Shown here: piece by piece, positions 1 to 64,000 of the stretch | Numbering within the stretch: the stretch's first letter is position 1 | Layout: every line of letters starts with the position of its first letter | Assembly (NCBI RefSeq): GCF_001586275.1 | Contig: NZ_CP014545.1 | Span: 2,816,501 to 2,880,500 of the forward strand | DNA: 64,000 bases | DNA from: Sphingorhabdus sp. M41 | Lineage (GTDB): Bacteria > Pseudomonadota > Alphaproteobacteria > Sphingomonadales > Sphingomonadaceae | Direction: 5' to 3' | The notes under the pieces: model-generated | The model's database searches: none | Told to the model about the DNA's origin: nothing | The model's input: only the letters and a program-made list of their open reading frames with translations | Program-made: the position numbers and the translations under genes

Positions 1-710
1 TTTGTCAGGCTCACTTCTGCGGTCGGGATTAGCCAGTGACCTTCGGTAGTTTGAAAGGAATCCTCAGAAAACTTGGGCAGTTGGCCAGTGCCAAACATAG
101 CCTGATCGCGCACCAGCACAGGCGGTGCGCATTCCTGAAAGCCATTCATGGTGGTTTGCTGGTCGAGCATGAATTGTCCAACCGCCCGCTGCAGTCTCGC
201 GATTTGACCGCGCAGGAAAGCAAAGCGCGCGCCCGACATTTCGACAGCCGTTTCAAAATCCAGCCCCAGCGCCGGACCAATGTCGCTGTGTTCTTTAGGA
301 TCAAAATCAAATGTACGTGGCTCGCCCCAACGTTCAATCTCGACATTGTCGTCTTCATCTGCGCCTGTCGGGACGTCATCCGCTGGCAGATTTGGCAGCG
401 CCGCCAGAATATTCTGTAACCGGGCGGCCAACTCCCGCTCTTGCTCTTCAACCTTTGGCATTTTGGTTTTTAGCTCGGCGACTTCCGCCATCAACGCCTG
501 CGCCGATTCCTCATCGCCCTGCCCCTTGGCCTTTCCAATCGCTTTGGACGCTTCGTTGCGACGTGCCTGCCCATTCTGCAGCTCGGTTTTCAGAGCGCGG
601 CTTTGCTCGTCCAGAGACAGTAAATTCTGGGCAACAGCTTCGACTCCGCGTTTTGCCAGCGCAGCGTCAAATTCTTCCGGATTTTCGCGAATATACTTTA
701 TATCATGCAT
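1..710 (-). CDS. serS: Seryl-tRNA synthetase, N-terminal part (runs off the window)
   Basis: Cytoplasmic class II aminoacyl-tRNA synthetase that charges tRNA-Ser. About 236 residues are present of the roughly 425 usual for the family; the C-terminal part lies beyond base 1. The N-terminus begins MHDIKYIRENPEEF, followed by a long helical region typical of the tRNA-binding coiled-coil arm (about residues 30-105). The catalytic domain then starts and shows the motif 2 region, ending in the family-typical GHWLIPTAEVSLT at the window edge. The start is the ATG at 708-710. No strong ribosome binding site is visible. It lies downstream of a serine-rich surface protein gene on the same strand, separated by a likely terminator, so it probably has its own promoter. 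Confidence 0.96.
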   Translation of the reverse strand, partial: MHDIKYIRENPEEFDAALAKRGVEAVAQNLLSLDEQSRALKTELQNGQARRNEASKAIGKAKGQGDEESAQALMAEVAELKTKMPKVEEQERELAARLQNILAALPNLPADDVPTGADEDDNVEIERWGEPRTFDFDPKEHSDIGPALGLDFETAVEMSGARFAFLRGQIARLQRAVGQFMLDQQTTMNGFQECAPPVLVRDQAMFGTGQLPKFSEDSFQTTEGHWLIPTAEVSLT

Positions 711-757
711 AGTGAACGCCTATGCCGAGCGACTGTTTCACTTGCAAGACTGCAAAG

Positions 758-790
758 AAAAAAGCGACCAGATTGCTCCAGCCGCTTTTT
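758..790 (-). terminator. Intrinsic terminator between the serine-rich gene and serS
   Basis: On the minus strand AAAAAGCG (783-790) pairs with CGCTTTTTT (758-766) around a 16-base loop, giving a stem that ends in a run of six T. It sits just after the stop of the serine-rich protein gene and before serS. Because the stem is flanked by A and T runs on both sides it could also act on the plus strand. Confidence 0.55.
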
Positions 791-812
791 CATTAATCTC
801 AGCATCAACTGC

Positions 813-1715
813 CTAGGCGGTAACTGCCTTTTTCCCTTTGCGGCGGCGGGCGAACAAAGCCGCTGCTGCTGCGCCGAAAAGCAACACCACTGGAGGCGCC
901 GGCACATCCGTGCCACCGGTCGATCCGCCGGTGCTACCGCCGGAAGACGAGCTTGAACTGCTGCTCGAGGAGCTGGAACTGGAAGAACTGCTCGAAGACC
1001 CGCTTGATGTGCCACCGAAGCTGGAAGAACCGCCCGTCGCACCCGATGAACTGCTGGTAGAACTCCCACCCGAACTCGAGGAAGAGGAGCCGGAGCTGCC
1101 TGAAGAACCTGAGCTTCCATAGCCGCCACTCGAACCGTAGCCCCCACTGGAACCGTGACCCGGCTTGCCACCACTCGATCCAGAAGAACTGGATGAGCTA
1201 CTCGAGGAGCTGCTTGAGGAACTACTGGATGAACTGGACGAGGAAGAACTGCTGCCCGAAGATGTGCTGGTCGAACCACCGCTGCTTGTAGAGGAAATCA
1301 CTACAGTGCCACCACCGGTGCTACCACCGCCAAAAAAGCCACCAAAAAAGCCACCGCTGCTGCCGCCGCTGCTGCCACCGATGACGACCGGGATTGATCC
1401 ACCACTGCTGCTTATAGGCGGAGCGGGTGGAATATATGGAGGCAGAGGTATGGCCTGCGGTACCGGGGTTTGAGCAATTGTGACCACAGACGGTTGGCAA
1501 GCCGTCACCGTTTTGGTCACGGTGCGCCGCGTGCGTTTGATCTTGCGGGCAGGCTCACCCTTTTTTATCGTACGGGCCCGAACCGGCTTCTTCTTTGACA
1601 TCTTTTTGACGTAAGGAGCCGCCGGCGCCTCTGATACATGGACTGCGCCGCCGCCAATCAAGGCCCCGCCGCATGTGCAGGCGCATAATTTCGCCAAAGC
1701 CATCCGTACCGACAT
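813..1715 (-). CDS. Serine-rich secreted protein with PEP-CTERM-like sorting tail
   Basis: Predicted exported, surface-anchored low-complexity protein of 300 residues. The start chosen is the ATG at 1713-1715, which has GGAAGAGAG about 8-10 bases upstream; an in-frame ATG at 1799 would add 28 basic residues without a ribosome binding site. Order: hydrophobic N-terminus with CACTC (1-30), a Lys/Arg-rich segment (38-64), a Pro-rich segment (84-100), Gly/Ser repeats including YGSSGG units, and two long poly-Ser tracts. The tail has VPAP at 271-274, a hydrophobic helix and RRRK at 290-293, the layout of a PEP-CTERM/exosortase signal. No exosortase gene is in the window. Function is unknown; exopolysaccharide or matrix attachment is only an inference from other PEP-CTERM proteins. 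Confidence 0.8.
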   Translation of the reverse strand: MSVRMALAKLCACTCGGALIGGGAVHVSEAPAAPYVKKMSKKKPVRARTIKKGEPARKIKRTRRTVTKTVTACQPSVVTIAQTPVPQAIPLPPYIPPAPPISSSGGSIPVVIGGSSGGSSGGFFGGFFGGGSTGGGTVVISSTSSGGSTSTSSGSSSSSSSSSSSSSSSSSSSSSSSSGSSGGKPGHGSSGGYGSSGGYGSSGSSGSSGSSSSSSGGSSTSSSSGATGGSSSFGGTSSGSSSSSSSSSSSSSSSSSSSGGSTGGSTGGTDVPAPPVVLLFGAAAAALFARRRKGKKAVTA

Positions 1716-2169
1716 AATATCATCTCTCTTCCGCTTTAAGTGGCGACCAGTTCGTCGACTTTTGATGCCGACGGCCTTTTTCGCTGCTCTGAGGTACATC
1801 AGAAAGACAGAACAAATGGTAAATCACAATTGAATTAACCCTGTATCATAATGTAAAACGGAAAAATAGCTTAACAGCAGGTATCCATTATAAGTTAATG
1901 TCCCGATTTGGAACCATTCGAGATAGATTCCTTGAAAAATGGCGGGAAAATTTCGACGCCTTTTTCCACGCTTGGTCAGAACCGCTATGCATTCGAAGGC
2001 GCAAACGCATCGCTAATGCCGTCTCATTTCTGTCGAGAATTTTGCGATTTACGGATTATTCAACAAACAAATATTTTGCGCCTTGTTTCCAATAAGTCGG
2101 CTCGGTATAGGCCCGCCGTGTATATGGTCCAGCCCTCCGGATTCGGCTAGGGCATGATGTTTGGAGAGT
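1716..2169. other. Intergenic region between the divergent serine-rich gene and dksA
   Basis: About 450 bases without a supportable gene. It must carry the divergent promoters. An AT-rich stretch at 1800-1900 contains a minus-strand TATAAT (1887-1892) but no convincing -35 partner. Short open frames here have no coding character. Confidence 0.5.
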
Positions 2170-2637
2170 ATGTTGGCATCCTCGGTTAAAAAAGCATCCG
2201 CAAAAAATGGCGCGAACGGCGCAGATCTGGTCCTCCCAAACGGTTATGAACCGAGCGAAGACGAAGAGTTTATGAACGAGCGCCAGCTCGCATTTTTCAG
2301 GCAGGCCCTGAAAAAATGGAAACAGGAAATCATCGACGAATCCAAGGAAACTCTCGCGCATTTGCAGGACGGTCCAATTCAGGAAGCCGACCTCAATGAT
2401 CGGGCGTCAAGCGAAACCGACTGGGGCCTCGAACTCAGGACCCGTGATCGTCAACGCAAGCTGACGTCCAAGATCGATGCTGCACTTCGGCGAATTGATG
2501 AAGGTGAATATGGCTATTGCCAGGTTACCGGCGAGCCGATTTCACTTGATCGACTGAAAGCCAGACCGATAGCAACGATGACCGTCGAAGCGCAGGAAGC
2601 GCACGAACGGAATGAGAAAATTTCGCGCGATCAGTGA
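2170..2637 (+). CDS. dksA: DksA/TraR family RNA polymerase-binding transcription factor
   Basis: Acts in the RNA polymerase secondary channel with ppGpp to reprogram transcription in the stringent response. 155 residues. It has the coiled-coil region (about 35-95, with the ADLNDRASSETD tip characteristic of DksA) and a C-terminal globular part with YGYCQVTGEPI. Only one Cys is present, so three of the four zinc ligands of the E. coli protein are missing; single-Cys DksA proteins occur in alphaproteobacteria. The start is ambiguous: ATG at 2170 is used here, but GGAG at 2163-2166 is better spaced for the TTG at 2173, and a TTG at 2161 is also in frame. A short hairpin at 2644-2661 follows the stop. 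Confidence 0.93.
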   Translation: MLASSVKKASAKNGANGADLVLPNGYEPSEDEEFMNERQLAFFRQALKKWKQEIIDESKETLAHLQDGPIQEADLNDRASSETDWGLELRTRDRQRKLTSKIDAALRRIDEGEYGYCQVTGEPISLDRLKARPIATMTVEAQEAHERNEKISRDQ

Positions 2638-2825
2638 CATGATTTTCCGCTTCAGCGGAAACCTCAATATTCTGCGCATTGCGGCATCGGCGACAATTTG
2701 AACAAGCGCAAACCTGGTCATATTTCCTGCAAAAGAAACTCTGATATTAACCAAATTTGCACCTATTCTCCGTTAGTATTTCTTTTACGAGACATTCATT
2801 TACATTTACCGACTACGGGAAACTC

Positions 2826-3236
2826 ATGAAAGAAACATTTGACGATAGTCTGAAAATGAACAGCCAAGCCTTTGGCCAGCCGAAGCGGGAGCTGGATCGC
2901 GACAGCCTGTTTCTTAAGGCTGAACTACGGTTCGTAGATGGTGATAATTGCGGCGAAGTGCGTATTCGCAATCTTTCAGCTGGCGGCCTGATGGCCGAAG
3001 CACCGGTGCAGACCAAGAGAGGCGACAAGGTCGAACTGGAATTGCGTAACATTGGGCGTGTAACCGGACATGTCGCATGGGTTGCTCAAGGTAGATTCGG
3101 CGTCGCGTTTGATCATCCAATTGATCCGAAACTAGCGAGAAAGCCTGTTGGCCAGACCAAATCCGAACTGCCCCACTACCTGCGCCAACCATCCCAAAAA
3201 AAACCTGCTTTGCGCAGAGGGCAACCTCCGCGCTAG
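2826..3236 (+). CDS. PilZ domain protein, putative c-di-GMP receptor
   Basis: Small cytoplasmic protein of 136 residues made mainly of one PilZ domain. The c-di-GMP binding motifs are visible: RELDR (RxxxR) near residue 25 and NLSAGG (D/NxSxxG) near residue 60, followed by the beta-barrel strands with GRVTGHVAWV and FGVAFDHP. A basic tail of about 25 residues follows. The ATG at 2826 is used because GGGAAA lies just upstream and the longer frame from 2757 has no ribosome binding site. Three TTTAC elements lie at 2784-2809, just ahead of the gene. The window also encodes two GGDEF-EAL enzymes that could set the c-di-GMP level it reads. Confidence 0.88.
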   Translation: MKETFDDSLKMNSQAFGQPKRELDRDSLFLKAELRFVDGDNCGEVRIRNLSAGGLMAEAPVQTKRGDKVELELRNIGRVTGHVAWVAQGRFGVAFDHPIDPKLARKPVGQTKSELPHYLRQPSQKKPALRRGQPPR

Positions 3237-3323
3237 ACTGAGAGCAAAGTTCAACAATAAGCTTGATTAGAACAAATTCCCTGCATAGGACCCGTTAATC
3301 AATCGATTAAACGGGAGCAGGAC

Positions 3324-4364
3324 ATGTCTGGACCATTAGCCGGTATAAATATTGTTGAATTCGCCGGGATCGGTCCCGGACCCTTTTGCGGCATGATGCT
3401 CGCGGATCAGGGCGCAACGGTGACAGTACTTCACCGTCCTGGCGCAGCCCCGGATCCCCGTCTTGCTCTGTCCCGCTCCCGTAAATTGATCGCGATCGAC
3501 CTGAAATCGGAAGAGGGCATTGAAACCGCCCGCACGCTGGTAAAAAAGGCTGACGGGCTGATCGAAGGCTTTCGCCCTGGCGTCATGGAACGCCTCGGAC
3601 TGGGGCCGGACCTGTTGCTAGCGGACAATCCGAAGCTGGTCTATGGCCGAATGACCGGTTGGGGCCAATATGGGCCGCTCGCTTCGGCAGCAGGACATGA
3701 CATCAATTATATTTCCATTTCAGGCGCCCTGCACGCCTTCGGACGCGCTGGTGAGAAGCCCACTCCTCCGATCAATATGGTGGGGGATTTTGGCGGCGGC
3801 GGCATGATGCTGGCCTTCGGCATGGTTTCCGCGCTTCTGCATGCTAAGACCGGAGGATCGGGTCAGGTGGTCGACTGTGCGATGACCGATGGTTCTGCCG
3901 CGCTGATGGCAATGATTTATGACTTTCACAATATCGGCCAATGGCAGGATGAACGGGGCGTAAATCTGCTGGATACCGGTGCGCATTTTTATGACACCTA
4001 TGAGACGTCCGATGGTAAATTTATCTCGATCGGCTCTATTGAGCCGCAATTTTACGCAAAATTGCGGGAAGTGGCCAGGCTTGCGGATGATGTCGATTTC
4101 GACGCACAAATGGATCCTAGAAAATGGTCCGTGTTAAAGGAAAAACTGACTGCTCTGTTCAAGACCAAGACCCGCTCGCAATGGTGCGACCTGATGGAGG
4201 GAACAGACATTTGCTTTGCCCCGGTACTGTCGCTGACGGAAGCCAAGGAACATCCGCATAATGTCGAAAGGCAGACCTTTGTCGATGTTGGTGGCCTGAA
4301 ACAGCCTGCACCGGCGCCCCGTTACTCGGTCACGGTATCGGACCCGCCCAAGCGTCCGGTTTGA
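3324..4364 (+). CDS. CaiB/BaiF family enzyme, alpha-methylacyl-CoA racemase type
   Basis: 346-residue cytoplasmic enzyme of the family III CoA-transferase fold. The catalytic residues known from the mycobacterial racemase (His126, Asp156, Glu241) align with His125 (GHDINY), Asp155 (VGDFGGG) and Glu240 (GSIEPQFY). This supports epimerisation of 2-methylacyl-CoA esters rather than CoA transfer. It would fit branched-chain fatty acid or sterol side chain catabolism. Its last 43 bases overlap the end of the convergent LytTR regulator gene. No other beta-oxidation gene is adjacent. Confidence 0.92.
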   Translation: MSGPLAGINIVEFAGIGPGPFCGMMLADQGATVTVLHRPGAAPDPRLALSRSRKLIAIDLKSEEGIETARTLVKKADGLIEGFRPGVMERLGLGPDLLLADNPKLVYGRMTGWGQYGPLASAAGHDINYISISGALHAFGRAGEKPTPPINMVGDFGGGGMMLAFGMVSALLHAKTGGSGQVVDCAMTDGSAALMAMIYDFHNIGQWQDERGVNLLDTGAHFYDTYETSDGKFISIGSIEPQFYAKLREVARLADDVDFDAQMDPRKWSVLKEKLTALFKTKTRSQWCDLMEGTDICFAPVLSLTEAKEHPHNVERQTFVDVGGLKQPAPAPRYSVTVSDPPKRPV

Positions 4365-5083
4365 GCCGGGGCCGTGATCCTGTCCGCATAGCGGGGCCCA
4401 ATTGGCAACTGGCTGCCATCCTGCAATATCACATATCGCTTGCGCCCCTTGCGGCGTACCTCCGCAATACAGTCACGCCGAACAATGGTTGATCGGTGAA
4501 CACGGACAAACAGGCTGTCCGGCAATTGACTTTCCAGCGAACGCATCGACTGGTGCACCAGAAAGCTTCGGCCGTTAAGATACAGCCGCATATAATCTCG
4601 CTCCGCTTCCACCCATTCAATATCCGAAACGATAAGTTGCAGGGCCCCCGTCCCATCCTGCACCCAAAGACGTTCAACGATATCCGGCTCCCGGTCGTTC
4701 CTGTTGCGCGCGAGATTGGCAAGGGCGCGTTCGACGGCCTCGCGCAGCAAGGTCTCCTTCACCGGCTTCAAGAGATAATCGGTGGCTTCCAGTCGAAACG
4801 CCTCGACAGCATAAGCGCTATGCGCCGTGGTAAAAATGATTTCCGGCATCCGCGGAACACCCTGGCAGAATTGCGCAACTTTGAGTCCTGACAAATCGGG
4901 CATATCGACATCAAGCAGCAGAATATCGGGCTGTCCCTTAGAGATTTTCTCCAACGCCTGACGACCGCCATTGGCCAGTTCAATTTCATCGAAAAGCCGA
5001 GTACGCACACACAGCGCCTTGAGCCGAGAACGGGCAAGCGGCTCATCATCAACAATCAGAACCGATGGCAGATCCTTGACCAT
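4322..5083 (-). CDS. LytTR family response regulator
   Basis: 253 residues. The N-terminal receiver domain (about 6-125) has DDE acidic residues, phospho-acceptor Asp58 in LLLDVDMPDLSG, the conserved Thr in FTTAHS and Lys in LKPV. A linker is followed by a C-terminal LytTR DNA-binding domain (about 150-240, with VEAERDYMRLYLNG and VHRSTIVRRDCI). It starts 2 bases after the stop of the upstream histidine kinase, so the two are one transcription unit and almost certainly a cognate pair. Target genes are unknown. The 3' end overlaps the convergent racemase gene by 43 bases. Confidence 0.94.
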   Translation of the reverse strand: MVKDLPSVLIVDDEPLARSRLKALCVRTRLFDEIELANGGRQALEKISKGQPDILLLDVDMPDLSGLKVAQFCQGVPRMPEIIFTTAHSAYAVEAFRLEATDYLLKPVKETLLREAVERALANLARNRNDREPDIVERLWVQDGTGALQLIVSDIEWVEAERDYMRLYLNGRSFLVHQSMRSLESQLPDSLFVRVHRSTIVRRDCIAEVRRKGRKRYVILQDGSQLPIGPRYADRITAPAQTGRLGGSDTVTE

Positions 5084-5085
5084 TT

Positions 5086-6261
5086 TCAGATATCCTCGAA
5101 TATCAGGGACGGATCGGGTAGAACGATGGTCGCAATGGCCATTCCGTCCTTGCTGTTCGCTAGGAACAACGATGCATTTTGACCGTATAATGCGCGCAGA
5201 CGGTTCTGAATATTGGTCAGACCGGTACCAGTGCCGACGGTGCGATCATTCACTTGCCCGGCGGGGAGTTTTACCCTGCCATTATTGGCGACGCTGATGC
5301 GCAATCGATCACCCTCGATCTGCGTGGAGATGACGATATTGAATGGCTGGTCCGTTTCTGACACGCCGAATTTGACGGCATTTTCAATCAGCGGCTGGAT
5401 GATCAAGGCTGGTATGCTCCAACCATTTGTGGCCGGATCGATGTTGACAATATAGTGCAGGCGTTCCGGAAAACGCATGCGCTCTATCTCGAGATAACGA
5501 ACCTGCTGAGCAATTTCCTGTTCCACCGCTATCATATCCTGCGCACCACCGGTCAAAACCGCCCGCATATAGTCGGCCAAGTCGTCGACGAGTTTTTCGG
5601 CCTGCTCATTTTTTTGATCGATGATCAGGCTGCTGACCGAATTGAGCGCATTGAAAACGAAATGTGGATTCAACTGGTACCGCAGCGCCCGCAGTTCGCT
5701 CTCCCGGTTCACACGCTCCAGCTGGCGGCTGTGCGCCATCATCCGCTGCGCATTCTGACTATGCGATAAAGCGAGATATAACGCACCCCAGCTGGCCAGA
5801 ATGAAATAGCGGGTAAACGCCTCGTCCAGGACATAGGCCCAGTCAAATGAAGCCAGTTCAACCGGGTCGAGCAGATAGGAAAAGTCGAATAACAGGGCAT
5901 CATGGTCAAAAACTATCTGGTCGAGAATCGCGATATAATTGGCCAGGATAATCGTCGGCAGGGTAAGCATGAATATCTCTGCCGCCATGCCGTGTCGGCG
6001 CACCGCAATCAGCAAGCGGTAGAGCAGCCACGTAAAGGTGATGCAAATGCTGGTCATCAGGATACGCTGGACGAACAATGCATCTGGATGGTTCTGCGTC
6101 ACATAGAAAAACCGGCTGGTTGCAAACAGAAAATAGGCGACCCAGACCCCAAAAATCGATTTGATCGCGAGATCCCGATTGACGGGAAACAACCGGTTAA
6201 ACAGAGAAGAGTTTTTGGTCGCGGCCTGTTGCGCCGGTCGATTGGCAGAGTCGGGTCTCAC
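5086..6261 (-). CDS. LytS/AlgZ-like membrane sensor histidine kinase
   Basis: 391 residues. Several hydrophobic helices occupy residues 30-165. A His_kinase (PF06580 type) domain follows with phospho-acceptor His200 in YQLNPHFVFNALNS, an N box PLIENAVKFG, and a C-terminal ATPase G box GTGTGLTNI. The start is GTG at 6259-6261. It overlaps the stop of the DUF2891 lipoprotein gene by four bases (GTGA), which indicates translational coupling. It should phosphorylate the LytTR regulator encoded immediately downstream. There is no recognisable periplasmic ligand domain, so the signal is likely sensed in the membrane or through a partner. Confidence 0.93.
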   Translation of the reverse strand: MRPDSANRPAQQAATKNSSLFNRLFPVNRDLAIKSIFGVWVAYFLFATSRFFYVTQNHPDALFVQRILMTSICITFTWLLYRLLIAVRRHGMAAEIFMLTLPTIILANYIAILDQIVFDHDALLFDFSYLLDPVELASFDWAYVLDEAFTRYFILASWGALYLALSHSQNAQRMMAHSRQLERVNRESELRALRYQLNPHFVFNALNSVSSLIIDQKNEQAEKLVDDLADYMRAVLTGGAQDMIAVEQEIAQQVRYLEIERMRFPERLHYIVNIDPATNGWSIPALIIQPLIENAVKFGVSETDQPFNIVISTQIEGDRLRISVANNGRVKLPAGQVNDRTVGTGTGLTNIQNRLRALYGQNASLFLANSKDGMAIATIVLPDPSLIFEDI

Positions 6262-7460
6262 GAAACCGAATTGCCCTCCTTTTTATTGATCCCTCTCTTT
6301 GTGCGCCAATAGGTGGCGAAACTGGCCAACCAATGACTGCCGGAATAATGCGGTGTGCGTACCGATTGTTCTCCGGAATTGCCATGCAGGCTAGCCGAAG
6401 CGAGCAGCGATGCGCGGCGCGGATCATCAGTCGAGAGCGCGGAAGCCATACCCTCCAGCGCCCACGCCCTGGAAAGATTGAGACCGTCAAGATGCACCAA
6501 TTTGCCGTCGGTCGGGTCATTGACAATGCCGACTTCCAGCCAGTCATCGCTGCCATCGGTGGGAATAGCAGGCAGGAAATCTGATAGCCAGGTGGTATAT
6601 TCGCTACCATCCATCACCCGCCGCATCAGGTCGGCGACCATCAGGCAGGAAGAAAGAAAATCCTCGCCCGAGGGTTCATAAGCCATGGGGCAATTCCGGT
6701 CATTGCGATGAAAGCCTAGCGCCTTGTTGCGGACCAGACTGGCCATTTCGCTATCACCGCTGCGCGCCGCCCAATCGAGAAACAATCCAAAAGCAAAAGC
6801 GGACTGATTGTGGGTCCCCAGCCGGATCGGATAAGCCAGTTTCGGCAACCACTCCTTGATATTGCTCACGATTAAAGACTCCAGCGGCTCCAGTCGGGAC
6901 AGCCAAGCCTTCGCCTGCTCGGCCTTGCCGTCTTTGCCATCTGCAATCTCGCTCAGTTCGGAGGTTAGCTGCAGGAACCACGCGATACCATAAGGGCGTT
7001 CGAATCCCTTGCGGTCGGCACCTTGGAAATAGGCTAATTCGCCGGCAATTTTTTCCGCCGTAAAATTCGCCGCAAGCGCCGCAGCTATTTCTTCGTCCAT
7101 CTCGGGAACAAGGCCCTGCCCCCAAAGTCGCGTCAGTAACCAGTGTCCATGAACAGAACTATGCCAATCATAGCAGCCGTAAAAGACCGGCGTCAGTTTT
7201 GCCGGCTCCGCTACATCGACCGCGCTGTTCAAGACGTGGCTGATCTTGTTGGGATATTGCTTGTTGATGCAGTTGAGCGCAATCCGCGCATAAGCTTGTT
7301 CTGCCATGCGGGGTTGAAGACTATTTTCTGCCGGATCGGGCGCGGTGTTCCGGCGCTCGAACACATCGCGATCTTGATTCGATTGGTCTTCTTCCTCCGC
7401 GACAGAGCAACCAGTCAATATTGCGATCATCAGCGCGATCAGGCCTGTTCGATAGATCAT
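6258..7460 (-). CDS. DUF2891 family lipoprotein
   Basis: 400 residues. The N-terminus is a lipoprotein signal with lipobox LTGC at about residue 18. The rest matches the DUF2891 family, recognisable from the YPNK segment, FYGCYDWHSSVHGHW near residue 95, and the alpha-helical repeats rich in Trp and Leu that follow. The fold is expected to be an alpha/alpha barrel-like hydrolase, but no activity is known to me. The start ATG is preceded by GAGGGGG. It is the first gene of an operon with the LytTR-type kinase and regulator, to which it is translationally coupled. The gene is divergent from a MATE transporter with very little space between them. Confidence 0.88.
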   Translation of the reverse strand: MIYRTGLIALMIAILTGCSVAEEEDQSNQDRDVFERRNTAPDPAENSLQPRMAEQAYARIALNCINKQYPNKISHVLNSAVDVAEPAKLTPVFYGCYDWHSSVHGHWLLTRLWGQGLVPEMDEEIAAALAANFTAEKIAGELAYFQGADRKGFERPYGIAWFLQLTSELSEIADGKDGKAEQAKAWLSRLEPLESLIVSNIKEWLPKLAYPIRLGTHNQSAFAFGLFLDWAARSGDSEMASLVRNKALGFHRNDRNCPMAYEPSGEDFLSSCLMVADLMRRVMDGSEYTTWLSDFLPAIPTDGSDDWLEVGIVNDPTDGKLVHLDGLNLSRAWALEGMASALSTDDPRRASLLASASLHGNSGEQSVRTPHYSGSHWLASFATYWRTKRGINKKEGNSVS

Positions 7461-7498
7461 GCAACCCCCTCAAAAGATCATTTACCAATAGATACGAA

Positions 7499-8932
7499 TT
7501 GACCCCTTGGCAAAAGACTATAGGGCAAAAAATCTCTTCCGTCATTGCCAGTTCCGGCCAGGCGAATTGCAGTGGAACAGATAATATCGCGACGCAACCC
7601 GCCATATTCCTAACCGGCAGCCCTCTTCGACATATAGCGACCATGTCACTGACCGCCAGCATCGGTCTGCTGACCATGTTCGTTGTCGACTTTGCCGATC
7701 TGTTTTATATCGCTCAGCTCGCTGACAGTTCACTGACTGCTGCTATGGGCTTTGCCGCGACGATCCTGTTTTTCGCGACCGCATTCCATATTGGCCTGAT
7801 GATCGCAACCAGTGCGCTTGCCGCTCGCCATATCGGCCAGGGCGATCCGGACAGGGCCAGACGGTATCTGACCAATATTCTGGTGCTGAGCACGATGCTC
7901 ATGGTGCCATTGGCAATCCTGTTTTTCATTTTCGCGCCCGATATTCTGCATCTTGCGGGTGCCGATGGCACTGCGAACCAGGCCGCAACCGGCTATATCC
8001 GGATCGTCGCACCCTTCATGCCATTCAGTGTTGCAGCCATGGTCTGTTCGGGCTTCCTGCGGGCCCATGGTGCAGCCCGGCGCGCAATGAACGTGACCCT
8101 TAGCATGGGCATCACCAATGCCATTCTCGATCCGATCTTCATTTTTGGGCTCGACTGGGGAATAAATGGCGCAGCGGTTGCAAGCGCGTGCGCCGCTGTT
8201 GTTTCTGCGATGTTCGCAATCTCCCCGATCATCAAGAGCTATGGCGGGTTTGACCGTTTTTCCCTACCCAGTTTCCGCAAGGACATTCCTCCGATCATGA
8301 CGATCCTGATCCCTGCGATCCTGACCAATGTCGCTACACCGATCGGCGGTTTCATTTCCTACCGCTTCGTCGCCGATTATTCCGATGATGTGATTGCCGG
8401 CTTCGCGGTTGTTGGCCGGGTTGTGCCCGTTGCATTCTGTCTTATGTTCTCCCTTTCCGGCGCCATTGGCCCCATCATCGGCCAGAATTTTGGCGCTGAG
8501 CAATTTGACCGGGTGCGCACAACGATCAAGCAGGCGACCATATTCGCCTTGATCTACACGTTGATCATCTGGCCTATCCTGTATCTCTTCAGCGGACCGA
8601 TCAGCGACGCATTTCATCTGCAGGGTGAAGGGCGCCACGTTTTTTGGCTGTTTGCCGCATTGTTGACTCCGCTATTTTTCTTCAATGGCATGCTGTTCAT
8701 AGGCAATGCCGCCTGTAACAACCTGGGTCACCCAAACTGGTCAACCGTGATGAACTGGCTGCGCAATACGCTCGGCCTTCTCCCCTTTCTCTGGCTCGGT
8801 CGCGAATTTTACGGACTGGACGGGATCGTTGTTGCCCCGGCCTTTGGTGGCGTAATTTTCGGCATAGCGGGTTATATGGTTGCACAATATCTGGTGAACA
8901 TGAGAGAACAACGGGCTATGTTAACCCGTTAA
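7499..8932 (+). CDS. MATE family multidrug/toxin efflux transporter
   Basis: About 477 residues with 12 predicted membrane helices in two homologous halves. It opens with FLTGSPLRHI, the usual MATE entry sequence, followed by VVDFADLFYIAQL. Members export cationic drugs or toxins using a Na+ or H+ gradient. The start is unsure. No ATG lies upstream of the conserved region. TTG at 7499 is used; the open frame extends back to a TTG at 7421, which would overlap the divergent lipoprotein gene by 40 bases. Neither has a good ribosome binding site. Divergence from the DUF2891-LytTR operon suggests possible co-regulation. Confidence 0.9.
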   Translation: MTPWQKTIGQKISSVIASSGQANCSGTDNIATQPAIFLTGSPLRHIATMSLTASIGLLTMFVVDFADLFYIAQLADSSLTAAMGFAATILFFATAFHIGLMIATSALAARHIGQGDPDRARRYLTNILVLSTMLMVPLAILFFIFAPDILHLAGADGTANQAATGYIRIVAPFMPFSVAAMVCSGFLRAHGAARRAMNVTLSMGITNAILDPIFIFGLDWGINGAAVASACAAVVSAMFAISPIIKSYGGFDRFSLPSFRKDIPPIMTILIPAILTNVATPIGGFISYRFVADYSDDVIAGFAVVGRVVPVAFCLMFSLSGAIGPIIGQNFGAEQFDRVRTTIKQATIFALIYTLIIWPILYLFSGPISDAFHLQGEGRHVFWLFAALLTPLFFFNGMLFIGNAACNNLGHPNWSTVMNWLRNTLGLLPFLWLGREFYGLDGIVVAPAFGGVIFGIAGYMVAQYLVNMREQRAMLTR

Positions 8933-9054
8933 CTTGCCAGAATATCGCGTCCCATGATGGAACAGCATGTTTTTGTTCCGCGCAGTGCGCTCAAAAATAG
9001 TCTATATCCCGCCTCCTCTGCCCGCTTGGGCCCAATCAGGTAATTTGATAACCC

Positions 9055-10377
9055 GTGCGAGTCCCACCGCCCTATGTCCCGCGCCTTAGCGATAACATTC
9101 CAAACTATGGACAGAGTGATTGGGCACCGGAATCGTCAATCACGGCTAACGAGAATTCAGACAAAACGGCAACCGGCTGTTCCGATACGGACTCCGAGCA
9201 CCCGTCCGAGCAAACACAGCTTCGATCCTTCGCGAAACTGACGATTCGCGAACGCATGTTGACGGCGTTTTTTCTGCTCAGCCTAGTCTTGATTCCAGCA
9301 GCCATGCCGCAGTCGAGCGTCGATGCTCAGCAGGTCAATCCCAGTGATCCGGGATTGCAATCGGTCGAACGTGCAGAAGAGAATTTTGCCGGTTCCGCCT
9401 TTTATTTCATCGACCCCAATTATGCGGTCCCGCAAAATGACGGCGGTTTCGGCATCGATCCTCTGGGGACACCGGGGAGCGGATCGATTGGCAGCTTGCC
9501 GGGAGGGTCCGGCAACCAAGCCGATCAAATCTCTCCGGCACATCTCATCCAGCAAATCGCCTTTCGCGGTTCCGCCATGGACAATAGCCGAGCGCAGCAT
9601 TGTCTGGCCCAGGCGATCTATTATGAAGCAGGAATGGAGCCCGATGCCGGCCAACGCGCCGTCGCGCAGGTGATTCTGAACCGCGTTCGCCATCCCAGCT
9701 ATCCTGACACGGTATGCGGCGTGATCTATCAGGGTAGCGAACGGACGACGGGTTGCCAGTTCACCTATACATGCGATGGTTCGCTGCGGCGCAAGCCTGC
9801 TCGATTTCACTGGGAACGGGCGAGGAAGGTCGCTGCCGAGGCATTGGCCGGAAAAAGCTACACCACGGTCGGCACTGCCACTCATTATCACGCTAGCTAT
9901 GTCTATCCCTATTGGGCACCGAGCCTGCGGTTCCTCGGGACGCTGGGCGCACATCGTTTCTACAGCTGGAAGGGCAATGCCGGAAAGGCCAGTGCCTTTA
10001 GCCAAAGATATAGCGGCGGCGAGCCCTTACCCGTCCCGAAACCACGCCGCTATGACGTGGCTAGCAATGACGCCAGGGCAGCCTCGCTAGATCCGATTGC
10101 GCTGGAACAAGCCTTTGAAGCAGGCCGAATCAAGGCCGCAGCCGAAGCAGCCCTATCTGAGAAGACGGCCGCTATGGCGGAAGACAATGCCCGCCGGCAC
10201 GATCGAACTGCTCCGGCGCTGGGTATAAATGCTTCCCCCGTCTATCAGGCCCCCAATTACAGCACCGAGGCCAAGGCCAAAGGTGGTGACGAGGCTTTCG
10301 CCGGACAAAACCTGCCCGATGTCAGCCGGATCAAACCCGAATTTCGCAACAGCGGTACCTGGAAGAAAAAACCCTGA
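9055..10377 (+). CDS. SleB-type cell wall hydrolase
   Basis: 440 residues from the GTG at 9055. A polar N-terminal segment of about 68 residues precedes a single hydrophobic helix (MLTAFFLLSLVLIP), so an alternative ATG start at 9256 would give a classical signal-anchor protein. The catalytic Hydrolase_2 domain covers about residues 175-305 and includes the predicted catalytic Glu191 in AIYYEAG, then QRAVAQVILNRVRHP and a Cys-rich GCQFTYTCDG. The C-terminal 130 residues are low-complexity. Such proteins cleave peptidoglycan in spore germination, but in alphaproteobacteria they work in cell wall remodelling. Confidence 0.9.
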   Translation: MRVPPPYVPRLSDNIPNYGQSDWAPESSITANENSDKTATGCSDTDSEHPSEQTQLRSFAKLTIRERMLTAFFLLSLVLIPAAMPQSSVDAQQVNPSDPGLQSVERAEENFAGSAFYFIDPNYAVPQNDGGFGIDPLGTPGSGSIGSLPGGSGNQADQISPAHLIQQIAFRGSAMDNSRAQHCLAQAIYYEAGMEPDAGQRAVAQVILNRVRHPSYPDTVCGVIYQGSERTTGCQFTYTCDGSLRRKPARFHWERARKVAAEALAGKSYTTVGTATHYHASYVYPYWAPSLRFLGTLGAHRFYSWKGNAGKASAFSQRYSGGEPLPVPKPRRYDVASNDARAASLDPIALEQAFEAGRIKAAAEAALSEKTAAMAEDNARRHDRTAPALGINASPVYQAPNYSTEAKAKGGDEAFAGQNLPDVSRIKPEFRNSGTWKKKP

Positions 10378-10502
10378 GCCTGGCCTGAAGCGCTAGTTTC
10401 CCGATGGTTTCGCTGGCAACCAACAATGGGTTTTCCTTGCCATCGCTCTTGACTCCCGCCTAAAGGCTCTCGATTTTATAGGAAACGGAACGGAGCGCTC
10501 TG

Positions 10503-11876
10503 ATGGCGACGAATTGGACGGCAAATAGCTGGCGGGATTTTAAGGGGCTGCACATGCCCCAATATCCCGACGCTGCCAAACTGGCGGAAACCGAGGAACT
10601 GCTTGGCAGTTACCCGCCACTGGTCTTTGCCGGTGAAGCACGCAGCCTCAAGCAGGATCTGGCCGAAGTTGCCGCAGGCAAGGCATTCTTGCTGCAAGGC
10701 GGCGATTGCGCTGAAAGCTTCGCGGAATTTCATCCGAACAATATCCGCGATACTTTCCGCGTCATTCTTCAGATGGCGGTCGTGCTGACTTATGCGTCGA
10801 AACTGCCGGTGGTCAAACTCGGTCGCATGGCGGGCCAGTTTGCAAAGCCGCGTTCCTCCGATGTCGAAGTGCAAGATGGTGTCGAATTGCCCAGCTATCG
10901 GGGTGACATCATCAACGGGATCGAATTTGACAGCAATATCCGCGATCCGGATCCAGAGCGGATGGTCCGCGCCTATAATCAGGCAGCAGCCACCCTCAAC
11001 CTGCTTCGCGCCTTCTCGACCGGTGGCTATGCCAACCTCAAGCAGGTGCACGGCTGGACCCATGATTTCATGGCGCGCAGCCCGTGGGCGAAGAAGTTCG
11101 AGGAAATGGCCGACCGGATCGGCGAAGCGCTGGCTTTCATGGAAGCTTGCGGGATCAATCCGGACACCGTGCCGCAATTGAAAGCTACGTCCTTCTACAC
11201 CAGCCATGAAGCACTGTTGTTGCCCTATGAGCAGTGCCTGACCCGCCAGGATAGCCTGACCGGTGACTGGTATGATACCAGTGCACACTTCCTGTGGATT
11301 GGCGACCGGACGCGGTTCGAGGGCTCTGCCCATGTCGAATTTCTGCGTGGCATTGGCAATCCGATCGGACTGAAATGCGGCCCCTCTCTGACACCCGACG
11401 CGCTGTTGAAAATGCTCGACACGCTCAATCCTGCACGCGAACCAGGGCGGATCACGCTGATTACGCGCTTTGGTCATGACAAGATCGAAAGCGGCCTGCC
11501 GCCGCTGGTCCGAGCGGTAAAACAGTCAGGCCATCCGGTCATCTGGTCCTGCGATCCGATGCACGGCAATGTGATCAAGGCAGAGAGCGGCTACAAGACA
11601 CGGCCGTTCGATCGTATTCTGAGCGAAGTGCGCGGCTTTTTCGCCGTTCACCGGGCAGAAGGCACGTTTGCAGGCGGTATCCATTGCGAAATGACGGGGC
11701 AGAATGTTACCGAATGTACGGGTGGCGGCGTAGCCATCACCGATGCATCGCTCGGCGATCGCTATCACACCCATTGCGACCCTCGCCTCAACGCTGCGCA
11801 GTCTCTGGAACTTGCCTTCCTGCTGGCAGAAATGCTCAATCAGGAATTGTCCGAACGTTCGCGGGAAGCCGCCTGA
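10503..11876 (+). CDS. Class II 3-deoxy-7-phosphoheptulonate (DAHP) synthase
   Basis: 457-residue enzyme that condenses phosphoenolpyruvate and erythrose 4-phosphate in the first step of the shikimate pathway. The plant-like class II family is recognised by [14 protein letters not shown] near the N-terminus, [12 protein letters not shown] (metal-binding Cys near residue 73), the [14 protein letters not shown] segment and WSCDPMHGN near residue 350. The length is normal for the class. The ATG start follows a GGAAACGGA purine-rich stretch by 10-15 bases. A small membrane protein gene begins 2 bases after the stop. Confidence 0.96.
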
Positions 11877-11878
11877 TC

Positions 11879-12112
11879 ATGGTAGGCAAGACAAAACCCG
11901 AACGGATGCGTCCAGAAGATTATGCGCCGGGAGAATCGCCGATGCGTAGAGGTGTCACCTACGTTCGCAAGGAAATCGTAAGCAAAGGTGTCGGATTTGG
12001 CAGCGCGCTGGCCATTGCCATCAGCTTCACCACGCACAAGTCAATTCTCTGGGCGATCATCCATGGGTTTTTCTCCTGGGCCTATGTGGTCTACTACGCA
12101 CTGACTCGATAA
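11879..12112 (+). CDS. Small conserved membrane protein, function unknown
   Basis: 77 residues. A charged N-terminal half (MVGKTKPERMRPEDY) precedes two hydrophobic stretches at about 38-52 and 56-75. I do not recognise a named domain. It begins 2 bases after the DAHP synthase stop, so it is very likely co-transcribed and translated by re-initiation. Nothing in the sequence suggests a direct role in aromatic amino acid synthesis. Confidence 0.7.
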   Translation: MVGKTKPERMRPEDYAPGESPMRRGVTYVRKEIVSKGVGFGSALAIAISFTTHKSILWAIIHGFFSWAYVVYYALTR

Positions 12113-12196
12113 GTCCGATCACGAAAAACCAATTCGCGTGACTTTTCCTGACCGGCTGCCTATCAAAGCCTATTGATAAATCGGCTGGAGACCGTG

Positions 12197-12748
12197 ATGA
12201 TCCGATCACTCTCATGGATATTGGCAGGCGCAATAATGGTTTCCGGTTGTGCTGGCCCGATAGAAACCCGTGTCCAGACGCATCAGGTGATAAGCGCTCC
12301 TGACCAAAAGCAGTTTAGCGTGTGGCGAATAGATGCTGTGGACAATGCTGATCTGGCGCTGGCCCGGAATATGGTCGCGGAATCGCTAGGCGAGCGAGGC
12401 TATCAGTCGTCTCCGGAGGCCTCGATTTTGGTCCACGTCGCGCTCTCGGATCGACCAGCCGATATTGCGATAGACGCTGGCGACAAGGATACCGAACGGT
12501 CAATTGCCGCCGCCAAACGACAGAAACGCTTTCAGTCCTGCAAGGATCGCGAACATCGGTTGACGGTCAGCCTCTTTGATCAGCTGCGCGGCGCCAAGCT
12601 ATATTCGGGAAGCGCTGCAGAATATCATTGCAATGGCACGATAGCGCAGTCTTTGCCGTTTCTGGTCGATTCAGCCCTGTCGGGACTGGACCGCGATCCA
12701 ACCGATAGCCCGCGCACTGAAATCCGTACCCGTCAGGGCATTGAATGA
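12197..12748 (+). CDS. DUF4136-like lipoprotein
   Basis: 183 residues from the ATG at 12197, which has GGAG six bases upstream; a TTG 24 bases earlier is also in frame. The signal peptide ends in VSGC, so the protein should be lipidated. The body has the DUF4136 pattern: a conserved hydrophobic core, then LGERGYQ and later VSLFDQLRGAKLYSGSA. Two additional Cys (in QSCKDRE and YHCNGT) might form a disulfide. It ends 1 base before the stop of the convergent CHASE2 kinase gene. Function unknown, envelope located. Confidence 0.75.
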   Translation: MIRSLSWILAGAIMVSGCAGPIETRVQTHQVISAPDQKQFSVWRIDAVDNADLALARNMVAESLGERGYQSSPEASILVHVALSDRPADIAIDAGDKDTERSIAAAKRQKRFQSCKDREHRLTVSLFDQLRGAKLYSGSAAEYHCNGTIAQSLPFLVDSALSGLDRDPTDSPRTEIRTRQGIE

Positions 12749-12749
12749 G

Positions 12750-15068
12750 TCAGCCGGCCTGATCCTCGAGCTCGGGAGCCAAGGGTAACAGCACAGTGAA
12801 ACAGGCGCCACTATCGCGGCTGTTCTCCCCGCGGATGTGACCGCCATGCCGCTCCATCACCTTGGCAACAAAATTCAGCCCCAGCCCTGCACCTTTTATC
12901 GATGATTGCGCCATGCTGTCATCGCTAGCGAAACGCTCGAACAACTGGTCCAGCATCTCGGGCGAAATGCCTTTACCCTGATCGGCAATCGCGACAGAGA
13001 CAAAGGGCTGCCCATCCAGTCCGGTCACCCGGATCCTTATGGTCACGACCCCGCCATCCGGGCTGTATTTGATCGCATTGTCGATCAGATTCACAAAAGA
13101 ACGATAGAGGCTGGAGGGCTCACCGCTGACAAAGGCCCCCTCCGACTGGTCATCGACTTCGCACCGAATATTTCTCGCCTTGCCGAGCGGCCAGAGACTG
13201 TCAGTGGCTTCCGCAACCAGTTCCGCTAGCAATATATCTTCGCCGGCAAATTCGCTGGCGTCAATCCGCGCCAAGCCGACAAAATTGTCTGCCAGTGCCA
13301 GGGTACGACGGGCATGTCCCTCAATCCGGCCCGATGTTTCATCACCCTCATGTCCGTCAAGAAGCGCCAGAATCGCCGCCTGCGGCGCGCGCATGTCGTG
13401 GGACAGCAGCTGCAGCACTTCTTCCCGTTGCTCTGCAGCATGGGCCACCTGCGTGATATCCGCTAGATAATGGATATAGCCCTTCTGCAACCCTTCGTCC
13501 GATACTACCGGCGCACGGCGCATGGCAAAAATATGGCCGTCGAGAGAAGTAAATTCGACATAATCCTGATTTGTTGGTCGGTTCTTCAGAGCGAGATAGG
13601 CCTTCACGTCCTGAAGGTCCTTGGGCGATACGAAACGGTTGAGCATATCATCCAGCGCCAGGTCCTGCGCACCATCTTCCATCCCCGTCTGTGCCAGCTG
13701 ATTGACGAAAGTGACCTTTCCTTCGCGATCGGTGATAAACATCGGATCGGGAAGATTGGTCAGCGCATCGCTGATGAAACGCCGCAAATCGCGGACATGG
13801 GAAATCGCATGGGTCAACTGTTCGGCTTGCCCCGTGATAACATCGACAGGACCGAGCTCCGGACGCATGATCGGGATCTCGATCTTTGCCCGGTGGAAAT
13901 TCTGCAATTCGCTATCCATGAAATCGCTCGTCGCCTGCAACCGACGCCAGCCCCAGACTGGATATACCAGAATCACGCCCAGAAGAGCGGTTCCCGGCGC
14001 AAACCAGAAGCCGAATTGCAAAAGGACCGCACTGGCGAGCAATATTGTCAGGAGCAACGCGAACGAAACAATGATCGTGGTCCGCGGCCGCCATCGCCAG
14101 AAACCGAGCAGCAATATCCAGACCGGCAACAGCGAGAGCGCCAGATGCCGAAAGAAGGAAATCGGATGAACAAAATCATCGCGCGTCAAGGCACCATAGA
14201 GATTGGCCATGATTTCGACCCCTGCGAGAGTCCCGCCATCACCGAGCGGAACCGGATATTGATCGCCCAATCCATTTGCAGTCGCGCCGATCAATATGAT
14301 CTTGTCCTGCACAAAAGCGAGAGGCACTTCTCCTCTGGCCAATGCGGCATAGGAAATGGACTGAAATCCCCCGCGTTGTGCGAAGGGCATCAGCAGCCTT
14401 TCGTCGCAATCAGCCAGCCGGTCATAAGCAGGAGACGAGCGGCCCGCGACCGAGTGATAGACTTTTTCCATCAAATGCGGCCAGGCGTCTCCCTTCCCTT
14501 TGTCGCCAAAGCACAGAGCCGCTCGGCGGACGACACCATCAGTATCGAAGACCAAGTTTACATGACCCAGACCAGATGCGGTTTCAGCAAAAGGACTAAC
14601 TGGCAGTTTGACGTCATATTCTGCACCATTGCTGCCGGGAAAAACGAAATGCAGCGGCAGGAACAGGTTCGAAATATCTGCCATCGCCCCGGCCAGCGCA
14701 GCCTCGCCGTCGGGGTCACCAGATTCGCTAAGCAGAACGTCGAAACCGATCGCCTTTGGCTTGCCTTTGGCCAGTTGAGCAAAAAGTTCGGCGTGCCGTT
14801 GCCGGGGCCATGGCCATTTTCCAAAGGCCGCAAGACTGTCCTCGTCAATCTCGATAATCAATATGTCAGCTTGCGGCGCCGGCCGGCCAATTCCGGACAG
14901 TTGATCGTATATGAGATTGTCGAAGCGCGACAGACTGTCCCAATAGGCCAATGTTCCAACCAGCATGGATGCCAGCAAAGCGACTGCCATCCATTCCATG
15001 CCCAGTCTCTGGCGCAGCCTCATCGGTGATTGTGCCTTTGCGGAAAATCGATCAAGAACCGGATCCAA
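12750..15068 (-). CDS. CHASE2-PAS sensor histidine kinase
   Basis: 772 residues. One membrane helix (about 26-42) leads into a periplasmic CHASE2 domain (about 45-300). Three further helices (305-372), a PAS domain (about 430-540), HisKA with phospho-acceptor His557 in LLSHDMRAP and an HATPase domain with DNAIKYSPDGG and GLGLNFVAKVMERHGG follow. All catalytic boxes are intact. It starts 4 bases after the stop of the LysM-FecR gene and is the third gene of an operon with an OmpR-type regulator. The periplasmic CHASE2 and LysM-FecR partners suggest sensing of an envelope signal. Confidence 0.95.
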   Translation of the reverse strand: MDPVLDRFSAKAQSPMRLRQRLGMEWMAVALLASMLVGTLAYWDSLSRFDNLIYDQLSGIGRPAPQADILIIEIDEDSLAAFGKWPWPRQRHAELFAQLAKGKPKAIGFDVLLSESGDPDGEAALAGAMADISNLFLPLHFVFPGSNGAEYDVKLPVSPFAETASGLGHVNLVFDTDGVVRRAALCFGDKGKGDAWPHLMEKVYHSVAGRSSPAYDRLADCDERLLMPFAQRGGFQSISYAALARGEVPLAFVQDKIILIGATANGLGDQYPVPLGDGGTLAGVEIMANLYGALTRDDFVHPISFFRHLALSLLPVWILLLGFWRWRPRTTIIVSFALLLTILLASAVLLQFGFWFAPGTALLGVILVYPVWGWRRLQATSDFMDSELQNFHRAKIEIPIMRPELGPVDVITGQAEQLTHAISHVRDLRRFISDALTNLPDPMFITDREGKVTFVNQLAQTGMEDGAQDLALDDMLNRFVSPKDLQDVKAYLALKNRPTNQDYVEFTSLDGHIFAMRRAPVVSDEGLQKGYIHYLADITQVAHAAEQREEVLQLLSHDMRAPQAAILALLDGHEGDETSGRIEGHARRTLALADNFVGLARIDASEFAGEDILLAELVAEATDSLWPLGKARNIRCEVDDQSEGAFVSGEPSSLYRSFVNLIDNAIKYSPDGGVVTIRIRVTGLDGQPFVSVAIADQGKGISPEMLDQLFERFASDDSMAQSSIKGAGLGLNFVAKVMERHGGHIRGENSRDSGACFTVLLPLAPELEDQAG

Positions 15069-15072
15069 GCAG

Positions 15073-16440
15073 CTAGTTGGCCACGGTCAGTTTTTCAAAT
15101 TCGGTCCATTTTTCAATCGCTTCAGGATCGTTCGGATCGCTGGAAAACTGAATTACCCCGACGCGCCAATAATATTCTCCGTCCGCAAGATCCGACAAGG
15201 TTACGGTATCCGCCGACAGGCCTACTTCATCAATGATCGGAATCGCTGTTTTGCTGTCCTTCAATATCTGAAGCCGGTAAAATCTTTGCCCTTCGCCTTC
15301 ACCAAACCATTTAAAGCGATATCCGAAATCACCAGCATCCGCACTACCACCCAAAGTACTGAGCTGGCGTTTGAAGCTATAGGTTGCAGGCATGCCTTCG
15401 AACCCATCGGCAGCCAGTGCGGTGACCTTGACGAAATAGCGACCGTTGGGGATGGTAGGCACTGCCAGCACCGCTCCCTGCCCTTCTGTTTCTGCCACGA
15501 GATCAACAAAACCGGCATCGGATGCAATGACGAGACGATGACCGACGACCGAACCTATCGGAGCAATGGAAAATTGCAATTCTGCTTCTGACTGGACTTT
15601 GGCAGGTTCCAATAAATCCGGTGGAGGCAGTAATTCCGCCTTGGCGATTGCGCCTGTGACAGTAGTCGCGGCACCGGTACCGGCAGGTATGGAAATTATT
15701 CGACCGCTGTTCAGGCTGTCCCCGCTCGCAACGACCACTTCGCCTTCTACTGTTTCGGAAAAGGCAGTACCGGTTCCTTCATCAACTCTCGTGCGATAGT
15801 CAGTGCCGCGAACGGCCGAGACGGCAACTGGGGTACGAACACGATAACGGTCCGCTTTCTTTTCCAACGGTGCGACTTTCGATCGGATGCGGCCCTTGTC
15901 CACGGCAATCTCATAATCGATGCTGTCGGTGAGCAGGATGCGGCGCAGACGGGTAATCCGGACCTGACTGTTGGAAGGCAGGGAAACGCGTGATCCGTCT
16001 TCCAGTTGCAGCGTCAGGAAGCTCCGCGCTGCGGTCGTGATAAGGCTTCCCTCTACGATATCGAGCCCCTGGACCGGCGTCAGATTCCGGCCACCCGAGG
16101 CAATCGAAACGCCGCCGCGGAACGCGTTCAATTTGGCCCCACTCGGTCGGTATTTTAGCAGATATACGGGAATGCGAAGCAATTTTCCGTTCGGAATCTT
16201 CCGGGGATCGGCGATATGATTGATACGCTGAACGGCAACATAGTCTGGCGATTTACGTAAATATTTTTGTGCCAGCGCGAACAGCGTGTCGCCGCGTTTG
16301 ACGACATAGGTGATCTGTTCCGTTCCGGAAGTCTTTTGCGCCGCTGTTTCGCTCGGTGCGACGGCCAAAGTGCAAATGATTAAAGCGACCAGAAGGCGCA
16401 GGCCAGGTAACGGAATCAAATCCCGGAAGTGTTCAGACAC
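15073..16440 (-). CDS. Exported LysM-FecR domain protein
   Basis: 455 residues. A signal peptide (about 1-35) is followed by a LysM peptidoglycan-binding domain (about 43-91, ITYVVKRGDTLFALAQKY to GKLLRIP), a FecR domain (about 110-230, with the AVRGTDYRT signature) and two C-terminal beta-sandwich-like repeats. It should be periplasmic and could bind the cell wall. Proteins with this LysM plus FecR arrangement are known as a conserved but uncharacterised group often found next to CHASE2 proteins. It lies between the response regulator (2-base gap) and the CHASE2 kinase (4-base gap), so the three are probably one signalling unit. Confidence 0.92.
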   Translation of the reverse strand: MSEHFRDLIPLPGLRLLVALIICTLAVAPSETAAQKTSGTEQITYVVKRGDTLFALAQKYLRKSPDYVAVQRINHIADPRKIPNGKLLRIPVYLLKYRPSGAKLNAFRGGVSIASGGRNLTPVQGLDIVEGSLITTAARSFLTLQLEDGSRVSLPSNSQVRITRLRRILLTDSIDYEIAVDKGRIRSKVAPLEKKADRYRVRTPVAVSAVRGTDYRTRVDEGTGTAFSETVEGEVVVASGDSLNSGRIISIPAGTGAATTVTGAIAKAELLPPPDLLEPAKVQSEAELQFSIAPIGSVVGHRLVIASDAGFVDLVAETEGQGAVLAVPTIPNGRYFVKVTALAADGFEGMPATYSFKRQLSTLGGSADAGDFGYRFKWFGEGEGQRFYRLQILKDSKTAIPIIDEVGLSADTVTLSDLADGEYYWRVGVIQFSSDPNDPEAIEKWTEFEKLTVAN

Positions 16441-16442
16441 AA

Positions 16443-17138
16443 TTACCCTCCGTTGCCAAGCGTCTCCAATCTATAGCCATAGCCGAAAACTGTAAAAATC
16501 CGAAACCCGTTTTCGGGTTTCAGTGAAAGCTTGGATCGAATACGCGAAACATGCATATCGAGGGTCCGGGTTGCGAGATGTGCATTGGTGCGCCAGACAG
16601 TTTCCATAATATAGCGCCGCGACAATGTCCGGTCACGATTGCGGAACATCAGGTCGGTCAGTTCAAATTCCTTTGCGGTCAGGGCAATTTCCTTGTCGCC
16701 ATGCTTGACCGTCTGTTCGATACGATTGAGCACATAGTCACCATATACAGCGGTCGCTTCCATAGCCGACGCACCGCTGTTTCTGCGCAACAAGGCATTG
16801 ATCCGGGCAGCGATGACATTTTTGTCTTCCGGCTTGGTAATATAATCATCCGCGCCGGCATTGAGGGCATCGCTGATATCCTGTTTCGCCGTTCGGCTTG
16901 TCATCATGATGACGGGCGGACGATCTTCAACCGCGCTTTCCATCCATTCCAATATTTCCATGCCGTTCTTGCCGGGCATGTTCCAGTCCAGGATTACCAG
17001 ATCAAACGTATCACGCAGCAAGGCGTTGGACAGGGACCTCCCGTCGGGGTAGCCGGCATAGACATAGCCCTGCCCTTCCACAATTTTCCCCAGAAATTCG
17101 ATTATCGCCGAATCATCATCGGCTATTGCTACACGCAT
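16443..17138 (-). CDS. OmpR-family response regulator
   Basis: 231 residues. Receiver domain at about 1-115 with DDD acidic residues, phospho-acceptor Asp51 in VILDWNMPG and Lys in ITKPED; winged-helix DNA-binding domain at about 130-228 with ELTDLMFRNRDRTLSR and GYGYRLE. It is the first gene of the operon with the LysM-FecR protein and the CHASE2 kinase. The ribosome binding site AGGAG lies a few bases upstream of the ATG. The upstream DNA has five helically phased TGTAAA-type repeats, which fits autoregulation by an OmpR-type dimer. Confidence 0.94.
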   Translation of the reverse strand: MRVAIADDDSAIIEFLGKIVEGQGYVYAGYPDGRSLSNALLRDTFDLVILDWNMPGKNGMEILEWMESAVEDRPPVIMMTSRTAKQDISDALNAGADDYITKPEDKNVIAARINALLRRNSGASAMEATAVYGDYVLNRIEQTVKHGDKEIALTAKEFELTDLMFRNRDRTLSRRYIMETVWRTNAHLATRTLDMHVSRIRSKLSLKPENGFRIFTVFGYGYRLETLGNGG

Positions 17139-17210
17139 TTAAACTCTCCTAGCGGCAATCCGCCCTTGTTATGGCAATCTCTGCTTTTCCGGCGATACTA
17201 TGATTTGCGT

Positions 17211-17270
17211 TTTACTATCATTTACAGGAAATTTACCAGAAATACGATTTTCTATTTACAACCATTTACA
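17211..17270 (-). promoter_or_regulatory. Phased TGTAAA direct repeats upstream of the CHASE2 operon
   Basis: On the plus strand TTTAC occurs at 17211, 17221, 17232, 17255 and 17265. The steps are 10, 11, 23 and 10 bases, so all copies fall on about the same face of the helix. Read toward the operon they are GTAAA/TGTAAA direct repeats. Tandem direct repeats with a 10-11 base step are how OmpR/PhoB-family regulators bind, and the first gene of the operon encodes one. Binding is inferred. Confidence 0.55.
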
Positions 17271-17294
17271 TATAAGCTTCTTGAGCTAAGGAAG

Positions 17295-17345
17295 AATTGC
17301 GGCTCAACGCCGCTTTCAAAGCCGCTTTTTCGGCGAAGATAATGA
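17295..17345 (-). terminator. Possible weak terminator after the outer-membrane protein gene
   Basis: On the minus strand GCGGC-GTTGA-GCCGC is followed by AATTCTT, and a second GC-rich hairpin precedes it. It lies downstream of the 17383-18102 gene and upstream of the repeat array. The T run is short, so it is a weak candidate. Confidence 0.3.
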
Positions 17346-17382
17346 TCAAACTGCCAAAATGTTTCGCAACAGCGACAAGCCA

Positions 17383-18102
17383 TTAAAATTCCCAGTCAAG
17401 CTCTAGCCTGAATTGGATATCCGGCGTTCTGTGGGTCAACGGAGCAAAGATCGACAGTTCGAACGCCGGTATAGGGCTGCCTTCTTCGCCAGCAGCGCTA
17501 AGCACGGGGCCCAGCCAATGACGACCCTTTGCTTCGCCAGATATTTCCCCGCCTGCTTCCAAACCTAGCGAGAAATGATTCCCTATCGCGTGATCGAACC
17601 GGCCGACATAGCTAGTGGAAAGTTCTGACCAGTCGCCTGGCTCCGCCGACAGCACCAAATTTGCGATCACGTCTATCTGGTCACTTTTATGCTCGGCGAT
17701 AAAATAGGTTTCAAACCCGACATCGCTTGAGCGATCAAAGATCACCGCGCTCTGGATGCCAAGTCCAACGGCGGCATTTTCGGGGCTAATAACAACCAGT
17801 TTCGCCTGCACGCCCACTTCGGAAAGTTGCAGTGCTTCGCCAGCTTCTTTTTCAAACTCGATTTCCAGGCCAACGGAAAGCGCCTCGCTGACCCCATATT
17901 CTATCGTCGGCGCGATCTTCCACTCCCCTTCTTCTCCGTTGCTTTCAGGAACAAATATTGTCTGAAATTCGAGCTCGAATGCGTCTTTTTCTATCTCCAG
18001 ACCCTCCGCCTGATCTACCCGTCCTTCTCCGGCAAAGGCCGGGTACGGGCTCAACAGCAGGACAAACGCCAGCAGGGGCAAGCTCTTCAGTTTCAGGAAC
18101 AT
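17383..18102 (-). CDS. Predicted outer-membrane beta-barrel protein, unknown function
   Basis: 239 residues. A cleavable signal peptide ends near AFAGE. The mature part alternates polar and hydrophobic residues in short strands, is acidic, and ends in Phe (LELDWEF), the usual terminal residue for outer-membrane barrels recognised by BamA. The repeated pattern ALSVGLEIEFE / HFSLGLEAGGE is typical of barrels of the kind annotated as transporters or heavy-metal-related OMPs. I cannot assign a substrate. Its start is 4 bases after the stop of the GGDEF-EAL gene, so the two are co-transcribed. Confidence 0.7.
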   Translation of the reverse strand: MFLKLKSLPLLAFVLLLSPYPAFAGEGRVDQAEGLEIEKDAFELEFQTIFVPESNGEEGEWKIAPTIEYGVSEALSVGLEIEFEKEAGEALQLSEVGVQAKLVVISPENAAVGLGIQSAVIFDRSSDVGFETYFIAEHKSDQIDVIANLVLSAEPGDWSELSTSYVGRFDHAIGNHFSLGLEAGGEISGEAKGRHWLGPVLSAAGEEGSPIPAFELSIFAPLTHRTPDIQFRLELDWEF

Positions 18103-18106
18103 AAAA

Positions 18107-19753
18107 TTATGCCGCTTCGTCGCTGCGCGAAACGCTCAACTTGCCTTCTGCAGGAACACCAATTTCTGGTCCGCTATAGTCGGGCAGCGCATTTTGCGGG
18201 CTGTGGCTCGGACGACCATATAAAAAGCCCTGACCAATGTCGCATCCAGAATCCATCACACTTTTCGCATTATCGTAGGTTTCCACTCCCTCGGCGGTAA
18301 CCTGCAGTCCCAGGTTGTGCGCCAGCGCCGTCACAGCGCGGACGATCGCCTGCGACGCGGAATTTGTTTCAATGCCATGAACAAATGACCGGTCGATTTT
18401 CAACTTGTCGAAAGGCAGTTCCGACAGATGGCGGAGGGAAGAATATCCGGTTCCAAAATCATCAAGCGATATGTTTATACCCTGGTTTTTCAACGAGATG
18501 ATCACATCGCGCGCGACGGCAAGATCACTTACCAGTGCGCTTTCCGTTATCTCGATTTCCAGACGGCCCGGTGGCACCCCGACATCGAGCAAAGTTTGCA
18601 ATATGCGTTCCACAAGCCACTCATCACCAAATTGCACAGGAGAAAGATTGACGGCGAAATGTATCTCTGCAGGCCATTTTTTTGCTTCTGTTGCTGCGGC
18701 TTTCAACACCACGAAAAACAGATCGGATATGAGGCCGGTTTCCTCGGCGATGGTGATGAAATCATTCGGCATACGCCAGGTGCCATCTTCCATATGCCAC
18801 CGGGCAAGAGCTTCAAAACCGAGTATTTGTCCATCACAGAGATTAACCAGCGGCTGGAAAAAGGGTATAATTTCGCCGTCGAGAATAGCCTTGCGCAAAT
18901 CGGTTTCGATCTTGGCCCGTTGAATTGCCGCGTGCTCCATCCCCGCCTCGAAAAAAGCGATCTCATTGCGACCGGAGCCCTTGCAGCGATACATGGCTGC
19001 ATCAGCCTGCGACAACAGGCTATCTATCGGGGTATCCGGGACATCGGTAGTTACGACACCGATGCTTGCGCTCACTACAACCGTTAAATCGCTCAGCATG
19101 AACGGCTTTTCAAAAACCTCCGACAGGGTCTCAACCTTTCGTATCAGTTGATCGCCTGCAGATATTCCGCTGAGCATCACGCAAAATTCATCGCCGCCGA
19201 TCCGGCTGATCATTCCGTCGCGGCCCACTGCGTTTTTCAGTCGTTCGCCAACCGCTAGTAATAACAAGTCCCCGGTTTGATGACCATATAGGTCGTTTAC
19301 CGGTTTGAACCGGTTCAGATCGATGGCAAGCAATGTCACTGGCGCGCGGTCAGCTTGTTTCAGCGCTGATTCTATCTCTATAGTCGCCTTCCGGCGATTG
19401 GGTAGCCCGGTCAGCGGGTCGTGCAAGGCCATTTCATTGGCTTGCTTTTCGGCCAAGAGCCTCAGCTTGAGTTCTTTCTTTGCCTCCGAGAGACGACGCA
19501 TAGCGAAAACGCCCAGCGCGATCGGAAGCAGAAGCAACCCGGTCAGAGCTTCGTCAATTTCCCATTCCTCATGCTGCTCGACAAATTCAATAACGTGATC
19601 AAATGCATCAAGAGCGAACGAAACACCCAGAATGACCAGATAGAAAACCAGGATAATCGCCAAATCGCGGCGCGGCGCATATTCCTTTGCGCGCAAAATT
19701 CTACGTAAATCCAAAGACTGCTCCCGATGCCGTGGCAATTCGTGCCCGGCCAT
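18107..19753 (-). CDS. Membrane GGDEF-EAL protein (c-di-GMP turnover)
   Basis: 548 residues. Two membrane helices (about 30-50 and 68-85) precede a GGDEF domain with an intact GGDEF at 186-190 and no RxxD inhibitory site at the usual position. An EAL domain follows with GFEALARW, NLSPVQF, EITES, DDFGTGYSS, KIDRSF and AEGVET, so the phosphodiesterase residues are all present. The protein could make or degrade c-di-GMP; the intact EAL set makes hydrolysis likely. It is followed by a co-transcribed outer-membrane protein gene. Confidence 0.94.
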   Translation of the reverse strand: MAGHELPRHREQSLDLRRILRAKEYAPRRDLAIILVFYLVILGVSFALDAFDHVIEFVEQHEEWEIDEALTGLLLLPIALGVFAMRRLSEAKKELKLRLLAEKQANEMALHDPLTGLPNRRKATIEIESALKQADRAPVTLLAIDLNRFKPVNDLYGHQTGDLLLLAVGERLKNAVGRDGMISRIGGDEFCVMLSGISAGDQLIRKVETLSEVFEKPFMLSDLTVVVSASIGVVTTDVPDTPIDSLLSQADAAMYRCKGSGRNEIAFFEAGMEHAAIQRAKIETDLRKAILDGEIIPFFQPLVNLCDGQILGFEALARWHMEDGTWRMPNDFITIAEETGLISDLFFVVLKAAATEAKKWPAEIHFAVNLSPVQFGDEWLVERILQTLLDVGVPPGRLEIEITESALVSDLAVARDVIISLKNQGINISLDDFGTGYSSLRHLSELPFDKLKIDRSFVHGIETNSASQAIVRAVTALAHNLGLQVTAEGVETYDNAKSVMDSGCDIGQGFLYGRPSHSPQNALPDYSGPEIGVPAEGKLSVSRSDEAA

Positions 19754-19876
19754 CTAATGTACGGCGCAAACCACACAAATTAAGTCTTCAGGAACTTCCC
19801 ACATTAGTCGAGCCAGCCCAAAGACTGACTGCAAAGCAGCGGGAGTAGCCTATCGGCTTTATCATATAATGAAAGT

Positions 19877-19951
19877 TGGTTGGGGTGGCAGGATTCGAAC
19901 CTGCGCATGGCGGCATCAAAAGCCGCTGCCTTACCACTTGGCGACACCCCA
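19877..19951 (-). tRNA. tRNA-Gln (anticodon TTG)
   Basis: The minus strand gives a full cloverleaf: acceptor TGGGGTG pairs with CACCCCA, the T arm contains GGTTCGAATCC, and the anticodon loop is CTTTTGA with anticodon TTG. Discriminator A and the CCA end are encoded in the DNA. It lies between ilvE and the GGDEF-EAL gene, all on the same strand. Confidence 0.96.
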
Positions 19952-20037
19952 ATAGATGCGGGCCTGATTCTGGTCGGCCGCGCTGGTGAACGGGCCTATT
20001 ATCCAGTTTGCCCGCAAGGAGCAAGAGGCAGTTATAA

Positions 20038-21141
20038 CTAAGCTGCGAACAGCCGTTTGACCCAGCCATGATCATCCGGCGCAACCCCGCGCTGGATATC
20101 AACCAGACGCCGCCGCAATTTTTCGGTCAGCTGACCCGGGCCGCCGCCGCCAATGGTAAATTCACCCTCGGCGGATTTGACGGTACCGACTGCCGTGACA
20201 ACCGCTGCGGTGCCGCAGGCGAAGGTTTCGATCAGCTTGCCGCTGGCGGCGTCGGCTTCCCATTGATCGATTGCATAGGGCTCTTCGACCACTGTCAGGC
20301 CTTCTTCACGGGCAAGGGTAAGGATCGAATCGCGGGTAATGCCGGGCAGGATTGTTCCGCTGAGCGGCGGCGTGATCAGTCTGCCATCGTCCATGACAAA
20401 GAACAGATTCATGCCGCCCAACTCTTCAACCCATTTATGCTCTGCAGCATCGAGGAACACGACCTGATCACATTCTTTCTTGATGGCTTCGGCCTGGGCA
20501 ACCAGGCTGGCAGCATAATTGCCGCCGCATTTGGCTGCGCCGGTACCGCCTGGCGCTGCGCGGCTATATTGTTCGGAGACCCAGATACTGATCGCTGATG
20601 CGCCGCTCTTGAAATAGCCGCCGGCCGGGGATGCGATGACGAGATAGAGATATTCCTTGGCCGGGCGAACACCGAGAAAAACTTCACTCGCGAACATGAA
20701 AGGCCGCAGATAAAGCGAACCACCCTCAACCGACGGGAACCATTCGCGGTCAATATCGACCAGCGCCTCGACCGAATCGAGAAACAGCTTTTGCGGCAGT
20801 TCCGGCATCGCCATCCGTCGTGCTGACGCCTGGAACCGCTTTGCATTTTCCTCGGGGCGGAACAGCGCCGTGCCACCATCGGCGAGACGATAGGCCTTCA
20901 TGCCTTCGAAAATTTCCTGCGCATAATGCAGCACCGATGATGCGGGATCCATCAATATCGGCTCGCGTTTGGTGATCCTGGCATCGTGCCAGCCATCGGT
21001 TTCCGTATAGCGGATCATGGCCATATGATCGGTGAACAATGTTCCGAAGCCCGGGTTCTCCAACAGGCGGCTCCGCTCGCTGGCAGACACTGGCGTGGCG
21101 CTCGGCTCGAGGTTGAATTCCAAGTTTTTCATATCTGCCAT
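20038..21141 (-). CDS. ilvE: Branched-chain amino acid aminotransferase
   Basis: 367-residue class IV PLP enzyme that interconverts branched-chain amino acids and their 2-oxo acids. It is of the longer, eukaryote-like BCAT2 type: FGTLFTDHMAMIRY near the N-terminus, PASSVLHYAQEIFEGMKAYR, the KCGGNYAASL segment near the PLP lysine, and VEELGGMNLFFV. The start is taken at the ATG at 21139-21141 (MADMKNLEF); a TTG at 21201 and an ATG at 21132 are alternatives. It is divergent from a MarR-type regulator gene about 100 bases away, whose palindrome could also affect this promoter. Confidence 0.94.
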   Translation of the reverse strand: MADMKNLEFNLEPSATPVSASERSRLLENPGFGTLFTDHMAMIRYTETDGWHDARITKREPILMDPASSVLHYAQEIFEGMKAYRLADGGTALFRPEENAKRFQASARRMAMPELPQKLFLDSVEALVDIDREWFPSVEGGSLYLRPFMFASEVFLGVRPAKEYLYLVIASPAGGYFKSGASAISIWVSEQYSRAAPGGTGAAKCGGNYAASLVAQAEAIKKECDQVVFLDAAEHKWVEELGGMNLFFVMDDGRLITPPLSGTILPGITRDSILTLAREEGLTVVEEPYAIDQWEADAASGKLIETFACGTAAVVTAVGTVKSAEGEFTIGGGGPGQLTEKLRRRLVDIQRGVAPDDHGWVKRLFAA

Positions 21142-21231
21142 ATCCTGCCGCTTTCGCTGTGAATCATGCCGACAAATGGAAGAATTGGAAGCATAATCCA
21201 ATTGTCTTGCAATCCCCTAATCAGCCTGTCA

Positions 21232-21258
21232 AGATACGTCAACATGACTGACGTATCT
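21232..21258 (+). promoter_or_regulatory. Perfect palindrome covering the marR-type start codon
   Basis: AGATACGTCA (21232-21241) and TGACGTATCT (21249-21258) are exact inverted repeats of 10 bases around a 7-base spacer that contains the ATG start codon at 21244. The symmetry fits a MarR dimer operator used for autoregulation. In RNA the same sequence would form a hairpin with the start codon in its loop. Confidence 0.6.
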
Positions 21259-21756
21259 CGCCCTGCCATATCTCCCGGAGCGTCGCCGCTTTTTCTGCGC
21301 GAGGACGAAATCCGCCGAGGCATCGAGCTGCTCTATTTCGGCTATACCAGACTGACCAATGCTATTGATCAGGAACTCGGCAAGCAAGGTCTGGGCCGGG
21401 CCCACCACCGGGCACTATATTTCATCGCGCGGCAGCCCGATCTTACCGTCGGAGAATTGCTCAAATTGCTGGCGATCACCAAACAGTCGCTCGGCCGGGT
21501 ATTGAAGGAATTGCAGGACCGGGATTTCATTCTGACATCCCCCGGCGTCATCGACCGTCGACAGAAATTGCTGCGTCTGACCGAAAAAGGGGCCGGGCTG
21601 GAAGCGGAGCTGTTTCGCAAGCTGCGCGAGAAGCTGTCTTCCGCTTATGTTTCGGCCGGACAGGAATCGGTAACCGGTTTCTGGCATGTCCTGGAAGGCC
21701 TGGTACCCGAAAGCGACCGGAAAATGGTCTTCGACTTGCGCGGAGACAACGGCTGA
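21244..21756 (+). CDS. MarR family transcriptional regulator
   Basis: 170 residues. It has the MarR winged-helix core: helix HHRALYFIARQPDLTVGELLKLLAITKQSLGRVLKEL around residues 55-95, then the wing with DRRQKLLRLTEKG. The N-terminal 20 residues are polar. The ATG at 21244 is the first one before the domain. The start codon lies in the spacer of a 10+10 base palindrome, suggesting autorepression. It is divergent from ilvE. No effector can be read from the sequence. Confidence 0.92.
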   Translation: MTDVSRPAISPGASPLFLREDEIRRGIELLYFGYTRLTNAIDQELGKQGLGRAHHRALYFIARQPDLTVGELLKLLAITKQSLGRVLKELQDRDFILTSPGVIDRRQKLLRLTEKGAGLEAELFRKLREKLSSAYVSAGQESVTGFWHVLEGLVPESDRKMVFDLRGDNG

Positions 21757-21804
21757 GGCCAGACTTGACGGTGACCTGTTAGCGGAGGATCGTCAGGCCT
21801 TGGC

Positions 21805-22311
21805 TCAGGCTTCGCCGGCGGTATCGACCATAGCATGTTCGATCGCATCCTTCGGGCTCTTGTCGCTCCACAAGACAAACTGAAAGACCGGGTAAAAACG
21901 CTCCCATTCTTCAATCGCCAGATCGACGATCGTCTGTGCCTGATCCAGACCCAGCATACCGCTGCCACCGAGCAGGGTAGCATGGCGAAACAGCAGGACA
22001 TTATTGTTCGACCAAAGATCGAAATGTCCCAGCCAAAGCTGCTCGTTAATCAAGCCAAGCGTCTCGTAAATAACAGCCGTCTTTTCCTCTGGAACCCGGA
22101 TTTCCGGTAACAGCAGGATTTGCAGGACATGATCCTCATTCCGCCAGATGGCGCGAAGCTGATAACTGGTCCAGTTGCCCTTTATCTCGACCGACAGTTC
22201 GTCATCGCCGACATGATCAACCGACCAGCCGCGCGCTTCGAAAAAGGCTGCCAGCATGTCCACGGGCGGCGCTTCATCCTGATCAAGCTCTTCCCATTGG
22301 TCGTCAAGCAT
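21805..22311 (-). CDS. YbjN domain-containing protein
   Basis: 168 residues, no signal peptide or membrane segment. It matches the YbjN family, which resembles type III secretion chaperones: an acidic N-terminus, MLAAFFEARGWSVDHVGDDE, and later the conserved NEQLWLGHFDLWSNNNVLLFRHA. The biochemical role of the family is not established. The gene is convergent with the MarR regulator and followed upstream by a 140-base gap before the UbiK-like gene on the same strand. Confidence 0.87.
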   Translation of the reverse strand: MLDDQWEELDQDEAPPVDMLAAFFEARGWSVDHVGDDELSVEIKGNWTSYQLRAIWRNEDHVLQILLLPEIRVPEEKTAVIYETLGLINEQLWLGHFDLWSNNNVLLFRHATLLGGSGMLGLDQAQTIVDLAIEEWERFYPVFQFVLWSDKSPKDAIEHAMVDTAGEA

Positions 22312-22452
22312 CGCGGTTCCAGATCCTTTGCAGATAATTGCCTAGTGGCCCACTCGCTGGATCAGGGCAAGGCAACCGGACGCCGGCCCTCACATTGTTT
22401 GTGGGAACGCTGTGGATAATGAACGGTGATTGGGCGCTGTTCAGGCTGGTGA

Positions 22453-22815
22453 TCAGCTGTCGGTTGTGGGAGCCGATGCCTTGCGTGCGGCCGCTTTGGG
22501 CGCTGCAGGTTTACGGGTGGCCGCGCGTTTCGCCGCCGGTTTCTTGACCGGGGCGGCTGTGCCCTTTTCAAGCGCATCAAGGCGCTTCTTCAGCGCATCA
22601 GCTTCGGCCCGCGCCTTGGCAGCCATTTCCTTCACCGCTTCAAATTCGTCACGCGATACAAAATCCATGCCGCCGAACCATTCCTTGGCGCGTTCGCGCG
22701 CACCGGCTTCGGCTTCCCGGCCGACGCCAGCCACGGTCCCGGCAAGTCCGTTCAGGACCTTGGATATATCATCGAAAAAGCGGTTCTGGCTCTGCATTTC
22801 ATTAAACTCCGTCAT
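22453..22815 (-). CDS. UbiK/BMFP family accessory protein with basic tail
   Basis: 120 residues. The first 85 match the membrane fusogenic BMFP/UbiK family: MQSQNRFFDDISKVLNGLAGTVAGVGREAE then a coiled coil (about 55-85, DEFEAVKEMAAKARAEADALKKRL). UbiK-type proteins assist the ubiquinone synthesis complex. The last 35 residues are Ala/Lys/Pro-rich, resembling histone H1-like tails. The ATG at 22813-22815 is chosen because the domain starts there; the longer frame to 23040 overlaps tspO. It begins 29 bases after tspO and is probably in the same operon. Confidence 0.85.
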   Translation of the reverse strand: MTEFNEMQSQNRFFDDISKVLNGLAGTVAGVGREAEAGARERAKEWFGGMDFVSRDEFEAVKEMAAKARAEADALKKRLDALEKGTAAPVKKPAAKRAATRKPAAPKAAARKASAPTTDS

Positions 22816-22844
22816 GGCCCTTCCGGGCCGAAAAAAATATTGCC

Positions 22845-23360
22845 CTATATCTGGGTTCTTGCCGCCGGAACCACAAGGGTTTCCGCACTCGGATTCAACC
22901 ATTCGATCTGCTTGTTGAGGATTGCCGCAAAACAGAGCCACGCGAGATAGGGGACGAGCAGCCATGCAGCGGCCTTGCGGATCCGGCCAAAGACGATTGT
23001 CGTCATCAGCGCCAAGACGAAGATGATCGCCAGAAGCCAAAAGGCAGCGGTAACCTGGTGCATGCCGAAAAACAGGATGGGCCAGAACAGGTTAAGTGCA
23101 TATTGGACAAGATAAAGGATGATTGCCAGGCCGCGCAAAGGCGCTCCACGGGCATGCAGAACCATCGCGAAAGCCGTACCCATCAGTGTATAGAGCACAG
23201 CCCAGGCCGCACCGAAAGCCCACCCCGGTGGCTGCGCCGTCGGCTTGGCCAACGCCTGAAACCAGCGGTTTTCCTCACCGCTATTGGCAAATTGACTGAA
23301 GGTGAAACCAAGAAGCACGGTAATCGGGACGATGAACAATATCCACCGCAGCAGGGACAT
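22845..23360 (-). CDS. tspO: TspO/MBR family protein
   Basis: 171 residues with five membrane helices, the TspO fold. Family marks are KPTAQPPGWAFGAAWAVLYTLMG, the YLVQYALNLFWPILFFGMHQ segment and the last helix LVPYLAWLCFAAILN. TspO proteins bind porphyrins and in alphaproteobacteria influence photosynthesis genes and oxidative stress responses. The ATG at 23358-23360 has AAAAGG about 10 bases upstream; an ATG at 23402 and a TTG at 23438 are in-frame alternatives. Confidence 0.92.
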   Translation of the reverse strand: MSLLRWILFIVPITVLLGFTFSQFANSGEENRWFQALAKPTAQPPGWAFGAAWAVLYTLMGTAFAMVLHARGAPLRGLAIILYLVQYALNLFWPILFFGMHQVTAAFWLLAIIFVLALMTTIVFGRIRKAAAWLLVPYLAWLCFAAILNKQIEWLNPSAETLVVPAARTQI

Positions 23361-23649
23361 TCGAAGCTGACCTTTTGAAGCAATCTGATTCACAGGCAGC
23401 ATCCTTGATCGAAAAATTAGACGAATCGTCGGGGACAAACAGGCCCGAAACCCTTATGCTTTTAACAATTTCTCGGCATTTGGCCAGCGTTAAGCCATTG
23501 TAATTCCTAGATCGGAAAATCGGCAAAAAATTCTGGTCACCCTTGGTAATTTCGGCTTCATCGCCATGTTGGCTGGACGGCGGGATTTGGATGAACACCG
23601 GACAAAGCTTTGATTGTGACAAATTGGACGGGCTGCTAGGCGCTTTCTC

Positions 23650-25464
23650 ATGAACGATAAAACCAATTCCGTTGAAAAAGACACCCCTCCCGCACCGCTC
23701 AAGAAAATCGGCAATTTGCGGATGGTGTTCGATCGCGCCGTCGCTTATCCGAAGCAAATAGCCTTTGCGTTGCTGGCACTTTTTGTCTCCGCAATGGCGA
23801 CGCTGGCGATACCCGCCGGCTTCAAAACCATTATCGACAAGGGCTTCATGGCCGGGAACGGGGATATCGCTCCCTATTTCCAGGGTCTTCTTGGCATAGT
23901 CGCGATACTGGCAGTCGCGACGGCATTCCGTTTCTATTTTGTCAGCTGGCTTGGCGAGCGGGTTGTTGCCGACCTGCGGCTTGCGGTACAGGCCAATCTG
24001 CTGCGTCTCGCGCCGGGATTTTTCGAGGAAAACCGGCCATCGGAAATTGCCTCGCGCATGACCTCCGATACCGCGATTATCGAACAGGTAGTGGGGACCA
24101 CCGTGTCCGTCGCCTTGCGCAATATCGTGATCGGCATCGGCGGGATAATCTATCTCTTCACCCTTGCCCCGGCGCTCACCGCAGGACTGCTGCTGGCTAT
24201 TCCGGTGATCATTTTGCCGATTGTGTTCATCGGCCGGAAGCTGACCAATGTGTCACGGTCGAGCCAGGACCGGGTGGCCGATGTCGGCGCGATGATTTCC
24301 GAAGTGCTGGGCGCGATGAAAATTGTCCAGGCATTCGGACAGGAAAAGCGCGAGCATGAACGATTCAGCGGCGCAGTCGAGTCCACATTCGAAACCGCCA
24401 AGCGCCGGATCCGGCTGCGCGCGGCGATGACCGCCATCGTGATCGGTCTGATCTTCACCGGCATCACCATGTTGATGTGGCGCGGTGCAATCGGCGTGGC
24501 AGAGGGAAGCATTTCCGGCGGTACCATTGCAGCCTTTGTGATCACCGGCGGCCTGGTAGCAGGGGCCTTTGGCGCCTTGACCGAAGTCTATGGCGATCTG
24601 TTGCGCGGCGCCGGAGCCGCGGGCCGGCTGGCCGAATTGCTGTCCGAGAAACCGGGCATTGCGGCCCCCGAAAATCCGATTGCCCTGCCCGTGCCATCGC
24701 GCGGCCAGATCGCGTTCGACAATGTCACATTTTCCTATCCGACCCGCCCGGACACGCAGGCGCTAAGCAATTTTTCCCTGACGGTGTCGCCTGGCGAGAC
24801 GGTCGCCGTGGTCGGACCGTCCGGGGCCGGAAAATCGACTCTGTTCCAACTCGCCCAGCGTTTTTACGACCCGCAGAGCGGCTCCGTGCGCATTGATGGC
24901 GTCGCCCTGCCCTCGGCCGATCCGGCTGAAATCAGGCAGCGTATGGCACTGGTGCCTCAGGAAACCGTATTATTTGCCGCATCGGCCCGCGACAATTTGC
25001 GTTACGGCAAATGGGAAGCGACCGACGAGGAAATCTGGCAGGCAGCGCGCGTTGCCAATGCGGAGAAATTTCTCCGCGCCTTGCCCGACGGTCTGGACAG
25101 TTTCATGGGCGAAGCGGGAACCCGGCTGTCCGGCGGCCAGCGCCAGCGTATTTCGATTGCCCGCGCCCTGCTCCGCAACACGCCGATCCTGCTGCTCGAT
25201 GAAGCCACGTCGGCGCTCGATGCGGAAAGTGAAAAGCTGGTGCAGGACGCGCTTGATCATCTGATGCAGGACCGCACGACGATCGTCATTGCCCATCGCC
25301 TGGCGACCGTACGGTCGGCCGATCGCATTATCGTGATGGATGAGGGCAAGATCGTCGAACAGGGTGACCATGACAGCCTGATTGCCAGGAACGGCCTCTA
25401 CGCCCGACTGGCTGAGTTGCAGTTCAGTAGTGCAGAGACAAGCTCGTCCAAGATAACCGTCTAG
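23650..25464 (+). CDS. ABCB-type exporter, fused permease and ATPase
   Basis: 604 residues, a half-transporter that should work as a homodimer in the inner membrane. Six membrane helices cover about 35-315 and the ATPase follows: Walker A GPSGAGKST near residue 390, Q loop VPQETVLF, signature LSGGQRQR, Walker B ILLLDEATSALD and the switch His in IAHRLATV. All residues needed for ATP hydrolysis are present. The family includes lipid flippases of the MsbA type and drug exporters; the substrate cannot be read. No partner gene is adjacent. Confidence 0.94.
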   Translation: MNDKTNSVEKDTPPAPLKKIGNLRMVFDRAVAYPKQIAFALLALFVSAMATLAIPAGFKTIIDKGFMAGNGDIAPYFQGLLGIVAILAVATAFRFYFVSWLGERVVADLRLAVQANLLRLAPGFFEENRPSEIASRMTSDTAIIEQVVGTTVSVALRNIVIGIGGIIYLFTLAPALTAGLLLAIPVIILPIVFIGRKLTNVSRSSQDRVADVGAMISEVLGAMKIVQAFGQEKREHERFSGAVESTFETAKRRIRLRAAMTAIVIGLIFTGITMLMWRGAIGVAEGSISGGTIAAFVITGGLVAGAFGALTEVYGDLLRGAGAAGRLAELLSEKPGIAAPENPIALPVPSRGQIAFDNVTFSYPTRPDTQALSNFSLTVSPGETVAVVGPSGAGKSTLFQLAQRFYDPQSGSVRIDGVALPSADPAEIRQRMALVPQETVLFAASARDNLRYGKWEATDEEIWQAARVANAEKFLRALPDGLDSFMGEAGTRLSGGQRQRISIARALLRNTPILLLDEATSALDAESEKLVQDALDHLMQDRTTIVIAHRLATVRSADRIIVMDEGKIVEQGDHDSLIARNGLYARLAELQFSSAETSSSKITV

Positions 25465-25750
25465 AGACGGGACCGGTTAGAGCCACCTGCTGGGGGCACC
25501 GGCCAGATGTCATTCCGGCAACAGCGCCCGCGATGAGAGCTTATTGCCTTTGCTAGGAAGCTTTGGTCTGGGAACAAGGCAAACTAGCTATCCGCAAGAT
25601 GTGACGGATATGGCGCGGGGCAATGACCGTGGCGCCTGCTATAGCACCGTCAAAGCAGTCCTTTCCGGTCACCTGCAAAGCCCCTTGGCACCAGATCAGC
25701 GGCACCTGTCCGACAGGTCCTGACCCCAATATTCTCTACGCTTCGCGCAT
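25465..25750. other. Gap between the ABC exporter and the exbD terminator
   Basis: Nearly 290 bases with no supportable gene or strong structure. The first clear element is the hairpin that begins at 25751. Confidence 0.5.
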
Positions 25751-25789
25751 AAAAAAGGGGCCGCGACAGGATATCGCGGCCCCTTTTTT
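25751..25789. terminator. Strong bidirectional intrinsic terminator
   Basis: AAAAAAGGGGCCGCGA (25751-25766) and TCGCGGCCCCTTTTTT (25774-25789) form a perfect 16-base-pair stem with a 7-base loop. The outer A/T pairs give a T run on either strand. It ends the tonB-exb operon from the right and can also stop readthrough from the ABC exporter. Confidence 0.92.
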
Positions 25790-25806
25790 GTTTCTGTTTG
25801 TCGAAC

Positions 25807-26259
25807 CTAGTTCGGTGGTCGCTTGGCTTTATTGAAGCTGCCATATTGTTCGTTGCCGACGAAGCCGAATTTGGTCACGCCGCTGTCCTTGATCACCGCC
25901 AATGTCCGGTCGGTGGTCAGATAGGCGCTCAACGGATCGGGCTGGAACTGCAGTTCCGGTTCCGGAACCATCGATTTCGTCTGTGCCAGATATTGTTTGA
26001 CCTGATTCAGCGTAACCGGACTGTCATTCCAGATGACCTGATTGGTTGCCGTAATCCCGAGACGGTTTTTGACCGGATCGACCGGAGGTGGGTCCGATGG
26101 ACTATCGTCCGACACCGGCAAATCGATTTTCACCGCGTGTGTTTGCACAGGGATTGTGATGATGAACATGATGAGAAGAACCAACAGGACGTCGATGAGC
26201 GGCGTCGTGTTCATCTCCATCATTGGCTCGCCATCATCGCTTCCGCCACTCATTGCCAT
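25807..26259 (-). CDS. exbD: ExbD/TolR family biopolymer transport protein (second copy)
   Basis: 150 residues. One N-terminal membrane helix with NTTPLIDVLLVLLIMFIITIP, which holds the conserved proton-pathway Asp, then a periplasmic domain. Works with ExbB to energise TonB for uptake through outer-membrane receptors. It is the last gene of the tonB-exbB-exbD-exbD operon and ends 17 bases before the terminator. Its sequence differs clearly from the other ExbD, so this is not a recent duplicate. Confidence 0.93.
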   Translation of the reverse strand: MAMSGGSDDGEPMMEMNTTPLIDVLLVLLIMFIITIPVQTHAVKIDLPVSDDSPSDPPPVDPVKNRLGITATNQVIWNDSPVTLNQVKQYLAQTKSMVPEPELQFQPDPLSAYLTTDRTLAVIKDSGVTKFGFVGNEQYGSFNKAKRPPN

Positions 26260-26300
26260 TCGTGCGTCTCCTTAACCTTAAATAACTCTAAGCTGTCGGA

Positions 26301-26822
26301 CTATTCGACAACAATCGGTGTGGACAAAAAGCCCACTTTCGCAAAACCAGCGCGCTGCATCGTATAGATTGCGCCGCCAATGCACTTGTAGGGTGTGTTG
26401 ATGTCACCACGGATATGAACCTCTGGCATATCTTCCGGTGTCATGTTCTCGACCCCACCAAAGGATTCAATCTGATCCTCCAGCTGCTTCACCGCTCTGG
26501 TGACCAGGTCGTTGGAATCAACCGGGATGGTGTTCCAGTATACCCGGCAGTTGCCGCCTGGAGTGGCGCCTGAATATCCTTCTTCACCCGGGTCACGTCC
26601 TGCGGCATCCGTCGTCGTGATCGACAGCAGCACATTTTCGCGCTTTGTCGTGGTCACTTCAAATGGAAGCACCGGAAGTTCGAGCTTCACAGTCTGGATA
26701 ACCACTGGAACCGCGATCAGAAAAATGATCAGCAGGACCAGCATAACGTCCACGAGTGGGGTAGTATTAATGTCGGATAGAGGAGTTTCCTCTCCGCCAC
26801 CGCCCCCAACATTCATCGCCAT
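26301..26822 (-). CDS. exbD: ExbD/TolR family biopolymer transport protein (first copy)
   Basis: 173 residues. The membrane helix region has NTTPLVDVMLVLLIIFLIAVP with the conserved Asp. The periplasmic part is longer than in the second ExbD and has two Cys (GNCRVYW and YKCIGG) that may form a disulfide. Third gene of the operon. Two ExbD genes after one exbB is a common arrangement in sphingomonads and some other TonB-rich bacteria. Confidence 0.93.
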   Translation of the reverse strand: MAMNVGGGGGEETPLSDINTTPLVDVMLVLLIIFLIAVPVVIQTVKLELPVLPFEVTTTKRENVLLSITTTDAAGRDPGEEGYSGATPGGNCRVYWNTIPVDSNDLVTRAVKQLEDQIESFGGVENMTPEDMPEVHIRGDINTPYKCIGGAIYTMQRAGFAKVGFLSTPIVVE

Positions 26823-26930
26823 AGGATTTTATCCTCTCAAAACTAAACCATCTGAAGGGAGCGAAGGCCCCCTCGTCGTGCGTTGGCCGGGTTGCTTGCC
26901 AAAGATCTGGCTGACAACCCGGCCCCCGGC

Positions 26931-27692
26931 TTATTTCTTTGCGGCGGGTGCAACCGGCTTTGCAGCAGGTTTCGCTGCAGCGGCAGTTGGCGCGATTGGC
27001 TTAACGCCACCGTCGGAAGCCATATAGCCCAGAACGTCATTGGAGAATGCAGCCAGCTGTTCGGAGATACGCTTGTTGCGTCCCTGCAGCCAGTTGTAAG
27101 CCAAAACGGCTGGAACAGCAACGCCAAGACCCAGAGCGGTCATGATCAGTGCTTCACCAACAGGACCAGCAACGGCGTCGATCGATGCCTGACCGGCGAT
27201 ACCGATTTTGATCAGTGCGCGATAGATACCGATAACCGTACCGAACAGTCCGATAAACGGCGATGTTGCACCAACAGTAGCCAACCATGGCAGGCCGGTT
27301 GCGAGCTTGGATTTGATTAAATCCTGCGACCGTTCGATCGATCCGTGCAGCCAGTCATGCGCTTCAACCGGGTCGGTCAGTTTCGCGTGATCTGCATCAG
27401 CCTTGATCGCGTCATCAACGATTTGACGGTAAGCCGAATTCTTGTCGAGTTTCGCGGCGCCTTCCTTGAGGGTACCCGCACGCCAGAAAGTCGAGCGCAT
27501 TGCCTGGCCCTGCTTCATGATCTTGTTCTGTTCGAAAAGCTTCGAAAACAGAATGTAGAAAGACGAGACAGACATGATCGTAAGAATTGCCAGGACAGAC
27601 CATGCGATAACGCCGCCCTGCTCCATGGCTTCGACGAAACCGAAAGCGTTTTGTGGTGCTGCGGAACCAGCGGCCAAAATTTCAATCAACAT
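26931..27692 (-). CDS. exbB: ExbB/TolQ family proton channel protein
   Basis: 253 residues. Three membrane helices with the MotA/TolQ/ExbB signature: a first helix IAWSVLAILTIMSVSSFYILF, then WLATVGATSPFIGLFGTVIGIYRALIKIG and the third helix ALIMTALGLGVAVPAVLAYN. Forms the pentameric proton channel that drives TonB. The start ATG at 27690-27692 has GAGGGG nine bases upstream; the longer frame to 27767 is not supported. The C-terminus is Ala/Pro/Lys-rich. Second gene of the operon. Confidence 0.95.
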   Translation of the reverse strand: MLIEILAAGSAAPQNAFGFVEAMEQGGVIAWSVLAILTIMSVSSFYILFSKLFEQNKIMKQGQAMRSTFWRAGTLKEGAAKLDKNSAYRQIVDDAIKADADHAKLTDPVEAHDWLHGSIERSQDLIKSKLATGLPWLATVGATSPFIGLFGTVIGIYRALIKIGIAGQASIDAVAGPVGEALIMTALGLGVAVPAVLAYNWLQGRNKRISEQLAAFSNDVLGYMASDGGVKPIAPTAAAAKPAAKPVAPAAKK

Positions 27693-27773
27693 TTTAACAT
27701 TCCCCTCAGGATAAACTATTTGCAATAAAACTGTTGCGGGAAGGGCAATTTGGAATGCCCTCCCCAATTTACA

Positions 27774-28430
27774 TTATTTTGGTATCTGCCAACGAACGGC
27801 GTTGGAATAATAGCCAGTTGTTGGCTCGCCTCTCGAGTCCAGAGAAGGTCTGAACCGTGCGCGCCGCGTTAGGTTTTTGCAGGCAGCTTCATCCAGATCA
27901 GCATGGCCGCTAGAACCTGTGATCTGACAATCGGATACCCTGCCATCGGCGTTTACGGTCAACCGGAAACGAGTGGTCCCTTCACGTTCTTCACGCAGAG
28001 CCCGCGAAGGATAGTCATTCGCATTGGCCCAACTCCCCGGATTACCACGAGGCTCCGGATTCGCCCGTTGTGGCGGAGGAGGAGGTGGTGGTGGCGGCGG
28101 AGGCGCAACCACTGGCGCTGGTGGTGGTGGCGCGGTTGGAACCGTCCGTATCACCGGCCGAGGAGCTACCACAGGTGCCACGATGGGCGGTGGTGTAACC
28201 ACTGGTGGCGGCTCAATCGGCTTTTCCGGTGGTGGTGGTGGTGGTTCCTCCGGCTCTTCCGGTGGTTCTTCCTCATCAATATCAATCATATCCAGTTGCG
28301 ACGCAACCTTCTTGACGGCAGTATAGGCTAGCCCGGTGACCAGCGCATAGCCAAGTAACAGGTGAATGATTACGACAAGAACGATCGATATGATCTTGTT
28401 CGAACTCATCTCTTGGTCAGCATAAGCCAT
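27774..28430 (-). CDS. tonB: TonB energy transducer
   Basis: 218 residues. A membrane anchor at about 12-38 is followed by an acidic then Pro-rich spacer (about 48-120, PPEEPEEPPPPPP) that spans the periplasm. The C-terminal TonB domain is at about 130-217 with YPSRALREEREGTTRFRLTV, GRVSDCQITGSSGH and FRPSLDSRGEP. It couples the proton gradient harvested by ExbBD to outer-membrane receptors. It leads the operon. A promoter with an operator-like palindrome lies just upstream. Confidence 0.95.
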   Translation of the reverse strand: MAYADQEMSSNKIISIVLVVIIHLLLGYALVTGLAYTAVKKVASQLDMIDIDEEEPPEEPEEPPPPPPEKPIEPPPVVTPPPIVAPVVAPRPVIRTVPTAPPPPAPVVAPPPPPPPPPPPQRANPEPRGNPGSWANANDYPSRALREEREGTTRFRLTVNADGRVSDCQITGSSGHADLDEAACKNLTRRARFRPSLDSRGEPTTGYYSNAVRWQIPK

Positions 28431-28465
28431 TCAGAAATGTAACTCCTTTTTCCCCATCACAAGGT

Positions 28466-28495
28466 AGTATACTTCATCACTGAAGTTCCAGACAA
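28466..28495 (-). promoter_or_regulatory. Putative tonB promoter with embedded operator
   Basis: On the minus strand TTGTCT (28490-28495) and TATACT (28466-28471) are separated by 18 bases, a plausible housekeeping sigma promoter. The spacer carries an exact inverted repeat, ACTTCA-GTGA-TGAAGT (28471-28486), that abuts the -10. It does not resemble the classical Fur box. A repressor bound here would block the promoter. Confidence 0.5.
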
Positions 28496-28697
28496 AGAGC
28501 GAGAGGCTTGGAAAACCATCGCGACCCTTATTATCCCCATGACAACTTTTCGTTCGCTTGAAAGCCATCTTAAATTTGTTTTAACGTGCTAGTTCCAGAC
28601 AGGCAATCGCTTTGTTGGTTCAGGGACGATTAAGCTGTTAAAGACCCACAATAGGGCCTAAAACCCGGCATCCTTTAACCCTGTTTCAGAGATAATC

Positions 28698-29537
28698 ATG
28701 CGCTCTTTGTTGATGTTCGCCTTCGCCCTGTTTTCCACCCAAATCGGGGTATTTCCAGCTTTCTCACAGGCCATGGATCAGAGCGATCCACTGCAATATG
28801 CGGACATCGCCGACCTCAGTTCGGATGCACCGCTTATTATTCACCTGACGGTTAAAGACGCAATAAAAGTCGATCCGGCCCGCGTGCCAAATGCCCCTCC
28901 GGGAACGCAACGCTTTTATATTGTCGCATCGACCAACGCGCTGATTCGTGGTCAGGGCGGGATTGGCGAAACGATTCGCTATGTCATCGATCTGCCCCTT
29001 GACGAGCACGGACGGGCTCCGAAAATCAAGAAGAAATCGTTCATAATATTTGCCCGTCGCCCATCGGGCAGCGGTGGTGACAATGTCCAGCTGGTCGCCA
29101 AGGACGCACAGGTTGACTGGACGCCCGAACGCGAACAGCGGGTCCGTTCGCTGGTCCGCGAGCTGGTCGCTCGCGATGCGCCGCCGGCAATCTCCCGGAT
29201 CGCAAGTGCCTTTCATGTTCCCGGCACCATAATCGGAGAAGGCGAAACCCAGATATTCATGGAAACGGAATCCGGCTCACCCGTTTCGATCACCGTGCTA
29301 AAACGTGATGGCCAGCGGAAATTCTGGGCCGTCTCGCTGGGCGAGATAGTCGACGAAGCAGCGCGCGCACCAGTGAGGAACAGCCTGCTCTGGTACAGGA
29401 TGGCCTGCTTCCTTCCCCGCCAGTTGCCGGCCGCGGCATTGGCAGGCGATTCACCGACCAATGCCCAGCAGGCGCGCAGCGATTATCAGATGGTGCTCAA
29501 TGATCTCGGCAACTGCCCAAGATCACGACGCCCCTGA
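28698..29537 (+). CDS. Exported protein of unknown function
   Basis: 279 residues with a cleavable signal peptide (cleavage near AFSQA). No catalytic motif is recognised. The mature part has mixed alpha/beta character with IIHLTVKDAIKVDPAR near the start and a Cys pair in the C-terminal 50 residues (MACFLPRQ, GNCPRS). Likely periplasmic. It is divergent from the tonB operon and is followed 80 bases later by homoserine dehydrogenase. I can say no more about its role. Confidence 0.7.
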   Translation: MRSLLMFAFALFSTQIGVFPAFSQAMDQSDPLQYADIADLSSDAPLIIHLTVKDAIKVDPARVPNAPPGTQRFYIVASTNALIRGQGGIGETIRYVIDLPLDEHGRAPKIKKKSFIIFARRPSGSGGDNVQLVAKDAQVDWTPEREQRVRSLVRELVARDAPPAISRIASAFHVPGTIIGEGETQIFMETESGSPVSITVLKRDGQRKFWAVSLGEIVDEAARAPVRNSLLWYRMACFLPRQLPAAALAGDSPTNAQQARSDYQMVLNDLGNCPRSRRP

Positions 29538-29617
29538 CTGCGCAGAACTAGTTCTGGCAATCGCCAAGGGCGGCGCTAATAAGACGCCAACAATCTCACC
29601 TGAAACGCAAAGAGGCA

Positions 29618-30922
29618 ATGACCATGACCGCTCCGCTACGCATCGCGCTCGCAGGACTAGGCACCGTCGGGACCGGAGTTATCCGGCTCATCGAAGAAAA
29701 TGGCGCAATGATCGCGCAGCGGGCCGGCCGGCCCATTGTTGTCACCGCCATCTCTGCCCGCGACCGCAACCGGGACCGTGGCATCGATCTGACCGCCTAT
29801 AACTGGTATGACGAGGCCGAAGATCTAGCGACAGATGATAAGGTCGACTGCGTTGTCGAACTGATCGGCGGCGCCGATGGCACTGCGCTGAATCTCGCGC
29901 GCAAAAGCCTGGCCTCGGGCAAGTCATTCGTCACCGCCAACAAGGCGATGATCGCACATCACGGCATGGAGCTGGCCAAGGCCGCGGAAACCGCAAATCT
30001 CTCACTGCGCTACGAAGCGGCAGTTGCCGGAGGAATACCCGTGATCAAGGGGCTGCGCGACGGTGCGTCGGCGAACCGGATCGAACGGGTCTACGGCATT
30101 CTCAACGGCACCTGTAATTACATTCTCACCGCGATGGAAAAACACGGACATGCTTTTGACGACGTGCTGAAGGAAGCACAGGAGATCGGCTATGCCGAAG
30201 CCGATCCCAGCTTTGACATTGATGGTGTCGATGCAGCCCACAAGCTCGCCATCCTGGCGGCCTTGTCCTTCGGCAAGGCGCTCGACTTTGAAGGCGTCGA
30301 GATCGACGGCATCCGCCATATCATGGCCGCAGATATCGGTCAGGCCAAGGCTCTGGGCTATCGCATCCGGCTGCTCGGCATGGCCCGGATCGATGACGGA
30401 AAATTGTTCCAGCGGGTCAATCCCTATCTGGTGCCCGAAAGCCATCCGCTCGCCCATATTGAAGGCTCCACCAATGCAGTGGTTGCCGAAGGCAATTTTT
30501 CCGGGCGCCTGATGTTTCAGGGCGCCGGCGCTGGCGAAGGCCCAACCGCCTCTGCGGTGGTCGCTGACCTGATCGATATTGCCCGCGGTGATGCCGGCAC
30601 GGTATTCGCCGCGCCCGCCAGCAAAATGGAAGCGTGCGAGCGCGCCGAGAGCGGCAACCGGATCGGCAAAAGCTATGTCCGCTTCATCGTCACCGACAAG
30701 CCCGGCGTATTGGCGGAAATTACGGCCGCCATGCGCGATGCAAATGTGTCGATCGAGAGCCTTATCCAAACCGCGAAAACCGATGAAGGGTCAGTGCTGA
30801 TCTCGATGGTCACCCATGACAGTCGCGAGCGCAATGTTTCGGAGAGTCTGGCGGCCCTGTCGAGTTCCACCAGTTTGCAGGCCGCTCCCGTGGTGATGCA
30901 TTTGCTCAGCGATCAGGACTGA
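29618..30922 (+). CDS. hom: Homoserine dehydrogenase
   Basis: 434 residues. Reduces aspartate semialdehyde to homoserine on the way to threonine and methionine. N-terminal NAD(P) fold with GLGTVGTGV, the catalytic domain with NGTCNYILT and GYAEADPSFDIDG, and a C-terminal ACT domain (about 350-430, KPGVLAEITAAMRDANVSI) for allosteric control. The length is that of monofunctional bacterial enzymes. GAAACGCAAAGAGG lies just upstream of the ATG. Its stop is directly next to the stop of a convergent gene. Confidence 0.97.
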   Translation: MTMTAPLRIALAGLGTVGTGVIRLIEENGAMIAQRAGRPIVVTAISARDRNRDRGIDLTAYNWYDEAEDLATDDKVDCVVELIGGADGTALNLARKSLASGKSFVTANKAMIAHHGMELAKAAETANLSLRYEAAVAGGIPVIKGLRDGASANRIERVYGILNGTCNYILTAMEKHGHAFDDVLKEAQEIGYAEADPSFDIDGVDAAHKLAILAALSFGKALDFEGVEIDGIRHIMAADIGQAKALGYRIRLLGMARIDDGKLFQRVNPYLVPESHPLAHIEGSTNAVVAEGNFSGRLMFQGAGAGEGPTASAVVADLIDIARGDAGTVFAAPASKMEACERAESGNRIGKSYVRFIVTDKPGVLAEITAAMRDANVSIESLIQTAKTDEGSVLISMVTHDSRERNVSESLAALSSSTSLQAAPVVMHLLSDQD

Positions 30923-31405
30923 TCAGTCGCCGGACGACGGTGCGAGCGGCCTGATCATCGCCTGTTTGACGTAATCCTCGTCCGGTAAATCCGGGTTTAC
31001 GGCCTGAGCAATACGACCGGCTGCGCCTCCCACTCCACCACCACTTCCGCCGAAACTGACACTGAGCACCGACAGGCCTTTGAAGCAGTTGCGTTCGTTC
31101 ATGGTCACATAACAGCGGCCCTGCTGGATAATGCCGGGGTTGGCCCTGGGAAGCAGCTCGCGAATTCTTTCACCCGGCTCTGCCGTCAATTCGGGATATG
31201 GCAACCGCTGCTGACGATCAATTTCGGGAGTTCCGCACACCACAATCTCGTCCGTCGAACGGAAAAGAAGGCAGCCTTCCGCATCAACAGCGGCCAATTG
31301 CCTGGCATTGTCCAACAGCTGATGGGTGCGATCACTCGGCTCTATGGATTGACTCAGTACAGCCGACGGTATCAACAAAAGGATCAGGAAAACCTGTCTC
31401 GACAT
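30923..31405 (-). CDS. Exported protein of unknown function
   Basis: 160 residues with an N-terminal signal peptide (cleavage near VLSQS). Four Cys in the mature part (GCLLF, VVCGTP, GRCYV, RNCFKG) suggest disulfide bonds. A Gly-rich stretch (SFGGSGGGVGGAAG) follows. No known domain is recognised. The gene is convergent with hom and divergent from glpX. Confidence 0.65.
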   Translation of the reverse strand: MSRQVFLILLLIPSAVLSQSIEPSDRTHQLLDNARQLAAVDAEGCLLFRSTDEIVVCGTPEIDRQQRLPYPELTAEPGERIRELLPRANPGIIQQGRCYVTMNERNCFKGLSVLSVSFGGSGGGVGGAAGRIAQAVNPDLPDEDYVKQAMIRPLAPSSGD

Positions 31406-31468
31406 TGCAATATCGCTCCCCTATCGAGAGTTCAAAATTACCCCATTACAGAAGGATTAATCGATATC

Positions 31469-32443
31469 ATGCCCAAAGCAAGCGACATATTGGACCGCGT
31501 ACTGGTTATGGAAATGGTACGCGTCACCGAAGCGGCGGCGATATCGGCAGCCGATCTGATCGGTCGCGGTGATGAAAAGGCAGCGGATGCTGCTGCTGTT
31601 GAAGCGATGCGCGCGGCGCTGAACGAGCTGGACATATGCGGCACCGTAGTGATCGGCGAAGGCGAACGCGACGAGGCTCCAATGCTGTTTATCGGGGAAA
31701 AAGTTGGACGCGGCTGTGAAGGCGAATCTCCGGCCATTGATATCGCGCTGGATCCGCTGGAAGGCACAACCATTACCGCCAAGGCCGGTGCCAATGCGCT
31801 GGCCGTTCTGGCCATTGCGGAAAAAGGCAACCTGTTGAACGCGCCTGACGTCTATATGGACAAGCTGGCTGTCGGACCTGGCTATTCGCCGGGTATCATC
31901 GATCTCAACAAGTCGGTCACCGAAAATGTCGCTGCCGTTGCCAAGGAAAAGGGCGTTGAGCCATCCGAAATCATCGTCTGTGTTCTCGACCGACCGCGCC
32001 ACGACAAGATAATCGCGGAACTGCGCGGCATCGGATGCGGCATCATGCTGATCCCGGACGGTGATGTCGCTGGCGTCATCGCGACGACCGACGAAGACAC
32101 GACGGTTGATATGTATATGGGCAGCGGCGGCGCGCCCGAAGGCGTGCTCGCGGCAGCCGCGCTGCGCTGTGTTGGCGGCCAGTTCAAGGGCCGTCTGTTG
32201 TTCCGCAACGACGACGAACGCCAGCGCGCCTATAAATGGGGCATCGAAGATCTCGACAAAATCTACGACCTGAAAGAGCTGGCCAAAGGCGATGTGATCT
32301 TTGCCGCGACCGGGGTTACCCATGGTTCGCTGCTCGAAGGCGTGAAGAAATTGCGCGGCGGCAAGATGACCACCGAAAGCGTCGTCATGCGCGCCTCATC
32401 CGGCACCGTACGCTGGGTGAAGAGCGAGCATCGCAAGACTTGA
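31469..32443 (+). CDS. glpX: Class II fructose-1,6-bisphosphatase
   Basis: 324 residues. GlpX-type enzyme of gluconeogenesis. Marks are GTVVIGEGERDEAPML near residue 60, DIALDPLEGTT near 90 (metal-binding), IVCVLDRPRHDKII and VYMGSGGAPEG-like segment TVDMYMGSGGAPEGV near 215. The start is the ATG at 31469; AAGGA lies about 12 bases upstream. The longer frame from 31298 overlaps the divergent gene and is not supported. A lipoprotein hydrolase gene follows after 2 bases. Confidence 0.96.
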   Translation: MPKASDILDRVLVMEMVRVTEAAAISAADLIGRGDEKAADAAAVEAMRAALNELDICGTVVIGEGERDEAPMLFIGEKVGRGCEGESPAIDIALDPLEGTTITAKAGANALAVLAIAEKGNLLNAPDVYMDKLAVGPGYSPGIIDLNKSVTENVAAVAKEKGVEPSEIIVCVLDRPRHDKIIAELRGIGCGIMLIPDGDVAGVIATTDEDTTVDMYMGSGGAPEGVLAAAALRCVGGQFKGRLLFRNDDERQRAYKWGIEDLDKIYDLKELAKGDVIFAATGVTHGSLLEGVKKLRGGKMTTESVVMRASSGTVRWVKSEHRKT

Positions 32444-32445
32444 AT

Positions 32446-33681
32446 ATGGGGATTGCAAGCCGTGAAATGCTGAAGCGATTGGCATCGAAAGCCAGATGGT
32501 CAATCCTCGCGTTGCCGTGGCTGATCGCCGGGTGCGTGACACCGGTGGAATATGGTAAAATACCGCATTCAGACTATGTCGCACCCGAGCGATGCAATCC
32601 AACGGGAAGCGTTAAGGTCGACGGAAGTGACAAGCCATTTTTCTTTGTCACCAGCCGATTGCCGGACTGCCTGACCGAGAATATCAGTCTGCTCAATCAT
32701 CGCGGAGACAAAGTGCGCTACGGGCGATTCGCCGGACCGCGAGACGTAGAACGCGAACCGGGCAAAACGGTCCGTACCATTCCGCTGGCCTTCTCCGATT
32801 CTCAACAATGGTGGGCCCAGCTTGCCAGCAAGATGAAAGCTGCTGATGGTCGGGTTCTGCTCTATGTCCACGGCTATCGGGAAACATTCTTCTCCAGCTC
32901 GCGCGATACGGACCAGATCGCCCGGCTGGCCAACTTCACCGGACCGGCCATTCAATATAGCTGGCCTTCGCAAGGCGCACTGTTCAAATATCCGGTCGAT
33001 GAAACCAATATGTATTGGGATGAACGCAACTTTCGCAAATTTCTGATGCAGCTGGCTCAGCTGGAATCGACGAAGGAAATCATCCTCATTTCCCATTCGC
33101 TGGGTGCGCGACTGGTTCTGCCATCGGTGGAATATGTGGACCGCAATGTTTCCAATGGCGATTCGAGCGTCATATCGAACATCATTCTGGTGTCGCCGGA
33201 TGTCGATACGCAGGATTTTGAACGCGACATCGCGGAAGAAATATTATCCGACCGGCGCGTCCGCAACGACCGGCGGATTACGGTATATGCATCGATTAAT
33301 GATCGGGCCCTGTCGCTGTCCGACAATTACCATGGCTATCCTCGCCTGGGCTATCCCCGGTGCTTCAATCCTTTTGAAGCGGCTGATCTCAAGGCCAGAA
33401 ACCTCCCCGAACGATGCTATGCAAAACATCCCAAATATGCGCAGGCTGTCGACAAGGCGGCGCTGACCATCATCGACACCTCCGCGATCAGCCGCGGCAG
33501 CAGCGGCCACAGCAACTATCTGCTGAGCGCGCCCGTCTGCCGGGATTTTGCCGCAGTGGTCAATGGCGAACGAAAGCCGGACGGGCGCCAGGCGACGCAT
33601 CTTGAGCATGTCTTTGCCCTGCCGCGAATTTCCGAGGACGAAAAACTCGATCATCTGGCGATTTGTCGCCGGACAGAATGA
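32446..33681 (+). CDS. DUF900 alpha/beta hydrolase lipoprotein
   Basis: 411 residues. The signal peptide ends in lipobox IAGC near residue 29. The DUF900 alpha/beta hydrolase core includes RVLLYVHGYRETF (oxyanion region), the nucleophile elbow ISHSLGAR with catalytic Ser near residue 214, and LVSPDVD. Several other Cys suggest disulfides. Envelope-located esterase or lipase-like function is inferred from the fold only. It starts 2 bases after the glpX stop and ends overlapping the next gene by ATGA, so the three are probably one operon. Confidence 0.88.
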   Translation: MGIASREMLKRLASKARWSILALPWLIAGCVTPVEYGKIPHSDYVAPERCNPTGSVKVDGSDKPFFFVTSRLPDCLTENISLLNHRGDKVRYGRFAGPRDVEREPGKTVRTIPLAFSDSQQWWAQLASKMKAADGRVLLYVHGYRETFFSSSRDTDQIARLANFTGPAIQYSWPSQGALFKYPVDETNMYWDERNFRKFLMQLAQLESTKEIILISHSLGARLVLPSVEYVDRNVSNGDSSVISNIILVSPDVDTQDFERDIAEEILSDRRVRNDRRITVYASINDRALSLSDNYHGYPRLGYPRCFNPFEAADLKARNLPERCYAKHPKYAQAVDKAALTIIDTSAISRGSSGHSNYLLSAPVCRDFAAVVNGERKPDGRQATHLEHVFALPRISEDEKLDHLAICRRTE

Positions 33682-34268
33682 GCGCGAATCCAGACGATGG
33701 TCTGGAAACACTGCTTGCCCAGGTCCGGACCTGCGCGATCTGCACAGACCTGCCCCTGGGCCCGAGCCCGCTGTTGCAGGCCTCTGCCACAGCCAGGATC
33801 CTGATTGCCAGCCAGGCTCCGGGCAGCAAAACCCATGAAAAGGGTCGGCCGTTTGACGATGCCAGTGGCAAACGGCTCCGCCAGTGGCTCGGCGTGACCG
33901 AAGATCAATTTTACGATCCAGGCCTGTTTGCCATCCTGCCAATGGGCTTCTGCTATCCAGGAACCGGCAACAGTGGCGATCTGCCGCCCCGTCAGGAATG
34001 TGTTCCGGCGTGGCGCCGTCCGTTGATGCAGGCGATGCCGCAAATCGAGCTCACGCTGGTCCTCGGCCAATATGCTCTGGATTGGCATTTTGGCGAGCGC
34101 AAATCGCGGACCCTCACCGAAACGGTAAAGCGCTGGCAGGAATTCTGGCCCGATCTTTTACCCCTGCCCCATCCCAGCCCGCGCAATATCCGCTGGTTTA
34201 AGGCCAATCCATGGTTTGAGAAAGACGTTATCCCGGTGTTGCAGGAGCGTGTGCGCGAACTGACCTAG
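33678..34268 (+). CDS. Uracil-DNA glycosylase superfamily protein
   Basis: 196 residues. It fits the UDG superfamily by RILIASQAPGSKTHEKGRPF near residue 40 (motif 1) and LPHPSPRN near residue 165 (motif 2). The motif 1 acidic or Asn residue differs from classical UDGs, so the substrate is open. A CAIC pair near the N-terminus may be a remnant of the iron-sulfur site of family 4 enzymes. The start ATG overlaps the stop of the hydrolase gene (ATGA), indicating translational coupling. Confidence 0.85.
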   Translation: MSANPDDGLETLLAQVRTCAICTDLPLGPSPLLQASATARILIASQAPGSKTHEKGRPFDDASGKRLRQWLGVTEDQFYDPGLFAILPMGFCYPGTGNSGDLPPRQECVPAWRRPLMQAMPQIELTLVLGQYALDWHFGERKSRTLTETVKRWQEFWPDLLPLPHPSPRNIRWFKANPWFEKDVIPVLQERVRELT

Positions 34269-34756
34269 AAGACTCCCATGGCCAGTCCTGCCGATAACGT
34301 GGCACCCATCTCGGCGCATCGCTGGCGGTCGGTTTCGGAAATCGTCTTGGGCGCCATTATTTCCTGCTCGGTCTGCGCATGGGTGCAGATGATCAGGCTA
34401 TCGATCACTTTCCTGAGCCGCCAGCCCGTTGCAATCCGCTCCACCTGTTTCTTCGCATTCTTGCCATCCGATCCCGCGCAGATCATCACGGCATAAGGTC
34501 GTCCTTCAATTCGACCGAGCAGCGGATAATAGCAGCGGTCGAAAAAGGCCTTCATCACTCCGGCAATCGCCGCGAGATTTTCCGGCGTCGCGAAAATATA
34601 GCCGTCGGCGGACAACATGTCCTCCGGCTGGCAATCTTCCGCACGAATCACCAACAGCTCAATCCCGTCCTCGCCCTGCCCGGCCTGGGCAGCAGCCTCG
34701 ACCATCTGGGCGGTGCCACCGGTATAGCTGTAATAGACGATCAGAAGCTTTTTCAT
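34265..34756 (-). CDS. Flavodoxin-fold NAD(P)H-dependent oxidoreductase
   Basis: 163 residues. FMN-binding flavodoxin-like protein: YYSYTGGTAQMVEA at the N-terminus is the phosphate-binding loop, GYIFATPENLAAI near residue 55 is the second FMN loop, and ICAGSDGKNA near 95 the third. It would reduce a quinone or similar substrate. The final bases overlap the convergent UDG-like gene by four. Confidence 0.87.
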   Translation of the reverse strand: MKKLLIVYYSYTGGTAQMVEAAAQAGQGEDGIELLVIRAEDCQPEDMLSADGYIFATPENLAAIAGVMKAFFDRCYYPLLGRIEGRPYAVMICAGSDGKNAKKQVERIATGWRLRKVIDSLIICTHAQTEQEIMAPKTISETDRQRCAEMGATLSAGLAMGVF

Positions 34757-34821
34757 GTGCCTCTCCCTAACAAGTAACAGACCGATTGTCAGCGCCGCAG
34801 CTTTAACGCATAGCGCGGACC

Positions 34822-36588
34822 ATGAATGCAGTATTGAATGTAGAAAAATCCCTGTCCGGCCAAACCTGGCGCTGGCGCAGCACCAGTGCTGATGCCCGCG
34901 ATCCGGGATTCCAGCCGGATGATCTGGTAACCCAGTTGTTGCTCGCTCGCGGCGCCAGCCGGGAAACGCTCGCGGTCAACCGCGACCCGACGATCCGGGG
35001 CTTCATGCCCGACCCTTCGGTTTTTCAGGACATGGACAAGGCGGCGGACCGCCTGGCCCTGGCGATCAAGAACCAGGAAAAGGTCACGATATTTGGCGAT
35101 TATGATGTCGATGGTGCGACCAGCGCCGCCTTGCTCATACGCCTGCTGAGAGACCTCGGGCTGGAAGCGGGTTACTATATCCCGGACCGGTTGATGGAGG
35201 GCTATGGCCCTTCCGGCGAGGCTTTGGTCAAGCTTGGCGAGCAGGGCAGCAACCTGGTCGTTACCGTTGATTGCGGCGCGATGGCCTTTGAAGCGCTCGA
35301 CATGGCGCACCGGGCCGGTGTCGAGGTGATCGTCGTTGACCATCACAAATGCGCGGTGGAACTGCCCAAGGCGCTGGCCCTGGTCAATCCAAACCGGCTG
35401 GACGAAAGCGATGCCGGCGCGGTACATGGCCATCTCGCGGCGGTCGGCATGGCGTTTCTGCTCGGTGCGGCTCTGGTCCGGACGCTGCGCCAACAGGGAT
35501 TTTTCAAGGATCGCGCCGAACCAAAATTGCTCGAACTGCTGGATATTGTCGCCTTGGGCACGGTCGCCGATGTCGCCCAGCTGCGCGGTCTCAACCGCGC
35601 CTTTGTTGCGCAGGGAATCAAAGTGTTGGCAGGGCGCCAGAATATCGGCCTGTCGGCGCTGATCGACGCCAGCCGGCTGAAGCGCGCGCCGATCTGCTCG
35701 GATCTCGGCTTTGCTCTCGGTCCCCGAATCAATGCCGGTGGCCGGGTCGGCAAATCGGATCTCGGCGTGCGATTATTGATCACTCAAGACCCTGAGGAAG
35801 CGCGGAGCATCGCCGCCGAGCTCGACCATCTCAATCAGGAACGGCGCGCGATCGAAGCCCATGTACTCGAACAGGCGGATGCGATGTGTTCGTCGCAGCA
35901 GAATCAGGCTGTAGCGGTATTATCCGCCAAGGGCTGGCATCCCGGCGTCATCGGTATTGTCGCGGGACGGATCAAGGAGAAGCTGAACCGGCCGGCAATC
36001 ATCATCGCGGTGGATGATGATGGTCTCGGCAAAGGCTCCGGACGTTCGATTTCCGGCATTGATCTCGGCGCCGCAATTATAGCCGCCAAGGACAGCGGCC
36101 TGCTGGTTGCTGGCGGCGGTCATGCCATGGCTGCAGGCATCACCATCGAGGCGGACAAAGTGGATGCCTTTTCGGAATTTCTCAACGACCGGCTCGCTGA
36201 CAGTGTCGGGAAGGCCCAGGACGGCAAGGCGCTGCTGCTCGACGCGGTGCTTTCGCCCAAGGGCGTCAATCCGACGATGGTCGAAGCGATGGACGGAGCC
36301 GGTCCTTATGGCATGGGCTGGCCAGCGCCGCGCATCGCCACCGGACCGGTCCGAATCATCAAATGCGATATTGTCGGAACCGATCATGTGCGGATGATTG
36401 TCGGCGGCGATGATGGTGCCTCGATCAAGACAATTGCCTTTCGCGCGGCGGAAAGCGATCTTGGCCAGACTTTGCTCAATGCTCCGAGAGGAAGAAAATT
36501 ATGGATCGCAGGCCGCGCCAAGATCGATGACTGGGGCAGCCGTCCGTCGGCGGAAATCCATCTGGAAGATGCCGCCTGGGCGGATTGA
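34822..36588 (+). CDS. recJ: Single-stranded-DNA-specific exonuclease RecJ
   Basis: 588 residues. Degrades single-stranded DNA 5' to 3' in recombination and mismatch repair. DHH phosphoesterase motifs are intact: IFGDYDVDGATSAALL near residue 90, VTVDCG, and VVDHHKC near residue 172. DHHA1 follows with GGGHAMAAG near 430, and the C-terminal OB-fold is present. Length is standard. It is followed by a 200-base gap and then tRNA-Glu. Confidence 0.97.
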   Translation: MNAVLNVEKSLSGQTWRWRSTSADARDPGFQPDDLVTQLLLARGASRETLAVNRDPTIRGFMPDPSVFQDMDKAADRLALAIKNQEKVTIFGDYDVDGATSAALLIRLLRDLGLEAGYYIPDRLMEGYGPSGEALVKLGEQGSNLVVTVDCGAMAFEALDMAHRAGVEVIVVDHHKCAVELPKALALVNPNRLDESDAGAVHGHLAAVGMAFLLGAALVRTLRQQGFFKDRAEPKLLELLDIVALGTVADVAQLRGLNRAFVAQGIKVLAGRQNIGLSALIDASRLKRAPICSDLGFALGPRINAGGRVGKSDLGVRLLITQDPEEARSIAAELDHLNQERRAIEAHVLEQADAMCSSQQNQAVAVLSAKGWHPGVIGIVAGRIKEKLNRPAIIIAVDDDGLGKGSGRSISGIDLGAAIIAAKDSGLLVAGGGHAMAAGITIEADKVDAFSEFLNDRLADSVGKAQDGKALLLDAVLSPKGVNPTMVEAMDGAGPYGMGWPAPRIATGPVRIIKCDIVGTDHVRMIVGGDDGASIKTIAFRAAESDLGQTLLNAPRGRKLWIAGRAKIDDWGSRPSAEIHLEDAAWAD

Positions 36589-36790
36589 GGGAGGGTCTGG
36601 GGCCCACCGCGACTGCGTCCCGATTATTATTATTCGCATATTGGCGCCGATGTCCGCGACGCAGAAAGCGACAAGCTGCAGGCAGTCTGCCACAGCGTTA
36701 GAAAATAGGCCCGAAAATCCAGCGAAAAGAGGGTTGACCAATGCCCGGCACCCCCCTAATGGCCGTTGCTCGCTGACCAGCAATTGGTAT

Positions 36791-36865
36791 GGCCCCTTCG
36801 TCTAAGGGTTAGGACGCGGCCCTTTCACGGCTGAAATACGGGTTCGAATCCCGTAGGGGTCACCA
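36791..36865 (+). tRNA. tRNA-Glu (anticodon TTC)
   Basis: Complete cloverleaf: acceptor GGCCCCT pairs with AGGGGTC, the T arm has GGGTTCGAATCCC, and the anticodon loop CTTTCAC gives TTC. Discriminator A and the CCA end are encoded. A short hairpin follows as a likely terminator. Confidence 0.97.
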
Positions 36866-36870
36866 CTTCT

Positions 36871-36900
36871 CAATGACTTAACGTCATTGCATTTATCTTC
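36871..36900 (+). terminator. Likely terminator after tRNA-Glu
   Basis: CAATGAC (36871-36877) pairs with GTCATTG (36883-36889) around a 5-base loop, followed by CATTTATCTTC. The stem is AT-rich and the T run imperfect, so strength is moderate. Confidence 0.45.
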
Positions 36901-37052
36901 ATGAAATATACGTAAGATATGTGCGGCTGAATTTCAGCGCACATTGGCTGTCGTGTACGCATTTGCCAGCAGATTTTTGTTCTTTCAAAGCAGCAGCACA
37001 GCGGGATCGGCATAACCGGCCACCCTCATTCAGCGAGCGCGATTCAAGCCGT

Positions 37053-39296
37053 TCAGTGGCCACCGCCGGATACTTGCATGAATCGGGCTTTGCCCGACAA
37101 GCCGGACATGTCCGGTGTCGTCGAAGAATTTCCCGCTGGCAAGGCTGCGCTAGGCATGCCCGCTGCGGAAAGCTCATAGGGAGACGCCCGGTGGCGCGTG
37201 CACAAGCCGCCGGCGCCGTCACTGACCAGCGGCATTTCAAATTCGACGCCCACGGTGGATTCGTCTGATCGCGTCACTGTACTGACCACCAATTGTCCCG
37301 CACCCAGATCGAGCACCATCTTGGTGCCAATCGGAACGCCCATCAGGCCTTCGAACATGGCTCCGGTCTTCGACAGATCGCGCATCACGACATCGTAGCG
37401 ATGATCGTCATGAATCGCGCCAATCCGGCGAAACACGGTCCGCCTATCCGGCCGGTACAGGTCCGGTCCGTCAGGCTCGATACTGAGTTCGCCGCTCCCC
37501 AATTTTTCTTCGATTTCTTCCAGCCGCATCGCCTTGGAATAGATCCACCCCTGAATGTAGCGCGCGCCTTTCGAACAGACGAGGCGGAACTGGTCAAAGG
37601 CCTCGACGCCCTCGACCGTCGTTTCCATTTCCAGCGCGTCGGACAGGCTGATAATCGCGGCGATGATCTTGGCGCTATTCTTGTCATTTTGCGTACAGGA
37701 ATCGACAAAACTCTTGTCCACCTTGATCTTGTCGAACGGAGCCGAGCGCAGATAGCTGAGCGACGAATATCCGGTCCCGAAATCGTCCAGAGCCAGGCGT
37801 ACACCCAGTTCCTTGATGGTTCTGAAAGCCGTGTCGATAGTGTCGCTGTCGCCGAGAAAGACGCTTTCGGTCAGTTCCAGTTCAAGCCGCTCCGGATCCA
37901 GACCGCTGGTCGCCAGCGCGTTCATCACGATTTCGGGAAAGCCACTATTGGCGAATTGCACGGCCGATACATTGACCGCTACCCGGACCGATTTTGGCCA
38001 TTGCAGCGCATCGTGGCAGGCGCGGCGCAGCGCCCATTCCCCCAGTTGGTTGATCAGATTCAATTCTTCCGCCATCGGGATGAACACGGTCGGGCTCACC
38101 TCTCCCCGCTCCGGATGCGTCCAGCGCATCAGCGCCTCAAATCCGACGATCATATGATCGTCCGTGCGCACGACCGGCTGATAGTGAAGCTCGACCTGGT
38201 CATTGACGAGCGCGTCCCGCAGGTCATCGACCAGAAGCCGCCGCTCTTCTTCCTCATTTTTCAGAAAAGAGGAAAAGAAACGAAACTGTCCGCGGCCCGA
38301 ATTCTTGGCCGCATAAAGGGCAAGGTCGGAACTGCGCGCCAATTCTTCCTTGGTGACGCCGTCATAGGGGGCGATGGCAATGCCGATCGAAGTTCCGATG
38401 GTCGCGCTTTTGTCATCTATGGGATAGGGTTGGGAAATGATCTTGACGATCTTTTCGGCAATTTCGCCGAGTTTTCCGCGATCGGAAAGATCGGGCAATA
38501 TGACCTGAAACTCGTCGCCGCCCAGACGCCCGATTTCACCGGTATCGCCGATAATCGACCGCAATCTTTTGGCTACCTGCTTCAGCAATTCATCGCCAGC
38601 CGGGTGGCCCATCGTGTCATTGACCTGCTTGAAACGGTCAAGATCGAGCATCATGATTGCGCAGCTGCGGTTGGCGACCTTGAAAGCCGCGAGCAGGCTG
38701 TTGAGCCGGTTGTCCATACGATGGCGGTTGGCCAGTCCGGTAAGCGAATCAAATTCCGCCATCCGCGATTCTCGCAGCTTGCGCTGATATTCGAGGGTGA
38801 CATCCTTGGCATTGCCGCGATAGCCCTGAAAATTTCCCAAATCGTCAAATTTGGGATGTCCGGAAATCAGCCACCATGTCGGATGGTCTTCCTGTCCAAG
38901 CGTATGTGGTACCCGGCGGACGATCAGATCGTTGATCTTGCTGCGCTTGCTGAGATGAAATTTGAGCGGGCGGTCGGATTTTTCGTCCGGATTGTCGGGA
39001 TCATTTTCGAACAATGAAGTCAGCGGTAAGGCCAGCAGTTCGTCAATCGACTTGTTCAGGCTGGCCGCGGCTTTTTCTGAAAGATATACCAGATTGCCCG
39101 CAACATCCGTTGCCCATAGCCAGCTGATGCCCGCTTGCTCGAAATCATCCAGGATTTCGATACGTCGGGCATGATCATCCGACATGATGACCGAAACGGA
39201 ATCCTCCTCCGCATCTTTCACCGGTTCATTTGAGAATAATTTCAAGAATTTCTTGGCCACATTCAACCCTGCTTTTTGCAAACTCTCAATCGCCAA
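37053..39296 (-). CDS. PAS-GGDEF-EAL-PilZ protein (c-di-GMP turnover and sensing)
   Basis: 747 residues, cytoplasmic. A PAS domain (about 45-170) is followed by GGDEF at 259-263 with an intact motif and no RxxD inhibitory site. An EAL domain with EAL at 387-389 carries NVSAVQF, ELTESVF, DDFGTGYSS, KVDKSF and EGVEAF, so both halves look catalytically capable. A PilZ domain (about 630-725, DLSKTGAMFEG) at the C-terminus would bind c-di-GMP and provide feedback. The last 40 residues are low-complexity. Having synthesis, hydrolysis and receptor domains on one chain is notable. Confidence 0.94.
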   Translation of the reverse strand: MAIESLQKAGLNVAKKFLKLFSNEPVKDAEEDSVSVIMSDDHARRIEILDDFEQAGISWLWATDVAGNLVYLSEKAAASLNKSIDELLALPLTSLFENDPDNPDEKSDRPLKFHLSKRSKINDLIVRRVPHTLGQEDHPTWWLISGHPKFDDLGNFQGYRGNAKDVTLEYQRKLRESRMAEFDSLTGLANRHRMDNRLNSLLAAFKVANRSCAIMMLDLDRFKQVNDTMGHPAGDELLKQVAKRLRSIIGDTGEIGRLGGDEFQVILPDLSDRGKLGEIAEKIVKIISQPYPIDDKSATIGTSIGIAIAPYDGVTKEELARSSDLALYAAKNSGRGQFRFFSSFLKNEEEERRLLVDDLRDALVNDQVELHYQPVVRTDDHMIVGFEALMRWTHPERGEVSPTVFIPMAEELNLINQLGEWALRRACHDALQWPKSVRVAVNVSAVQFANSGFPEIVMNALATSGLDPERLELELTESVFLGDSDTIDTAFRTIKELGVRLALDDFGTGYSSLSYLRSAPFDKIKVDKSFVDSCTQNDKNSAKIIAAIISLSDALEMETTVEGVEAFDQFRLVCSKGARYIQGWIYSKAMRLEEIEEKLGSGELSIEPDGPDLYRPDRRTVFRRIGAIHDDHRYDVVMRDLSKTGAMFEGLMGVPIGTKMVLDLGAGQLVVSTVTRSDESTVGVEFEMPLVSDGAGGLCTRHRASPYELSAAGMPSAALPAGNSSTTPDMSGLSGKARFMQVSGGGH

Positions 39297-39732
39297 AAAG
39301 GATTAATTTGGTCGTAAGAAACGGTCCGGCATGTGCAAAATTTACGTGGCTTTACGTCGATTTGCATGAACAGACGGGCTTGCCCGCGATATCTTCTGCC
39401 AAAAGCCGCTTTGCAGCAGCACCTCCGACACGCTAATCCTCCTGTCCTGCAGTGGCCCGATAGGATAAACCGCTGCCATGACCATGTTGCACCAGGCTCT
39501 GCTTCGCGCGCTGACAGGCCCCGCCGCTCCACTTTCCGGTCCCTTTCGATCCCCCTCGCTCAACAGGAATAGGGTCGATCTTGTGGCCGCCCGCTAACCG
39601 CTGCCCACCACCACAGGTTTTTCCGCTTTAGGGGGCGTGACCCGTGTGACCCGAATTAAATTTTTCCGGGGAAAAGGAGACCTATAAGGACAATATATTC
39701 GCAAAACGGATGCCTTTTGCTATTGCCGCCCG
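39297..39732. other. Intergenic region between the GGDEF-EAL-PilZ and NRDE genes
   Basis: About 435 bases. It holds the TTTACG repeats at 39341-39365, a GGGC-TT-GCCC mini hairpin near 39376, and a GTGACCC direct repeat near 39637. The open frames here on both strands lack coding character. Confidence 0.5.
39341..39370 (-). promoter_or_regulatory. 10-base-phased TTTACG repeats upstream of the GGDEF-EAL-PilZ gene
   Basis: TTTACG at 39341 and 39351 and TTTGCA at 39361 repeat every 10 bases. The core resembles the TTTAC repeats ahead of the CHASE2-operon regulator. It lies 45-75 bases upstream of the start codon at 39296, where a regulator could act. Confidence 0.4.
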
Positions 39733-40494
39733 ATGTGCATCATTTCACTTGCGTGGCAGGCCCATCCCCACTGGAAACTTGTCGCGATCGGCAACCGGGA
39801 CGAGATGCACGCCCGGCCCGCACAGCCGCTGGCCCGCTGGCAGGACCGCGAGCATATGTTGGCAGGGAAAGACATTCAGGCAGGCGGGACGTGGCTCGGC
39901 ATCTCCGAACAGGGCCGCTTTGCCGTCGTCACAAATCTCAGCGGCTATGGGGCGCCGGATGGCAATCGCGCTTCCCGCGGGGATCTGCTGAAGGATTTTC
40001 TGGCTGGCGAGGGTCGCTATTCCGACCTTTCCGGGGTGTCATTTTCCGACTTTAACCCGTTCAACCTGATCACTGTCGAGGAGGGTGAAGCTCTGGTTCA
40101 TTCCAACCGGCCGGATGCTGTCAGCAAACGTCTCGAGCCGGGCATCCACGGCCTTTCCAACGGGTCACTGCAAAATCCGTGGGCAAAGGCGAAACATCTC
40201 AATGCCGCTTTGGACGATTGGCTCCACAACGCGTCAGAGAATTCCGCTGATTTACTCGATCTGTTGACGGACAGATCGACATATCCGCTCACGACAGCAG
40301 GCAATAACCAATCGCCCGCGCAACTGGAGCCCGCCAGTTCCGGGATATTCATACTAAACCCGGTCTACGGAACGCGCTGCAGCACGGTCGTTGCGATCGA
40401 CCATCAAGGCAATGGATCGATCATCGAACGCCGCTATAGCGCATCCGCCATAGCCACCGGGCAAGACCGCCTGTCCTTTACCTGGCCGGACTGA
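39733..40494 (+). CDS. NRDE (TANGO2-like) family protein
   Basis: 253 residues. The N-terminal Cys after Met and the GNRDE motif near residue 20 are the family signatures (NTN-hydrolase-like fold in which Cys2 could be the nucleophile). GGTWLGISEQGRFAVVTNLSG follows. Human TANGO2 is linked to lipid and coenzyme A handling, but the bacterial role is unknown. It precedes the KdpD-like kinase by about 70 bases on the same strand. Confidence 0.9.
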   Translation: MCIISLAWQAHPHWKLVAIGNRDEMHARPAQPLARWQDREHMLAGKDIQAGGTWLGISEQGRFAVVTNLSGYGAPDGNRASRGDLLKDFLAGEGRYSDLSGVSFSDFNPFNLITVEEGEALVHSNRPDAVSKRLEPGIHGLSNGSLQNPWAKAKHLNAALDDWLHNASENSADLLDLLTDRSTYPLTTAGNNQSPAQLEPASSGIFILNPVYGTRCSTVVAIDHQGNGSIIERRYSASAIATGQDRLSFTWPD

Positions 40495-40563
40495 AAGCCA
40501 GTTGGCCGCCAGCATAGAAAATCCGTGCATGCCGCTTGCCGGAATTTCCGCTATGCCGCCGGA

Positions 40564-42087
40564 ATGGATCTGCCGATGTTGAACAGGATGCCGACAATAT
40601 TCGAACGACTGGCTTCGGACAGCTCGCGAAACTATGTCTCGTTCTTCGTCGGGCTCGCGGTCTTTGTCGCCGGAACTCTGGCAACTTATGTCGCGCAAAG
40701 CGCCGACCGGCCGGTTAGTGCTGCGCTGATCTATGTGTCCGCCGTAACCATCATCGGTGCTGTTAACGGCCTGCGCGGTGGCTTGCTGGCCGGTATCGGC
40801 GCCTCCTTTTTCTACAACTTCTTCTTTAGTGAGCCCCTGCTCGATTTCGGTGTAACCACTTCCGATGAATATATACCGCTAGTGGCTTTCAATCTGAGCG
40901 CTCTTCTGTCGGGCGTGCTGGCTGGCCGGATCAACGACCGGGCCCGCGCTGCCGAGATTGCGCAGCAGAAAATCAATCTGCTGCTCGATATCAGCAATCA
41001 GTTGCAGACCGCCGTGCAGCTGGAAGATATTGACCGGGCGATCGTCCAGACCGGCATATTCGATTCAGCCCGTGAATTCGAAATTTATGCACTCAGCGAA
41101 GAGAAAACGATCGCGGTCGAGGGAAAGGAGCAATGGCTGGCAGAAGCCCAGCAAGCCGCCCGACAAGGTGAATTACAGCATATTCGGGATCAGAAGATCG
41201 TCTATCTGTTGACCTCATCACAGCGCCAGGTCGGTGTGCTGATCTGTACACAGGATGCGCAAAAGTCAAAACGACTGAGCAAGATCGACTTTGATGCCGT
41301 GCTGAACTTGCTGAGCATGGCAATCGACCGCTTCGTTCTGCTCCATCAGAAATCAGAGGCAGAAGCGATGCGCCGGTCCGAAGAGTTCAAGACCGCGCTG
41401 CTCTCCTCGATTTCCCATGACATGCGCACGCCGCTTGCGGCAATCTCCGCATCGGCATCCAGCCTTGCATCCTATGGTGACACACTGCCGGAAGCTTCGC
41501 GCAAGGAAATGCTGACGATCATTCAGGATCAGTGCGAGCGGTTGAACCGCTACACCACCAACTTGCTCAATCTGGGCAGGCTGCAGGCCGGCATATCGCC
41601 CGACCAGCTGGAAAGCCTGGATCTGGTGGAGATGCTGGGCTCGGCGGTCAACACGGTGAAAATGCATCACAGCGCGCGAGAGATCATCAAAAGCCTGCCC
41701 TTTGATAACTGCACGGTACGCGCCAATCCGGTGATGCTGGAGCAGCTATTCTACAATATTCTAGAAAATGCGATCCAATATAGTCCTGAAGCTGCGCCGG
41801 TTCTGATCACCGGGCACAAGCAAGCCGGACAGGTTGAAATTGCCATATCGGATCAGGGCTGCGGCATTCCGGCTTCCGAACTCAGCAGAGTTTTTGACCG
41901 TTTTTACCGCTCGGCGGAAAACATACGCAAGGAAGGCCATGGCCTGGGCCTGTCCATCGCTTCTGGATTCGCCCAGGCATTCGGGGGCGATATCGCCGCC
42001 CACAGTCCGCTGGAAATGGGCAGAGGAACAAAGATAACCGTCAAGCTTCCCGCATCCGCCTCCCCCTCAGAAAGCAATGGCCGATGA
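40564..42087 (+). CDS. DUF4118 (KdpD-like) sensor histidine kinase
   Basis: 507 residues from the ATG at 40564; the open frame extends to 40525. Four clustered membrane helices (about 22-120) form the DUF4118 domain as in KdpD. A GAF-like region (130-265), HisKA with His in SISHDMRTPLAAIS near residue 294 and an HATPase domain with NAIQYSPEA and HGLGLSIASGFAQAFGG follow. It lacks the large N-terminal KdpD and USP domains, so it is a shortened relative. The stop overlaps the start of the KdpE-like regulator (ATGA). No kdpFABC genes are nearby. Confidence 0.91.
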   Translation: MDLPMLNRMPTIFERLASDSSRNYVSFFVGLAVFVAGTLATYVAQSADRPVSAALIYVSAVTIIGAVNGLRGGLLAGIGASFFYNFFFSEPLLDFGVTTSDEYIPLVAFNLSALLSGVLAGRINDRARAAEIAQQKINLLLDISNQLQTAVQLEDIDRAIVQTGIFDSAREFEIYALSEEKTIAVEGKEQWLAEAQQAARQGELQHIRDQKIVYLLTSSQRQVGVLICTQDAQKSKRLSKIDFDAVLNLLSMAIDRFVLLHQKSEAEAMRRSEEFKTALLSSISHDMRTPLAAISASASSLASYGDTLPEASRKEMLTIIQDQCERLNRYTTNLLNLGRLQAGISPDQLESLDLVEMLGSAVNTVKMHHSAREIIKSLPFDNCTVRANPVMLEQLFYNILENAIQYSPEAAPVLITGHKQAGQVEIAISDQGCGIPASELSRVFDRFYRSAENIRKEGHGLGLSIASGFAQAFGGDIAAHSPLEMGRGTKITVKLPASASPSESNGR

Positions 42088-42773
42088 ACGTGAAAATATT
42101 GCTGGTCGATGACGAGACCGCTCTCATCCGGTCGCTGCAGCCTGTATTGATCGCACAAGGCTATGGCGTCGATTCAGCTGGAACAGCGGCGGAAGCCCTG
42201 AAAAAGGCGAAAGAAACCGTGTTTGACATCATCCTGCTCGACCTCGGATTGCCCGATGCCGATGGCAAGGAGATTATCGCAAGGCTGCTCGATCTCAACG
42301 CCCTGTCCATCCTGATCCTGTCTGCCCGCCACCAGGAAGCGGAGAAGGTTGCCGCACTGGATCAGGGCGCCGATGATTTCATCAACAAGCCGTTCAATAT
42401 CGAGGAGCTATTGGCGCGAATCCGGGCTGCGGTGCGGCGCAGGAAGAACGAGGCAATCAAGAGCCAGGAATTTGAATCCCGTCATTTGCGGATCGACTTT
42501 CTCAAGAGGAAGGTCTTCCTGATGGGCGAGGAAATCAAATTCTCGCCCAAGGAGTTCGAGCTGCTGGAGACTTTGGCCCGGCATGCCGGACAAGTGGTGA
42601 CCCATCGCCAGCTGCTGCTTGCCGGTTGGAATGATCCGACGGTCGATACCCAATATTTGCGCAGCTACATGGCGCTGATCCGTCAGAAGCTGGAATATGA
42701 TTCATCGCAACCGGAATATCTGCTGACCGAGCCTGGCGTCGGCTACCGGCTGGATATTGATTTCGAACATTGA
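42084..42773 (+). CDS. KdpE-like OmpR-family response regulator
   Basis: 229 residues. Receiver domain with DDE acidic residues, Asp53 in IILLDLGLPDADG, and Lys in INKPFN; C-terminal winged helix with FSPKEFELLETLARHAGQVVTH and GVGYRLD. Translationally coupled to the DUF4118 kinase by ATGA overlap. The closest relatives control the KdpFABC potassium pump, but that operon is absent here, so its targets may be different. Confidence 0.93.
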   Translation: MNVKILLVDDETALIRSLQPVLIAQGYGVDSAGTAAEALKKAKETVFDIILLDLGLPDADGKEIIARLLDLNALSILILSARHQEAEKVAALDQGADDFINKPFNIEELLARIRAAVRRRKNEAIKSQEFESRHLRIDFLKRKVFLMGEEIKFSPKEFELLETLARHAGQVVTHRQLLLAGWNDPTVDTQYLRSYMALIRQKLEYDSSQPEYLLTEPGVGYRLDIDFEH

Positions 42774-43012
42774 GGATTGGATGACGCGGGCGTCGTCGGG
42801 GTGGGCGGGTGCCCGCGTCATCTCGTGGAGGGGGACTTCTCCTAGTTCATTCAGTCCCTCAAAGGGACGAGCATGTTTTACATCAGGCATGATTTTGTCG
42901 TTACCATGGATTTCATATGCCTCCCTTCCCGACGGGCGCATATAAAATCCGTGGTAATTGCTTTTGATGAAAGGACCTAAAAGACAGCTGTAACAGTCAA
43001 AAGGTTTTCCCA

Positions 43013-43528
43013 ATGTCCCAATTTCGCCTTTCAGCAAATTTGATATCAATGCCCCTTTTGTTCGCGGCACTGTCGCTTTCGGCCTGCAGCAAGAAAGCGC
43101 CTGAAGGCCTGCCACCCGCACCGGGCGACAATAGTAATTATAACAATGCACCCAGCGGACCGATCAAGGGCAGCCAGGAAGACTTCCTGGCCAATGTCGC
43201 AGCCGACAGAATTTTCTTTGAAACCGACCGCAGCAATGTCGACAGCGAAGATCAGCAAATATTACGCAGCCAGGCTGCCTGGCTGGTCGCCAATCCGAGC
43301 GTGCGAATCCGGATCGAAGGCCATTGCGACGAACGCGGGACCCGCGAATATAATCTTGCGCTCGGAGAACGCAGAGCCAATGCCGCAAAAAATTATCTTT
43401 CCACTCTGGGCGTGGAACTATCGAGAATATCGGTCGTCAGCTACGGGAAGGAACGGCCAGACGCGCTCGGCTCTGATGAAACGGCATGGGGTCTGAACCG
43501 CCGGTCCGTCACCGTAACCGTCCGCTAG
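43013..43528 (+). CDS. pal: Peptidoglycan-associated lipoprotein
   Basis: 171 residues. Signal peptide with lipobox LSAC near residue 24, then a linker and an OmpA-like domain with RIFFETDRSNVDSED and the peptidoglycan-binding IEGHCDERGTREYNLALGERRA. Links the outer membrane to the cell wall and works with TolB. Unlike the usual tol-pal cluster, no tolQRAB gene is adjacent here. A strong hairpin follows the stop. Confidence 0.94.
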   Translation: MSQFRLSANLISMPLLFAALSLSACSKKAPEGLPPAPGDNSNYNNAPSGPIKGSQEDFLANVAADRIFFETDRSNVDSEDQQILRSQAAWLVANPSVRIRIEGHCDERGTREYNLALGERRANAAKNYLSTLGVELSRISVVSYGKERPDALGSDETAWGLNRRSVTVTVR

Positions 43529-43569
43529 ACATAAACCTCGAAATATTCCGGCGCAGGAAGCAGGATTGA

Positions 43570-43606
43570 ATCATGATCCACCGAATATATGACGGTGGAT
43601 CATGAT
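43570..43606. terminator. 14-base-pair hairpin between convergent genes
   Basis: ATCATGATCCACCG (43570-43583) and CGGTGGATCATGAT (43593-43606) are perfect inverted repeats with a 9-base loop. There is no T run on either side, so it is not a canonical intrinsic terminator. It could still block convergent transcription or protect mRNA 3' ends. Confidence 0.45.
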
Positions 43607-43620
43607 CGCGGGTGGGTCCT

Positions 43621-44178
43621 CTAGCCGGGCTGATTGTTGCGATACCGCTCACCAGCGATGACGCCCTTTAGCAGTTCAGGTTGGATAGTCCGGTCACTGT
43701 CCGAACTGTGCAGGACAGATACGTCCCCCGTGGTCTCCGCGATTACGACCAACACTTGCGAGAAATTCAAAGCATTTGCTTCCCGCAGTTTGCCCCAAAG
43801 ATCGCTCTCGGTCATCTTGGCTTTCTTCAACTGGTCATGCTGCACTTCACCACCGATCATGATGAGCCGCGGCTTATTGTCAGCAATTAACTGGAGGCCG
43901 GGAAAACGGCTTCTCAGCACTGCCATTCCGATTTGAAGTGAGAATAGAAAAATCAGCGCAGCAACACCGTGAGCGATAGGCGGATCTTTGGACAGAATGA
44001 CCGAGCCAAGCACCGAGCCGATCGCGACCGTGACAGCGAAGTCGAAACCGCTCATTTTCGAGAAGCTCCGGACACCCGCCAGCCGGGTGAGCAGGATCAC
44101 CGTCACATACATCACCGATGCGGAAAGCGCGATGAGAGCTACCTGCTCCCATTCTGTGGTCGTCCAATCACTCAACAT
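43621..44178 (-). CDS. DUF421 (YetF-type) membrane protein
   Basis: 185 residues. Two to three N-terminal membrane helices (about 12-90) with RLAGVRSFSKMSGFDFAVTVAIGSVLG, then a cytoplasmic DUF421 domain with the LIMIGGEVQHDQLKKAKMTESDL segment. Family function is unknown. It lies 29 bases after the hemerythrin gene and should share its stress-responsive promoter. Confidence 0.88.
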   Translation of the reverse strand: MLSDWTTTEWEQVALIALSASVMYVTVILLTRLAGVRSFSKMSGFDFAVTVAIGSVLGSVILSKDPPIAHGVAALIFLFSLQIGMAVLRSRFPGLQLIADNKPRLIMIGGEVQHDQLKKAKMTESDLWGKLREANALNFSQVLVVIAETTGDVSVLHSSDSDRTIQPELLKGVIAGERYRNNQPG

Positions 44179-44207
44179 TTATTTACCCCCCGGCTTATAT
44201 CAGTTCT

Positions 44208-44657
44208 TCAGGCAACTTCCTGTTTTTCCACAGGCTTGCGTTCGTCGAAAATCTTGGCCAGCTCCTGGGCTCGCTCGTCACTTAATTCTTTCTTGGCAGC
44301 TGCGAAAATTTCTTCCTCTTCCTCTTCCATGTGATGCTCCAGCCGCTCCTTGAGAGTCTTGAATCGCGTAAGCCATCCCGTGCTGCCGAAGTCCATGTCT
44401 ACCAAATCTTCAAAATAATCTTCCGCTTCCTTATGCTCGGCAACCGAATGTCGGCCTTTGTCCTGAAGGTCAGGCCGAGCCAGCATTTCCGCGTATAACG
44501 ACTGTTCTTCGGCATTTGCGTGAGCGGAAACATCAATCCGCAGCTGCTCGAAAGACTCACGACGCTCCTTTGTATCACCGCTTGTGTCGGCGACATGGTC
44601 GAGCATTTCACGGTGCCGGTCATGGTCCTGTTTCAGACGGGTAAAAATATCAGTCAT
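44208..44657 (-). CDS. Hemerythrin HHE domain protein
   Basis: 149 residues. Four-helix protein with His and Glu iron ligands: KQDHDRHREML near the N-terminus, HANAEEQSLYAEM, HSVAEHKEAEDYF and HHMEEEEEEIF. Stores or senses oxygen or nitric oxide, or binds iron. GGAG lies nine bases upstream of the ATG. A promoter-like GCAAC-N16-CGTC and a tandem repeat lie in front. Co-transcribed with DUF421. Confidence 0.92.
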   Translation of the reverse strand: MTDIFTRLKQDHDRHREMLDHVADTSGDTKERRESFEQLRIDVSAHANAEEQSLYAEMLARPDLQDKGRHSVAEHKEAEDYFEDLVDMDFGSTGWLTRFKTLKERLEHHMEEEEEEIFAAAKKELSDERAQELAKIFDERKPVEKQEVA

Positions 44658-44688
44658 AAGATCTCCATCGATAATATATATCTTACAT

Positions 44689-44713
44689 GACGCGCAATTG
44701 GCTCATTGGTTGC
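44689..44713 (-). promoter_or_regulatory. EcfG-like promoter (GCAAC variant) of the hemerythrin-DUF421 operon
   Basis: On the minus strand GCAAC (44709-44713) is followed after 16 bases by CGTC (44689-44692), about 32 bases upstream of the start codon. It differs from GGAAC-N16/17-CGTT at two positions, but the same GCAAC occurs ahead of three other island transcripts. Confidence 0.5.
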
Positions 44714-44733
44714 ATCTGCTTGGTTGCATCTGC
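44706..44733. repeat. Perfect 14-base tandem repeat
   Basis: TTGGTTGCATCTGC occurs twice head to tail. Each copy contains GGTTGCAT, the reverse complement of the ATGCAACC promoter element. The copy nearest the gene supplies the putative -35 of the hemerythrin operon. Confidence 0.85.
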
Positions 44734-45084
44734 GCGGTCCGCATGCCTTATTGATCGGAGGCAATCTTAGTACACAGTCTCTCGTGCTGACGGGACGGCT
44801 GCCAACTAATTGGTTTCTCGGCGGCAAAAATGCCCGTCGAAAATAAATGCAATGTCCCGGGAACCAATTTTAACGACAAGTGTTGTCAAGATTGAATGGA
44901 TGTCGACCTCTGACCCGGTGTTGCTTTCATTCCTCAAAAACCAGCTGGGAAATTCGCCCGATCGTATCCCCCCCGTTTACCAACGGCCGAATTTCCCAGC
45001 AACTTTTCACTCATCAATTCTGATATATCTGCGATTCTCCGGAACCGGCGCGGCATATGCTGTCAGCCCAAGGCCCGGTCACGC

Positions 45085-45116
45085 AAAAAAATGGCCAGGA
45101 CATAATGCCTGGCCAT
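45085..45116 (-). terminator. Intrinsic terminator of the acidic lipoprotein gene
   Basis: On the minus strand ATGGCCAGG (45108-45116) pairs with CCTGGCCAT (45091-45099) around an 8-base loop and is followed by seven T. It lies 26 bases after the stop. Confidence 0.85.
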
Positions 45117-45141
45117 CGTCGTATTAATAAATTTCGAAAAA

Positions 45142-45369
45142 TTATTGTTCGGAAGGCATCTTCACGTCAACGTCAGGAACGTCGACCGTGACTTCTTCCG
45201 TACCGACTTCAACATCGGCGGTTTCGACGTCGATCTCAGGCAGTTGGCCTGCATCGCCGGAAACGTCAACGTCCATGGAAGGCATTTCGCCTTCTTCCGT
45301 AACATTGGCTTCACAAGCGGAGAGCGCCAAGCCAGCCGTCATCACTGCAGCAATTGCAATTTTTTTCAT
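45142..45369 (-). CDS. Small acidic lipoprotein with DVDV repeats
   Basis: 75 residues. The start ATG at 45367-45369 has GGGAG six bases upstream. The signal peptide ends in lipobox LSAC, giving a mature protein of about 55 residues with almost no basic residue (one Lys near the end). It is built of Asp/Val/Glu repeats such as MDVDVSGD, IDVETADVEV and VDVPDVDVK. The alternation of acidic and beta-branched residues suggests an extended or beta structure able to bind cations. It has its own near-perfect EcfG promoter and terminator, so it is a monocistronic stress gene. No family recognised. Confidence 0.82.
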   Translation of the reverse strand: MKKIAIAAVMTAGLALSACEANVTEEGEMPSMDVDVSGDAGQLPEIDVETADVEVGTEEVTVDVPDVDVKMPSEQ

Positions 45370-45400
45370 TATGAACTCCCTATATTGGTTCGGTTTATGC

Positions 45401-45426
45401 AACGCCTATGTTCTACACAAAGTTCC
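45401..45426 (-). promoter_or_regulatory. EcfG promoter of the acidic lipoprotein gene
   Basis: On the minus strand GGAAC (45422-45426), 17 bases, CGTT (45401-45404): an exact match to the EcfG consensus. The start codon is about 32 bases downstream of the -10. Confidence 0.75.
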
Positions 45427-45440
45427 ACAATAACCAAAAT

Positions 45441-46178
45441 TTATTCGCGCCCTAACCGCATGCGAAAGGCGTCGAGATGAAAATAGCTGGAATCAAATTG
45501 ACTGATCTCGGCAAGCCGCGCTTCGTCCTTGAACAGAATCCAGCCATTGTCGCGCTCCACCAAGCCATCCCGTTCCAGCTGACGCAATATCCGGTTGGTA
45601 TGAATGGGGGTCAAACCCAGTGCATCTGCGATGACCGTCTGGGTGAGCGGTACGCGAAACCCGTCGTTTGTACCCGCCCCGGTAATCAGCACGCGCCGAT
45701 AAAGCTCGAGCAAAAAATGCCCGATTCTTTCCCGGGCTGTCTGCTTGCCATTTCTAACGATCTGCTCGCGCAAAAACGCTTCTTCCTGAACCTGCATCCA
45801 CCAGAATGCGAGAGTCAATTTCCCGGATTCCGTCAACAGGCGCCGGAATACCGAGGGCCTCACCGACAAGCCGGTTAGGTTCGTCACTGTTTTTACCGAA
45901 TGGTCTGCTTCGGCGGCAACCAATACCTGAAGATCGAACATATCCCCTGGCAGCAACACGTTCAGAACCTGGCGCCGGCCGTCCTCCAGAGTCTTGTATC
46001 GGATCGCCCAGCCTTCCTTTACGATCAGCACGCTATCCATTTCCTGGCCAGCATCGACGATTTCCGTATTTTTCTCGAAATGCTGCTCTCGCCCATCAAT
46101 CTGCATGATCACTTGCCGGTCAGCCTCATCCAGATCGGCATAAAAGGATATTCGTCTTAACAGGGCCTTTTGCGCCAC
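45441..46178 (-). CDS. Crp/Fnr family transcriptional regulator
   Basis: 245 residues. Cyclic-nucleotide-binding-like fold (about 20-130) and a C-terminal winged helix with VPLTQTVIADALGLTPIHTNRILRQLERDGLV. No Cys cluster for an iron-sulfur cluster is present at the N-terminus, so it is not a classic Fnr. The start is GTG at 46176-46178, which overlaps the stop of the HWE kinase by one base. Together they form an operon with an EcfG-type promoter. Confidence 0.92.
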   Translation of the reverse strand: MAQKALLRRISFYADLDEADRQVIMQIDGREQHFEKNTEIVDAGQEMDSVLIVKEGWAIRYKTLEDGRRQVLNVLLPGDMFDLQVLVAAEADHSVKTVTNLTGLSVRPSVFRRLLTESGKLTLAFWWMQVQEEAFLREQIVRNGKQTARERIGHFLLELYRRVLITGAGTNDGFRVPLTQTVIADALGLTPIHTNRILRQLERDGLVERDNGWILFKDEARLAEISQFDSSYFHLDAFRMRLGRE

Positions 46179-47683
46179 TAACCGATTCCTTCTTCAGGAG
46201 CAGGGAAAGTTATGGTGCATATGAGGCCGTCGGCCGTCCAGTCCCTGACAATCTCTCCGCGCAAGTTTCGGGTGATGCTATGATCGATCAGCGAAGAGCC
46301 AAAACCGCCACTGGACGGGGCGACATCCGACTGGGGGCCACCGCTTTCCGACCAGCGCAATTCAACAATATCCTGTCCCTCTTCGGTTCGGACATCCCAC
46401 TTGATCCTGACAAGTCCTTTTTCAGCGGTCAGCGCTCCATATTTCGCCGCATTGGTCGCCAGTTCATTGAGGACGAGCGATATCGAAACCATCGCATTCT
46501 CTGCCAGAATGATATCCGGACCGGACCAGCGCACTCTCGGATAGGTCATGCAGAGATCTTTCACCAGCGCGGCAAATGATCCGGTTACAAAATTGGTGTC
46601 CAGCAATATTTGCTGGGCCCGATTGAGCGCCCGCAGCCGATTATTGATCCGCTCGATATAATCATCAATCGATGTCGCCGAATTTTTGGTCAGCGCCATG
46701 ATCGATTGCAGCGTCGCGAAAAGGTTGCGCAGGCGGTGATGCAGTTCGCGCGTGTGGAGCCGCAGCTGTTCCTGCTGATCGACGGAATGGGTAATGTCCT
46801 TGTTGACCCCGGTCAGCGTGGGACGCCCGTTCGCTTCCAGATAGTCGCCATATCCCTCCACCCATCGGATTTCTCCCGACGGTAAAACGATACGAAACCG
46901 CGCTTCATATTTCTCACCCGGTGCTGCCGCCGCGTTCATCGCGTCGGTGACAGTCTCGCGATCTTCGGGGTGAACACGGGCCATTGCGCTTTCAACTTGG
47001 GTAAGCGCTTCGCCTGCATCCTCTCCCCAGATTTTCATATAAGCGCCGCCCCAATCGATCAGCCCAGTTTCAAGATCGATCCGAAAGCTGGCAATATCAC
47101 TGAGGGCAAGCGTAAGATCCAGATTGGAGCGGTCGATGGCAGCATTTTTTTGCGCCTGTTCACGCAAACTGATCTCGCGGCTTAACTCCATTTCACTCAT
47201 TACGATATCGGCCATGCTTGTCAGCTGATTCAATTGGCTTTTTGTAATGCGAAAACGCTCGACCGTGTCAGCGACCCAAAGCGCACCAAGAACCATGCCA
47301 TTGGGAGCAATCAATGGCGCGGCAGCGAAAAAGCAGACGGACGGTTCCCCGATTACCAGAGGATTGCGGTCATAGCGCAAATCACGTGAAGCGTCCTTGA
47401 TGACCAAAGGCTCGCGAGCCTCAATCATCGGCGCGCACAGGGAAACATCCCGAGCAGCATAGCCCTCGGCAAAGCCGACCGAAGACTTGAACCATTCGCG
47501 GTCGGCATCGATGAATGAGATTGATGCCATCGGTGCGGCGAAAATATCGGCGATCAATTGCGTAATCCGGGCAAAGGCCGCATCCGGCGCTTTATCGATA
47601 ACCTCATAGCCACGGAGCGTTGCCAGACGCTCGGCCTCCATGGCCGGCTCTAGCTCGTTGTGGATCTGATTGCCCGCATTCAT
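46178..47683 (-). CDS. GAF-PAS HWE-family sensor histidine kinase
   Basis: 501 residues, soluble. GAF domain (about 20-165), PAS domain (about 190-300), then an HWE kinase core: the H box RELHHRLRNLFATLQS with phospho-acceptor His315/316, ALVLNELATNAAKYGAL-type N box (NELATNAAKYGAL) and LRWSESGGP, which carries the WxE signature. HWE and HisKA_2 kinases are the known inputs to PhyR, so it is a good candidate for the local GSR sensor. The ATG at 47681-47683 has AAGGA six bases upstream. The next gene encodes a Crp/Fnr regulator. Confidence 0.93.
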   Translation of the reverse strand: MNAGNQIHNELEPAMEAERLATLRGYEVIDKAPDAAFARITQLIADIFAAPMASISFIDADREWFKSSVGFAEGYAARDVSLCAPMIEAREPLVIKDASRDLRYDRNPLVIGEPSVCFFAAAPLIAPNGMVLGALWVADTVERFRITKSQLNQLTSMADIVMSEMELSREISLREQAQKNAAIDRSNLDLTLALSDIASFRIDLETGLIDWGGAYMKIWGEDAGEALTQVESAMARVHPEDRETVTDAMNAAAAPGEKYEARFRIVLPSGEIRWVEGYGDYLEANGRPTLTGVNKDITHSVDQQEQLRLHTRELHHRLRNLFATLQSIMALTKNSATSIDDYIERINNRLRALNRAQQILLDTNFVTGSFAALVKDLCMTYPRVRWSGPDIILAENAMVSISLVLNELATNAAKYGALTAEKGLVRIKWDVRTEEGQDIVELRWSESGGPQSDVAPSSGGFGSSLIDHSITRNLRGEIVRDWTADGLICTITFPAPEEGIG

Positions 47684-48042
47684 ATCTGGTCCTTGTTTCC
47701 CACGCCCGATCCGCCGATCAACGCCCAAACGAATGACTCCCGATCTTGTTGCACGCGGTCGGAACCAAAGACGGAAGCCGCGCGTAGCAAAAAATGGGGG
47801 CCTGCTCGGGTCGAATAAAACATGACTTTTACATGAATAATGATGATCGTGAAGAACTATATGAAATGCTTGAAGTTATCGGCAATGCAAAATTGGTAGG
47901 CGAGAGATCCACCGCTTTGGAAGACCTCCCCATAGATCAAAAGCGCGATCGCAAATTTAGCGATCTACGGGTGGAAATAATCCGTTTTGACGTCCCTTGC
48001 ATAGACCCGAGCAACAATTTGCAATCATACGGCTCAGACCAT
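47684..48042. other. Intergenic region upstream of the HWE kinase
   Basis: About 360 bases. It carries the GCAAC-type promoter of the kinase at 47728-47752. A plus-strand frame from 47833 begins plausibly but runs through a terminator into the antisense of the DUF883 gene. A near-EcfG motif, GGAAC-N17-CGTA, lies on the plus strand at 47761-47786. Confidence 0.4.
47728..47752 (-). promoter_or_regulatory. EcfG-like promoter (GCAAC variant) of the HWE kinase operon
   Basis: On the minus strand GCAAC (47748-47752), 16 bases, CGTT (47728-47731). The -10 is a perfect EcfG match and the spacing is standard; only the second base of the -35 differs. The start codon is about 45 bases further on. Confidence 0.6.
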
Positions 48043-48078
48043 AAAAAAGGTGAGGGAATTTATTTCCCTCGCCCCTTT
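48043..48078 (-). terminator. Intrinsic terminator of the DUF883 gene
   Basis: On the minus strand GAGGGAA (48064-48070) pairs with TTCCCTC (48052-48058) around a 5-base loop, and is extended by AAAGG/CCTTT. A run of six T follows. It lies about 20 bases after the stop. Confidence 0.75.
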
Positions 48079-48099
48079 CACTCCAGCATTTCTTATAGC

Positions 48100-48390
48100 C
48101 TAACGGCGGGCCATCAATGCGCCAATAATCAATCCCACTCCTGCTGTGGCTGCTATACTCACGATCGGATTGTCCTGAATCGTCGCCTGCGCTTTTTTGC
48201 GTCCTTTGGTTCCGGCCTCAACCGCATTGGCGCGCGCGGCGTCAAGCTTGGTTTTCGCGTTGGCACGTAATTCCAATGCGTTGGCCTGGGCATCGGCCTT
48301 GACGGATTTGGTCAAGGTTGCCAGATCATCCTTTAAAGTTTGCAAATCCGATTTTACCGCGCCCAATTCTTCCGAATAATTACCTGTCAT
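48100..48390 (-). CDS. DUF883 (ElaB/YqjD-like) membrane-anchored protein
   Basis: 96 residues. Long amphipathic helix (about 8-70) with heptad-like LQTLKDDLATLTKSVKADAQANA followed by a single C-terminal membrane helix (VSIAATAGVGLIIGALM) and RR. Related E. coli proteins bind ribosomes and tether them to the membrane in stationary phase. GGAG lies upstream of the ATG. A GGAAC-N16-CGTA promoter-like element is placed 35 bases upstream. Confidence 0.88.
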   Translation of the reverse strand: MTGNYSEELGAVKSDLQTLKDDLATLTKSVKADAQANALELRANAKTKLDAARANAVEAGTKGRKKAQATIQDNPIVSIAATAGVGLIIGALMARR

Positions 48391-48424
48391 TTCTTTTTCT
48401 CCAGCTTCTGTTTAATACACAGTC

Positions 48425-48449
48425 TACGACCCATTTCCAGATTGGTTCC
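48425..48449 (-). promoter_or_regulatory. EcfG-like promoter of the DUF883 gene
   Basis: On the minus strand GGAAC (48445-48449), 16 bases, CGTA (48425-48428). One mismatch from the EcfG consensus in the -10. Confidence 0.5.
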
Positions 48450-48505
48450 GTTTCGAACCCCAAAATCCAAGGATTAACGCATTATCTGCCAAGCGAAATT
48501 ATTAT

Positions 48506-48530
48506 GGAACCCTTTCCCATATCATGCGTT
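48506..48530 (+). promoter_or_regulatory. EcfG promoter of phyR
   Basis: GGAAC (48506-48510), 16 bases, CGTT (48527-48530): exact consensus. The phyR start is 27 bases downstream, with GGAGA between. Autoregulation of phyR by EcfG is well known. Confidence 0.85.
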
Positions 48531-48556
48531 TGGAGCCCATTACGGAGACACAATAT

Positions 48557-49342
48557 ATGTCATTAGCTGAAACTTTAAAACCGCATCTTCCTTATCTCCG
48601 ACGCTATGCCCGAGCTTTAACGGGCAGCCAAAAAAGCGGCGATGCATTTGTGAAGGCAACCCTCGAAGCCATTATCGCCGATCCCGGATCTCTGTCAGAC
48701 GACAATAATGTGCGGGTTCACCTATACCGGATTTTCTCTGGCATCTGGGAAAGCGCGAACGTCAGTGTCACGGCAGATCCTGATGACAATACGGCTCAGA
48801 GCCATTTGAACGCAATTCCAGATATCAGTCGGCAAGTCTTGCTGTTGACAGCGCTGGAGGGTTTTTCGATCAGCGAAGTCGCAAAAATCGCAGATGTTGG
48901 CGTGAATTCGATCAACGGATTGCTGGAAGACGCCATTGCAGAGATCGACAATGAAATTCGGTCAGATGTCCTTATTATCGAGGACGAGGTTCTGATCTCG
49001 ATGGAATTGCAGCAAATCGTATCGGGCTTAGGACATCGAGTGTGCGGAACCGCGACTACCCACAAGGGCGCACTCGAAGCCGTTGCCAAGGCAAAACCAA
49101 GCTTGGTACTCGCCGATATTCAGCTGGCGGACGGGAGCTCGGGTATTGATGCTGTAAAAGATATCCTGGAAAAGATTTCGGTGCCAGTAATCTTCATTAC
49201 TGCGTTTCCCGAGCGCTTGCTCACCGGGGAACGCCCCGAGCCGACATTTCTTATCACCAAGCCGTTCCAGCCCAATGCTATTCGGGCAGCGATCAGCCAG
49301 GCGCTATTCTTTTCAACCGCAGCGCGGGACTCTCGCGGATAA
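48557..49342 (+). CDS. phyR: PhyR, general stress response anti-anti-sigma regulator
   Basis: 261 residues. N-terminal sigma-like domain (about 1-130) that mimics EcfG, and a C-terminal receiver domain with the phospho-acceptor Asp187 in VLADIQLADGSSGID, the PhyR-typical signature. When phosphorylated it binds NepR and frees EcfG. Start ATG 48557 with GGAGA eight bases upstream. Immediately preceded by a perfect EcfG promoter. Here phyR is convergent with nepR-ecfG. Confidence 0.97.
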   Translation: MSLAETLKPHLPYLRRYARALTGSQKSGDAFVKATLEAIIADPGSLSDDNNVRVHLYRIFSGIWESANVSVTADPDDNTAQSHLNAIPDISRQVLLLTALEGFSISEVAKIADVGVNSINGLLEDAIAEIDNEIRSDVLIIEDEVLISMELQQIVSGLGHRVCGTATTHKGALEAVAKAKPSLVLADIQLADGSSGIDAVKDILEKISVPVIFITAFPERLLTGERPEPTFLITKPFQPNAIRAAISQALFFSTAARDSRG

Positions 49343-49365
49343 TCCTTGTATGGATGCAAATCGGC

Positions 49366-49418
49366 ACAGCGCCTCGGGCCCGTTCAAGCAATGTGAACAG
49401 GCGCGAGGCGCTGTTTTT
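49366..49418 (+). terminator. Strong terminator after phyR
   Basis: ACAGCGCCTCG (49366-49376) pairs with CGAGGCGCTGT (49404-49414), with a nested GTTCA/TGAAC hairpin (49382-49386, 49394-49398) in between and a run of T after it. Confidence 0.85.
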
Positions 49419-49474
49419 CCGTTAAACAAACGGTACCGCTCTTGTTGCTGATTTAAATGACAGGCAGAGTCGCG

Positions 49475-50065
49475 CTAGGGCGCAATTTTTTCCACCGCAC
49501 CAATGATATTTTCAAGCGCCGTAGCCGTCAGACTGGCATGGCCGTCCGAGGCAGACGTAAACCGCCCCTCCTCGAGGATGACTTCCAGCGTCTTGCGTGC
49601 GCGTGATACGCGGCTTTTCATTGTACCGACGGCGCAATTAGCGATTTCCGCCGCTTCTTCGTAGGAATAGCCACCCGCGCCGACCAATATTATGGCTTCT
49701 CGCTGGTCATCCGATAATTCCATCAGCCCGCGCTGCAAATCGGCAAGATGAAGAGGCTCCTGCTGGGGAGCTGGCGCTGATAATATTCTCTCCGCAACCA
49801 GTTCGTCGTAATTTCCGCTGAATTTCTTGCGGCGCATGCTTGAAAAAAATGTGTTGCGCAAAATAACGAATGTCCATGCGCGCATTGAAGTTCCGGCAAT
49901 GAAGCGGTCCCGTGCAGCCCAGGCTTTCAACAATGTATCCTGAACCAGATCATCCGCAACGTCCCGATCGCCCGCCAGACTGCGCCCAAACGCACGCAAA
50001 TGCGGAATCGCTTCTGTCAATTGCTGTTTGAATTGCGCCGGTGGTAAAGCCTGAGGCTTACTCAT
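49475..50065 (-). CDS. ecfG: EcfG general stress response sigma factor
   Basis: 196 residues, an extracytoplasmic-function sigma factor of group ECF15. Region 2 (about 20-90) includes DVADDLVQDTLLKAWAARDRF and AWTFVILRNTF; region 4 (about 125-180) has LSDDQREAIILVGAGGYSYEEAAEIANCAVGTMKSR. The start ATG at 50063-50065 lies inside the nepR gene with an 8-base overlap, so translation is coupled. The 93-base upstream extension in frame is not supported. Confidence 0.96.
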   Translation of the reverse strand: MSKPQALPPAQFKQQLTEAIPHLRAFGRSLAGDRDVADDLVQDTLLKAWAARDRFIAGTSMRAWTFVILRNTFFSSMRRKKFSGNYDELVAERILSAPAPQQEPLHLADLQRGLMELSDDQREAIILVGAGGYSYEEAAEIANCAVGTMKSRVSRARKTLEVILEEGRFTSASDGHASLTATALENIIGAVEKIAP

Positions 50066-50294
50066 TGTCGTCCGACCCGCTAGAGTCAGAATCGTCGTCA
50101 TCATCCAGCTGATCCAAAAGCGCCAGCATATCGTCCGGTAGTGGCTCATCCAGAACACTGAGATACATGTTCTTAAGCCCGAGGCCCAATCTCTGTTGCA
50201 TGTCTTCCTTGCTTTTCACCGGCATGTCCTTTGACTGCTGTCCGTCATCATCAAGCTTCGATGAATCGGTTTTATCTTTTCCTTGGCTCGCCAA
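50058..50294 (-). CDS. nepR: NepR anti-sigma factor
   Basis: 78 residues. Short NepR-type protein with an acidic flexible N-terminus and the two-helix LGLGLKNMYLSVLDEPLPDDMLALLDQL core (about 35-62) that holds EcfG, followed by a strongly acidic tail. The start is a TTG, six bases after GAGG; an ATG 5 bases further up is out of frame. It overlaps ecfG by 8 bases, which couples the two products. The GCAAC-type promoter lies in the next upstream region. Confidence 0.93.
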   Translation of the reverse strand: MASQGKDKTDSSKLDDDGQQSKDMPVKSKEDMQQRLGLGLKNMYLSVLDEPLPDDMLALLDQLDDDDDSDSSGSDDNE

Positions 50295-50334
50295 ACCATG
50301 CCTCGTTTTCGTTTATTTTAATGCTTGAAGAAAG

Positions 50335-50359
50335 AACACCTGATGTCCGTAAAGGTTGC
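50335..50359 (-). promoter_or_regulatory. EcfG-like promoter (GCAAC variant) of nepR-ecfG
   Basis: On the minus strand GCAAC (50355-50359), 16 bases, TGTT (50335-50338), about 41 bases upstream of the nepR start. Two mismatches from GGAAC/CGTT. The GCAAC copy belongs to an 11-base tandem repeat. Confidence 0.45.
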
Positions 50360-50371
50360 ATAAAGGTTGCA
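50350..50371. repeat. Perfect 11-base tandem repeat upstream of nepR
   Basis: TAAAGGTTGCA occurs twice without a gap. Each unit carries GGTTGCA(T), the same motif as in the hemerythrin upstream tandem repeat, at the same distance from the start codon (56-77 bases). Confidence 0.85.
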
Positions 50372-50577
50372 TAGAAATTTTTATCGGGAATGTCCACTTG
50401 GCAGGGACAAACCAAGCCAGCCCGCGTTAGCGACATGAACGTTCAAAATCGAAATCACAAAAATTGGGCACGGCAGAAAACAAATTCAATCTGAATATGG
50501 AATGCGAAAGAAGCCGAGAAAGTTCACCCCGCTATCAGGATGCACAGCATCAATTCGCCCCTATTCATTCATCCCAT

Positions 50578-51006
50578 TCATCGTTCGGGGCGTTTGGCAC
50601 CGAGAGAGCGGAAACTCTGAAACACCATCCGAGTAGCGTCTGTTACCGCAACCCCGGACAGTAAGGCAGAAAGGTCGGACTGTCCCAAGCCTTGTGTCAC
50701 CGGCAAATATTGCCCCGCCATATTCCATTGTGAAAATTGGCGGCGGTGCGCCTGCTGTTGGCTGAGAATATTCATCCCGCCGTGCCGCTCGTCCATTCTG
50801 ATCCGGTGCATGAGCTCGTTGGTCGCGGACCGATCCCCTTCAAGGAACTGCATGAAATTGAATCCGTTGAAAACAAGCAATCCGGTAATGCCGAAACGCC
50901 GATTGTTCCGTTGCGATGTTGTCATCAGCGCCAGAAAATCGTCTTGATCAAGGCCAGGTCTTGCGGTGCTCACATAAATGAGAGAGGTGATCGCTTGGTC
51001 GGGCAC
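50578..51006 (-). CDS. BLUF domain blue-light receptor
   Basis: 142 residues, essentially one BLUF domain that binds FAD. Counting from the GTG at 51004-51006 (AAAG six bases upstream), Tyr11, Asn35, Gln53, Trp94 and Met96 match AppA Tyr21, Asn45, Gln63, Trp104 and Met106 at identical spacing. That is the full photoreactive set. The C-terminus is a short extension without an output domain, so it must act through a partner. It lies between nepR and the MscS gene; a TTG at 51012 is an alternative start. Confidence 0.93.
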   Translation of the reverse strand: MPDQAITSLIYVSTARPGLDQDDFLALMTTSQRNNRRFGITGLLVFNGFNFMQFLEGDRSATNELMHRIRMDERHGGMNILSQQQAHRRQFSQWNMAGQYLPVTQGLGQSDLSALLSGVAVTDATRMVFQSFRSLGAKRPER

Positions 51007-51112
51007 AGACAACTTTCTATTGGCGGTGGTTTCTTAGCCCAACCTCTTATTGAGCTGCGAAATACTCGATTTTCAATCGGGTCGCTCTAACATAGATTAG
51101 CGCTATGAACCA

Positions 51113-52501
51113 TCATTCCACTGGTTGTTGATCGTCGAGCAGATCGGATAAACCATCATCGGATCGCTCCGACGCCACCAATTTCTCAACATGATCCTCT
51201 GGCGAAACGTCAAATGCTTTCTTTGCGACCGCTTTTTCAGGTTTTTCGATCACCGTATCACTCGGCTCAGTTTTGCTGAAGGTCTCGACCAATTGTTCTG
51301 CCCCATCATCGAAGCGCAATCGATATATCGGCTCCGGCAGGGCGAAGCCGGACTCTTCCAAAGCATTTTTGGTAACGCGGATCGCCGCGCCCCTTGCCTT
51401 GTTGAAGTCGCTGTTCCGCTGGTCGATCCAGCCGTGAAAGGTGATAAGGATATTGGAATCACCAACTTCCCTGATTTCTGCTGTTGCTTCGGGTTCGTTC
51501 AGGACGAATTCCTGCCCGTTGATCGCCTTCAATCCGGTTTCAATCGCTGCGGCCGGGTCGTCATTGGCATCCACGCCGAGTTCAAAGCTAAACCGACGCT
51601 GCGGGTTGCGAGAATAATTTAATATTTCCGCTTTGAACACCGTGGCGTTGGGAATCCGCAGGTGATTTCCGTCCAACGTCATCAGGATTGTTGCGCGCGA
51701 GGTTAGCCGGACCACCCTGCCCTGTTGCGCGCCGATCAGCACATGATCATTGGCGCGAAAAGGCTGACGAATGCTCAGCATGATGCTGGACATATAATTG
51801 TCGACGGTATCGCGCAGGGCAAAGCCAACCGCCAAACCGATTACGCCCGCGCCGCCGAGCACGGCTCCGAGCAGAGCGGTCGCGTTCAGGATATCCAGGC
51901 CGATAAATATCCCGAGCAGGATGAAAATGACACGGACAAAACCAGCGATGAGTTCGGCCAGGAATATATTTGGCGTCACCCGTTCCCAGAACCCCATGCG
52001 CGAGGCAAAGAAATGGCCCAATAGCCCCACGGTTATCGCGACGAGAAAGGCTATTCCGATGAGCGGTAGCGCCGAAAGGAAATTCTGCAAGCTCGCGCCA
52101 AATTTATCGACTACCGGCTCAACATTGCTACCCACCGAAACATCACGTTCAAACTTTGTTTCTACCGTAACGACGCCGGAAACGCGCTGCGCAATAGCTT
52201 TGGCGCGGTCAGCCGATGCATTGTCGGCGATTGACCCGGACAGGCTTACAACGCCGGCGTCCACCGCCACGACAACATTTTCCAGGCCTTTGATCTCCTG
52301 AAAAATACCGCGCAATCGAACGGCGATAGCGTCATCGTCGGTGACGGGCGCCGCCGGATCTATCGCGGGTTCCGGTTCGGCGGCCGGTTCGTTCAGCTGC
52401 ACCTGGGCACTGGCCTGACCGACAATCGCGTGCGTAGGGGTGGTTCCGGAAATGGCTATTGCCAGTAAGATCATGGTCAGAAGCCAGCGATATTGGGACA
52501 T
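51113..52501 (-). CDS. BON-MscS mechanosensitive channel
   Basis: 462 residues. Signal peptide (about 1-26), BON domain (about 55-120, VRLRGIFQEIKGLENVVVAVDAG), then membrane helices (145-235) and an MscS channel core with LGGAGVIGLAVGFALRDTVDNYMSSIML and the PFRANDHVLIG region. The C-terminal 80 residues are acidic. Opens on membrane tension. A GGAAC-N16-CGTA element is upstream. The BLUF gene lies 106 bases downstream and may share the transcript. Confidence 0.94.
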   Translation of the reverse strand: MSQYRWLLTMILLAIAISGTTPTHAIVGQASAQVQLNEPAAEPEPAIDPAAPVTDDDAIAVRLRGIFQEIKGLENVVVAVDAGVVSLSGSIADNASADRAKAIAQRVSGVVTVETKFERDVSVGSNVEPVVDKFGASLQNFLSALPLIGIAFLVAITVGLLGHFFASRMGFWERVTPNIFLAELIAGFVRVIFILLGIFIGLDILNATALLGAVLGGAGVIGLAVGFALRDTVDNYMSSIMLSIRQPFRANDHVLIGAQQGRVVRLTSRATILMTLDGNHLRIPNATVFKAEILNYSRNPQRRFSFELGVDANDDPAAAIETGLKAINGQEFVLNEPEATAEIREVGDSNILITFHGWIDQRNSDFNKARGAAIRVTKNALEESGFALPEPIYRLRFDDGAEQLVETFSKTEPSDTVIEKPEKAVAKKAFDVSPEDHVEKLVASERSDDGLSDLLDDQQPVE

Positions 52502-52526
52502 AATTCTCCGATCAGGGACATTCGCA

Positions 52527-52551
52527 TACGTTGCAGCATAGCAAGAGTTCC
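52527..52551 (-). promoter_or_regulatory. EcfG-like promoter of the MscS gene
   Basis: On the minus strand GGAAC (52547-52551), 16 bases, CGTA (52527-52530), 26 bases upstream of the start. One mismatch in the -10. Confidence 0.55.
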
Positions 52552-52574
52552 TGCGAACGGGAAAAATTTAGTTT

Positions 52575-52599
52575 GGAACCGACAAGCCGGTCCGATGTT
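52575..52599 (+). promoter_or_regulatory. EcfG-like promoter of the DUF2383 operon
   Basis: GGAAC (52575-52579), 16 bases, TGTT (52596-52599). One mismatch in the -10. Together with the MscS promoter this makes a divergent, shared EcfG-controlled region. A GTTGTTC/GAACAAC inverted repeat (52601-52623) lies in the leader. Confidence 0.5.
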
Positions 52600-52632
52600 G
52601 GTTGTTCATATGCAACGAACAACGAGGACGAA

Positions 52633-53076
52633 ATGACAAACAACACCACCACCGAAATACTGAACGACGTTCTGGAAACCCTGATCGACTCAACGCATGG
52701 CTATGAAAAAGCCGCCGAGATTGCAAATCGGAGCACTTTCAAGGATTTCTTCACCCGCCGCGCCGCCTCCCGCCGCGCGATGGCCGCTGCCGTCCGCAAC
52801 GAGATAGTGGAACTCGGAGACACGCCCGAAAGCGACGGCACGATTCTGGCATCGGCCCATCGCGTTTTCATGGGCCTGAGCGCTGCACTGCAGGATAATG
52901 ACGAAGCCGCGATCGAGGCGGTTGAGACAGGCGAAGAATATCTCCGTACGAAATTCGAAAAGGCACTCGAGCATGATGACTTGTCGGTATCCGCCAAGAC
53001 ACTGTTGCGGAACTACCAGGGTGAGCTGCGGGCGGATGGCCGTCTGATCGACCATCTGGAAGAAGCGACTTCCTAA
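52633..53076 (+). CDS. DUF2383 (PA2169-type) four-helix protein
   Basis: 147 residues. Ferritin-like four-helix bundle with ILNDVLETLIDSTHGYEKAA, FKDFFTRRAASRRAMAAAVRNEI, and YLRTKFEKALEHDDLSVSAKTLL, the PA2169 family pattern. Iron or stress role is inferred from the family. GAGGACGAA lies just upstream of the ATG at 52633. Followed by a 61-residue membrane protein gene after 39 bases. Confidence 0.9.
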   Translation: MTNNTTTEILNDVLETLIDSTHGYEKAAEIANRSTFKDFFTRRAASRRAMAAAVRNEIVELGDTPESDGTILASAHRVFMGLSAALQDNDEAAIEAVETGEEYLRTKFEKALEHDDLSVSAKTLLRNYQGELRADGRLIDHLEEATS

Positions 53077-53115
53077 ACACGCATTTCAGGCATTATTTAC
53101 ACAAAGGAACTCATC

Positions 53116-53301
53116 ATGGAATATGGAATTATTGGACTTCTGATTTTGGCTCTCGATATCTGGGCGCTGCTTAGCGTTTGGGGAAGCGGCTCTTCAATGG
53201 GTGCCAAGATTATCTGGTCGCTGATCATCTTGATCCTCCCGGTCATCGGATTATTGCTCTGGTTCTTCGTAGGACCAAGAGGCTCTGCCCGGGCTATCTA
53301 G
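53116..53301 (+). CDS. PLDc_N domain small membrane protein
   Basis: 61 residues. Two membrane helices with GLLILALDIWALLSVWGSG and WSLIILILPVIGLLLWFFVGPRGSA. This is the PLDc_N fold usually found at the N-terminus of cardiolipin synthases but here encoded alone. AAAGGA lies 8 bases upstream of the ATG. In a cluster with DUF2383 and a DUF202 protein. A phospholipase D-like protein is encoded less than 1 kb away. Confidence 0.85.
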   Translation: MEYGIIGLLILALDIWALLSVWGSGSSMGAKIIWSLIILILPVIGLLLWFFVGPRGSARAI

Positions 53302-53422
53302 TCTGAAGCGACTAAACTGTTATATATCTGTCAGAGCAGGCCTCGATATTCCTCCAAAGAGGGATATCGGGGCTGCCTTGATATGTAGGCAATGGTATCG
53401 CAGCCGAAGGCCATAGGGGACC

Positions 53423-53830
53423 ATGATGACAAAGAAACCATCCAGCACGGACCTGGCAAATGAACGCACAGATCTTGCGGAGGATCGAACGGAGTGGGCT
53501 GAAGACCGGACGATCATGGCCAATGAACGGACTTTCGCGGGCTGGATGCGCACCGGTTTGGCTGCGGTTGGGATAGGACTGGGGTTCAACGCGCTATTTG
53601 GGAAACTCGAACCGCTTTGGGTGCCAAAGGCAATCGCAACGCTGTTCATGATCATCGGTATTTTCATTTTCTGGGTAGCGCAGCGCAATGGTTGCGCAGT
53701 GCAAATTCGATTGAATTCGCATCATGCAACCCCGGTAAAGCCCACCAATATGCGGATAATATCCGGCTTGATGGCGTCCGGCGCTATCGCATTGATCATC
53801 GCTATCTGGACGATGAACTTTGGCCGCTGA
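53423..53830 (+). CDS. DUF202 (YidH-type) membrane protein
   Basis: 135 residues. N-terminal repeats of DLANERTDLAEDRTEWAEDR and RTIMANERTFAGWMRTGLA mark the DUF202 family. Three helices follow (about 40-60, 70-90, 112-132). Function is not known. The GGGGACC just upstream of the start can serve as a weak ribosome binding site. An imperfect hairpin lies at about 53341-53373. Confidence 0.87.
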   Translation: MMTKKPSSTDLANERTDLAEDRTEWAEDRTIMANERTFAGWMRTGLAAVGIGLGFNALFGKLEPLWVPKAIATLFMIIGIFIFWVAQRNGCAVQIRLNSHHATPVKPTNMRIISGLMASGAIALIIAIWTMNFGR

Positions 53831-53907
53831 ATTGGCATCCTATGCAACCAAAGCGCTGCTCATCGGTAGATTGAATGAACATGATCTAGCAAAAACAGGA
53901 GAATGAC

Positions 53908-54021
53908 ATGCGTTACATCATCAGAACCATCGCGGCCGGTGCTATTTCGGTAGCAGCCAGAATCATCATCAAGAAAATTCAGGAAAAAGACCAGCCGAAA
54001 CAAACCGAAACCGCCGCCTGA
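53908..54021 (+). CDS. 37-residue small protein, unknown
   Basis: MRYIIRTIAAGAISVAARI then a basic to polar tail ending in TETAA. The first 25 residues are an amphipathic or membrane-associated helix with interspersed Arg and Lys; the last 12 are charged. AGGAG lies 6 bases before the ATG, which is a strong ribosome binding site. An ATGCAACC element lies 59-66 bases upstream. No named family recognised. Confidence 0.62.
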   Translation: MRYIIRTIAAGAISVAARIIIKKIQEKDQPKQTETAA

Positions 54022-54066
54022 CGGTGACTTGAAGGGATACTTCAATCGATCGGATTTGGTGAGCTG

Positions 54067-55479
54067 TCAAATGATGCCTGCGAATACGTCATCGGCCCGC
54101 TTCGGGTCGAGGACATCATTGTCCGCCAACCAGGCTTCTGCCGCTCCGACATCCGGCGTTTGATATGGCCGAAGCTGGCGACCCGCTTTATTGAGAGCTT
54201 CGATGGTAACGATAAGGGAATTGGTCTGTTCAATAGAACTGCCAACTTCTCGCTCCTCCACCCCAAGATGCTCGGCCAGAAGATCGTTCCGGACGCTGGC
54301 AATCTGGCCGGGCACCGTTCCGCCTTGAACCGCGGAGGCATCGATCGCCACATCGCACTCGCTGTCAAAACCGAGCGAGCGGTTATTAAAATTGGACGAT
54401 CCGATGCGCAGATACTGATCATCGACAATCATTATTTTGGCGTGGACGTAAATCGGCGTGCCAGCGGCATTAAACGGGTGCAACATACGAAACCGGTCAT
54501 ATTTGTCCCGCGCTTTCACTGCTTCAAACAATCGGGCTCGCGTTGAATCCATGATTTCGGATTCTAGCCAGCCCTCGGCACTTTCCGGATTGACGATTAT
54601 GACTTCGGGCCCGTCGGGCTCTGACAATCGTTCGGCAATGGCGCCGGCGATCCGGGCGGATGCAAAATATTGGCTCTCCGCATAGATGAACTGCTTCGCC
54701 GCGCCGATCAGGTCGAGATACAGGCTTTCAATTTCATGTACGCCCTGCTGATCGTCCATTTCCGGCAATGTCCGCGCGATGGCTACGGGACAATCGGTAA
54801 AATCTGCGTCCAAGCCCGCTGGCCAACAGTCCGCGCTGGCACTGACCGCCTTGACTTGCTTACCGCCAGCGTCCCGCCAATGTTGTCCGGCATATTCGGA
54901 TAAAGCCCGCGCAACGTCTCCCTGAACCACCATCGCCGCGTCATGCCAGGGTCCGGCATCATTGCCGTCCGGCTGATACCGCTGCTCCTGGCTCTCTTCG
55001 TGAGCGCGTGTATCCCAGCGATTATTCGCAACATCGATACCACTGCAAAAAGCCGTGTCTTCATCGATCACAATGATCTTTTGATGATGCGCTGCCCCCA
55101 CCGGATGGTGAGAATCGAGTTTAAAATGAACCCTTGGATGCAAATACCAGCGCGCCAGCGTCAAAAGCCCGTTAAGCCGGACAAAGGATTTTAAAGCCCC
55201 GGTATCCCAGCGCAGCACATAGATGTCGAGATCGCGGTTTTTCTTGAGCAGCCAATCGAAATAGGCTCCGACTTGCAAAGGGCCGTCCGGTTGCTCCGAT
55301 GTGTCATGCATTTCCACGCGTTCATCGAAATCCCAGCCCAGCAGCATGATGCGTTGCTTGGCCTGCGCGAGAGACTTTCTCACCGCCCGGAAATAATTTT
55401 CCCCGTCGATGAGAACCGCAGCCCTGTCAGCATGTTCCACACGCCAGCAATTTTCTCCGGGCTTGAATATATTTGACAT
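54067..55479 (-). CDS. Phospholipase D-like protein (cardiolipin synthase type)
   Basis: 470 residues. Two HKD motifs: HHQKIIVIDEDTAFCSGID near residue 130 and VHAKIMIVDDQYLRIGSSNFN near residue 340, so the active site looks complete. No N-terminal membrane helices, unlike ClsA. It could transfer phosphatidyl groups or act as a nuclease or phospholipase. GGAGAGG lies 11 bases upstream of the ATG. Its start region faces the divergent GNAT gene. Confidence 0.92.
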   Translation of the reverse strand: MSNIFKPGENCWRVEHADRAAVLIDGENYFRAVRKSLAQAKQRIMLLGWDFDERVEMHDTSEQPDGPLQVGAYFDWLLKKNRDLDIYVLRWDTGALKSFVRLNGLLTLARWYLHPRVHFKLDSHHPVGAAHHQKIIVIDEDTAFCSGIDVANNRWDTRAHEESQEQRYQPDGNDAGPWHDAAMVVQGDVARALSEYAGQHWRDAGGKQVKAVSASADCWPAGLDADFTDCPVAIARTLPEMDDQQGVHEIESLYLDLIGAAKQFIYAESQYFASARIAGAIAERLSEPDGPEVIIVNPESAEGWLESEIMDSTRARLFEAVKARDKYDRFRMLHPFNAAGTPIYVHAKIMIVDDQYLRIGSSNFNNRSLGFDSECDVAIDASAVQGGTVPGQIASVRNDLLAEHLGVEEREVGSSIEQTNSLIVTIEALNKAGRQLRPYQTPDVGAAEAWLADNDVLDPKRADDVFAGII

Positions 55480-55531
55480 AGGCGATCAACCTCTCCGGTG
55501 GGGTAGAGTTCCCGGTAGCACAATAATATAT

Positions 55532-55556
55532 GCAACCGTTCCAATATTTGTGCGTT
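55532..55556 (+). promoter_or_regulatory. EcfG-like promoter (GCAAC variant) upstream of the GNAT gene
   Basis: GCAAC (55532-55536), 16 bases, CGTT (55553-55556). The -10 is exact. It lies 135 bases ahead of the better supported ATG at 55691; an in-frame ATG at 55565 would begin almost at the predicted transcript start. Confidence 0.55.
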
Positions 55557-55690
55557 TTGAACCTATGAACGAACAAATAATCCACTCGCTCAACAGTCTG
55601 GCAATATCTGCTGGCGAACTGCGCTCCCTTCGCGAAGGTTCGATGCCCGGCCTGAAGCCCGGTAATCGCAGAGCGGCAAGGAGACATTTG

Positions 55691-56305
55691 ATGGCTGAGC
55701 CTTTGTCTTTTCAGAACCAGGTCCAGTCAGTGGATGCCAAGCTCGACAATGGTACGAATATCTGCCTGCGGCGCGTTCGTCAGTCCGACCTGGAGGAAAT
55801 TGAAAAAGGAATCAGCCAGATGTCCGACCAGAGCCGCTATTTGCGCTTCTTTTCCGGCTCCAAAACCATGCCTCCTTCGGTCGTAGAGCGGTTGGCGAGC
55901 GTCGATGGAGTCAATCATCTTGCATGGGGGGTCATCAATATGGATGAAGAAGATCATCCCGCTATTGCCGCCGCCCATGTTTTTCGTGAGACGGAAACCA
56001 GCGACACTGGAGAATTCGCAATTGCAGTATTGGATCAGTATCACGGCCTGGGCGTCGCGAGAATCCTGATGACAACGTTATTTCTGGACAGCTTTTGCGA
56101 AGGTTTGCGGCAATTGCGGATCGATATCCTGCGCAACAACAAGAAAGCCTATGGCCTCATCCGGTCTGTCGGAGCGACGCCTTGCGCGCTGGAAGGCCCT
56201 GCCGCTCAATATAATCTAGTCATCCAGGACGCAATTTCGGCACTGCGCAAAATGGACAGTCCTGTTGCTATCCCGGATATCGTCGCGGCCTTCACAGCTG
56301 ACTGA
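55691..56305 (+). CDS. GNAT family N-acetyltransferase
   Basis: 204 residues. GNAT fold with LRRVRQSDLEEIEKGISQMS, RYLRFFSG, the acetyl-CoA loop LDQYHGLGVARILM, and DILRNNKKAYGLIRS. The substrate is unknown; N-acetyltransferases of this type are often fused to acyl-CoA synthetases but this one is alone. The ATG at 55691 has AAGGAG seven bases upstream; the frame is open further upstream to 55409. Preceded by a GCAAC-N16-CGTT element, so probably part of the stress regulon. Confidence 0.88.
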   Translation: MAEPLSFQNQVQSVDAKLDNGTNICLRRVRQSDLEEIEKGISQMSDQSRYLRFFSGSKTMPPSVVERLASVDGVNHLAWGVINMDEEDHPAIAAAHVFRETETSDTGEFAIAVLDQYHGLGVARILMTTLFLDSFCEGLRQLRIDILRNNKKAYGLIRSVGATPCALEGPAAQYNLVIQDAISALRKMDSPVAIPDIVAAFTAD

Positions 56306-56526
56306 GAACAGAAGCAACGCGCGCGACAGTCTCGATAAAAAATACTGACCGTCGTGGAACCAACCAATTATCTCCGCGTAATATAGACTAATCGATGGGC
56401 GATGTCCGAATTCACCTTCGACCCAAAGGTTTGCGCCGGAAATCGCGATCTCGACGAGTTGCGTATGTCGAGGGTCGCGTTTTCCGGCTCATCTTCCCGC
56501 CAGCCATCATATCCGCGCTCGCGAAC

Positions 56527-57789
56527 CTAAGCTTTGCAGCAATCAGTAACCTTTTGCGATCTTGCTTTCAGATCTTTTATGTCCGGCTTGTGGACGATCG
56601 TATCGAGCGCTCTCGCCAGGGCCTGGCGGGAGGCATCTGACGCCGCTTCAGAGAATTTTTCCGGCCATGACTGGGCCAGCGCTAGTAAACATAGCTGAAC
56701 GCGCTGATGCACTTCCACCATAGCAGCGCCATCCCGCGCGATTTTCGCGAAAAAATCGGTAAACAGATCCTCTGTTTCTATCACCGGGCCATGCACTCTG
56801 GAATATCGGGCATCTTGTGGTTCGATGCTGGCTTCCGCAAAGACCTCAAAACAGCGCAGACCACTATCCAGCACCGAAATGGCTGTGCCCGGATCATTGA
56901 TGGCGGGAGATAATGCTCGGGAGGCTATTTCGGAGAGAACCACCAGCCCGAACCGGGGGTCCTGAGCAAAGCTGCGATTATTTTCGACCAAAATCGCATC
57001 CCGAAAGGATTGCGGATCCACTGCATTAACGCCCTCACCGGAGAGATAGAGCAAGGGCCGAGCGGGATAAATCAGTTTCCCGGGGTGTATGGTAAGATAG
57101 ACGGTGACAGAATATTTCTCGGCGGCTTCCTCCAGACGCCCCATATCGATCGAAGTTACGACACCGCTGGCGATATCACAACTGACGGCAAGCGCATCCT
57201 GCGGTATTTCCACCGTTGGCTGCGCGTTCAGAAAGGGATGTTGCCCGTGCCAGCGCAATGCTTTTGACGTTGCCTGCTCGACACGTCCGATGAGATCATT
57301 CATCCTGCCGAAGGTCGAGAGTTGCTGGATCCAGTTGATCAATGTCCCGCTGATCAGCACAATCACGGCAATCGTGGCGAAAAACAGGATGATCCGGCCG
57401 CGGTCATCATAATAGCCGGCAGATAATCCGATTATGCCGACAATGCTGAACAGAAATGTTCCAAGGAAGGTCGACAAGGCATTTTGCGATCGATCATCAG
57501 CAAGCATCAGAGCAATGGTTCGGGGCGTGGCCGTGCTGGTCGCCGAACCATATGCCGAGACCATGATGGACACCGAAAAGGCAATCACAGCCAACATGCT
57601 GGAGGCCAATATCGTCAATATATCGCCCACCGAACCGCTGGCGATCTCAAGGTCCGCTTCATAGGGGATCAGGGGGCCCACCCATTCTGCCGCTGCTGCT
57701 GCGGCAATAGCGCCCACGCTGAACAGCATCGCCCGGAACCAGATTTTTTCGGGCAAACGCGACACATATTTCTTCAATTCCAATATCAT
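56527..57789 (-). CDS. DUF2254 membrane protein
   Basis: 420 residues. Four membrane helices (about 20-40, 60-85, 105-128, 133-155) followed by a long cytoplasmic part with TIHPGKLIYPARPLLYLSG and SRALSPAINDPGTAISVLD, the DUF2254 signature. The fold is suspected to be channel-like; function is unknown. The start is the ATG at 57787-57789; AAAGAG lies upstream. No EcfG-type element was found in front. Confidence 0.88.
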   Translation of the reverse strand: MILELKKYVSRLPEKIWFRAMLFSVGAIAAAAAAEWVGPLIPYEADLEIASGSVGDILTILASSMLAVIAFSVSIMVSAYGSATSTATPRTIALMLADDRSQNALSTFLGTFLFSIVGIIGLSAGYYDDRGRIILFFATIAVIVLISGTLINWIQQLSTFGRMNDLIGRVEQATSKALRWHGQHPFLNAQPTVEIPQDALAVSCDIASGVVTSIDMGRLEEAAEKYSVTVYLTIHPGKLIYPARPLLYLSGEGVNAVDPQSFRDAILVENNRSFAQDPRFGLVVLSEIASRALSPAINDPGTAISVLDSGLRCFEVFAEASIEPQDARYSRVHGPVIETEDLFTDFFAKIARDGAAMVEVHQRVQLCLLALAQSWPEKFSEAASDASRQALARALDTIVHKPDIKDLKARSQKVTDCCKA

Positions 57790-58097
57790 GCGTCGCTCTT
57801 TCTCAGCTGCGTAAATATAGGCGGTTTGGCAAACCGCAATTTTTGGTACCTTGTCAGCACCCCGTTTTGAAATCTGCACATTCGCCGATGATAGCGGCTT
57901 TTTTTAGCCCCCGCCAGCACGGCTTCCGGTACCTGCGGGACCGGAACTCCAAAAGCGCACCCTTAAAAGGCCGCCTGGACACAAAAGGCTTGATCGGGAA
58001 AAGTCAAAATGACAGATGGGTAATTCGATTTTGCATTAGTCGGCGCCAGACGACTAGGATACTGAATCTGTTATCAATATTATGCGATAGGAAAAAT
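57790..58097. other. Intergenic region upstream of the cytochrome c gene
   Basis: About 308 bases between divergent genes. It contains GCGGTTT-GGC-AAACCGC (57821-57837) followed by AATTTTT, a plus-strand terminator-like hairpin with no plus-strand gene before it. Promoters are expected but none is convincing. Confidence 0.45.
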
Positions 58098-58607
58098 ATG
58101 GTCAGCATGAAGTCAGTAGCTGCAATAGTCACCCTGGCTGTTTTGACGGCAGGCTGTTCGAGCGGCGGTTCGGAGCCCAGCAAGCCAGCGTCAGGCACAG
58201 CCGAAGCAACCGATCCTGCAGCAACAGCGCCGCCCGCCGATAGCGGACCACCGGCCGTTGACGATATCGCTACATTGGACGGTCCTTCCTATGCGAGCCT
58301 GACCGGTGATGCCGCCTCCGGAAAAGCCGCCTTCATGCAGTGCCGCACCTGTCATGTGGTCGACCCCGGCATGAACCGCGTCGGCCCGTCACTGGCCAAT
58401 ATCATCGGCCGCGAAGCGGGTTCAGTGGCAGGTTTCAGATATAGCGAAGCCAGCGCCAATAGTGATATCATCTGGACAGAAGAAAAACTGTTCCAGTTTC
58501 TCGAGAAGCCCCAGCGGGTGATCCCGAAAACCAAGATGATTTTCGCCGGCATGCCAGATGCGCAGAAACGCGCCGACGTGATTGCCTATCTCAAGAACCC
58601 GAGCTGA
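58098..58607 (+). CDS. Lipoprotein cytochrome c
   Basis: 169 residues. The signal peptide ends in LTAGC, then a Ser/Pro/Ala-rich linker (about 20-60), then a class I cytochrome c domain (about 70-168) with one CRTCH heme site and the methionine ligand region KTKMIFAGM. Membrane-anchored electron carrier to a terminal oxidase. The start ATG at 58098 has AGGA five bases upstream. The stop is directly adjacent to the stop of the convergent tag gene. Confidence 0.93.
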   Translation: MVSMKSVAAIVTLAVLTAGCSSGGSEPSKPASGTAEATDPAATAPPADSGPPAVDDIATLDGPSYASLTGDAASGKAAFMQCRTCHVVDPGMNRVGPSLANIIGREAGSVAGFRYSEASANSDIIWTEEKLFQFLEKPQRVIPKTKMIFAGMPDAQKRADVIAYLKNPS

Positions 58608-59183
58608 TCAGGCTTTCCAGCATCCGGCGAGATGATCGTCGGTCATCCCGATGGCCTGCATATAGGCATAGATGATAGTGCTGCCGACAAAGCTCATGCC
58701 GCGTTTCTTCAGGGTTTTGGATATGAGGTCGCTGATCGCGGACGTCGTCCCCATGTCGGAAAAATATTTGGGTCGGTTGACGGGCGGAGGCCCGTCCAGA
58801 TGGCCCCAGAGCCATGCATCGAAGCTGCCATATTCTCTCTGTATCTTAAGAAAAGCTAGCGCGTTCTTGCGGACCGAGTAAATCTTCAGCCGGTTGCGGA
58901 TGATCGCTGGTTCTTCGCGCAATGCTTCCAGTTCGCCATCCGCCATCATCGCACAACGTTCGATATCGAAATCATGAAAGGCACGGCGATAGCCCTCGCG
59001 TTTGCGCAGCACTGTCTCCCAGCTCAAGCCGGCCTGCGCGCCTTCGAGGATCAGGTTTTCGAAAAGCAAGCGGTCATCATGAACCGGCACACCCCATTCC
59101 CGGTCATGATAAAGGCCGTAGAATTCCTTGCCCGCCTGGCCGCCGAAGCAGCGGTGTTTTCCGTCCGTTCCGATCACTGTCAT
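58608..59183 (-). CDS. tag: DNA-3-methyladenine glycosylase I
   Basis: 191 residues. Removes 3-methyladenine from DNA. Zinc site residues are present: Cys12 in RCFGGQ, His in YHDREWG, and the C-terminal His and Cys in DDHLAGCWK. Typical segments are RLLFENLILEGAQAGLSWETVLRKREGYRRAF and KKRGMSFVGSTIIYAYMQAIGM. Length is standard. Confidence 0.97.
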   Translation of the reverse strand: MTVIGTDGKHRCFGGQAGKEFYGLYHDREWGVPVHDDRLLFENLILEGAQAGLSWETVLRKREGYRRAFHDFDIERCAMMADGELEALREEPAIIRNRLKIYSVRKNALAFLKIQREYGSFDAWLWGHLDGPPPVNRPKYFSDMGTTSAISDLISKTLKKRGMSFVGSTIIYAYMQAIGMTDDHLAGCWKA

Positions 59184-59220
59184 GGGACAAGATTAGCTAC
59201 ACCGGATGGTTTCAACAATC

Positions 59221-60546
59221 TTATTCGGCAGGCTGAATTTCGGGAGCATTGCCCTTGTCCGGGGTCCACCAGCCGATACGCCGCTTGGTCCAGTTTAGCA
59301 CGCGGGGGATCGGCGCATTGCGGTCCATCCATTCGACATAATCCTTATAGACCGGGTCGCTCAGCAGATGCTTTTCCTCGGTTTTGGCGCGCCAGTAATA
59401 GACCCCGCTGACCGCCGCTATCAGCACCGTATTGCGCACGAAGTCGGTAACACTGCCGGAGGTTACCAGAAACGGCATGGTCGCCAGCCACCAATAGGCA
59501 TTTTTTGCGACATAGGCGGGATGCTTGGTCCAGCTATAGGGACCATGGGTCAATATTCCGCGATGGGTGAGATTGGAAAAGCGCAGGCCAAAGGCGACCG
59601 TCGCCCAGGCGTAGATGGCGGTAAGGAAAACCAACATGCCGCCCCAGATCCAGAGAATAGTGGCATGACCCTCGAACCAATAAGCCCAGTCGGCGGTGTT
59701 GACATGATAGTTGAGCGGACCGTCATCGCCCATCAGAATGAACGGCGGATAGCAGATCAGGGCGGCGACCCAGCCAGCCAGATAGGGATTTGCAGTGCGG
59801 ATATGCGCATCAAGCGGCTTCATCGTCAGCATATAGCCAACCGTGGCAAACTGGACATCGACGACGAACATCGCGATGATCAGCCAATGGGCGATCACCA
59901 CAGGATTGCCTGCCAGTTCATCAAGGTCCAGCCGCACCAGATCAGCAAAACCGCCGGGCACGATCGACAGCATGAACGCCAGGAAAAAGCCCTTCACCGC
60001 CCAGGCGCGCAGATGATGAAAAATCTGATCGCGCTCAAACTCGCTTTTCCTGCCGGTCAGCAGCTGGCCAAAATGCCAGGCACCGTCGCGCGGTTCAATG
60101 GTAAAGCGGTCCATGAACAGAACATAGGGAATGGACAGCACGAACAACCAGGGCGCGGCGGTTTCCATGATCTCCATTGAAAATTGATATTGGCCGGTCC
60201 AGTACCATCGACCGACGCAATAGATGGTCGCGATAATGCCCCAGGTTGCCCATAGGCCTGCCAGCTTCACCAGACTGATGTCGAATGTCTCTTTGAGCGC
60301 TTTCGGATTGTGCCAGTCGATCCCGGTGGAGGGCCGCAAATGGACCTTGTCCATCAGCAGCGACCAGATCACCATCGGTACCGCACAGGCCAGACAGGCG
60401 GCGAGCGCGGAATAGGGGCCGTCCAGACCATATTGCCGGGCGATCAGCACCCAGGACGCCAGACCGATCAGGCCTGCCACACCCACGCCATGGGAAACCG
60501 CTGACAAAGGACGCGGATCATCGCTTCTTGATTTTCGTCCAAACAT
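59221..60546 (-). CDS. ICMT/PEMT-like integral membrane protein
   Basis: 441 residues with about ten membrane helices. The C-terminal part has the isoprenylcysteine methyltransferase-like pattern: GILTHGPYSWTKHPAYVAKNAYWW near residue 340 and TEEKHLLSDPVYKDYVEWM near residue 395, which forms the S-adenosylmethionine-binding region in the family. The N-terminal half has extra helices. The substrate is unknown; lipid or sterol-like methylation or reduction is possible. Confidence 0.8.
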   Translation of the reverse strand: MFGRKSRSDDPRPLSAVSHGVGVAGLIGLASWVLIARQYGLDGPYSALAACLACAVPMVIWSLLMDKVHLRPSTGIDWHNPKALKETFDISLVKLAGLWATWGIIATIYCVGRWYWTGQYQFSMEIMETAAPWLFVLSIPYVLFMDRFTIEPRDGAWHFGQLLTGRKSEFERDQIFHHLRAWAVKGFFLAFMLSIVPGGFADLVRLDLDELAGNPVVIAHWLIIAMFVVDVQFATVGYMLTMKPLDAHIRTANPYLAGWVAALICYPPFILMGDDGPLNYHVNTADWAYWFEGHATILWIWGGMLVFLTAIYAWATVAFGLRFSNLTHRGILTHGPYSWTKHPAYVAKNAYWWLATMPFLVTSGSVTDFVRNTVLIAAVSGVYYWRAKTEEKHLLSDPVYKDYVEWMDRNAPIPRVLNWTKRRIGWWTPDKGNAPEIQPAE

Positions 60547-60699
60547 GCAGTCGCCTTAACCAATAATGGTAAGCAAGCGATGAACGGGCAGATTCATGGG
60601 CAAAAAACCTCTGATTGGCCTAGGAAAATTGCCTCGGCTCCTCTATACTGACACGCAAAGGTGGCTGGCACAAATTTGATGATAAAACACGGGAATCTC

Positions 60700-61866
60700 A
60701 TGAAAAATATTGGACTTTCGCTCTCGATCGCAATCCTCATGGCTTCCTGCACGAATGGAGAAAATGCACAGGCCAATGGGGGCGCTTCGACGGAAACGCA
60801 GGCTCTGGCAGATATTTCTCCGGTGGATCGCAAGCCTTTCGAAACAACCGCCATTGCCAGCTTTGATGAACCGTGGGCGATGACCTTCCTTCCCGATGGT
60901 CGCATGCTTGTCAGCGAAAAAGCCGGGAAGTTGCAGCTGGTTGACGCAAAGGGACAGAAAACCGAAATCGGCGGTGTGCCCGAGGTGGACTATGGTGGTC
61001 AGGGCGGCTTTGGCGATATCGTACTCGCACCCGATTTTGCGACCAGCAACATGGTTTATCTCAGCTGGGTCGAAGCGGGAGATAAAGACACGCGGGGCGC
61101 CGTGGTCGGCCGGGCGCGGCTGGAACTGAAGGGCCAGAAACCGGCGCTAAAAAACCTCAAAGCCATTTGGAAGCAAAGTCCCAAGGTCGAGGGTCGAGGG
61201 CATTTTTCGCATCGCATCGCCTTTTCGCCCGATGGAGAATATCTCTTCATTGGTTCGGGCGAGCGGCAGAAATTTGATCCTGCGCAGGATATGGCTGCCA
61301 ATCTCGGCAAGATTGTCAGGCTCTATCCGGATGGCAGCGTTCCCAAGGATAACCCGTTTGTAGACAAGGAAGACGCGCTTCCCGAAATCTGGTCACTGGG
61401 CCACCGCAACATATTGGGTCTCGCGTTCGACAGCAAGGGACGTCTCTGGAATCAGGAAATGGGTCCGAAAGCCGGCGATGAGTTGAATCTCGTCCAGCGC
61501 GGGGCCAATTATGGCTATCCGATTGTATCGGAAGGCGATCATTATGATGGGAAGAAAATACCCAATCACGACACGCACCCGGAATTTGAAGCGCCAAAAG
61601 TGGCCTGGGTGCCGACGATTGCGCCCAGCGGTTTGATTTTTTATTCCGGCAAATTATTCCCTGCATGGCAAGGCAGCGCCTTTATTGGCGGCCTCGCCAG
61701 TCAGGCGCTAATTCGCATCAGCTTCGATGGTGACAGTGCTAAAGAGGCAGAGCGTTTCCTGATGGACACTCGTATCCGCGAAGTGGAACAGGGGCCCGAT
61801 GGCGCAATCTATGTGCTGGAAGATGGCGAAGGCGGCCGATTGCTGAAACTGACTCCAACCGGCTGA
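60700..61866 (+). CDS. PQQ-dependent soluble aldose sugar dehydrogenase
   Basis: 388 residues from the ATG at 60700 (GGGAA four bases upstream); ATG at 60679 and GTG at 60661 are in-frame alternatives. The signal peptide ends in MASC, a likely lipobox. The six-bladed propeller of the GSDH family is recognised by [33 protein letters not shown], the catalytic His in [17 protein letters not shown], and [15 protein letters not shown]. Oxidises aldoses using PQQ in the periplasm. PQQ synthesis genes are not in the window. Confidence 0.93.
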
Positions 61867-61885
61867 TCCCCCCGCTACAACAGAC

Positions 61886-62749
61886 CTATTGCGAAGCGGC
61901 GGTAGTCGTTCCCGACAAGTCGCTCAAAAAACGGCGGACGCGCTTGGCGTTTGCGCCGAGGTCATGCACGCCGACGCGGCTGACCGAACGCATGTCGATA
62001 ATGCTGGCCGCGCCATTTTCCGCCGAACGGGCACGAATCACAATATCATCCTTGAACCGGAACAGAGAGATCGTGTCGGTCGCTTCCAGATTGCCGGATG
62101 CGGGATCGACGCTGACAATTTTCCAGCCGCGATCTTCTGCCAGCCTTTTGGCTTTCTCGATCACTTCGGCGACCGGCTGGTCGATACGAACGGAGCGGAT
62201 GTCCGGATAGGCATCCTGATGCGCCGTCGCCCATCGCTGGCGGGGATTCATGCCGCGCATGTCACCGTCATCCGCACCCGGGATATTGTCCCAATTATCG
62301 GCCCGCAGGGTAAGCGCGGTAAACTCCGGCGGATCGGCGAGATCGGTGGTAATGTCATGAATCGCCGGGAGCGTAAGAATCGCCACGACATAAGGTATCC
62401 AAAACCCCAGAAAGGCGAGCGTAGCAACCATCCCCAGACCCAGCAGTGGCCAGCGCGTCTTGCGACCTTTTCGCCGGTTCAGCACGATAAAGACAATCGC
62501 CAGAAGCAATGTGAGCAAGGCCACCAATATGATCCATGGTATCGCTGCCAGACCAGCTTGCCAGCCCCACAGACCAATGCCTCCGCCAACAGCGGCAATG
62601 ACAAATGCCAGCGGCGCGCCCAGGCCGAGCAGCAGAATGAGCCAGCCTTTGGGGTCGCGGCGCAGCGAACCCCGTCTTGCCGGCTTGGCTGGTGCAGCGG
62701 CCGGTGGCGTATCGCCAGTCGATGGTTCGGTTGGCTTGTTCTGGTCCAT
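61886..62749 (-). CDS. DUF1499 membrane protein
   Basis: 287 residues. Three membrane helices (about 40-60, 65-92, 103-125) in an N-terminal part, then a DUF1499 domain (about 150-275) with HQDAYPDIRSVRIDQPVAEV, RGWKIVSVDPASGNLEATD and DMRSVSRVGVHDLGANAKRV. Family function unknown. The ATG at 62747-62749 is used; AAGGGAG lies 10 bases upstream, and GTG at 62752 is equally possible. Confidence 0.87.
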   Translation of the reverse strand: MDQNKPTEPSTGDTPPAAAPAKPARRGSLRRDPKGWLILLLGLGAPLAFVIAAVGGGIGLWGWQAGLAAIPWIILVALLTLLLAIVFIVLNRRKGRKTRWPLLGLGMVATLAFLGFWIPYVVAILTLPAIHDITTDLADPPEFTALTLRADNWDNIPGADDGDMRGMNPRQRWATAHQDAYPDIRSVRIDQPVAEVIEKAKRLAEDRGWKIVSVDPASGNLEATDTISLFRFKDDIVIRARSAENGAASIIDMRSVSRVGVHDLGANAKRVRRFLSDLSGTTTAASQ

Positions 62750-62881
62750 CACGCGCAAACTCCCTTAACAGATCAATCTTTTAGCTGGCGCTTCGCGATC
62801 ATGCAATTGCAACCTATGCGGCTCGACATTTACCGCAAAGCGGAGTAGCGCGCGCTTTTCCTGATATACGAGACCAACGCC

Positions 62882-63394
62882 TTGACCAGCATCATTCCTC
62901 TCGCCGAAATCGATCCGCAACTGGTCGAAGCCCTGCTCGACTCTGCCTTTGGCAAGGATCGGCACGACCGCACTGCCTACAAGCTGCGCGAAGGCATGGA
63001 CATGCTCGAGGGCCTGTCGCTGGCCGCCGTGGATCAGGAAAAGCACGAATTGCTCGGATCTATTCAATGCTGGCCCGTGGCTCTGACCGATGAGGAGGGA
63101 CAGATGCACCCCATGATTATGGTTGGTCCGGTGGCGGTTTATCCGGACTTTCAGCGCGAGGGTATCGGCCGGGCGATGATGGCGGCCCTGCTGAAGGAGA
63201 TTCAGCCGGATGATCCGCTGCCTCTGGTAATGATCGGTGACCCTGAATATTATGAGCGGTTCTTCGGATTTACAGCCGAAGGCACCGGCGGATGGACGCT
63301 GCCAGGGCCTTGGGAACCTTCACGGTTACTCGTCCGCGCTAATCCGGCGCAGACATTGCCGAAGACCGGCACACTCGGCCCCTGGACAAGATAG
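62882..63394 (+). CDS. GNAT family acetyltransferase
   Basis: 170 residues. The acetyl-CoA binding segment is VYPDFQREGIGRAMMAALL near residue 85, followed by MIGDPEYYERFFGF, similar to YhbS-like N-acetyltransferases. The start is a TTG at 62882, the only in-frame start before the domain. Substrate unknown. A DUF1285 gene follows after 47 bases on the same strand. Confidence 0.87.
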   Translation: MTSIIPLAEIDPQLVEALLDSAFGKDRHDRTAYKLREGMDMLEGLSLAAVDQEKHELLGSIQCWPVALTDEEGQMHPMIMVGPVAVYPDFQREGIGRAMMAALLKEIQPDDPLPLVMIGDPEYYERFFGFTAEGTGGWTLPGPWEPSRLLVRANPAQTLPKTGTLGPWTR

Positions 63395-63441
63395 CGAGTC
63401 TAAGCCTTTACAGAAATGGCGCCGGGCAATAGTCCGGTTGC

Positions 63442-64000
63442 ATGCCCTATACGCCACCACCCGAACTTGCCTCGCTCTCCATCGCGGAAATCGCGGAATT
63501 GGCCGACGCGCAGAAGCTGCCACCGGTCGATCAATGGGATCCGCAAGAGACTGGCGACAGCGAAATGCGTATCGCGGCAGACGGGACCTGGTATCATCAG
63601 GGTGACCCGATCAAGCGTCCCGCCATGGTGCGCGCCTTTTCCAGCATCTTGCGGCGCGAGCCCGATGACAGCTATGCACTGGTCACACCCTATCAGAAGC
63701 TCAGCATCATCGTCGAAGATGCGCCGTTCGTCGCGGTGGAACTGGAAAGCGAAGGCAGCGGTGCCGATCGCACGCTGGCCTTCCGGCTCAACACCGACCA
63801 TCTGGTGGTCGCCAATGCCGAACATCCACTACGATTTGGCGCGGACAAGCCGCAGCCCTATCTGCAAGTGCGCAAGGGATTGGAAGCAGTGCTGGCCCGG
63901 CCGGTTTACTATGGGCTCGCGGAACTGGCACTGGAAGAAGACGCCGATCCCGTTGGTATCTGGTCTGCCGGCACCTTTTTCCCCATCGCGACCGATATAT
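63442..64000 (+). CDS. DUF1285 family protein, partial at window end
   Basis: At least 186 residues; the reading frame is open to the window edge. The family pattern is ADGTWYHQGDPIKRPAMVRAFSSILRREPDDSYALVTP followed by RLNTDHLVV and QPYLQVRKGLEA. Function unknown; known structures resemble lipid or nucleic acid binding folds. The ATG at 63442 is used. Confidence 0.88.
   Translation, partial: MPYTPPPELASLSIAEIAELADAQKLPPVDQWDPQETGDSEMRIAADGTWYHQGDPIKRPAMVRAFSSILRREPDDSYALVTPYQKLSIIVEDAPFVAVELESEGSGADRTLAFRLNTDHLVVANAEHPLRFGADKPQPYLQVRKGLEAVLARPVYYGLAELALEEDADPVGIWSAGTFFPIATDI

Follow-up and report, generated by a model that had tools for sequence, protein, structure and literature searches.

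Ten sites in the window, the analyzed stretch of 64,000 nucleotides of the Sphingorhabdus sp. M41 genome, are most probably EcfG promoters of the general stress response, with GCAAC as a regular sphingomonad EcfG -35 box read by the same EcfG (estimated probability about 0.93). EcfG is ECF15, and the general alphaproteobacterial promoter of this response is GGAAC-N16/17-CGTT. The ten sites presumably start transcripts in this strain. Under stress the HWE histidine kinase would phosphorylate PhyR, which would then remove NepR from EcfG; both steps are established for the family. RNA polymerase with EcfG would read a -35 box G-(G or C)-AAC and a -10 box N-GT-(T/A/C) at a spacing of 16 or 17 bases, and EcfG would activate its own operon nepR-ecfG, phyR, the adjoining kinase gene and seven more neighbouring transcription units.

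Predicted promoter sites and regulatory genes in the window

EcfG, NepR and PhyR are all encoded in the genome. The phyR gene (48557–49342, plus strand) encodes a response regulator and anti-anti-sigma factor matching PF22029, PF22233 and PF00072, and NF006623 above cut-off. Position 48557 is the preferable start of its frame, the ATG at 48524 falling within the promoter. The general stress sigma factor gene ecfG (49475–50068, minus strand) gave matches to Sigma70 r2, r4_2 and PhyR_sigma2 and ranks first among the genome's three ECF matches. The anti-sigma factor gene nepR (50058–50294, minus strand) matched PF18557 NepR above cut-off and the NCBIfam NepR model under its cut-off. The HWE histidine kinase (46178–47683, minus strand) carries PAS and GAF domains (PF07536, PF08447, PF01590).

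Predicted promoters with a GCAAC box precede the genes for hemerythrin (GCAAC-N16-CGTC, 44689–44713, minus strand), the HWE kinase (GCAAC-N16-CGTT, 47728–47752, minus), nepR-ecfG (GCAAC-N16-TGTT, 50335–50359, minus) and a GNAT protein (GCAAC-N16-CGTT, 55532–55556, plus). Those with GGAAC precede the genes for an acidic lipoprotein (GGAAC-N17-CGTT, 45401–45426, minus), DUF883 (GGAAC-N16-CGTA, 48425–48449, minus), PhyR (GGAAC-N16-CGTT, 48506–48530, plus), MscS with BON (GGAAC-N16-CGTA, 52527–52551, minus) and DUF2383 (GGAAC-N16-TGTT, 52575–52599, plus). These nine had been proposed by a sequence-only reading, and direct reading of the DNA confirmed coordinates, strands, both boxes and spacers throughout, including the 16-base spacer in eight of nine, the lipoprotein site being the one with 17. 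A tenth predicted promoter, GGAAC-N16-GGTT at 55488–55512 (minus strand), had been overlooked. It lies 8 bp from the called start of a phospholipase-D-like gene and is kept in relatives. The site at 55532–55556 stands upstream of an MscS-like gene in relatives, and that gene is missing here in the window.

All ten sites lie 8–44 bp from a gene start, within the roughly 100 bp expected of an EcfG promoter, and show the layout of such promoters, i.e. a GGAAC or GCAAC -35 box and a CGTT-like -10 box 16–17 bases apart. The window holds 66 called genes, 16 of them in the cluster at 44–56 kb and 50 elsewhere. A site, defined as G[GC]AAC, N16/17 and at least three of the four letters of CGTT no more than 110 bp upstream, was found for 10 of the 16 cluster genes and for none of the 50 others (Fisher 4e-8). 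In 1000 dinucleotide shuffles of the 16 cluster upstream regions the mean was 0.30 sites and the maximum three.

Exchange of G and C at orthologous promoters

Gene order and sites are largely conserved in 12 relatives and in four additional genomes of the genus. The raw orthologue scan comprised 150 rows. Thirteen rows without a recognisable orthologous promoter were dropped (position 2 of their best matches: G 4, C 4, A 4, T 1), and seven were reassigned from the best-scoring to the aligned site; in five of these the other match lay elsewhere in the leader (G 2, C 2, A 1), and in two it was a GTAAC just 5' of the aligned GCAAC. The resulting 137 curated sites from 17 genomes have G (86) or C (51) at the second -35 position, and in every one a spacer of 16 or 17 bases separates the -35 box from a -10 box that contains GT. 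When this base was left free in the raw scan, the 144 full matches had G in 90, C in 49, A in three and T in two. A search for GGAAC only would thus overlook 51 of the 137 conserved EcfG-type sites at this locus, about one third, among which is that of the master regulator's own operon.

G and C are interchanged in the same column at the promoters of nepR (C 12, G 4 of 16 orthologous sites), the HWE kinase (C 14, G 1 of 15), the lipoprotein (G 13, C 3 of 16), phyR (G 16, C 1 of 17) and hemerythrin (C 12, G 1 of 13), while the other -35 letters stay unchanged. The remaining promoters are uniform, with G at DUF883 (16/16), MscS (12/12), DUF2383 (14/14) and the phospholipase-D-like gene (9/9), and C at GNAT (9/9). 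Spacer identity at the orthologous sites is only about 51%, compared with the conserved boxes. A different EcfG helix in the GCAAC-bearing part of the genus was sought and not found: the stretch GTMKSRVSRAR, which we take to be the EcfG recognition helix, is identical in genus genomes with a GCAAC and with a GGAAC nepR promoter.

At position 2, identity among sites of one promoter was 0.86 when all pairs were pooled (0.90 as the mean of promoter values, N16 sites), versus 0.49 between sites of different promoters. We rejected the view that conservation in the genus alone shows selection on the letter, because exchange between G and C is slow and, given the spacer identity of 0.51, a site at which either G or C is tolerated would still show an identity of 0.80–0.89. 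Therefore, any claim on the letter rests on the family-scale comparison below. All C sites in the genus set are N16, but we also rejected the rule that GCAAC demands N16, as N17 is frequent at the attachment gene in other genera.

The GCAAC variant is not new. It is already published for Sphingopyxis granuli, where GGAAC and GCAAC are given as the two most frequent -35 boxes and EcfG drives transcription from a GCAAC promoter (PMC7083833), and in Sphingomonas melonis Fr1 a GCAAC motif is printed for six of the 50 genes most dependent on EcfG (PMC6599016, Table 1). Together with the orthologous exchange of G and C, these data uphold the earlier proposal of a shared EcfG promoter family that accepts GCAAC.

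Family-scale comparison of nepR and a host-attachment gene

Two genes were compared across the family, nepR and the host-attachment gene. Spacers are scrambled at this scale (identity 0.2–0.35 in most columns), and some of the loci share a genus. Among the best 28 of 106 matching genomes, all 20 nepR sites with exact CGTT have GGAAC; the nepR sites found in other genera have GGAAC, with CGTT as the -10 box in 20 of 21. The host-attachment gene has GCAAC in 15 of 16 sites among the best 27 of 56 matching genomes, and 15 of the 27 loci combine GCAAC with a perfect CGTT. Within the region scanned, a site was absent from eight of 27 attachment loci and seven of 28 nepR loci, and three attachment loci gave weaker best matches only (position 2: A 2, G 1). 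A wider look at the eight siteless attachment loci revealed GCAAC and CGTT in two, and under looser criteria the nepR scan gave a single GCAAC; it belongs to L182, where the spacer is 18 bases long and the -10 box reads CATT. The attachment comparison excludes L260, L261 and L198, the last being from another genus and siteless in the wider look. Some attachment loci may be paralogues, since identities are 28–47%.

As judged from these loci, the two genes seem to hold opposite -35 spellings over long evolutionary times, which looks new compared with the print found. The spelling may be gene-specific and selected; if so, a single base would give access to the way in which a stress regulon grades its genes.

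PhyR and EcfG are missing from about half of the genus, which makes these genomes a natural knock-out set. GCAAC was found in the leader of the attachment-gene relative in none of five EcfG-less genomes; an EcfG-bearing genome whose relative of the gene is equally distant (L254) also has no leader site, so that this comparison does not discriminate. Three of the five EcfG-less genomes carry GGAAC-N16-CGTT 75–77 bases upstream of the attachment start, but there it falls in the terminal part of a preceding frame some 450 codons long. GCAACC-N15-CGTT occurs 3.01 times per Mb in the 17 genus genomes with EcfG versus 1.96 in the 15 without (p = 0.003, kinship ignored), and the reversed control pattern showed no difference (2.88 versus 3.30, p = 0.55).

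Alternative explanations and known EcfG systems

Genome-wide, exact matches numbered 91, versus 187 for the reversed control pattern, and 67 of the 90 that were classified lie inside genes. Such counts are uninformative by themselves. Exact GCAAC-N16-CGTT, which the sequence-only reading had expected to be enriched upstream of genes, was only mildly so, standing there in 8 of 25 cases versus 7 of 60 control-pattern sites (the first 30 matches by position of each control pattern; p = 0.03), and once the two sites of the window were left out the excess was weak (6 of 23, p = 0.17). The corresponding upstream counts are 0 of 24 for GCAAC-N17-CGTT and 2 of 22 for GGAAC-N17-CGTT. Some of the upstream GCAAC-N16-CGTT sites are doubtful, since at least six relatives share the L123 site with hardly a letter changed, as is expected of coding DNA.

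The mostly intragenic position of exact matches is what chance hits to a loose consensus would give, but for the cluster this explanation is practically negligible in view of the 10 of 16 genes against none of 50 and the shuffle mean of 0.30, and conservation of the sites against a spacer identity of about 51% refutes it there. It is very improbable that a second EcfG-like sigma factor, not EcfG, serves the GCAAC promoters, although two EcfG paralogues are described in S. granuli (PMC7083833) and two strong EcfG matches were obtained in four of 106 matching family genomes (G001, G012, G041, G093). A second clear EcfG was not found in the M41 genome, where the ECF matches have 100%, then 37% and 29% identity. 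The 37% protein is no remote ECF, since it matches the PhyR_sigma2 model above cut-off, and at E ≤ 1e-20 it was matched solely in genus genomes that have EcfG (10 of 17, versus 0 of 15 that lack EcfG); because of this, setting EcfG-bearing against EcfG-less genomes cannot separate the two sigma factors. Read by eye, its gene has a putative anti-sigma gene behind it and faces a gene for an S8-type peptidase. In the 100% complete genome G121, PhyR_sigma2 matches only PhyR and EcfG with no third protein, and GCAAC is found at hemerythrin, HWE kinase, phyR and nepR (locus L292). Thus, the paralogous EcfG that had been considered as the cause of GCAAC is not needed. GCAAC and GGAAC also replace each other at orthologous promoters, and a GCAAC promoter was transcribed in vitro by both EcfGs of S. 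granuli TFA (PMC7083833). Equally improbable is that TGCAACC is the site of another regulator overlapping the promoters. In the window, GCAACC is repeated in tandem immediately 5' of the site at both nepR and hemerythrin, but 11 aligned relatives have a single copy at nepR, and the change of position 2 to G and the 16/17 spacing in 137 of 137 sites speak against it.

Less easily dismissed, yet unlikely, is the view that GCAAC arose from GGAAC by decay or deliberate weakening and gives less output, limiting for example autoregulation at nepR. In its favour, GCAAC-TGTT at nepR looks derived, since the sites of other genera have GGAAC and mostly CGTT; both boxes have shifted off consensus in this genus. 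The attachment-gene promoter, with its GCAAC and perfect CGTT, argues against weakening. For S. granuli TFA, in vitro levels were reported to be alike for one GGAAC and one GCAAC promoter at saturating sigma (PMC7083833). The S. melonis GCAAC genes depend on EcfG like the GGAAC genes (6 versus 20 rows, median expression ratios -3.95 against -3.85, p = 1.0, in a table preselected for strong dependence; PMC6599016), and the earlier suggestion of weaker promoters is not borne out by these two data sets.

GCAAC as a regular box read by EcfG leaves room for a tentative and rather doubtful extension: GGAAC and GCAAC could be two functional EcfG promoter classes instead of synonyms, each gene's letter being under selection across Sphingomonadaceae because it sets something hidden at saturating sigma in vitro, either how the gene responds when little EcfG is free or its insulation from other GGAAC-reading ECF sigma factors. 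If this were true, the shift of the nepR-ecfG promoter in this genus from GGAAC-CGTT to GCAAC-TGTT would amount to a rewired feedback loop of the master regulator.

The sites share their layout, and their presence before phyR and nepR-ecfG, with the general alphaproteobacterial stress promoter, to which both papers refer, and differ from it in the second -35 base, which is usually G. The EcfG promoters of S. granuli TFA resemble those described here in GGAAC or GCAAC, N16 and a flexible -10 box including CGTT, TGTT and GGTT; however, nepR2-ecfG1 of TFA has GGAAC-N16-CGTT and the strain a second EcfG (PMC7083833), whereas nepR-ecfG here has GCAAC-N16-TGTT and no other EcfG above 37% identity was found in the genome. 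For S. melonis Fr1 the motif is given as GGAAC-N17-20-GTT, and GCAAC is not commented on in the part of that paper at hand (PMC6599016). One GCAAC gene of its regulon is named protein required for attachment to host cells, and the gene of this family here also has GCAAC.

Probable promoter sites around phyR, nepR and ecfG

The sequence-only reading had listed nine sites of the type G(G/C)AAC-N16/17-CGTT, including -10 variants, between positions 44689 and 55556. Inspection of the window confirmed the -35 element, the spacer and the -10 element of all nine. The accompanying gene names agreed with Pfam (hemerythrin, HWE kinase, DUF883, PhyR, EcfG, NepR, MscS with BON, DUF2383 and GNAT); the acidic lipoprotein had no match in the Pfam scan. 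Since the ATG at 48524 falls inside the promoter, 48557 is the better start of the phyR frame. A tenth, overlooked site (GGAAC-N16-GGTT, 55488-55512, minus strand) belongs to a phospholipase-D-like (PLD) gene at 54067-55479, which was named by eye without a domain scan. Three divergent pairs are found among the sites: DUF883/phyR, MscS/DUF2383 and PLD/GNAT.

Genes were called with a simple codon-based caller trained on the window, and a site was counted if G(G/C)AAC, N16/17 and a -10 matching CGTT at three or more positions lay no more than 110 bp before a called gene. By this definition a site preceded 10 of the 16 genes that the caller placed in the 44-56 kb interval and none of the 50 remaining window genes. 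In 1000 dinucleotide-preserving shuffles of the 16 upstream regions the mean number of genes with a site was 0.30 and the maximum 3. The six site-less genes include ecfG, which overlaps nepR, as well as 45441-46178 close behind the HWE kinase and 53116-53301 close behind DUF2383. These three genes probably share the operons of nepR, HWE kinase and DUF2383, respectively.

The exact motif G(G/C)AAC-N16/17-CGTT occurs 91 times in the 3.34 Mb genome, and 90 of these matches were classified. Positions within 150 bp upstream of a gene were observed for 5/19 GGAAC-N16, 2/22 GGAAC-N17, 8/25 GCAAC-N16 and 0/24 GCAAC-N17 matches. The control patterns CAASG and GWAAC gave 4/30 and 3/30 (first 30 matches of each by position). 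Against the controls, GCAAC-N16-CGTT showed a mild genome-wide excess upstream of genes (p=0.03), which weakened after removal of the window's two sites (p=0.17).

This search yielded new GCAAC candidates: a host-attachment/baeRF protein, a DksA/TraR-type zinc-finger protein, a DJ-1/PfpI protein and a small unnamed protein (first site of locus L148). Two others named by eye, TPR-like (L123) and AroA-like (second site of L148), are doubtful. A single-domain response regulator, possibly SdrG-like, has GGAAC-N17-CGTT 48 bp before its called start (L131 1001-1026; G000:C1:1725999-1726024).

The second -35 base in orthologous promoters

A PhyR scan of the genome contigs delivered 26 loci, of which 12 (L031-L042) represent close relatives labelled Parasphingorhabdus, Sphingorhabdus, Sphingopyxis, Sphingomonadaceae or Sphingomonadales. 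The gene order around phyR is largely kept in these 12, and four further genomes of the window's genus were joined to the set. In upstream-region alignments the sites formed conserved islands amid diverged DNA. The nepR promoter carries GCAAC with TGTT or GGTT in most relatives and GGAAC at the same place in L040-L042 and L291. GGAAC was found for HWE kinase in L037 and for hemerythrin in L042, otherwise GCAAC; GCAAC was found for the lipoprotein in L031, L032 and L035 and for phyR in L292, otherwise GGAAC.

The nepR leader of the window (50335-50375) contains an 11-bp tandem copy of ATGCAACCTTT, which the aligned relatives do not have; in the hemerythrin leader (44689-44730), too, GCAACC occurs a second time immediately upstream. 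The GCAAC promoter that the window has before GNAT stands in L031 before an MscS-like gene (294 aa, named by eye), with the GNAT gene next in line. At this place in the window (55532-56305) the MscS-like gene is absent, and what would be its first codons seem to continue into the GNAT frame.

In a raw scan of the orthologous leaders with the second -35 base left free, 144 of the 150 rows were full hits, and this base was G in 90 of them, C in 49, A in 3 and T in 2. After curation, in which 13 rows without recognisable orthologous promoter were removed and 7 reset to the aligned site, 137 sites remained with G in 86, C in 51 and A or T in none. Their -10 elements have an invariant central GT and variable first and last letters. 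Because the second position is G:C either way round and never A:T in the curated set, what matters there may be a strong base pair, or else a feature of the minor groove or of DNA shape, more than a major-groove contact to one base. In the proposed mechanism PhyR would free EcfG from NepR; region 4 of free EcfG would bind G-S-AAC and region 2 N-GT-N, and transcription of the nepR-ecfG operon itself, of phyR and of the kinase and stress genes nearby would follow.

The choice of G or C may be specific for the gene. GCAAC precedes the attachment gene in all 12 close orthologues within the genus (CGTT in 11, CATT in 1). Such conservation alone could reflect slow G-C exchange, and the argument therefore rests on the family-scale comparison, which covers two promoters only, nepR and the attachment gene, with paralogues possible among the attachment loci. 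For nepR, 21 of the 28 best-matching loci (from 106 matching genomes) have a site in the region scanned, all with G and 20 with exact CGTT. For the attachment gene, 16 of the 27 best-matching loci (from 56 matching genomes) have an exact-CGTT site, whose second -35 base is C in 15 and G in 1; weaker hits alone were found in 3 of the loci, and 8 had no site in the region scanned. Among exact-CGTT sites the split is 15 C and 1 G at the attachment gene versus 20 G and no C at nepR (Fisher, 3e-9). Spacer identity at this scale is 0.2-0.35 in most columns; with the surrounding DNA so scrambled, common ancestry does not readily account for the difference. Apparently, nepR and the attachment gene keep opposite spellings, which appears to be new. 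Judged from GGAAC in other genera, GCAAC-TGTT at nepR in this genus looks derived. The attachment gene (L196-L225, L243-L252), with GCAAC in 12/12 close orthologues and 15/27 family loci, is probably a common stress regulon member. Among two more distant relatives from EcfG-bearing genomes, L253 shows GGAAC with CGTT and L254 no leader site.

EcfG-less genomes and a second sigma factor

Of the 32 genus genomes, 15 contained no match to EcfG or PhyR at E<=1e-20 (G122-G124, G129, G134, G135, G138, G140-G146, G148). No PhyR_sigma2 domain was detected in these 15, of which 13 are at least 99% complete. The MscS-BON gene (E<=1e-60) is missing from all of them except G129, and also from EcfG-bearing G130. 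Judged from EcfG and PhyR, the general stress response seems to have disappeared from roughly half of the genus. The density of GCAACC-N15-CGTT was 3.01 per Mb in the 17 genomes with EcfG versus 1.96 in the 15 without (p=0.003), and 2.83 versus 2.04 in genomes at least 97% complete (p=0.02), both uncorrected for shared descent. The reversed control pattern was alike in both groups (p=0.55; at least 97% complete, p=0.53). This ties the GCAAC form to EcfG presence in a comparison that ignores kinship.

A paralogous EcfG had been offered as an explanation of GCAAC. A search of the genome for EcfG placed the protein of the window first, followed by ECFs of 37% and 29% identity. The 37% ECF (L058 1492-1980; G000:C1:1224448-1224924) matches the PhyR_sigma2 model above cut-off, is followed by a putative anti-sigma-like gene and faced by a peptidase gene, and was found in 10/17 EcfG-bearing and 0/15 EcfG-less genus genomes (E<=1e-20). 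From this match and co-occurrence it may be a fairly near EcfG relative. A paralogue is nevertheless not needed: in G121 (100% complete) the promoters of hemerythrin, HWE kinase, phyR and nepR carry GCAAC (L292), and the only PhyR_sigma2 matches of this genome are PhyR and EcfG. The EcfG stretch GTMKSRVSRAR is identical in genus genomes with C and with G at the nepR promoter.

GCAAC in known general stress regulons

That EcfG accepts GCAAC had been correctly deduced, but was already known from two papers that show GCAAC at EcfG-dependent genes (PMC7083833, PMC6599016). GGAAC and GCAAC are the two commonest -35 boxes of Sphingopyxis granuli general stress promoters, with -10 boxes of up to 14 kinds, and in vitro EcfG1 as well as EcfG2 directs transcription from the gsp promoter, which has GCAAC (De Dios et al. 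2020, PMC7083833). For S. melonis, the GCAAC motif is listed for 6 of the top 50 EcfG-dependent genes (Gottschlich et al. 2019, PMC6599016). In Table 1 of that paper, preselected for strong dependence, expression ratios are alike for GCAAC (6) and GGAAC (20 rows), with medians of -3.95 versus -3.85. An S. melonis gene that shares the name of the attachment gene also carries GCAAC (PMC6599016).
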